DNA from: a virus | Length of the DNA stretch: 23,950 nucleotides | Strand: one strand, 5' to 3' | Virus record (IMG/VR): IMGVR_UViG_3300039049_000256 | Coordinates: 5,813 to 29,762 of that record | Shown here: in pieces, positions 1-23,950 of the stretch | How the letters are laid out: every line of letters begins with the position of its first letter | Position numbering within the stretch: the first letter of the stretch is position 1 | Program-made: the position numbers and the translations under genes | Notes under the pieces: model-generated | Databases searched by the model: none | Told to the model about the DNA's origin: nothing | Seen by the model: only the letters and a program-made list of their open reading frames with translations

Positions 1-1871
1 CCCTGCCCCGCCTGCTCGGCAACCGCCGGCATGTCCGGGAAAAGGGCGTCCAAGGCACGGCGCACGGACCCTTGGCCACCCGCGACCTCATCGACCGCGG
101 CGTTCACAAGGGTTGCAGCTGCGCCCGACACGGTGCCCGCCGTCGCGCTGATGCCGTCGGCATATCCCTGCCCCGCGTCCTGACCGAGACCCATGTAGAC
201 GCGCGAGGGCGAGTGACTGTCTTGCGCCTCCTGCGCCGCTCGCCTGCCCCCAAGGATCATATCCCGGACGACCTGTTTGACCGACGCTGCCTTCTCCCTG
301 ATCCCGGCAACGTAGCCGTCGATCAGGTCCCGACCCGACTGGACCAGCCCGTTCGCCCAGCCGGACACGGTCGTGGTGATGGTATCCCAAATGCCGTCCA
401 GCGCCGCTGACACCGAGGCCGAGGCGGCGGCGATCCCGTTGTTGATCCCGTCGACCAGCCCCTCGCCCTTGGCGATCGCACGCTCAGACCAGGCGGTCAG
501 CGCTGGAAGGACTGCGCCCGTCCACCATTCCTCGATCGCCTGGCCGATGGTCGCGACGCCAGTCCGGATCTCGCTAACGACCTTGTCCACCAAGGGCTTA
601 ATCGGATTAAGGGACAACACGAGAGTCCCGAACCCTTTGACTGCCAACCAAGCACTTTGCCACATCGCAGGCCAGTCGCCATCAAACAGCGCCTTAATCG
701 AATTGCCGGCGTTTCGAATGCCGTCAAGGAGACCCCCGAACCCTACCTTGGCCTGTTCAGCCATCGTAACTGTTGCGGCATAAATGGCATCAGAGGCTTT
801 CGGGAACATTGCGGCGAGGGCAAATGTCGCCTTCTTGATGGTGTCCCAGTTTCGGACGATCGCGACACCAGCAACTGCGGCACCAATTGCCAGAAGGCCA
901 AGAGGTGAAATCACTGCGGCCAGGAGCGGAGCAAGCGGCGCAAGCGTCATGACGACGACGCCCAACCCCATCGCGAGCGGGCCCAGCATCGCGGCGAACG
1001 CAGCGCCCACCGAGATCAGTTTCTGCGTCTTAGGGCTCAGATTTTTGAACCATTCCCCGAGCGCCTTGATCTTGTCGGTGATCGCGGTCATGACGGGGAT
1101 CGCGGCTTCCGCGAGCTGCAGGAAGACCGGCATCAGATCGACCAGGCTCGCCTGCAGCTTCGTCTTCAGGATCTCGCCGACGAGCTGGAACTCCTGCCGC
1201 GTCTTCCGCGCCGCCTGGATCGTGTCACTGTTGAGGACCATCCCCATCGCTTCGGCCGCTTTCGACATTTCGTCGATGGCCGCTCCGTTATCCCGAAACA
1301 GGGGAATAAGGGCCGTCGCGTCGGATGCGATCGCCTCCATGTAGAAGGTCATTTCCTGCTGGCTGACCTTGGCTCTCTCGAGACTGGAAATGTAAAGCTG
1401 CAGCGCATCTGCCGAGTTGAGGCCACGGAACTGCTCTGCGGTCACCCCCACCTTCGGCGCGATGTTGTCGAAAAAATCCGCCATCGGCCCGGCGCCGGTC
1501 TGCAGGAAATCCCCGACCTTGTCGTTCACGTCTTTCAGGATATCGGCGAGCTTGTCCTGCTCGATCCCCAGCGTGCGTGCCCCCAGTGACATCACCTTGA
1601 ACTGCTGGATCCCGACCCCGGCGATCCGCGCCTGGTTGTCGAGCTCGATCATCGCATCCGCCGCGCAGGTGGACATATGGGCGAGCCCCGCCATGGGCGC
1701 CGTGATCGCGGCCGTAAGCCCGGCGCCGACATTGCGGACGGACTTGCCAAGGGCCAGCATGTTCTTGCGAAGAAGGGCCGCGCGTTTCTCTGCCGCGCTG
1801 GCCCCCTTCTCGAAGGCACTCGTCTCCAGCGACAGAATGCCTCGCAACATACCCACAAGCGCGTTGCTCAT
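1..1871 (-). CDS. Phage tail tape measure protein (partial, C-terminus beyond left edge)
   Basis: This is an open frame of at least 623 codons that starts at 1871 and runs off the left end without a stop. Tape measure proteins set tail length and line the tail tube. The N-terminus (SLETSAFEKGASAAEK, then an Ala/Lys-rich helix) and the long helical body are typical of siphophage tape measures. A strongly hydrophobic Ala/Gly/Leu/Val stretch at about residues 290-345 resembles the membrane-active segment of the family. The start ATG overlaps the TGA of the upstream chaperone frame (AATGAGC), so the two are translationally coupled. The gene follows the tail chaperones, as in HK97, lambda and the GTA cluster. 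Total length cannot be stated because the 3' end is missing. Confidence 0.9.
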   Translation of the reverse strand, partial: MSNALVGMLRGILSLETSAFEKGASAAEKRAALLRKNMLALGKSVRNVGAGLTAAITAPMAGLAHMSTCAADAMIELDNQARIAGVGIQQFKVMSLGARTLGIEQDKLADILKDVNDKVGDFLQTGAGPMADFFDNIAPKVGVTAEQFRGLNSADALQLYISSLERAKVSQQEMTFYMEAIASDATALIPLFRDNGAAIDEMSKAAEAMGMVLNSDTIQAARKTRQEFQLVGEILKTKLQASLVDLMPVFLQLAEAAIPVMTAITDKIKALGEWFKNLSPKTQKLISVGAAFAAMLGPLAMGLGVVVMTLAPLAPLLAAVISPLGLLAIGAAVAGVAIVRNWDTIKKATFALAAMFPKASDAIYAATVTMAEQAKVGFGGLLDGIRNAGNSIKALFDGDWPAMWQSAWLAVKGFGTLVLSLNPIKPLVDKVVSEIRTGVATIGQAIEEWWTGAVLPALTAWSERAIAKGEGLVDGINNGIAAASASVSAALDGIWDTITTTVSGWANGLVQSGRDLIDGYVAGIREKAASVKQVVRDMILGGRRAAQEAQDSHSPSRVYMGLGQDAGQGYADGISATAGTVSGAAATLVNAAVDEVAGGQGSVRRALDALFPDMPAVAEQAGQ

Positions 1872-2203
1872 TGGATGATCTCTCCGGTGGTCCTGATGTG
1901 CATAAAGCGGAGAAGCCGCTCGATCTCGTCGTCCGACTGCCGTTCCCGGTGTCGGCGCTTGCCCTGGTCGATGATCTTCTCAGGGGCGGGGTAGGATTTC
2001 GGCGCGTTGACCGCGATCCCGACCAGCTGGCCCGTGAGCCAGGCCTGGTATTGCACCGTGGCACGATCCATGTCGGCTCGTGCCACCGCGCCTTTCATGA
2101 TCACGCCGAACTCGCGCAGCGTGACCCGCCAGAACTGCTCGGGCGGGAACCCCGCCGCGACCCAGTCCTGCCAGAGGGCGGCCCAGTCTAGGCCGCCTTC
2201 GGT
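1868..2203 (-). CDS. Tail assembly chaperone, T-type segment (GTA gp10.1-like), probably made by -1 frameshift
   Basis: This frame is open from the slippery run at 2203-2209 to a TGA at 1868-1870, giving 111 sense codons counted from the shifted codon at 2201-2203. It encodes GGLDWAALWQDW followed by PEQFWRVTLREFGVIMKGA. The FW-R-T-RE-F pattern is characteristic of small tail assembly chaperones of the GTA gp10.1/GpT kind. No ATG with a ribosome binding site precedes the conserved FWRVTLRE motif; the first ATG lies inside it and would remove the conserved part. The segment is therefore best read as the distal part of a 222-residue G-T fusion with the gene at 2188-2535. It overlaps the tape measure start by four bases. 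Confidence 0.75.
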   Translation of the reverse strand, partial: TEGGLDWAALWQDWVAAGFPPEQFWRVTLREFGVIMKGAVARADMDRATVQYQAWLTGQLVGIAVNAPKSYPAPEKIIDQGKRRHRERQSDDEIERLLRFMHIRTTGEIIQ

Positions 2204-2535
2204 TTTTTTCCCGGCTCCTCGTCGCCCCCCTCCTGCGGAAGCGAGGCCGCGATCGCGCCGTTGATCAGGTCCATGATCGGTTCGAGACCGCCGGCCGCGT
2301 CGATGATCCGGCCCGCATCCCTGGGCGTGATTCCCTCATGGTTCTCGACAAGGCCGGCCCAGACGAGCGCGCGGATCGTCTTGAGCGAGATGTCCTCGCG
2401 GCCCAGCACGTCGAGCACCGATTGTCCGGTCTCGTCCTCGAACTCGACGAAGGCATTGGTGGTGTAGTGCAGCGTGTAGGTCTTGCCCTCGACGTCGAAG
2501 TTCACCTTGCTGCGCGGATCCATTCCCTTTTTCAT
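2188..2535 (-). CDS. Tail assembly chaperone, G-type (GTA gp10-like)
   Basis: This 115-aa protein contains the stretch VNFDVEGKTYTLHYTTNAFVEFEDETGQSV and a C-terminal Gly/Glu/Lys-rich tail. It resembles the GTA family gp10/tail chaperone proteins that coat the tape measure during tail assembly. The ATG at 2535 sits eight bases after a GAGGAG ribosome binding site. The gene lies between the major tail protein and the T-type chaperone, the conserved position for this class. Its last codons carry the A7 slippery run, so ribosomes should make two products: this 115-aa form and a longer fusion of about 222 residues. Confidence 0.8.
   Translation of the reverse strand: MKKGMDPRSKVNFDVEGKTYTLHYTTNAFVEFEDETGQSVLDVLGREDISLKTIRALVWAGLVENHEGITPRDAGRIIDAAGGLEPIMDLINGAIAASLPQEGGDEEPGKKPKAA
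2203..2209 (-). other. Slippery heptamer A_AAA_AAA for programmed -1 frameshift
   Basis: On the coding strand seven consecutive A residues occupy the codons GGA AAA AAA CCG near the 3' end of the G-type chaperone. Re-pairing one base back continues with ACC GAA GGC GGC and reads straight through the zero-frame TAG at 2188-2190 into the T-type chaperone frame. The site type and position match the conserved frameshift between the two genes just upstream of the tape measure in lambda-like and many other long-tailed phages. Efficiency cannot be judged from sequence alone. Confidence 0.75.
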
Positions 2536-2546
2536 GCGCGCGCTCC

Positions 2547-2978
2547 TCAGGACCCGGCGGTCCAGGACGGCACGCCCGAGACCTTGAAGGTCGCGTTCAC
2601 GATCAGCTCGTCGTCGATGTTGATGGTCGGCGGCTCGAGGCTCGTGATGAGCCCGCTGTAACCCCAGATCGCGCCGGAGACGGTCTCGATCTCGTAGTAG
2701 CCGGGATCGTCGTCGGTGAAGTCGGTCAGGAGCGTCTCGTAAGCGAGATCGCCGGCCCCGAGGAAGAGCTCGGCCGAGAACTCGCCACCATCGCGCATCC
2801 CGCCCAAGAACTCCCGGAACCGGCCCGGGCTTTCGAGGTGCGACACGTCCTTCGTGTCGCGCGACAGTGTCGCGGGCGTCAGGCTGCGCACCTTGGCCAC
2901 GGCCGTCATGACACCGCCCGAGGTGCCGTCATCGGACCGTTTGAAGGTGGTCCCATACCCGATCTTTGCGTCCGCCAT
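2547..2978 (-). CDS. Phage major tail (tube) protein
   Basis: This 143-aa protein begins MADAKIGYGTTFKRSDD and carries KVRSLTPATLSRDTKDVSH in its first third. It ends in a domain with INIDDELIVNATFKVSG. This is the layout of TP901-1/GTA gp9-type major tail proteins, which polymerise into the tail tube. The start at 2978 was chosen over an upstream ATG at 3002 because an AAGGAGAG ribosome binding site, lying in the last codons of the tail terminator gene, is correctly spaced for it. Only one base separates it from the TGA of the upstream gene. Gene order (terminator, tube, chaperones, tape measure) supports the call. Confidence 0.85.
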   Translation of the reverse strand: MADAKIGYGTTFKRSDDGTSGGVMTAVAKVRSLTPATLSRDTKDVSHLESPGRFREFLGGMRDGGEFSAELFLGAGDLAYETLLTDFTDDDPGYYEIETVSGAIWGYSGLITSLEPPTINIDDELIVNATFKVSGVPSWTAGS

Positions 2979-2979
2979 G

Positions 2980-3384
2980 TCAGCTCTCCTTGCTCCAGAC
3001 AATTGCGTAATCCGTCGACACGCGGGTCAGCACCCGTCGCTCGTCGGCATCGACGGCACCCATGTCCCGTCGCATCACCTTGGTGATCACGTGAAACCGG
3101 GTGTCACCCTGGACCCCGGCAAATCCATTGATCGCGGCCTCGATCACGTCCGCCGCGTAGGCCGCCGTTTCGAGCAGGTCGGCCCAGACATCGAGCTGCA
3201 CCCGCGCCGACTTCAGCCCTGTTGGCCCGTCGAGGCTCATCGGCTCGGTCTCGCTGATCTCCTGCAGCACAACGAAGGGCACGCCGCTCTGTCCCTCGGG
3301 CTGGCGCAGCCAGTGAACCCGCCCACCGGCGGCCAAAGTGACTGCCGAGTCCGACAGGAGCAGGCTTCGAAGATCCGCCTTCAC
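2980..3384 (-). CDS. Tail terminator / tail completion protein (DUF3168-like)
   Basis: This is a 134-aa protein starting with GTG at 3384, inside the stop of the upstream gene (GTGA overlap). Features typical of DUF3168 tail terminators are an N-terminal LRSLLLSDSAVTLAAGGRVHWL, a central PFVVLQEIS, and ARVQLDVWADLLETAAYAADVIEAAING. These proteins cap the tail tube and join it to the head. The frame stays open far upstream, but that region is the shadow of two other well-supported genes, so the GTG was preferred. Confidence 0.85.
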   Translation of the reverse strand: MKADLRSLLLSDSAVTLAAGGRVHWLRQPEGQSGVPFVVLQEISETEPMSLDGPTGLKSARVQLDVWADLLETAAYAADVIEAAINGFAGVQGDTRFHVITKVMRRDMGAVDADERRVLTRVSTDYAIVWSKES

Positions 3385-3860
3385 AGCGCGCCGCCCCGTC
3401 TGACGAAGCGCGCGATGGTCCGGGCGACGTCCCGGCGCAGCTCGGTGACCATGATGTCCCAGGCCTCCGGCGACTTCGCATCCCAGGCCGGGCGCATGAA
3501 GGGATGCGCCGGCATCTTGTGACTGCCGAACTCGTTGACCATCGCCGCGGCGTAGGGTTTGCGCTCGGGCTTGCGATCCTGGTGAATCGAGGTCAGCACG
3601 CCCACGTGCATCGAAACCTCGTTTCCGGCATCGCGGCGCCCGGCCCGCGTGTTCGCGCGGGAGGTGATCCCGATCGAGTTGTGAAGGTCGTGCGCCGCCG
3701 TCGCCGGATCGTCCGCTGCCAGGCGCGCCGCCTCGGCCCGGATCGGCTCCGCCGCCTTGCGCAGGACCCGGCGCGCGCTCCCCCGCGCCAGAGTGTGCGG
3801 CAGGGCCATGAGCAGCTTCTCCAGTTCGCGCCCGCCCTCGAACTTGAAATCCATATCCAT
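3381..3860 (-). CDS. HK97 gp10-like tail/neck protein
   Basis: This 159-aa protein begins MDMDFKFEGGRELEKLLMALP. It has an Ala/Arg-rich helix (ARRVLRKAAEPIRAEAARLA) and a C-terminal segment with AAAMVNEFGSHKMPAHPFMRPAWD. The FGS-x-MPAHPFMRPA motif is the hallmark of the HK97 gp10 family, required for head-tail joining or tail completion. The ATG at 3860 shares a base with the stop of the head-tail adaptor gene (TGATG), and its own stop overlaps the GTG of the tail terminator. Coupled translation within the neck operon is likely. Confidence 0.88.
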   Translation of the reverse strand: MDMDFKFEGGRELEKLLMALPHTLARGSARRVLRKAAEPIRAEAARLAADDPATAAHDLHNSIGITSRANTRAGRRDAGNEVSMHVGVLTSIHQDRKPERKPYAAAMVNEFGSHKMPAHPFMRPAWDAKSPEAWDIMVTELRRDVARTIARFVRRGGAL

Positions 3861-4246
3861 CAAAGCGCCTCGGTTGCGGTGAGTTCGAGATACTGGTGCC
3901 GCGCGCCGCGCAGGCTTTCCTTGACCCCGGTGATGTTCCAGCGCCGACCGTCCACCACCATGACGTCGGCGGGCGTGATCTGGCGGGTGCTCGCGGTCGA
4001 GGCGACAATCCAGCGCGACGTGACGCCAGCGATCTGCATGTCGTTGGCGAGCCGTTCCTGATCCGACAGATCCTCGCGCTTGGCCCAAGCTGCACAAAAG
4101 GACGGCGGCAGCTCGATCTCGGAGGGCGACACTCGCACCTCTTCGCCAAGCGCGTTCAGCGTGGACGGGACCTCCTTGGCCCCCGGATCCGTCGCATAGC
4201 GATAGAACACCGCCTTGCGGTCCAACTGCCCGATCGCGACCGCCAT
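3860..4246 (-). CDS. Phage head-tail adaptor (head closure) protein
   Basis: This 128-aa protein contains IGQLDRKAVFYRYAT at the start and VVDGRRWNITGVKESLRGARHQYLELTATEA at the end. A short beta-rich protein with a late WNITGVKE...LEL segment fits the phage head-tail joining family (SPP1 gp16-like stopper, GTA gp7). The start at 4246 is preferred because it forms a TGATG overlap with the connector gene. An in-frame start further upstream would overlap that gene by about 30 bases. The neighbours on both sides are neck proteins. Confidence 0.82.
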   Translation of the reverse strand: MAVAIGQLDRKAVFYRYATDPGAKEVPSTLNALGEEVRVSPSEIELPPSFCAAWAKREDLSDQERLANDMQIAGVTSRWIVASTASTRQITPADVMVVDGRRWNITGVKESLRGARHQYLELTATEAL

Positions 4247-4824
4247 CAGATCACCGACCGCCGGTAAGGCGCGCACAGAGTCCGCACGCCGAGCGGCAGT
4301 TCCTCCATTGCGCCGGCCGTGACCGCTTCGCGGTTCTGGTAGAAGTGACCGGCGAGCAGCCGCGCGGCCTGAACGATAGCCGGTGGGACGTCTGCGGCCG
4401 CCGCCCCGAACCCCGCGGTATAGATCACCGTCACCGGTTCGCGGTCATCGGCCGAGAGCGCGGGCGCGGCGAAGCTCGCCCGGAAATTGATACGCGGGCC
4501 CCGCGGGTACTCGACCAGCTGGTAGTCGGCGGGATCCACCGTCTGTTCCTCTCCCGCCGTGTCGAGGTAGGAGACCGCCACATCGCTCGCGTCTGGCAGC
4601 GACAGCGGGAGTGGCGACGACCATTTCGCGAATCCCTCCTCCCACACCTGGTTGATCAGGCAGCGCCCGAGGTGTCCGCGCGGCCCGTCCAGATGGGATA
4701 CGGCAGCGGCGACATAGTCCGCCACAGCCGTTTCCTCTTCGGGATCGAGGATGCGCAGGTGCCGCAGAACATCCGCCGCCGTGATCACCTCGGCGGCGGG
4801 ACCTTCGAGACGGGTCAGGCTCAC
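4246..4824 (-). CDS. Head-tail connector protein (gp6 / phiE125 gp8-like)
   Basis: This 192-aa protein starts with GTG at 4824, overlapping the stop of the preceding gene (GTGA). An N-terminal helical half (ITAADVLRHLRILDPEEETAVADYVAAAVSHLDG) is followed by a beta half with YQLVEYPRGPRINF and VTVIYTAGFG. The end is PPAIVQAARLLAGHFYQNREAV. This arrangement, including the conserved A-hydrophobic-GH-YxNRE helix, is typical of the gp6-like connector family and GTA gp6, which assembles below the portal. Its place directly after the capsid region agrees. Confidence 0.85.
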   Translation of the reverse strand: MSLTRLEGPAAEVITAADVLRHLRILDPEEETAVADYVAAAVSHLDGPRGHLGRCLINQVWEEGFAKWSSPLPLSLPDASDVAVSYLDTAGEEQTVDPADYQLVEYPRGPRINFRASFAAPALSADDREPVTVIYTAGFGAAAADVPPAIVQAARLLAGHFYQNREAVTAGAMEELPLGVRTLCAPYRRSVI

Positions 4825-5156
4825 GCTGCGCCGCCCTCACCTTCGGGTTTCGCGTCGCCGCCCTCGCCGTCGGTCGGCGTGGCGCCACCCTTACCCTCGG
4901 GCGTCGCGGTGCTCGTGTCGGTGACCTTCGTTTCGGCCGAGGGCACCGCCTGGTTCGCGGGCTTCGGCGCGGCCTTGTTCTTCGGGGCCTTCTTCGCCTT
5001 CTTGTCGTCCGCGCCGTCCTCGGCTCCGGATTCGACCAGAACGCCTGCAGCGACGAGGTGGTCGACCTCACCCGGATGCGCGACGCGCTCGTCGCCTTGG
5101 TCATACCAGCGGTCACCCTGGTGGGGACGTTTCACGATGTAGGTTTTCGGTGCCAT
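4821..5156 (-). CDS. Small capsid-adjacent protein with low-complexity acidic tail, function unknown
   Basis: This 111-aa protein has a compact N-terminal domain of about 45 residues (MAPKTYIVKRPHQGDRWYDQGD, then HPGEVDHLVAAGVL). A disordered Lys/Ala/Pro/Gly/Glu-rich tail follows. A GGAGG ribosome binding site precedes the ATG at 5156. Comparable short proteins often sit between the major capsid and connector genes in alphaproteobacterial phages, but I know no proven role. A minor head or decoration component is possible from position alone. Its stop overlaps the GTG of the connector gene. Confidence 0.75.
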   Translation of the reverse strand: MAPKTYIVKRPHQGDRWYDQGDERVAHPGEVDHLVAAGVLVESGAEDGADDKKAKKAPKNKAAPKPANQAVPSAETKVTDTSTATPEGKGGATPTDGEGGDAKPEGEGGAA

Positions 5157-5229
5157 GGAACCCTCCGTTTGGCTGTCATCGTCTCAGGAAAGGGGGCGAT
5201 CGCCCGCCCCCTCGAGGAACCGACGCGCC

Positions 5230-6414
5230 TTAGGCGATGCGACCGAGGTCGCCATAGACGAAAGCCTCGGGACGATAGATCGCCAGCGCGAGACGCTCGT
5301 CGGCCAGAACCGTGACGAGGCCTTTGGTGAAGTCGTCGTTCTCGTAGCCCACTTCGACGCGGGTCTGCTCGCGGTCGAAGACCTGCGCCTGACTGTCGAA
5401 GGCCCCGGTCAGGAACTTGTCGACGGTGATCGCCGGGGTCTGCACCACCGGCAGGCGCCACAGTGTCGGCGTCGCGCCGCTCTGAGGATCGCCAATGATG
5501 TAATTGCCAACGGTGTCCTTGAGCGTCTCGATGGCTGCCCAGTCGATCGGGTTCAGAACGAAGCCGGACGAGGGGAACTCGGCGAGATAGACTTGGAGCG
5601 CCGCGAACCGGAGCGTGTCGACCAGGTTGCCCGCAACAAGCGAACCCGGTGCGGAAAACGCGGTCGCATTGGTCACCAGGCCCGACAGGTTCTGACCGGT
5701 GCCGTCGCCCGACAGAAGCTGGATCTCTTCCTTGAAGTCCACGCCATAGCGCAGGCGACCGTCGATCATCGAGGCAAGCATCGGTGCATCGTTCAGCACC
5801 TCGCGAGACGCCTTCATGAAGTGACCGATCGTGGCCACGTTGGCGTTCTTGAGTTCGAGCTTGACGTCGGACTGCGGCCGTTTCGCGCCCTCGGCAACCG
5901 GTGCGGCCGAATTGGTGAACCCGGTTTCCTGCACATACTGCACCACGTTCGATTGGGTGGTGCCCGGCATGAGCAGGTTACGGATCGTCATGCGGCGGTT
6001 GGGCTGCATCTGAACGCCCGGCAACCGCGCCGGCGCGATGGCATCGCCCGCCGATCCCGCCGCGTCGGTGGTGAGCGAGGTGATCGTCGCCTTGAGCATC
6101 ATGTCGGCCTTGCCCTTGGTCGGACGGCTGTCGAGGAAGGATTTGACGCCCTCGTTCTCGACGAACCGCTGGCCGAGCGACATGGGCGCGCCGTCACCGG
6201 GATCGCGCACGCCCTTCTGCTCGAGCGTGCGCACCTGCTCGGTAAGCTCGCCCATCTTGAGGAGCGCCTCGTCGATCTGCTCTTTCATGCCCGCGGTGAG
6301 CTTTTCGCCCTTCTCCGCCCGGCCGAGCGCGTCTTCCGCCTTGGCGCGGATGTCGTCCTGCGATTTCTTCAGGTCCGCCGCGAGTTCTTCGGGCGTGAGT
6401 TTCTGGTCACCCAT
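5230..6414 (-). CDS. HK97-fold major capsid protein
   Basis: This 394-aa protein has an N-terminal charged helical region (about residues 1-80, LTPEELAADLKKSQDDIRAK) that looks like the HK97 delta/scaffolding domain. The HK97-fold body follows, with AAPVAEGAKRPQSD, FMKASREVLNDAPMLASMIDGRL, a GDGTGQNLSGL loop and the closing LADERLALAIYRPEAFVYGDL. The ATG at 6414 was chosen over an in-frame ATG at 6426 because GGAGG is correctly spaced before it. The upstream protease gene should remove the N-terminal domain during prohead maturation. Size and order match HK97 gp5 and GTA gp5. Confidence 0.93.
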   Translation of the reverse strand: MGDQKLTPEELAADLKKSQDDIRAKAEDALGRAEKGEKLTAGMKEQIDEALLKMGELTEQVRTLEQKGVRDPGDGAPMSLGQRFVENEGVKSFLDSRPTKGKADMMLKATITSLTTDAAGSAGDAIAPARLPGVQMQPNRRMTIRNLLMPGTTQSNVVQYVQETGFTNSAAPVAEGAKRPQSDVKLELKNANVATIGHFMKASREVLNDAPMLASMIDGRLRYGVDFKEEIQLLSGDGTGQNLSGLVTNATAFSAPGSLVAGNLVDTLRFAALQVYLAEFPSSGFVLNPIDWAAIETLKDTVGNYIIGDPQSGATPTLWRLPVVQTPAITVDKFLTGAFDSQAQVFDREQTRVEVGYENDDFTKGLVTVLADERLALAIYRPEAFVYGDLGRIA

Positions 6415-6452
6415 GGGTGCCTCCATTGCTGTAATTGATGTGGGATCGGGCC

Positions 6453-7136
6453 TCAGCCCATGAGCGCCCGCGTGAACCGCGACCAACGCTCGTCCGCGTC
6501 ATCGGCAAGATCCCCTTGCCCCTTCAGGTGGACGCGCGCGGCACGCTCCGCCTGTGCATTCGAGAAGCCCAATCCCTTGAGCCAGGTCTCGAATTGCCGC
6601 TCGGTCAGCCGGTCCCCGGCCTTGAGCATCTCGGAAAGTTCATGCACCGCCTTCGCCGCTTTCACGCTGGCGATGGTGGCGTTCTCGTTGGCGGGCGTGG
6701 ACACGACGCTGATCTCGACGAGGTCGAGTTTCTCGAGCGTCCAGACGCCGGTCTCGGTATCCACCGAATAGGCCTTGATCCGGTAGCCGATCGACAGCCC
6801 GTCGATGTCGCCTGCCTTCAAGAGCGCGAGCGCCTCGGCACCTCGGCGAACCTCGAGGTTGAGCTTGCCCTTGACCATGAGGCCCCGGTCATCCTCAGAG
6901 AGCTCGGTCCAGCGCCCGATCGGTTCGTGACTGTCGTGCTGCCAGAACATCTTGGGCGACGTGCCCTTCGCAGCATGATCGGCCAGCGTGTCGGCATAGG
7001 CCCCGGCCGCGATGACATCGCCATAAGCATCCGGCTCGCCGCCAAAGGTCGAGGCATAGCCCTCGATGGTCCCGGCCTCCTCGTCGATCGCCTTGATCGA
7101 CAGGATCGGCGCGGATTTATGCGCGGTCATGTCCAT
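6453..7136 (-). CDS. HK97-family prohead protease
   Basis: This 227-aa protease has the S78-family signatures MFWQHDSHEPIGRW, with the probable catalytic His at residue 67, and DGLSIGYR, with the probable catalytic Ser at 115. The acidic segment LVEISVVSTPAN, with Glu141, follows. The enzyme cleaves the capsid N-terminal domain in the prohead. The ATG at 7136 follows an AGGAG site lying in the last codons of the portal gene. The roughly 75 residues after the protease core (KAAKAVHELSEMLKAGDR onward) are helical and may act as a scaffold or targeting tail. Confidence 0.92.
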   Translation of the reverse strand: MDMTAHKSAPILSIKAIDEEAGTIEGYASTFGGEPDAYGDVIAAGAYADTLADHAAKGTSPKMFWQHDSHEPIGRWTELSEDDRGLMVKGKLNLEVRRGAEALALLKAGDIDGLSIGYRIKAYSVDTETGVWTLEKLDLVEISVVSTPANENATIASVKAAKAVHELSEMLKAGDRLTERQFETWLKGLGFSNAQAERAARVHLKGQGDLADDADERWSRFTRALMG

Positions 7137-7140
7137 GGTC

Positions 7141-8367
7141 TCACTCCTGTTCGGTTGTGGGCACCGAGGTGATCGGCTGGTTCTGCATCTGCATCCGGGG
7201 CACGTCGCCGCCGGGCACGGGCGGCAGGCCCTCGATCTCGCGCACCTCGTTGATCGTCATCCAGCCGCTGGCGAGCGACTCGCGGTAGAACCGGGCGCGC
7301 GCCGCGCTGTCGGCGCGCAGGAGCCCCTCGACGTTGAACTTGATGTGGACGCCCCGGACCCGGTCCGCCGGCGTGAGCAGCGCGCGTTCGAGACCGGTCT
7401 CGATCCGCTTCAGCCGCACCCGCAGCGTGAAGGTCAAAAAGCCGATCATCTGGCTTTCAAGCCCGGTGCCCCAGCTCGTCGCCTTGTCGGTGTGGCCGAT
7501 CATGTGCGGCGGCACGCCGAAGAAGCGGCAGATCTCCTCGACCGAGAAGCGCCGGCTTTCCAGCATCTGGGCGTCCTCGGGATTGATGCTCAGCTCCTGC
7601 CAGGTCTGCCCGCCTTCGAGGATCAGCGGACGCCCGGAGTTGAGCGCACCCATGCGCTTTTCCGCGAGCCGGGTTTCCGCGAGCTCGCGCTGCTCGGCCG
7701 TCAGGAACTCCTTGAACGTGAGCGCCCCGCTCGGACGCATCCCGTTTTGGAAGATCGTGCCCGCCGAGCGCTCGGTCGCGCGCGCCAGGCCGAAGCTGTG
7801 ACGCGCAAAGGCCAGCGTCGATAGCCCGCCCGTCGGGTGCCCTCCAAAGCCGCGCAGATGCACGATCCGGCTTTCATCCTCGGTCCGCAGCTGGCCCTCA
7901 CGGGTCCGCCAGCGGTAGCCGAGCGCGCCGTCGTTGCGACGATAGACCTCGACCCGCGACGGGTTGAGCGCGTTCATCCCGATGACACGACCCTGCCCGT
8001 CGAAGAGCTTCTCGGCAAAGCCATTGCCCCAGAGCTCGATCCCCAGCGCCATCGCCTCGATGAACTCGAGCGCCGTCTGATCCGCGTTCGGGCTGTCGTG
8101 CAGGATCCGGGTCAGCGGATGATCCGGTGCGGCCTCGGCCTGACCGGACGCGCCACGGCGGCGCACTTCGAGCGGGAGCGACGCGATGGTGCCGGCCACC
8201 AGGTTGGTGCAGGCCCAGACCGCCGACAGCGCCATCGCCGAGGTTTCGGTTATCGTCTCGCCCGCGTCGCTCCGACCGATGCCTGCCTGCCGCCAGGCGG
8301 CGGCATCCGTCAAAGGCAACTCGACCCGCGGCTGCAACATCGATTTGATCCGCGTGAACATGCCCAA
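7141..8367 (-). CDS. HK97-family phage portal protein
   Basis: This portal of about 408 aa forms the dodecameric DNA channel at one capsid vertex. Recognisable segments are AVWACTNLVAGTIASLPLEV, HPLTRILHDSPNADQTALEFIEAM, ELWGNGFAEK, and FSVEEICRFFGVPPHMIGHTDKATSWGTGLE. The last is a strong HK97 portal signature. A TTG at 8367 lies about eight bases after AAGGA, whereas the ATG two codons later is about 14 bases away, so the TTG start is favoured but not certain. It sits between large terminase and protease as in HK97. Confidence 0.93.
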   Translation of the reverse strand: MGMFTRIKSMLQPRVELPLTDAAAWRQAGIGRSDAGETITETSAMALSAVWACTNLVAGTIASLPLEVRRRGASGQAEAAPDHPLTRILHDSPNADQTALEFIEAMALGIELWGNGFAEKLFDGQGRVIGMNALNPSRVEVYRRNDGALGYRWRTREGQLRTEDESRIVHLRGFGGHPTGGLSTLAFARHSFGLARATERSAGTIFQNGMRPSGALTFKEFLTAEQRELAETRLAEKRMGALNSGRPLILEGGQTWQELSINPEDAQMLESRRFSVEEICRFFGVPPHMIGHTDKATSWGTGLESQMIGFLTFTLRVRLKRIETGLERALLTPADRVRGVHIKFNVEGLLRADSAARARFYRESLASGWMTINEVREIEGLPPVPGGDVPRMQMQNQPITSVPTTEQE

Positions 8368-8383
8368 CGAGGTCGTCCTTGTT

Positions 8384-10123
8384 TCAGTTTGTGCCGAGAG
8401 CTTCGAAGAAGCCCTTGAGACCGCCGCCGGCCGCCACCGGGTTCAGGTCCATCAGGATCGCCGCGTTGAAGAGCGCGATCAGCGGGTCGATCTTGCAGGC
8501 CCCGGCGCGTGCCTTGTTGATGATCGTGTTGTTGCCCCGGGTCTCGGCCTTCGCGTTGCCGATCGACCAGCGCATGATGCCCTGCCCACCGTGGCGAAAC
8601 CGCCCGTCGAGGAAGCGCCGCTCAAGGCCCTTGATCGCCCCATTGAGCTTGTAGCCCTGCCCGACACCGTAGAAGGCCTCGGGCGCGAACCCCGCCGCCT
8701 CGAGCTCGTCGAGGAGCGCTGCCACCCCGTGCGGATCGAGCCCGACGAAGCCTGCCTCTGGATAGAGCCCGGCCTCGCGCGGGATCGTCACCAGTTCCGC
8801 CATCTGGCGCGCGTGCTCCTGACTGTCCGGTTCGATGACCAGATCGCCCTCCGCTTCGAACTCCTGCAGGATCGGCGCGATCTCCTTGCGACGCTCGAGC
8901 GCATCGGGCGCCACCCAGGCGCGGCCCCAATGGAGGAGCCGCCGTGTCTTCACCTCCCGCCCGAGGAAGGCGAGCGCCGACAAGTCGTCCGCACCGCCCA
9001 TGTCGCCGCCGACCACCACGACCTCCGACCGATCGAGCAGCGCGTAGAGATCGGCGAGGCCGGGGTCCGCCAGGTTCTGCCAGTAGTCCGCCCCCACCCA
9101 ACGCTCCGAATGCAGCCCGAGCCCAATCTCGACATTGAGGTGCTGCGAGGCAAAGAGCGCCTCAGCCTCTTTGCCGCGCACCTGCGCCTTGCGCCATTCG
9201 TCCTGCAGGAACTCGATCGACACCGACCGCTCGAGGTTCGGGTTCACCAGCCCCCAGGTTGTCTCGTCCCGCCACGCCTCGGCTTTGGCCATCTTCTCGG
9301 GCAGCTCGTAGAGCACCGCGAGCATCGGCAGCTTCAGCGTGCCGTCCCGCACCTGTCGCGCCGTGGCCAGTTCCGCCTTCCACTGGCCGCGCGGTTCTTC
9401 CTTCGACTGCGTCGTGATCTGCAGGAAGAACCCGTCAGGCCGCGAGGCCAGACCACCGCGCAGCTCGGTGAAGATGTCCGGCGCCTTGGGCTTCGCGCCC
9501 AGGACGTGGGTCTCGTCGACCAGCACGTAGGTGGCCTTGGTGCCGGTCACCACGTCCGTGTCGGCCGAGACGATCTTCAGTTCCGCCCCGGTCGTCAGAT
9601 GCTCGATGGTCCGCTTGTGCTCGCGGATCTTGAAGATCCCGCCCTCGCCCAGATCCGAGTCGAGCCGGGCGTCCGCCTTGATCATCCCCTTTGCCTGGCT
9701 GAAGGCCGTCTTTGCCACCTCCTGCGTCGGCGCCACGAAGAGAAGCTCCGCATCGGGCCGCTCATTGAGGATCGCGGCCGTCACCATGATGCCCGCCGCG
9801 ATCGTCGTCTTCGTGTTCTTCTTCGGGATGAGCAGGAAGAACTCCCGGATCATCCGCTTTTTCGTATCCGGATCGTAGGACCCGAACACCACCCGCACGA
9901 AGTCGAACACCCACACCTCGGCCGTCTCGCCGAAGCTGGGCTTCCCGATCATGTCCGGGATCCGCAGCCGCTTGAACACGGCGACGGCCTTGTCCGCGAC
10001 CTGCTCGAAGAGCGGCAGCGCCGGGATCAGCGACAGCCCGCCCACGAGGCGCTCTTCCCAGTCCGGCAGCGCCGTGTCCCAAACATTCACCGGGACGGCC
10101 TCGACCTCGATCAGTTCGCCCAT
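8384..10123 (-). CDS. terL: Phage terminase large subunit
   Basis: This 579-aa packaging motor belongs to the Terminase_1 (HK97/YmfN) type. An N-terminal ATPase carries a deviant Walker A (LIPKKNTKTT, about residues 99-108), a Walker B (YVLVDE, 199-204) and a TTQS coupling motif (237-240). The C-terminal nuclease includes VVVGGDMGGADD, with Asp374 a likely metal ligand. The protein cuts concatemeric DNA and pumps it into proheads through the portal encoded next door. Its start overlaps the small terminase gene by 13 bases, and the ribosome binding site is weak, suggesting coupling. Confidence 0.95.
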   Translation of the reverse strand: MGELIEVEAVPVNVWDTALPDWEERLVGGLSLIPALPLFEQVADKAVAVFKRLRIPDMIGKPSFGETAEVWVFDFVRVVFGSYDPDTKKRMIREFFLLIPKKNTKTTIAAGIMVTAAILNERPDAELLFVAPTQEVAKTAFSQAKGMIKADARLDSDLGEGGIFKIREHKRTIEHLTTGAELKIVSADTDVVTGTKATYVLVDETHVLGAKPKAPDIFTELRGGLASRPDGFFLQITTQSKEEPRGQWKAELATARQVRDGTLKLPMLAVLYELPEKMAKAEAWRDETTWGLVNPNLERSVSIEFLQDEWRKAQVRGKEAEALFASQHLNVEIGLGLHSERWVGADYWQNLADPGLADLYALLDRSEVVVVGGDMGGADDLSALAFLGREVKTRRLLHWGRAWVAPDALERRKEIAPILQEFEAEGDLVIEPDSQEHARQMAELVTIPREAGLYPEAGFVGLDPHGVAALLDELEAAGFAPEAFYGVGQGYKLNGAIKGLERRFLDGRFRHGGQGIMRWSIGNAKAETRGNNTIINKARAGACKIDPLIALFNAAILMDLNPVAAGGGLKGFFEALGTN

Positions 10124-10632
10124 TTGCCCGGCGTCAGAAGGTGATCGTCCTCATCCGCCACCGCATCGAGCGCCGCGCGCCGCGCCGCTTCCTTCTTGCC
10201 CACCGGCACCGGCTTCTCCTCCGCCTCCGGCAGGTCATCCGCCATCCGCTTGGCCGCCAGCATCAGGTCGTTCTTCTCGACGAGCTGCTGGAAGTGGCGC
10301 ATCGCGCCCACGTTGCCTTCTTCCATCTTGGCCCAGGCGAGCTCGAGCTGCTTGGCCACCAGCATGTCCCGCGCCACGAGCCGCACCGACAGCTCGGATC
10401 TAAAATACCGCTTCAGCGTCGGCACCGAGATCGACTTTCCCGTGCGCGGATCCCGGATCACGCCGGCGATCCGGTCATTGCTCCAACCCATCGCCAGCAA
10501 CATACTGACTTTCCTAGCGTTTTCCTCGGTCCGCTCGAACCGGGGCCGCCCTCTTGTCCCACGTTCCCGGAAAACCGGGTTTCCGAAGAGGTCGACGAGG
10601 ACCTCCCCGCCCGAAATTTTCTCATCAGCCAT
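10111..10632 (-). CDS. terS: Phage terminase small subunit
   Basis: This 173-aa protein directly precedes the large subunit. Its N-terminal half reads ENARKVSMLLAMGWSNDRIAGVI, then SVPTLKRYFRSEL, a helix-turn-helix that would recognise the packaging site. A central helical oligomerisation region follows (MLVAKQLELAWAKMEEGNVGAMRHFQQLVEKND), with a Lys/Ala/Glu-rich C-terminus that could contact the large subunit. The ATG at 10632 follows an A-rich leader with only a weak GGA. Position and the HTH-plus-helices layout support the call, although small terminases diverge quickly. Confidence 0.82.
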   Translation of the reverse strand: MADEKISGGEVLVDLFGNPVFRERGTRGRPRFERTEENARKVSMLLAMGWSNDRIAGVIRDPRTGKSISVPTLKRYFRSELSVRLVARDMLVAKQLELAWAKMEEGNVGAMRHFQQLVEKNDLMLAAKRMADDLPEAEEKPVPVGKKEAARRAALDAVADEDDHLLTPGKWAN

Positions 10633-10688
10633 TTTTTAAATCCGCGCGTGAGGGGAGCGCGGGCTAGGGGCCGGAGGGGGTCTGAGGT

Positions 10689-11057
10689 TTACCCCTCCCC
10701 CCCGGCGCCGCCGCGCTCAAGGCTCTGCTTCTCGCTGTCGTGCCATGCCTTGGACACGAGCTGCAGGTTGTCGATGTCCCAGAACAGGTCCGGGTCGCCG
10801 CGATGTGGCCTGATGTGGTCCACCACCGGACTGTCGGGCGCGTTCTTGCCGCCGATGAGCAGCACGCCGGTCTGCCGGCATACGCCGCCATCGCGAACGA
10901 AGACCGCTTGCCGAAGCCGGAACCAGCGGGGCGACGAATACCAGGCGCGCCACGGCGTCACCTTGCGCCGCACCGCGTCCCGCGACACGCCATGGGTCAC
11001 GGCAATGCGCGTGCCGAGCTTGGCCATCCGCGAAGGTGGTGCCGTCAGTCGTCCCAT
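10689..11057 (-). CDS. HNH endonuclease
   Basis: This 122-aa protein carries a clear HNH fold in its second half: a first Cys in RDGGVCRQTG, the HNH core VVDHIRPHRGDPDLFWDIDNLQLVSKAWHD, and then SEKQSL. The pair D-H-I and N-L-Q-x-V-x-x-W-H are the metal-binding and catalytic elements. HNH proteins next to terminases are required for, or stimulate, cos cleavage by the terminase in HK97-like phages. The start at 11057 follows AGGGA and gives a normal size for the family. A longer upstream reading is the shadow of another gene. Confidence 0.9.
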   Translation of the reverse strand: MGRLTAPPSRMAKLGTRIAVTHGVSRDAVRRKVTPWRAWYSSPRWFRLRQAVFVRDGGVCRQTGVLLIGGKNAPDSPVVDHIRPHRGDPDLFWDIDNLQLVSKAWHDSEKQSLERGGAGGEG

Positions 11058-11130
11058 CGATGTCCCTGAAACGAGAAGCGACCGGGGCGGGTTTGCCGCT
11101 CCGGTCGCACAGGTGTTCTCTGGCACACAG

Positions 11131-11158
11131 TCAATACATTTCCGAGTTCGTCTGTCAA
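11131..11158 (-). promoter_or_regulatory. Candidate promoter for the late operon
   Basis: On the minus strand there is a perfect TTGACA (-35) at 11153-11158, a 16-base gap, and TATTGA at 11131-11136 as a weak -10 element. It lies about 75 bases upstream of the HNH gene start and in the only sizeable gap (11058-11175) between that gene and the upstream 229-aa gene. This is a sensible place for late head-gene transcription to begin. The -10 element matches only three of six consensus positions, so this is tentative. Confidence 0.35.
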
Positions 11159-11175
11159 CACGCGCGCACCAAGCC

Positions 11176-11865
11176 TTATTTCCAAGGCGTCTGCGGCGGC
11201 ATCGCGAGCGTGACGCAGAAGCAGGAGAGCGCGCGACCGATTCGCAGGTTGTCCCTGATTTCAGAAAGCGCACCCCAGAAGGCGAGGTATCCACGCCGTG
11301 CCGCGCCGATCTGGGCGGGCGTCGGCGACCAGACAACGGGGCAGAACTGGACGGGTTCGACGACCTGCACGCCACGGCGATTGACGCGCGATTGATGCGG
11401 CCAGCCCTCGTCACCCAACTCAGCCGCATCCGCCACCTTTGAGGGTCGCCCTGCTCCATGCTGACGCTTTCCTGCCGGGTGGCAGCGCGGCACCGCACCC
11501 ACCATCGCATCGGGCAGCATCCCGGCCCGTGCCGCCTCGGCGATGTGGATCGCCATGGACCGGCCACCATGCACCACGGGCAGCGCCGCGACGGCGGCAG
11601 CGACCACGTCGGCATCCGGGTGCGGCTCCGATCGCCCGCCGCCGTCGACCCGGCAGCCAAGCCGCGCCCGCTCGATCATCACGTATTCCGTGCCGTAGCC
11701 GGGCCGCGCGCCGGTGATCCGCTCGATCTCGGCGAACTCGAGCCGGGCGCACTCGCGCTGGAAGGCCCACATGAGGAGCGGCCAAATCGCCGCCTCGACA
11801 CGGACACCGGGACGCGGACGGGGCAGCGCGGGGGCGAGGCTGGCGGTGTCGCGTCCCAGCATCAT
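11176..11865 (-). CDS. Phage protein of unknown function; candidate late regulator by position
   Basis: I do not recognise this 229-aa protein by family. It contains ERITGARPGYGTEYVMIERARLG, HGGRSMAIHIAEAARAGMLPD, and a C-terminal PAQIGAARRGYLAFWGALSEIRDNL that looks like a DNA- or protein-binding helix pair. The start ATG at 11865 overlaps the stop of the upstream gene (ATGA), with GGGAG seven bases before it. It is the last gene before the HNH-terminase block and is followed by a gap with a candidate promoter, the place where Q-type late activators or antiterminators usually lie. That role is inferred from position alone. Confidence 0.7.
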   Translation of the reverse strand: MMLGRDTASLAPALPRPRPGVRVEAAIWPLLMWAFQRECARLEFAEIERITGARPGYGTEYVMIERARLGCRVDGGGRSEPHPDADVVAAAVAALPVVHGGRSMAIHIAEAARAGMLPDAMVGAVPRCHPAGKRQHGAGRPSKVADAAELGDEGWPHQSRVNRRGVQVVEPVQFCPVVWSPTPAQIGAARRGYLAFWGALSEIRDNLRIGRALSCFCVTLAMPPQTPWK

Positions 11866-12512
11866 GCGGCTTCTCCCTTGGAGTGATCGGAGGCCTGCGC
11901 TTCCCGATGCGCGATCCCGGCGTCGATCAGCGCCTCGACATGGCGGGTGAGCGCGAGGTGATCGGTGAGCCAGGCCCGCTCGCTGGGCAGGATGTCGCCC
12001 CGCGCCAGCGCGTCGTTCGCGCGCGTGAGCCGCCGGGCGTCATCCTCGGCCGCCGCAGCGATCTCGCGCATGTCGACCGGGAACAGCGGACGCGGGTGCT
12101 TGACGAGAAACCGATAGGCCGCGACGTGCAGGCCCTGCGAGCGAAGCACCGGACCCTCGACCGAGTGCAGCCAGGTCTGGAAGATCGGGTTCGCGGGATC
12201 CGGCGGCGTCTCGAAGCGATGGGCGAAGTTGCGCAGCGTGACCCAGCCGGGCCAGACGTTCTTGGCCTTGCCGCCTGCCATCATCATCGCCACCTGCCGA
12301 AGCCGTTCGAGCCCGTCCTCGGTCATGTAGCCCAGACGGTCCTGCAGCTTGGCGAGGAACTCGGCATGGCCCTTGGCCGTGCCCCTGGGGTCGCGGATCA
12401 TGCCGTCGCGTTCGAGCGGCTCGATCAGGCAGCGCCGCACCCGTTCGCGCCCCGAGACGTTGTCGGCCTGCCCGCCGCCCTGCCCCTCCGTCGTGGTCTG
12501 CTCGTTCGTCAT
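11862..12512 (-). CDS. Phage early protein of unknown function
   Basis: This 216-aa protein has no motif I can name. It is rich in helices, with a central segment GYMTEDGLERLRQVAMMMAGGKAKNVWPGWVTLRNFAHRFETPP. The C-terminal half is charged (RLTRANDALARGDILPSERAWLTDHLALTRHVEALIDAG). The run of small residues plus Trp (AKNVWPGWVTL) could be a DNA-contacting turn, but this is a guess. Immediate linkage to the O-like replication gene (about 15 bases apart) raises the possibility of a lambda P-like loader partner, without sequence proof. The ATG at 12512 has GGGGG six bases upstream; a GTG one codon earlier is also possible. Confidence 0.7.
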   Translation of the reverse strand: MTNEQTTTEGQGGGQADNVSGRERVRRCLIEPLERDGMIRDPRGTAKGHAEFLAKLQDRLGYMTEDGLERLRQVAMMMAGGKAKNVWPGWVTLRNFAHRFETPPDPANPIFQTWLHSVEGPVLRSQGLHVAAYRFLVKHPRPLFPVDMREIAAAAEDDARRLTRANDALARGDILPSERAWLTDHLALTRHVEALIDAGIAHREAQASDHSKGEAA

Positions 12513-12527
12513 CACTTGCCCCCTTTC

Positions 12528-13175
12528 TCAGCCTGTCCAACCGATGTCGTGAAGCTCGCCCTCGGTCAGAAGCCCGGCGGCGAGGATGTGGGATCTGACC
12601 CAGACCGCGACGTCGGCGAGCGCGTCCCGGCGACCTTCCCGGAAGGTCCTTACGGCGCGTTCAGCATCGGCGATGACGGCTGAGTTTTCGGATCGTTTCG
12701 GGGCCTGCAAAACCGGCCCGCCGGGGTTCCTTACGGGTTCTTTACAGGTTCCCTCTCCAGTGGGCTGGAGACGGCTCCCCCTGTTTTTTGGAGACGGCTC
12801 CCCCCTTTTTTTGGAGACGGCTCCGTCTCCAGTTTTTGGAGACGGCTCACCGCGATATCCGTCTCCAGATTTTGGAGACGGCACTTGTGCGCTCTCCAAC
12901 TCGAACCCCAAGATGTAGCGGGTCGGGAGCTGCTTCTTGGACCCCTCGTCCCAGCACTTCTCGCGCCGTAGCAGGCCGCGTTCCTCGAGCGCGTTGAGCG
13001 CGTTGTTGAGCGTGCCGTTCGACACCCCGGTCGCGTCTCGCAGGTAGGCCTGCGTCGGAAAGCAGCCCGCCGAGGGGTTGTGGCAGTCGCACAGGTGGAA
13101 AAGGACGCGGAACTCGCTGTTCGACAGCTCTGCCCCGCTCATTCCTGCCAGCCATGTGGTTGCTTTGTGGCTCAT
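12528..13175 (-). CDS. Winged-helix replication initiator-like protein (lambda O analogue) containing an internal repeat array
   Basis: This 215-aa protein has an N-terminal winged helix-turn-helix at about residues 15-95 (LSNSEFRVLFHLCDCHNPSAGCFPTQAYL, then TGVSNGTLNNALNALEERGLLRRE). A low-complexity linker follows at about residues 98-145, with the recurring tetrapeptide PSPK, and then a C-terminal helical part (AVRTFREGRRDALADVAVWVRSHILAAG). The layout of wHTH, repeat-coded linker and C-terminal domain parallels lambda O, whose gene contains the origin iterons. The ATG at 13175 is chosen because the HTH follows normally; the frame is open further upstream but lacks a good start. It sits after the DnaA-domain gene and before the unknown 216-aa gene. 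Confidence 0.72.
   Translation of the reverse strand: MSHKATTWLAGMSGAELSNSEFRVLFHLCDCHNPSAGCFPTQAYLRDATGVSNGTLNNALNALEERGLLRREKCWDEGSKKQLPTRYILGFELESAQVPSPKSGDGYRGEPSPKTGDGAVSKKRGEPSPKNRGSRLQPTGEGTCKEPVRNPGGPVLQAPKRSENSAVIADAERAVRTFREGRRDALADVAVWVRSHILAAGLLTEGELHDIGWTG
12767..12881. repeat. Iteron-like array: five direct CCGTCTCC repeats with inverted copies, candidate phage origin
   Basis: On the plus strand GGAGACGG occurs at 12767-12774, 12790-12797, 12813-12820, 12838-12845 and 12874-12881, with start-to-start spacings of 23, 23, 25 and 36. Inverted copies CCGTCTCC lie at 12823-12830 and 12859-12866. On the coding strand each unit reads GCCGTCTCC followed by four to seven A residues in four of the five units, and two units close into hairpins with TGGAGACGG. 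The core is read in three different frames within the gene, so conservation is of DNA rather than protein. Position inside an O-like gene suggests origin iterons. Confidence 0.7.
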
Positions 13176-13357
13176 CGTCGTCCCGTCCCGCGCCTCTCTG
13201 GGCGCCATGCTGCTCGTGCCCGCGCGAGAGGCCCCGCGCGGGCGGTTGTCATGTGGCGCGGCCCCGGTGCAGGAAGGGCACCGGCCTCTCGCGCCGCCGC
13301 AGTTCGGGCAAGCATCACCCCGGCACCCACGGCCTACCGCTGCCCTTGGCCCGGCAG
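13176..13357. other. GC-rich gap between the DnaA-domain gene and the O-like gene
   Basis: No gene with a canonical start is supported here. On the minus strand, in frame with the downstream O-like gene and uninterrupted into it, the translation includes CPNCGGARGRCPSC (cysteine codons between 13269 and 13310), a double CxxC as in zinc ribbons. No ATG, GTG or TTG precedes it in that frame. Short GC-rich palindromic stretches such as the repeated CGCGCGAG/CCCGCGCGGG motifs at about 13220-13242 could form hairpins. It may be leader sequence, a decayed small gene, or an N-terminal extension. Confidence 0.4.
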
Positions 13358-13750
13358 TCAGGGCGGTGCGCGGCCCTCCGCCAAGGCACGCACGCTTGCG
13401 AACGGGGCCGCCCGGACACCCACGAAGCGGATGAACCGGGGCCGCGCGTTCAACTCGATAAGGGTGAAGATCTCGTCGATCTCGCCGCAGTAGCCGGCGT
13501 CGCGCTCCATCTGGGCGGCCACGCGCCGGACGCCGCCCATGACGGTGGAATGATCGCGGTCGAGATAGATCCCGACCCTCGGAAAGGACCAGTCGAGCGC
13601 GTGGCGCAGGAAATACATCACCTCCTGCCGCACCCCAGCCTCGGGCTGGCAGGTCGAGGCCGACAGGACGTCCGCCACCCTGACCTCGCGCACACGGGCG
13701 ACGATCTCGACGATGTCCTTGGCCGGTTGCAGCCTGCCGACACTACGCAT
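13358..13750 (-). CDS. Stand-alone DnaA domain IV-like DNA-binding protein
   Basis: This 130-aa protein matches only the C-terminal DNA-binding domain of DnaA. It has a helix VRQEVMYFLRHALDWSFPRVGIYL followed by DRDHSTVMGGVRRVAAQ. The DRDHSTV sequence (residues 64-70) is the DnaA signature that reads the DnaA box, normally GRDHTTV. There is no AAA+ domain. The ATG at 13750 follows a strong AGGAGGAGG site, and the first codons overlap the methyltransferase stop. It directly precedes the O-like gene and may help recruit or exclude host initiation machinery at the phage origin. Alternatively it may be a transcription factor using the same fold. Confidence 0.82.
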   Translation of the reverse strand: MRSVGRLQPAKDIVEIVARVREVRVADVLSASTCQPEAGVRQEVMYFLRHALDWSFPRVGIYLDRDHSTVMGGVRRVAAQMERDAGYCGEIDEIFTLIELNARPRFIRFVGVRAAPFASVRALAEGRAPP

Positions 13751-14519
13751 GGATGAGCCTCCTCCTGGCACGCTCCGGGATCAGGGCCAGTCCGCGCGGA
13801 TCTTCGGGATAGTCATGCGGGCGCTCGCACCTGAGGCGCGTGCCCGGCGGCACCCAATGGAGCCGCGTGCCGCGCCCCATGTGCCGCTTGCGCCAGATGA
13901 ACCAGGCATAGGCGGCCGCCGTGGTGGGCTTCTTGTAGACGCCTTCCGGGTGCAGATAGGGCCGATCCGGGCAGCGCATCACGCCAGCGTGGATCACCAC
14001 TCGCTCGGCAAAGACCATGACGTCCGTCGGCGGCATCCGGTCGAAGATCATCGTGTAGCGCTCGGCACCCTCGGCAAAGGCCATGCGCTGGAAAAGCGCC
14101 ACGCCCTCATGCGCCACGTCGAGCGCCCGCTGCGCGAAGCTGAGCGACAGGTTGTAGGGCGGGTTGGTGATCACCCAGTCGAAGCCGTCGTCACCGTCGC
14201 GCGGGGTCAGGAAGTTCCGTTGCCCAAAGCCCGCGCCGTAGTCCACAAGGTCCGAGGCCATGACGACACCGAACCGCTCGCAGAGCGGGCGCACCATGTG
14301 GCCCCGGTTGGCGGCGGGCTCCCAGACGGAGGCGGTGCCGGGCGCCGCCCCCATCGCCTCGAGCCGATCGAGCATCGCCCGCGTCGCCCAGGGCGGCGTC
14401 GGGAAATCCTCGTCGCTGTCGTCGGGTTCGGTGCGCGAGGCGGTGAAGCCGCTGTTCACGCGAATGGCGCCTTTCGTCCGGCCAAGGTCGCGAACCGTGT
14501 TTTTCCCCAACCCGCTCAT
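13743..14519 (-). CDS. Orphan DNA methyltransferase (class I, NPPY type)
   Basis: This 258-aa protein has a SAM-binding motif I region VWEPAANRGHM (about residues 65-75), an acidic strand end ASDLVDYG, and the catalytic motif NPPY (119-122) in FDWVITNPPYNLSLSFAQRAL. The (D/N)PPY tetrad is typical of amino-methyltransferases acting on adenine N6 or cytosine N4. No restriction enzyme gene is adjacent, so it is probably a solitary phage methylase that protects phage DNA or times early events. The C-terminal part (YAWFIWRKRHMGRG) is basic. The ATG overlaps the stop of the regulator gene (ATGA). Confidence 0.85.
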   Translation of the reverse strand: MSGLGKNTVRDLGRTKGAIRVNSGFTASRTEPDDSDEDFPTPPWATRAMLDRLEAMGAAPGTASVWEPAANRGHMVRPLCERFGVVMASDLVDYGAGFGQRNFLTPRDGDDGFDWVITNPPYNLSLSFAQRALDVAHEGVALFQRMAFAEGAERYTMIFDRMPPTDVMVFAERVVIHAGVMRCPDRPYLHPEGVYKKPTTAAAYAWFIWRKRHMGRGTRLHWVPPGTRLRCERPHDYPEDPRGLALIPERARRRLIHA

Positions 14520-14947
14520 GACGCGAGCGCCTTGCGGATGCGGGTCAGCGCGCTGATCGCCTCGTCGACCTCCTTGATCGCCGCCGCACCGCCCTCGGGC
14601 GTGTCCGCGCCGAGCAGCGACAGCACCGCCGCGATCGCCTCGCCCGTCTCTTTCGAAATGACGCCGGACAGTGCGAGCAGATCCTCGGACCTTGCCACCC
14701 CGCCCTGCTCGCGCATGTCGCGGATCAGGAACTCGGTCACCGGGAACTCACCCGCCGCCGACTGGAGCGCGATCAGGTCGGACACGGTGTAGTCCAGATC
14801 GCCCGCCTTCTTCTTGGACAGCGTGCCCTTGGAGACCGAGTGCCCCCAGCGCGCCTCGAGCACGGCGCAGGCCGCATCGAACCCGCCGAGTTTCTCGATC
14901 AGCGCTGACATCTGCAGCCGCACGATAGCCCGGGGATCAATCGACAT
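14516..14947 (-). CDS. CII-like phage regulatory protein (HTH)
   Basis: This 143-aa protein has an N-terminal HTH-like region AIVRLQMSALIEKLGGFDAACAVLEARWG, followed by VSKGTLSKKKAGDLDYTVSDLIALQSAAGEFPVTEFLI. The pattern of basal helix, HTH and a 'P(V)T' segment is like the phage CII-type regulators of the CP76/YmfL kind. The C-terminus is a long amphipathic helix (IKEVDEAISALTRIRKAL) that could oligomerise. GGAGG lies five bases before the ATG at 14947, which is preferred over one six codons upstream. Its place between the Cro-like gene and the replication genes is that of lambda cII. Family assignment is moderate. Confidence 0.65.
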   Translation of the reverse strand: MSIDPRAIVRLQMSALIEKLGGFDAACAVLEARWGHSVSKGTLSKKKAGDLDYTVSDLIALQSAAGEFPVTEFLIRDMREQGGVARSEDLLALSGVISKETGEAIAAVLSLLGADTPEGGAAAIKEVDEAISALTRIRKALAS

Positions 14948-15131
14948 CCTGACCTCCGTCGCCACGCTTCCGCGCGGCCATTTCCTTCATGGAGTTGATC
15001 ATCCGGTTTTCGCCAGATCCGATCGCCTCGGTGATTTCCGCTAGCAGAGCGGACGGATCAGCAGGCGGGCGCTCCATCGCCGCCACCCGCGCCTCCAGCG
15101 CCGCGATCCGGGCCAAAAGTTCATCCGACAT
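14937..15131 (-). CDS. Small coiled-coil protein, unknown function
   Basis: This 64-aa protein begins MSDELLARIAALEARVAAME, a heptad-patterned helix. A second helix (LLAEITEAIGSGENRMINSMKEMAA) and a basic/acidic tail follow. A GAGG element precedes the ATG at 15131, and the stop overlaps the next gene by 11 bases. It is the first gene of the leftward early block after the WYL/TerB-like insertion. The function is unknown; a dimerising accessory to the adjacent regulator is possible. Confidence 0.65.
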   Translation of the reverse strand: MSDELLARIAALEARVAAMERPPADPSALLAEITEAIGSGENRMINSMKEMAARKRGDGGQDVD

Positions 15132-15356
15132 GGGAAACCTCGATTCCTTGGCTGGACGTGCGGCCCATGCCAGCGTGACGATGTGAGAAAGGAGAGCGCA
15201 TCAGATCGGCGCCCGGCACCGGGGCGCGAAAGCATGGGATTGAACGTGACGGGATCATGCCGTCACCCCCGAAAGAATAGCCGCAGGCCGGATCGACAGA
15301 CCCGGCCTGCGCCCGCTACGGTCACGGTGCCAACCATTAGACCGCACGGGAATTTC
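15132..15356. promoter_or_regulatory. Divergent intergenic region between the early operon and the WYL/TerB-like gene
   Basis: About 225 bases separate two divergent starts. The region holds the 10-bp perfect inverted repeat at 15282-15311 and no operator matching GTTSGC-N5-GCSAAC. I see no confident sigma-70 promoter in either direction, though the plus-strand gene must have its own start here because the neighbouring transcripts run the other way. The weak GGGAA just before 15357 is the only ribosome binding candidate for the plus-strand gene. Confidence 0.45.
15282..15311 (-). terminator. Perfect 10-bp inverted repeat, possible attenuator on the leftward early transcript
   Basis: CGCAGGCCGG at 15282-15291 pairs with CCGGCCTGCG at 15302-15311 around a 10-base loop. 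On the minus strand the stem is followed by GGCTATTCTTTC, a loose T-rich stretch rather than a proper T run; on the plus strand no T run follows. It lies between the Cro-like gene and the early genes, the place of tR1 in lambda. It could be an attenuator, a weak terminator or a protein-binding palindrome. Confidence 0.4.
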
Positions 15357-16220
15357 ATGCTCAAACTCTTGAAGGACTATTTCGTCGGGACCCCTCGGAT
15401 CGAGGACCCCGCTCCGCAAATCACGCTGCGCGCCGTTGTGCTGACCGGTGACGACATCGTCGAAGAGCCGCCCAAAGGACCCGAGCGCAAGGTTCTCGCA
15501 CTGGAACCCTACTTCTGGATGATTGAATACGAAGACGCCAAGGGCCAGATCACCAGACGCCGGATAACGATGCGCACGATCGAGGAGGTCGGGGAGAACC
15601 TCATTCTCCGCGCCTACTGCCACGAACGCCAAGCGAAGCGCAGCTTTCGGATCGACCGCGTTATCTGCCTCATCGACCAGGACGGCGAGATCGAAGATGC
15701 CGCCGCATGGTTTGCTGACATCCTCGAAGACACCGATTTTCGGATCACGACCAAGCCTTATTCGCAGCGTGGCCCGAACAAGGTTCAGGCCGAGCCGAAG
15801 GCGCCTGCAGTCTCGCCCTACACCACGCTGCGCCGTGAACTGACTCCTGCGCTGGACGTGCTGATCGCGGCGGCGCGGTCGGACGATGTCCTGCACCCCG
15901 GCGAGATGGAGCGCATCCTGCGCTATGCCGAGGACGAGGCCTGCATCATGCGTGACGCGGGCACCCTCCCCTCGCTCGAAGGCGAAATGTTTGAAAAACT
16001 GGAGCGCACGATCCGGCGCATCCGCCCGACGCGTGACACGGTCGAGGCGAGCCTGACCGCGCTTGCCAGCTGGGAACCGGCCCGACTTGGGCGACTGGCA
16101 CGAGCGCTGGGACAAAGCGTCAAGGCTGACGGGCGCGTCGATGACATCGAGGCGGCGCTCGCCGAGGAACTTTTTGACGTTGGCACCCGCGCGCACGGGT
16201 TCGGGTGGGAGGACGATTGA
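15357..16220 (+). CDS. WYL-like plus TerB-like domain protein, probable lysogeny cargo (moron)
   Basis: This 287-aa protein lies on the opposite strand to the genes around it. Residues 54-112 resemble a WYL ligand-sensing domain: MIEYEDAKGQITRRRITMRTI, then LRAYCHERQAKRSFRIDRV followed by ICLIDQDGE. Residues 155-275 are helical, with two acidic turns (SDDVLHPGEMERIL and SVKADGRVDDIEAAL) that resemble the TerB/tellurite-resistance fold. There is no HTH, so it is not a classical WYL repressor. WYL domains sense nucleotides or nucleic acid and are frequent in phage-defence regulation. The ATG at 15357 is chosen because residues before it are unstructured and Arg/Pro-rich. Function is unknown; domain calls are by pattern only. 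Confidence 0.65.
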   Translation: MLKLLKDYFVGTPRIEDPAPQITLRAVVLTGDDIVEEPPKGPERKVLALEPYFWMIEYEDAKGQITRRRITMRTIEEVGENLILRAYCHERQAKRSFRIDRVICLIDQDGEIEDAAAWFADILEDTDFRITTKPYSQRGPNKVQAEPKAPAVSPYTTLRRELTPALDVLIAAARSDDVLHPGEMERILRYAEDEACIMRDAGTLPSLEGEMFEKLERTIRRIRPTRDTVEASLTALASWEPARLGRLARALGQSVKADGRVDDIEAALAEELFDVGTRAHGFGWEDD

Positions 16221-16228
16221 GGGACACA

Positions 16229-16426
16229 TCACGCCGCGTCCTCGATCCAAGAGGACGCCGGCACTGCACCAGCCGTTTCCCGTTCAATGGCAAACGCAAG
16301 TTCGAGACCGGGCGTTTTATCTCCGTTCACGATCTCGCTCATGTAACCGCGAGAAATACCAAGGCGAACAGCCATGCCCTTCTGAGGGATGGCGTTCTCG
16401 GAAAGGTATGTCTTGAGCAGTGTCAT
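16229..16426 (-). CDS. Cro-like HTH repressor
   Basis: This 65-aa XRE/Cro-type protein begins MTLLKTYLSENAIPQKGMAV. The helix-turn-helix at about residues 14-36 (PQKGMAVRLGISRGYMSEIVNG) is followed by DKTPGLELAFAIERETAG. It is transcribed divergently from the CI-like gene, with three operators in between. It faces the leftward early and late genes, so it is probably the lytic-phase repressor. A longer upstream reading frame exists but would run through the operators, so the ATG at 16426 is chosen. No strong ribosome binding site is visible. Confidence 0.83.
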   Translation of the reverse strand: MTLLKTYLSENAIPQKGMAVRLGISRGYMSEIVNGDKTPGLELAFAIERETAGAVPASSWIEDAA

Positions 16427-16434
16427 AACGGAGA

Positions 16435-16451
16435 GTTGGCATATAGCGAAC
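16435..16451. promoter_or_regulatory. Operator A (CI/Cro site)
   Basis: The 17-mer GTTGGCATATAGCGAAC is an almost perfect dyad of half-sites GTTSGC around five bases. It lies just upstream of the Cro-like start and covers TATATG on the minus strand, a possible -10 element for the leftward promoter. A bound repressor would block early and late transcription. Confidence 0.75.
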
Positions 16452-16467
16452 AATCGTGCAAGGAAAA

Positions 16468-16484
16468 GTTCGCTTGGTGCAATT
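16468..16484. promoter_or_regulatory. Operator B (CI/Cro site)
   Basis: GTTCGCTTGGTGCAATT has one perfect half-site (GTTCGC) and one degenerate half-site. It begins 33 bases from the start of operator A and 34 from operator C, about three helical turns, so repressors would line up on one face of the DNA. Confidence 0.65.
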
Positions 16485-16501
16485 TGCCGACGTTCGAGCA
16501 A

Positions 16502-16518
16502 AGTGGCACACAGCGAAC
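16502..16518. promoter_or_regulatory. Operator C, abutting the CI-like start codon
   Basis: AGTGGCACACAGCGAAC has a perfect GCGAAC half and a weaker AGTGGC half. It ends on the base before the ATG at 16519. Binding here should repress the CI-like gene itself, by analogy with lambda OR3. Confidence 0.65.
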
Positions 16519-16836
16519 ATGAGTTCACTGCGCCTCAGAGAGCTTCGGAAGCACCGCGGACTGACCGGCGAGCAGCTGGGCCAGATGCTCGGCATCTCCA
16601 AGGGATACATCTCGGAACTTGAGAACGGGCGTAAGACGCCTGGCGGCAGACTTCTACTAGATATGGCCGAGGTATTCGGCGTCGAGGTAGCAGACCTATT
16701 CGACGGAACACCCGACGAGAAAACCGACGCTTCGCTCGCCGCACACCTTGAAATTATGCGTCAGCTTCCCGAACCGGATCGATTGGCGATTGAGAAAGCC
16801 GCTCTCGGCTTGCTCGCAAAGAACTCCGAATCATAG
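16519..16836 (+). CDS. CI-like HTH repressor without a peptidase domain
   Basis: This 105-aa XRE-family regulator has an N-terminal HTH at about residues 5-60: LRLRELRKHRGLTGEQLGQMLGISKGYISELENGRKTP, then LDMAEVFGVEVADLF. A short C-terminal helical tail follows (LAAHLEIMRQLPEPDRLAIEKAALGLLAK). It lacks the S24/LexA-like autocleavage domain of lambda CI, so SOS cleavage is not an obvious induction route. The tail probably mediates dimerisation. The ATG at 16519 touches operator C and has no ribosome binding site, suggesting a leaderless message as for lambda cI. It diverges from the Cro-like gene. Confidence 0.83.
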   Translation: MSSLRLRELRKHRGLTGEQLGQMLGISKGYISELENGRKTPGGRLLLDMAEVFGVEVADLFDGTPDEKTDASLAAHLEIMRQLPEPDRLAIEKAALGLLAKNSES

Positions 16837-16903
16837 CCTCAATTAGCTTTCGATCTTCTGGCCGAAGAGCCCTAAGAACCTTCTGAAACTCTTCGTTCGT
16901 CAT
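16754..16903 (-). CDS. Possible 49-aa micro-protein antisense to the repressor 3' end
   Basis: A short frame starting at 16903 encodes MTNEEFQKVLRALRPEDRKL, then IEAMIRSSLRASRERL and a short acidic end. The amphipathic helical pattern with balanced charges looks protein-like, and this stretch is less GC-rich than its surroundings. However, about 80 of its bases lie antisense to the repressor coding region, and there is no clear ribosome binding site. It could be a real small regulator of the repressor, an antisense transcript, or chance. Confidence 0.25.
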   Translation of the reverse strand: MTNEEFQKVLRALRPEDRKLIEAMIRSSLRASRERLSQSPIDPVREADA

Positions 16904-17065
16904 CAATCTGCGCCCATCTCTATCAGAACAAGATGAGAACATAGGGCATGCGTGTCAATGACATCCGGGACATCCACACTCGATGACAAGATGCTCTCCC
17001 GCGCAAGATATTGACCCACAACCTGTGGTGCGATTCGCCAGGGCCGCGCCTTCGTCGTCCCCATA

Positions 17066-17082
17066 GTTCGCCAAGTGCAAAC
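17066..17082. promoter_or_regulatory. Operator D, upstream of the rightward operon
   Basis: GTTCGCCAAGTGCAAAC has one perfect GTTCGC half-site and the near match GCAAAC. It is of the same 17-bp class as operators A-C, about 550 bases away, and lies upstream of the plus-strand operon that starts at 17149. This suggests the CI-like repressor also controls that operon. Confidence 0.7.
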
Positions 17083-17099
17083 TTTTTGTTTGATCTAAA

Positions 17100-17116
17100 G
17101 TTCGCAATGTGCCAAC
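17100..17116. promoter_or_regulatory. Operator E, upstream of the rightward operon
   Basis: GTTCGCAATGTGCCAAC is a near-perfect dyad and the best match to the consensus together with operator A. It starts 34 bases after operator D, the same spacing as within the A-B-C group, and ends 32 bases before the first rightward gene. Confidence 0.75.
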
Positions 17117-17148
17117 CATGACCCCCATCACCCCGATGGAGGCCCACC

Positions 17149-17349
17149 ATGCCGCACCCCACCGAAGACCCGCGCTTTCGTGACCAAATCGACGTCGCGC
17201 GGATGATCGTCGCCGCACCGAAGGGCACATGGCCCGCCACGACCCGCGACCTCGCCCTGCGCGTCGTCGCCTCGCACCCGGCACCGAACGTCATCCCCTT
17301 CCCGCGCCCCCGGCCCTGCCTGTCCGTGGTGCAAGGCGGTGCGGCATGA
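17149..17349 (+). CDS. Small early protein, unknown function
   Basis: This 66-aa protein is the first gene of the rightward operon. A GGAGG six bases before the ATG supports the start. It has an N-terminal helix with charged residues (RFRDQIDVARMIVAAPKG), a WPATTRDLALRVVASHPA segment and a Pro/Arg-rich end. No family is recognised. Its stop overlaps the next start (ATGA). Being first after two operators, it is likely tightly controlled by the repressor. Confidence 0.6.
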   Translation: MPHPTEDPRFRDQIDVARMIVAAPKGTWPATTRDLALRVVASHPAPNVIPFPRPRPCLSVVQGGAA

Positions 17350-17690
17350 CGACCGACGTGAAACGCGACACGCCGCTGCAGCGGATCAGCATCGAGGCCG
17401 CCAACGCCTGCGCCATCATCTTCCCGGTGGAACAACGCCCGAACGGCGCCGTCACCATGCCCGAACCCGGTCGCGTCGTGCCCATGTCCAAGGGCCGGGA
17501 CGATCCGGCGTTCGAAGCCTTCGTCGGTCGCAAGCAGCGGCGTCTGCTGGCGCAGCTTTCGGCAGACGGTGACCACTACCTCTTCACGTCGCGTACGTCG
17601 TCGGGGCCGCGCTATTTCGCGGTCGAAGTGGCTGCGCTCGACGACTACGCCGCGCAATTCGCGTGGATCATCTGTGAGTTGCACGAATGA
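17346..17690 (+). CDS. Phage protein of unknown function
   Basis: This 114-aa protein starts at the ATGA overlap at 17346. It contains SIEAANACAIIFPVEQRPNG, then RKQRRLLAQLSADGDHYLFTSRTSSGPRYFAVEVAALDDYAAQFAWIICELHE. The alternating beta and helical pattern suggests a compact globular fold, but I cannot name the family. The frame is open further upstream, but that extension overlaps the 66-aa gene and is Arg/Pro-rich shadow sequence. It is translationally coupled at both ends. Confidence 0.68.
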   Translation: MTTDVKRDTPLQRISIEAANACAIIFPVEQRPNGAVTMPEPGRVVPMSKGRDDPAFEAFVGRKQRRLLAQLSADGDHYLFTSRTSSGPRYFAVEVAALDDYAAQFAWIICELHE

Positions 17691-18094
17691 CCCTGCACCC
17701 CACACCACTCGCCGCCTTCCTCGCCCGCCTGGACACCCTCGCGCCCGAGGACCGCGCCGACGCCATGGCGAACGAGGCACTCGAAACCGACGGCAGCTTC
17801 TTCCCCACGTCGAAATCCCAGCCCCGCGCCACGCTGCACGGGGTCTGCGCCCATGGCACCGACACCGACGACCTGGTCACCAACTGGATCGCCGCCGCCC
17901 GGAAGATCCTGCACCGCGACGCGATGCTCGAGGCAGCGACCCGCGCGCTCTACGACGCGGACACCCTGAACGACGCGCTGGCCGAGGCCTGCCACGCGAT
18001 CCTGCGCCACTCGACCGAGGCGAGCCTGCGCATGGCCGCGCAATCAGAACTCGACCGGCTGGCCCGTGACGCGGCGGCGAGGACGGCGGCATGA
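17687..18094 (+). CDS. Helical phage protein of unknown function
   Basis: This 135-aa, mostly alpha-helical, acidic protein starts at an ATGA overlap. It contains LAAFLARLDTLAPEDRADAMANEALETDG, NWIAAARKILHRDAMLEAATRALYDADTLNDALAEACHAI and SLRMAAQSELDRLARDAA. No catalytic motif is seen. It ends two bases from the stop of the convergent SLATT-like gene, which marks the point where the operon is interrupted. Confidence 0.65.
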   Translation: MTLHPTPLAAFLARLDTLAPEDRADAMANEALETDGSFFPTSKSQPRATLHGVCAHGTDTDDLVTNWIAAARKILHRDAMLEAATRALYDADTLNDALAEACHAILRHSTEASLRMAAQSELDRLARDAAARTAA

Positions 18095-18096
18095 GC

Positions 18097-18603
18097 CTAT
18101 GCTTTCGTGAAATCGTCCCCGTAGAGCGTCATGCCCGCATGGTTGTGCGCGCGCCGGTTCAATCGGCGAATGACCGGGGGTTCATCCGCGTAGATCATTG
18201 TGAGCCGCGCCATGACATCGGCGTCGGGAGCGCCGCCTTCATGTTCGGACAACAGCGTGAAGAACCGGCGACGAAGATCACCGTGGGTGCGGGCGAGACC
18301 GCCGAAGTCCCAGACCAGCTGAGCAGCCGCAATGGCGGCTACGGCGATGCCCGCCGCTTGGCCGAAGATGGGAAACTGGCTGCCGAAGGCGGCAATCGCA
18401 GCCGAGCCGAGCAGCACTGTCAGGAACTGCAGAAACCTGTGAAGCCGCGCGAGGTTGCGCTGGCACAGATCGTGATAAGTCGCCGACCGAAGAAGGTCGA
18501 ACCTCAGTTCGGTGACGGGCGCGGCGGACGGATGCCCGGCGGCAGGCCCTTTGGTCCCGAAGGACGCGGCGGTTTCGGGGGTGGTGTCGGTTGTCTGGCC
18601 CAT
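18097..18603 (-). CDS. SLATT-like two-helix membrane protein, probable cargo gene
   Basis: This 168-aa protein is the only minus-strand gene within the rightward operon. A disordered Thr/Ala/Pro N-terminus leads into a helix (LLRSATYHDLCQRNLARLHRF). Two hydrophobic segments follow, at about residues 57-74 (RFLQFLTVLLGSAAIAAFG) and 81-99 (GQAAGIAVAAIAAAQLVW). Then comes a long cytoplasmic helical part (THGDLRRRFFTLLSEHEG, DADVMARLTMIYADEPPVIRRLNRRAH). The topology, W-D-F after the second segment and E-P-P-V near the end resemble SLATT proteins, which serve as membrane effectors in nucleotide-signal defence systems. GGGAG precedes the ATG. No nucleotide cyclase is nearby. A superinfection-exclusion or abortive role is inferred. 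Confidence 0.68.
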   Translation of the reverse strand: MGQTTDTTPETAASFGTKGPAAGHPSAAPVTELRFDLLRSATYHDLCQRNLARLHRFLQFLTVLLGSAAIAAFGSQFPIFGQAAGIAVAAIAAAQLVWDFGGLARTHGDLRRRFFTLLSEHEGGAPDADVMARLTMIYADEPPVIRRLNRRAHNHAGMTLYGDDFTKA

Positions 18604-18746
18604 CTCTGCTCTCCCATGTCGAACATATCTCCTCTGAAGTCCTCGTTCATTGGGGGTGTGGCGAGTCGCCCGTTGCTGCGGGCGGCTCGCACTGAACTAA
18701 GCTGTCCACCCCCAATTCGTCAGTCAAGCACGAATGGGGGTGCGGC
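18604..18746. promoter_or_regulatory. Structured divergent region with nested inverted repeats
   Basis: This 143-bp region lies between the SLATT-like gene and the next plus-strand gene. ATTGGGGGTG at 18649-18658 is inverted at 18707-18716 and recurs as AATGGGGGTG at 18733-18742. Inside the outer pair, 18661-18672 and 18679-18690 form a 12-bp stem (one G-U in RNA) with a six-base loop. A minus-strand TTGACT at about 18722-18727 could be a -35 element for the SLATT-like gene, but no matching -10 is clear. Confidence 0.55.
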
Positions 18747-19022
18747 ATGATCTGGGGACGCACCACGGCAGAGCGCAGGGCCGCTGCCGAAGAATGGACG
18801 ACACGGTTCGCGTGGTTCCCGGTCCGGCTTTGGGACGGGCGCTGGATCTGGTGGACCGCCTACCTTGTTCGCTGGAGCCAGACACCGCCCGAAGGCGGAC
18901 CCGGCATATTCCTGCACAGCTGCTTGCAGCGCGTGCTCGAAGTCCCGCCCCAATTCGATCGGCACAACAGTCCGCCACCGCCCAACAGCCGAAAGGCAAA
19001 TTCAAGCGAGGACGCGGCATGA
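18747..19022 (+). CDS. Trp-rich small protein, unknown function
   Basis: This 91-aa protein starts MIWGRTTAERRAAAEEWTTR, followed by FAWFPVRLWDGRWIWWTAYLVRW. Seven Trp residues occur in the first 43 positions, giving a probable beta-hairpin surface domain. The C-terminal part is Pro/Ser-rich and probably disordered. The Trp stretch is not long or apolar enough to be a confident membrane segment. It resumes the rightward operon after the SLATT-like insertion, and its stop overlaps the next start. Confidence 0.65.
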   Translation: MIWGRTTAERRAAAEEWTTRFAWFPVRLWDGRWIWWTAYLVRWSQTPPEGGPGIFLHSCLQRVLEVPPQFDRHNSPPPPNSRKANSSEDAA

Positions 19023-19246
19023 GCGCTATCAACCCCCTCGGCCGATTCTGGATGGTCGCCCGCAAGCCTTGGGGCCCCGGCAGCCGCACCGAACCCCGCG
19101 CCCGTTATTCCAGCCTCGACGACGCCCGCCGCGTAGCCCGCGACCTCGCCCGCACCCACGACGCGCCCTTCGTCATCCTCGAAGCCGTCGAAATCATCCG
19201 ACCCGATCAATCCGGTCAGGATGACAACACAAGGAGCCTGTTCTGA
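19019..19246 (+). CDS. Small protein of unknown function
   Basis: This 75-aa protein begins MSAINPLGRFWMVARKPWGP and continues RARYSSLDDARRVARDLARTHDAPFVILEAVEII. The pattern (aromatic strand, helix with SLDDARRVARDLA, then strand FVILEAVE) is a common small alpha/beta module in phage early genes without known activity. The start overlaps the upstream stop (ATGA) with GAGG seven bases before. Its TGA shares a base with the ATG of the ParB-like gene. Confidence 0.7.
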   Translation: MSAINPLGRFWMVARKPWGPGSRTEPRARYSSLDDARRVARDLARTHDAPFVILEAVEIIRPDQSGQDDNTRSLF

Positions 19247-21087
19247 TGACCAACGTCCTGAAATCCCCCCTGTCCCATCTCTCCATCTCGCGCCTGAACC
19301 CGCGCCAGACCCACGACCCGGTCGAGGTCGAGGCCAAGATGCGCTCGATCCTGTCGGTCGGGCTGATCAACCCGCTCGCCGGCCAGATCGACCCCGCCAC
19401 CAGCACGATCGGCATCGTCGCGGGCGGCTACCGCCTGCTCGCCCTGCAGCGCATCGCCGAAGAATACCCCGAGCGCACCGATCTGATCGACGCGATCCCG
19501 GTCAACGTGACCGAGGACGAGGCCACTGCCCGCGCCTGGGGCATCGCGGCCCAGACCCAGACTGACCTGACCCCGGCCGAGGAGATCCGTGCCTACGGCA
19601 CCATGGCGCGCGACAGCTACGCCGACCCGGCCACCATCGCCCGCGCCTTCGGTGTGACCGAGAAGCGGGTGCGCCAGCGGCTCAAGCTCGCGGATCTGCC
19701 CGACCCGGTGATCGACGCCCTCGCCGCCCGCGAGATCACGCTCGACGTCGCCGCCGCGCTCACCACCGCGCCCTCGCCCGAGCGGGCCGTCGAGGTGATG
19801 GAGGCGGCGCGCCGGGCCGCTTGGAACGACCACATGGTCAAGCGCGAGCTGCACGGCGGGCAGGTGCGCGGCACCGACCGGCGCGCGGTTTTCGTGGGGG
19901 CGGCACGCTACGAGGCGGAAGGAGGCCACGTCGAGCGCGACCTCTTCTCGGAGGACATGTGGTTCCTGGACGAGGGGCTGCTCAACACCCTCTTCGACCG
20001 CTGCCTGACCGAGGCGCAGCGCGACGCCGAGGCGGAAGGCTGGGCCTTCGTCTGGACCAACCCCGAACACTACCCGTTTAATGATCCGCGCCTCAAGACG
20101 GTCGATGAGGTCGATCCCGAGCCGATCGACCTGCCCGAGGCGGACCAACTCGAATACGAGCGGCTCATCAATCTGTCCTATTCCCAGCGCAGCAAGGAAG
20201 ATGAAGACCGCCTCGACGAACTCGAAACCCGCGCGCGCGGCACTTATACCGACGAACAGGTCGCGGCCTGCGGTATCCTGCTCTGGGTCGATCATGCGGG
20301 CGAACTGCACCGCTCTGATGCGCTCCATCGCGCCGCCGGTGATCAGTCAGAGGACGACGAGAGCCATACGGACGAAGACGCGCCTGCCGCGCCCAAACCT
20401 GAAAGCCGCGAGCCGTCGCAGGCCGTGCGCTCGGACATGCACGCCATTGCCACCCGCGCCCGGCAGATGGCGCTCCTCGCGAAACCCGAGCTTGCCCGCC
20501 AGCTGCTCGCCTACCAGTTGTCGCTTGCGACCGGGTGGGAGCGGATCTTCAGCCTGACCCCGGGCCATGTCCGCAACCTGCCCGACATGACCGAGGGGAT
20601 GGAGCCGGGGCAGCGCCTCGACCCGCCGCCGCACGACCACAACGCCAAGATCTCGGCCGAGGGCTTCGCCGCCTTCCGCGCCAAGGGCATGAAGCACACG
20701 AACGAGGTGCTGACGCAGGCACTGGCCCGGCTGCTCGAGGGATCGACCAATGACCTGGCCAAGGTGATCAACGCCGAGACCGGCGTCGACGTGCGCGCGA
20801 TCTGGCACCCCACCGAGGCCTTCTTCAAACGCCTGCCCACCGCAGCGCTGGACGCCGTCATGCAGGACCTCCTGCACGACGCGGACGAAGAGATGCTCGC
20901 GAAGTTCGCCTTGATGAAGAAATCCGTGAAGGCGAACGAACTTGGCCGGCTCTTCACCAACCTCGACCTGCGCGAGGCATGGGGCCTTTCCCGCGAACAG
21001 GGCGCCCGCCTCGACCGCTGGATCCCCGACGAGATGCGCAACGAGCTGGGGATCGTCGAGGTCGTTGCCGAAGAGAAGGCGGCGTGA
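19246..21087 (+). CDS. ParB/RepB-like DNA-binding protein, orphan
   Basis: This 613-aa protein has an N-terminal ParB-like domain: LNPRQTHDP around residues 17-25, then VGLINPLAGQID. The box-II-like sequence AGGYRLLALQ (59-68) has Tyr where plasmid ParB-like proteins usually have Arg. A HTH region follows (DPATIARAFGVTEKRVRQRLKLADLP, about 127-152). The long C-terminal half is acidic in the middle (about 365-385) and otherwise helical. Size and layout match large ParB-like proteins of alphaproteobacterial plasmids and phages. No ParA partner is in the window, so it may bind phage DNA for regulation, replication or anti-restriction rather than partition. The start is coupled by a TGATG overlap. 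Confidence 0.85.
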   Translation: MTNVLKSPLSHLSISRLNPRQTHDPVEVEAKMRSILSVGLINPLAGQIDPATSTIGIVAGGYRLLALQRIAEEYPERTDLIDAIPVNVTEDEATARAWGIAAQTQTDLTPAEEIRAYGTMARDSYADPATIARAFGVTEKRVRQRLKLADLPDPVIDALAAREITLDVAAALTTAPSPERAVEVMEAARRAAWNDHMVKRELHGGQVRGTDRRAVFVGAARYEAEGGHVERDLFSEDMWFLDEGLLNTLFDRCLTEAQRDAEAEGWAFVWTNPEHYPFNDPRLKTVDEVDPEPIDLPEADQLEYERLINLSYSQRSKEDEDRLDELETRARGTYTDEQVAACGILLWVDHAGELHRSDALHRAAGDQSEDDESHTDEDAPAAPKPESREPSQAVRSDMHAIATRARQMALLAKPELARQLLAYQLSLATGWERIFSLTPGHVRNLPDMTEGMEPGQRLDPPPHDHNAKISAEGFAAFRAKGMKHTNEVLTQALARLLEGSTNDLAKVINAETGVDVRAIWHPTEAFFKRLPTAALDAVMQDLLHDADEEMLAKFALMKKSVKANELGRLFTNLDLREAWGLSREQGARLDRWIPDEMRNELGIVEVVAEEKAA

Positions 21088-21089
21088 CC

Positions 21090-21485
21090 ATGGGCCGCGC
21101 CATCCCTGTCGTTCCTCCCACACGGTTCCCTGTCGGCCACGCCGCGCACACTGCCGCGCGAGACGAGGCCACAACTGCCCCGGGCCCTTCTGCTCCGGCC
21201 CGGGGCCTTTTCTCCACCCTGTTCCGGCGCGTGACCGGACCGGCGGCGGGGGTCAATGCCCGCACTCACGGAACCGACCTCCGCCGCCAGACTGCGCAGG
21301 AACACGCCGCCCTCTCCATGGCCATGGACGCCCTCGCAGCCCTGCCGCCCGATCGCCTGCGCGACGTGATCCGCGCCCACCTGACCACGCGAGACGACAT
21401 CGAGGCCGCGCAGCTGCACGACCTCGCCAACCATCTGAGCCGCCACGCCAACGAGATCGAGCGGCGGGAAAGGGGCGAGCGATGA
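21090..21485 (+). CDS. Phage protein of unknown function
   Basis: This 131-aa protein starts two bases after the ParB-like stop. The N-terminal half is Pro/Ala/Arg-rich. The C-terminal half is helical and charged (AQEHAALSMAMDALAALPPDRLRDVIRAHLTTRDDIEAAQLHDLANHLSRHANEIERRERG). The helical part may mediate oligomerisation. An in-frame extension upstream overlaps the ParB-like gene and is rejected. The next gene starts in an ATGA overlap. Confidence 0.62.
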   Translation: MGRAIPVVPPTRFPVGHAAHTAARDEATTAPGPSAPARGLFSTLFRRVTGPAAGVNARTHGTDLRRQTAQEHAALSMAMDALAALPPDRLRDVIRAHLTTRDDIEAAQLHDLANHLSRHANEIERRERGER

Positions 21486-21781
21486 CCCGAGAGCAAGCCC
21501 AAGCATTCTTGGCCGCGACCCCGGAGTACATTCCCGGTCCCTGCCCATGGTGCGGCGCAACCACCTTCGAAGAAGCCGCCGGTAGATGCCGACCGATGCA
21601 GATGCCCTGCGGCGACTACGTGTGCGGCTCTCCGGATGAAGGCCCCAACGCCGAGAGCGAAAGCGGTCCGCTCTTCCAGCGCAACCCAGCATACGATGAG
21701 CTGGATGGCTATCTCTGGGGCTGGTTCGCGGTGGATGAAGGTTTGACTGACACACCGCCCACATGGGGAGCAGACGAATGA
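21482..21781 (+). CDS. Cys-rich (zinc-ribbon-like) small acidic protein
   Basis: This 99-aa protein contains PCPWCGATTFEEAAGRCRPMQMPCGDYVCGS, with CxxC followed by three more Cys, a plausible zinc-binding knuckle. An acidic, Trp-containing C-terminus follows (DELDGYLWGWFAVDEGLTD). Short acidic zinc-ribbon proteins in phage early operons include Lar-type restriction alleviation proteins, but the spacing here does not match Lar closely, so no function is assigned. The start is at an ATGA overlap, and the stop overlaps the next start. Confidence 0.68.
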   Translation: MTREQAQAFLAATPEYIPGPCPWCGATTFEEAAGRCRPMQMPCGDYVCGSPDEGPNAESESGPLFQRNPAYDELDGYLWGWFAVDEGLTDTPPTWGADE

Positions 21782-22140
21782 CCCGCACCCGCATCGCCAC
21801 TCGCCGCCCTTCCGTGACCCGCGACGTCACCTGGACGACCACGCAGGGCTCGCAGAGCTTCAGCCTGACCTTCGGTCTCGATCCCGAGACCGCCCGGCTG
21901 TCCGAGGTATTCTATTCCGACGGCCAGCGCGTCGGCTCGCAGCTCCAGCACGAGATCTCGGACGGCTGCGTCCTGATCAGCCTCCTCCTGCAACACGGCG
22001 CGGCGCCGGACGCGATCGGCCACAGCCTGTCGCGGATCCCCGTGCTTGGGCAGGACGCCCCCGCCTCGGTCATCGGCGCGATCGTCGAGGCACTGAGACA
22101 GGAAGCCGAACGCACGGACGAGGCGGTGCGCCATGGCTGA
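21778..22140 (+). CDS. TSCPD-like domain protein
   Basis: This 120-aa protein has FSLTFGLDPETARLSEVFYS, then GQRVGSQLQHEISDGCVLISLLLQHGAAPDAIGHSLSR. The order G-x-EVF, G-S-L, C-x-x-I-S-LLLQHG and I-x-x-L resembles the TSCPD domain found at the C-terminus of class II ribonucleotide reductases and as small stand-alone phage proteins. A role in nucleotide metabolism or nucleotide binding is possible but unproven. It starts at an ATGA overlap and overlaps the following gene by eight bases. Confidence 0.7.
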   Translation: MTRTRIATRRPSVTRDVTWTTTQGSQSFSLTFGLDPETARLSEVFYSDGQRVGSQLQHEISDGCVLISLLLQHGAAPDAIGHSLSRIPVLGQDAPASVIGAIVEALRQEAERTDEAVRHG

Positions 22141-22384
22141 CCGCACCCCACCCGTGCAGCCCGCCTGCATCCGCATCCGCCGCCTCACCTGGAAAGAGGT
22201 CACGCCGCAAATGCGCAAGGCCGACGCCCTCGGCCTGATGTATATCGCGACGACCTGCGGTCTCGGAAACTGGGACCTGACGGTTGGGGGACTCACCATC
22301 GCGCGCGCGATGCCGATCTACCTCATCGAGGCCTATGCGCAGGAGCACCTGCAGGCCGAGGTGCTGAAATGGGTGGAGGTGTGA
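22133..22384 (+). CDS. Small protein of unknown function
   Basis: This 83-aa protein contains IRIRRLTWKEVTPQMRKADALGLMYIATTCGLGNWDLTVGGLTIARAMPIYLIEAYAQEHL. The pattern of strand, helix and a small glycine-rich turn suggests a folded domain, but I recognise no family. It is embedded in the operon, with an eight-base overlap upstream and a TGATG overlap downstream. Confidence 0.65.
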   Translation: MADRTPPVQPACIRIRRLTWKEVTPQMRKADALGLMYIATTCGLGNWDLTVGGLTIARAMPIYLIEAYAQEHLQAEVLKWVEV

Positions 22385-22740
22385 TGATCATCGAGACCTA
22401 CTGGAAGCTCGGGCAGATCAATAGCCGATGCACTCTGGCATTCTTGAACGAGGTTGCCGACTGGGTTCCCGTCGAACATCAACAAGGTATTCGCCCGGCC
22501 AGAAAGGGCCCCCTGATCGAGTGGATACGAGCTGCGCGAGAGCATCTTTGGGACAGCGTGCCGCGCGATTACAAAGGCCATGTCAGCACGCCGGCAACGT
22601 ACGATCACAAGGGCCGAGGAGCCACGCCGGGCCCGCGCGATCAGAATGGTAGCAAGCGCACACAGGGCAATCTTTGCCTTATCCCAGCCAGCGAAGTGAA
22701 CGCATTCTTGCGCTCTCTGCCCCGAAGGACGGAACCATGA
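22384..22740 (+). CDS. Phage protein of unknown function
   Basis: This 118-aa protein begins MIIETYWKLGQINSRCTLAF and continues with EWIRAAREHLWDSVPRDYKG, then a basic, Gly/Thr-rich linker and NLCLIPASEVNAFLRSLPRR. The lower GC content and different codon choices compared with its neighbours hint at separate acquisition. The start at 22384 uses the TGATG overlap with the previous gene. No function is assigned. Confidence 0.62.
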   Translation: MIIETYWKLGQINSRCTLAFLNEVADWVPVEHQQGIRPARKGPLIEWIRAAREHLWDSVPRDYKGHVSTPATYDHKGRGATPGPRDQNGSKRTQGNLCLIPASEVNAFLRSLPRRTEP

Positions 22741-22919
22741 GCCGAACCCCTGCATCCTTCAAACAAGCCGACCTTGCCCGCGCCCTGCGCGCGGTCAAAC
22801 AGGCCGAATTGGTCCAGGATGTAGAGATCCGCATCGAGGGCGGCACGATCCGCATCATCCCGGCCCACACAGAAGCCGAGCCGAAAACCGTGGACGCTCC
22901 AGTGAGGCTACGCATATGA
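22737..22919 (+). CDS. Small protein upstream of the integrase
   Basis: This 60-aa protein has a helix (SFKQADLARALRAVKQAELVQ) followed by two strands (DVEIRIEGGTIRIIPAH). Small proteins of this kind are common directly before alphaproteobacterial prophage integrases and may modulate recombination like an excisionase, though no HTH is evident. Both ends overlap neighbours as ATGA. Confidence in it being a gene is good; function is unknown. Confidence 0.68.
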   Translation: MSRTPASFKQADLARALRAVKQAELVQDVEIRIEGGTIRIIPAHTEAEPKTVDAPVRLRI

Positions 22920-23950
22920 TCGACGACATGCCGCGCCGCCTTCCCAACCTGGTCCGCGAAAAGACCCGCCACGGTCGTCTGGTCTGGTATTTTCGCGAAG
23001 GCACCGGGCCGCGCACGCGGCTGCCGGACGAGTATGGCTCGCCGGAGTTCCTGAGCGCCTACCGGGCGGCGATGGCCGGGGCCCCACCGCCCCAGTCCAA
23101 CCGCCCGGACCCGCGATCCCTGCAATGGCTGGTCGATACCTGGAAGCAATCGAGCGACTGGGCGGGCACGCGTCCGGCCACCCGAAAGCAGCGCGAGAAC
23201 CTCATGGTTCGGGTGATCGACGCGAGCGGTAACCCACCCTTCAAGGCGATCACCAAGGACAGCATCCGCGAGTTGCGCGAGGCCATGCAGGATCGCCCGG
23301 CTGCCGCTGACAACATGATCAAAACGTTCCGGGCGCTCTACCGATGGGCCGAGGATGCGGGGCACGTCGACGACAACCCGGCAATGGCCGTGCGATTCAT
23401 CGGAGCACGCTCGGACGGCTTCACGCCCTGGACCCGCGACGATCTGGACAAATACCGCGAGCACTGGCCCCTTGGCACCCGCGAGCGTGTCGCGATCGAG
23501 GTGCTGATTACCACGGGCCTAAGGCGCGGCGACGCCTGTCGTCTCGGCCGACCGCACTTGAAAGCCGGCGTGTTCATGATCCGGACGGAAAAGACAGGCA
23601 CCCCGGTCTACCGCCCACTTCTGCCGGAGCTTGCCGCGGCGATCGAGGCCGGGCCCGTTGGCGAGCTGACGTTCATCACCGGGGCGAATGGCGCCCCGAT
23701 GGTGAAGGAGAGTTTTGGAAACTGGTTCCGAAAAGCCTGCACTGCAGCAAAGGTCTCTGGCTCGGCCCATGGGGTCCGCAAGTTGGCCGCCACGATCATG
23801 GCTGAGAGGGGCGCGACCGAGTCCGAGCTGAAGGCTGCGTTCGGCTGGACGACCAGCGACATGGCATCGCTTTACACCCGCGCGGCCGACCGCCAGCGCC
23901 TCGCCATTGCGGGTGTTCTGAGGCTCGCTTCTGGGGCTGATGAAGGCTGA
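22916..23950 (+). CDS. Tyrosine recombinase (phage integrase)
   Basis: This 344-aa integrase would insert and excise the prophage at its attachment site. The N-terminal arm and core-binding domain (about 1-160) includes LQWLVDTWKQSSDW and TFRALYRWAEDAGHVDDNPA. The catalytic domain carries Arg203 (TTGLRRGD), Lys226 (EKTGTPVYRP), His285 and Arg288 (HGVRK), Trp311 (FGWTTSD) and the nucleophile Tyr320 (LYTRAADRQ). All expected residues are present, so it should be active. The ATG at 22916 overlaps the upstream stop. The gene ends on the last base of the window, so the prophage attachment site should lie just beyond it. Confidence 0.95.
   Translation: MIDDMPRRLPNLVREKTRHGRLVWYFREGTGPRTRLPDEYGSPEFLSAYRAAMAGAPPPQSNRPDPRSLQWLVDTWKQSSDWAGTRPATRKQRENLMVRVIDASGNPPFKAITKDSIRELREAMQDRPAAADNMIKTFRALYRWAEDAGHVDDNPAMAVRFIGARSDGFTPWTRDDLDKYREHWPLGTRERVAIEVLITTGLRRGDACRLGRPHLKAGVFMIRTEKTGTPVYRPLLPELAAAIEAGPVGELTFITGANGAPMVKESFGNWFRKACTAAKVSGSAHGVRKLAATIMAERGATESELKAAFGWTTSDMASLYTRAADRQRLAIAGVLRLASGADEG

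Follow-up and report, generated by a model that had tools for sequence, protein, structure and literature searches.

A probable lambda-type replication origin within the O-like initiator gene of a temperate phage

The initiator gene, its iterons and its neighbours

The window, a 23,950-nucleotide stretch of an IMG/VR virus record, is a prophage from a marine bacterium, carrying genes for terminase, portal, protease, major head protein (capsid) and integrase. Its minus strand holds a gene for an O-like replication initiator (Table 1), whose product matches the Pfam family HTH_36 (E=2e-11) and, among PHROG profiles, replication initiation protein / O-like (E down to 2e-13). The profiles of the O-like replication initiation families PHROG 270, 345, 391 and 1032 match across the winged helix and the linker, an assignment that is to be taken as a family label only. 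In the AlphaFold2 model, the recognition helix spans residues 53–65, followed by a wing at 69–89 with strands 69–76 and 81–89. An earlier reading of this DNA, made from the letters alone and hereafter called the sequence-only reading, had proposed an N-terminal winged helix in the protein, and both the HTH_36 match and the AlphaFold2 prediction agree with it. Taken together, Pfam, PHROG and the predicted structure describe an N-terminal winged-helix DNA-binding domain and a separate C-terminal domain. Among solved structures, those most like the model include MarR-type regulators and the DnaD N-terminal domain, all with modest scores. A genome assembly from Maritimibacter sp. REDSEA-S28_B5 (L027) encodes an identical protein.

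Table 1. Features of the initiator gene and its iteron array in the window
Feature	Position	Strand	Description
O-like replication initiator	12528..13175	-	215 aa from conserved ATG (MSHKATTW...); open frame extends to 13208
Initiator domains			N-terminal winged helix 1-95, disordered linker 96-155, short helical C-terminal domain 165-211 (AlphaFold2 model)
Recognition-helix codons, residues 53-65	12981..13019	-	Residues 53, 55 and 58 covary with bases 5, 10 and 9
Direct GGAGACGG copies	starts 12767, 12790, 12813, 12838, 12874	+	Spacings 23, 23, 25 and 36 bases
Inverted GGAGACGG copies	12823-12830 and 12859-12866		
Iteron unit 1	12859..12881	-	Complete 23-bp dyad CCGTCTCCA-N5-TGGAGACGG, frame 0 (PSPKSGDG)
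Iteron unit 2	12823..12845	-	Complete 23-bp dyad, frame 0 (PSPKTGDG)
Iteron unit 3	12813..12820	-	Left half-site CCGTCTCC, frame 1 (AVS), degenerate right arm
Iteron unit 4	12790..12797	-	Left half-site, frame 0 (PSP), degenerate right arm
Iteron unit 5	12767..12774	-	Left half-site, frame 2 (SRL)
Partial right arm of unit 5	12751-12758		GGAGAGGG; outside the range of the sequence-only reading
Second element	12723..12750	-	AACCTGTAA / AACCCGTAA / AACC repeats, 11-bp spacing, read as TCK then EPV
Next gene, lambda P position	11862..12512	-	All-helical protein; homologues in 20 loci

Inside the gene, within 12767–12881, GGAGACGG occurs seven times, as five direct copies on the plus strand and two inverted ones. 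These numbers and the spacings between the direct copies are exactly those of the sequence-only reading on recount. The extent that it gave to the array holds for the copies but not for the partial right arm of unit 5 or for a second element, both of which lie beyond it. A single further GGAGACGG copy is found elsewhere in the window, at 2676; after dinucleotide shuffling, the window contains a mean of 2.1 copies, with a maximum of 6. The longer sequence TGGAGACGGC is present five times across the full 29.8 kb record, each time inside the array. Read on the coding strand, the iteron unit is a 23-bp dyad, CCGTCTCCA-N5-TGGAGACGG. Two units hold the whole dyad, and beyond them come three more left half-sites, at distances of 25, 23 and 23 bp.

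The gene that follows the initiator gene has a product with a confident predicted model (pLDDT 87), for which a comparison with solved structures (PDB) returned no convincing sequence or fold match and no detectable relation to a helicase loader. Its identification as a lambda P homologue was rejected for want of sequence or fold support; going by the model and position, it may possibly be an unrecognised helicase loader. The upstream neighbour (13358–13771, minus strand) encodes DnaA domain IV only (Bac_DnaA_C, E=5.5e-12), and because a relative of this protein, a weak one, occurs in only one other locus (L096), the gene is not a constant component of the system. Farther away (19246–21087, plus strand), the phage, which also encodes an integrase, specifies a ParB-like protein with an HTH_ParB domain. 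GC skew across the window was uninformative, with no switch at the array.

Conservation of the repeats as DNA in three reading frames

Along the coding strand, the five left half-sites fall in frames 0, 0, 1, 0 and 2 and are translated as PSP, PSP, AVS, PSP and SRL. The core is thus read in all three frames, as had been noticed from the letters, three times as PSP and once each as AVS and SRL. The spacing of 25, 23 and 23 bp is constant, and none of these distances is divisible by three. When the protein was recoded with synonymous codons, 20,000 times under each of two codon tables, GGAGACGG appeared 0.27–0.29 times on average and 4 times at most, and seven copies were never reached. Since recoding gives at most 4 copies, the array exceeds what selection on the peptide would produce. 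The contention that protein-level selection is insufficient to account for the repeats is upheld by this null, by the constant spacing and by cores that differ jointly across frames, all of which support selection acting on the DNA of the repeats. The three-frame placement is itself not special, as the four iterons of lambda occupy frames 0, 2, 2 and 1 of gene O. According to AlphaFold2, the iterons are encoded exactly within the stretch of the initiator that is predicted to be disordered.

Two viral scans and one genome scan provided about 90 distinct related sequences, whose named hosts are Rhodobacterales; searching at the nucleotide level returned no phage relatives. About 80 of the roughly 90 relatives have the array. 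In 48 loci it ends with spacings of exactly 25-23-23, and in 57/90 the three terminal half-sites lie in frames 1, 0 and 2. These last three units are the most constant part of the array, and copy number varies mostly by in-frame steps of 36 bp (12 codons) at the distal, dyad end. The core takes the forms CCGTCTCC, CCGTGTCC, CCATCTCC, CCGACTCC and CTATCTCC among the relatives, and where cores differ they do so jointly in the units of all three frames. An alignment of homologues, which the sequence-only reading had named as a check, therefore turned out as it anticipated: the DNA unit persists through changes of frame, and core differences are common to the frames.

Several relatives have peculiarities of their own. 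One locus (L017, about 4125–4900) contains a truncated O-like copy that stops inside the first iteron (CCATCTCATGAGCC), and immediately after it stands a second, full gene copy with its own array. Another (L161, 6500–7020) contains a more distant winged-helix gene with AAATTTGG-type linker repeats and then AACCNGTAA repeats; judged by sequence, its layout is the same and its iteron is different. Base 4 of the iteron alternates between T and A within single arrays of the relatives, with distal units favouring A. When A at base 4 follows G, a GANTC (CcrM) site arises, which is the case in 51/80 loci at 17x the density of the surrounding region. Gating of the origin by methylation at GANTC was considered and rejected. 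Because CCAACTCC cores, which are unable to form GANTC, show the same base-4 A, and because the window's gene contains no GANTC, the enrichment in the arrays is probably a by-product.

The second element, missed by the sequence-only reading, consists in the relatives of two or three AACCNGTAA repeats, 11–13 bp apart, directly 3' of the last iteron and usually 22–24 bp from its start. The repeats encode EPV[KR]EPV or TCKEPV and are read in two frames. Their codon use is distinctive: the Val codon is GTA in 139/143 cases within the AACCNGTAA motif versus 66/1027 elsewhere, and the Glu of EPV is GAA in 80/80 versus 44% elsewhere. Averaged over loci, AT content peaks at this element, which is only moderately AT-rich. 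The element is retained despite unrelated iterons in Rhizobium phage PPF1 and, as AACCGGGAA, in cyanophage Pam5. Its position makes it a probable unwinding element. AACCNGTAA tandems by themselves were discarded as marks of an origin: in a scan of viral contigs, most of 80 loci were unrelated and encoded EPVNEPV-like peptides, and the O-like genes that bore the repeats numbered only about 15.

Co-change of initiator residues and iteron bases

Mutual information was calculated between every variable residue among positions 1–95 and every base of the half-site. The best partners were base 3 with residue 82, base 5 with residue 53, base 9 with residue 58, and base 10 with residue 55; base 4 had no clear residue partner. 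Residues 53, 55 and 58 are located in the recognition helix and residue 82 in the wing of the AlphaFold2 model. Gln82 accompanies G at base 3 in 46/46 cases and Arg82 accompanies A in 28/29, while Arg53 occurs with G at base 5 in 23/23 loci and all other residues at that position with C in 58/58. When the set was thinned to 47 non-redundant loci at 80% identity, the four pairs all ranked first and stood above the 95% level of the permutation maximum. Phylogenetically independent contrasts, drawn on the well-supported branches of a tree made without the covarying columns, were concordant in 4.0, 3.0, 3.5 and 2.0 cases for bases 3, 5, 9 and 10 and discordant in 0 throughout; the short domain resolves the tree poorly, and contrasts per base pair are too few for any to be significant alone.

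The rule for base 5 extends across reading frames. In direct half-sites of Arg53 loci, base 5 is G in 48/48, 20/20 and 24/24 sites of frames 0, 1 and 2, and in those of the remaining loci it is C in 156/159, 58/59 and 51/53, respectively. Distal sites obey the rule less strictly, because most loci of one clade (L079–L094) are asymmetric, with the other base, in CCATGTCC, on the right arm of the second dyad and CCATCTCC in the rest of their half-sites. An apparent exception to the pairing of residue 53 with base 5 (L089) came from GAGGAG runs of Glu codons miscounted as half-sites and was gone once the array was delimited.

Annotated phages added to the comparison later, Labrenzia phage V1 and the Rhodobacter capsulatus phages RcOceanus, RcHotPocket and RcKemmy, possess a homologous gene with in-gene repeats. 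At most of their sites, bases 3 and 5 are as predicted from residues 82 and 53, and T is found at base 5 in some sites of the Rhodobacter phages (CCGGTTCC). They differ from the window in their core, CCGACTCCGA or CCGTGTCTC, and in the layout of the array. In all four, the gene is annotated as a helix-turn-helix DNA binding domain protein, and no origin is annotated at the site. That the core covaries with residues of the recognition helix and of the wing lends weight, along with the predicted winged helix, to the earlier suggestion that the gene's own product is the binding protein, and recognition by the initiator of repeats in its own gene is supported at the level of sequence.

A probable origin and its alternatives

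The closest precedent is lambda, in which the iterons, inverted repeats within O, are bound by O dimers that open an AT-rich region of 40 bp next to them (PMC5043065). The lambda record J02459 (39034–39118) has four iterons at distances of 20, 24 and 23 bp, followed by an AT-rich tract, and the analogy drawn in the sequence-only reading extends to gene-internal position, spacing, use of all three frames and flanking element. As in lambda, the initiator gene contains dyad, A-tract-centred iterons in the segment that separates the coding parts for the N-terminal winged helix and the C-terminal region, their spacing (25/23/23 here, 20/24/23 there) is similar, and an AT-rich element is on their 3' side. 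Unlike lambda, the iteron sequence is different, the dyad is 23 bp rather than about 18, 3/5 units in the window are half-sites in departure from a full-dyad array, the AT element is a AACCNGTAA repeat, and the next gene has no detectable relation to a helicase loader. Origins of Stx phages (P27, 933W) likewise combine in-gene iterons with an AT-rich tract (PMC7466680). Copy number varies by in-frame additions in both groups, two extra iterons adding 13 residues to O in Stx phages (PMC7466680) and 36-bp steps occurring here. The Stx phages are enterobacterial with nearly invariant iterons (PMC7466680), whereas the core here differs together with the protein. Iteron plasmids of the RepA/RepE type are less similar, having monomer-bound direct repeats outside rep, in contrast to dyads inside the gene and a best Pfam match to HTH_36.

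An origin is the function that best fits the lambda-like arrangement and the AT-richer element beside it, and the locus is most likely (probability roughly 0.87) a lambda-type temperate-phage replication origin bound by the product of its own gene. The O-like winged-helix protein would bind the dyad iterons within the part of its gene that encodes the disordered linker. Several bound copies, spaced at 23–25 bp, would then wrap or strain the DNA, and the AT-richer AACCNGTAA repeats directly downstream would be opened as a consequence. Replication proteins, the helicase among them, would be recruited next, presumably via the C-terminal domain and the product of the neighbouring gene. We infer these physical events (binding, strand opening, helicase recruitment) and the origin activity to which they would lead.

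An improbable alternative is that the repeats are operators and the protein an autoregulatory repressor of its own gene rather than a replication initiator. The fold is MarR-like, and the covariation speaks for binding whatever its purpose. Such operators would, however, begin about 300 bp into the gene with none near its start, and 12500–13400 contains no promoter-like match. Five to nine spaced sites would also be excessive for a repressor, the profile match is to replication initiators, and the conserved AT-richer element after the array recalls ori-lambda.

It is less probable still that the array acts in RNA, through hairpins controlling translation, termination or mRNA stability. The stretch does fold much better as RNA than shuffles (z = -6.1), with hairpins formed by both complete dyads, and the opposite strand has two terminator-like patterns against 0.8 expected. 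Yet the dyad sites of any DNA-binding protein necessarily form hairpins when folded, the last three units, although so constant among relatives, consist mostly of stemless half-sites, and a hairpin role gives no reason to expect co-change with residues of the recognition helix and wing.

The ParB-like HTH protein encoded in the window raises the idea of a centromere-like partition site for that protein, which is very unlikely, since the covariation links the repeats to the O-like protein in whose gene they lie and the ParB-like gene has no repeat copy nearby. A protein-level feature, namely duplicated PSPKTGDG linker segments with incidental DNA similarity, is hardly credible: PxPxxGDG segments do recur in frame and the distal dyads of relatives do vary in 12-codon (36-bp) steps, but one DNA core is read as three different peptides, synonymous recoding never reproduces the array, core differences are common to all frames and the encoded linker is predicted to be disordered.

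The balance tips slightly towards a broader reading, in which the alphaproteobacterial phages form a large self-contained family whose initiator and in-gene origin co-evolve by a simple contact code. The code would pair Arg53 with G at base 5, Arg82 with A and Gln82 with G at base 3, Gly55 with C at base 10, and an acidic residue 58 with G at base 9. The AACCNGTAA element would change more slowly and be read in a shared, non-specific initiation step.

The kind of system is already known; the new points are how large the family is, that protein and DNA change together, and the second element. Searches of an incomplete open-access library turned up no previous account of these repeats within the gene in alphaproteobacterial phages. 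The locus supplies a probable origin, predicted to the base, for many temperate phages of marine Rhodobacterales and for cultivated Rhodobacter phages in which the gene has so far been labelled only as a helix-turn-helix protein. A protein can evidently tolerate a DNA site read in three frames where the site falls in a disordered linker. Because the binding site is inside the gene of its putative binder, every sequenced copy of the gene supplies both the protein and its site, and the family is therefore a natural dataset on how winged-helix specificity changes. It also bears on how new phage replication specificities arise.
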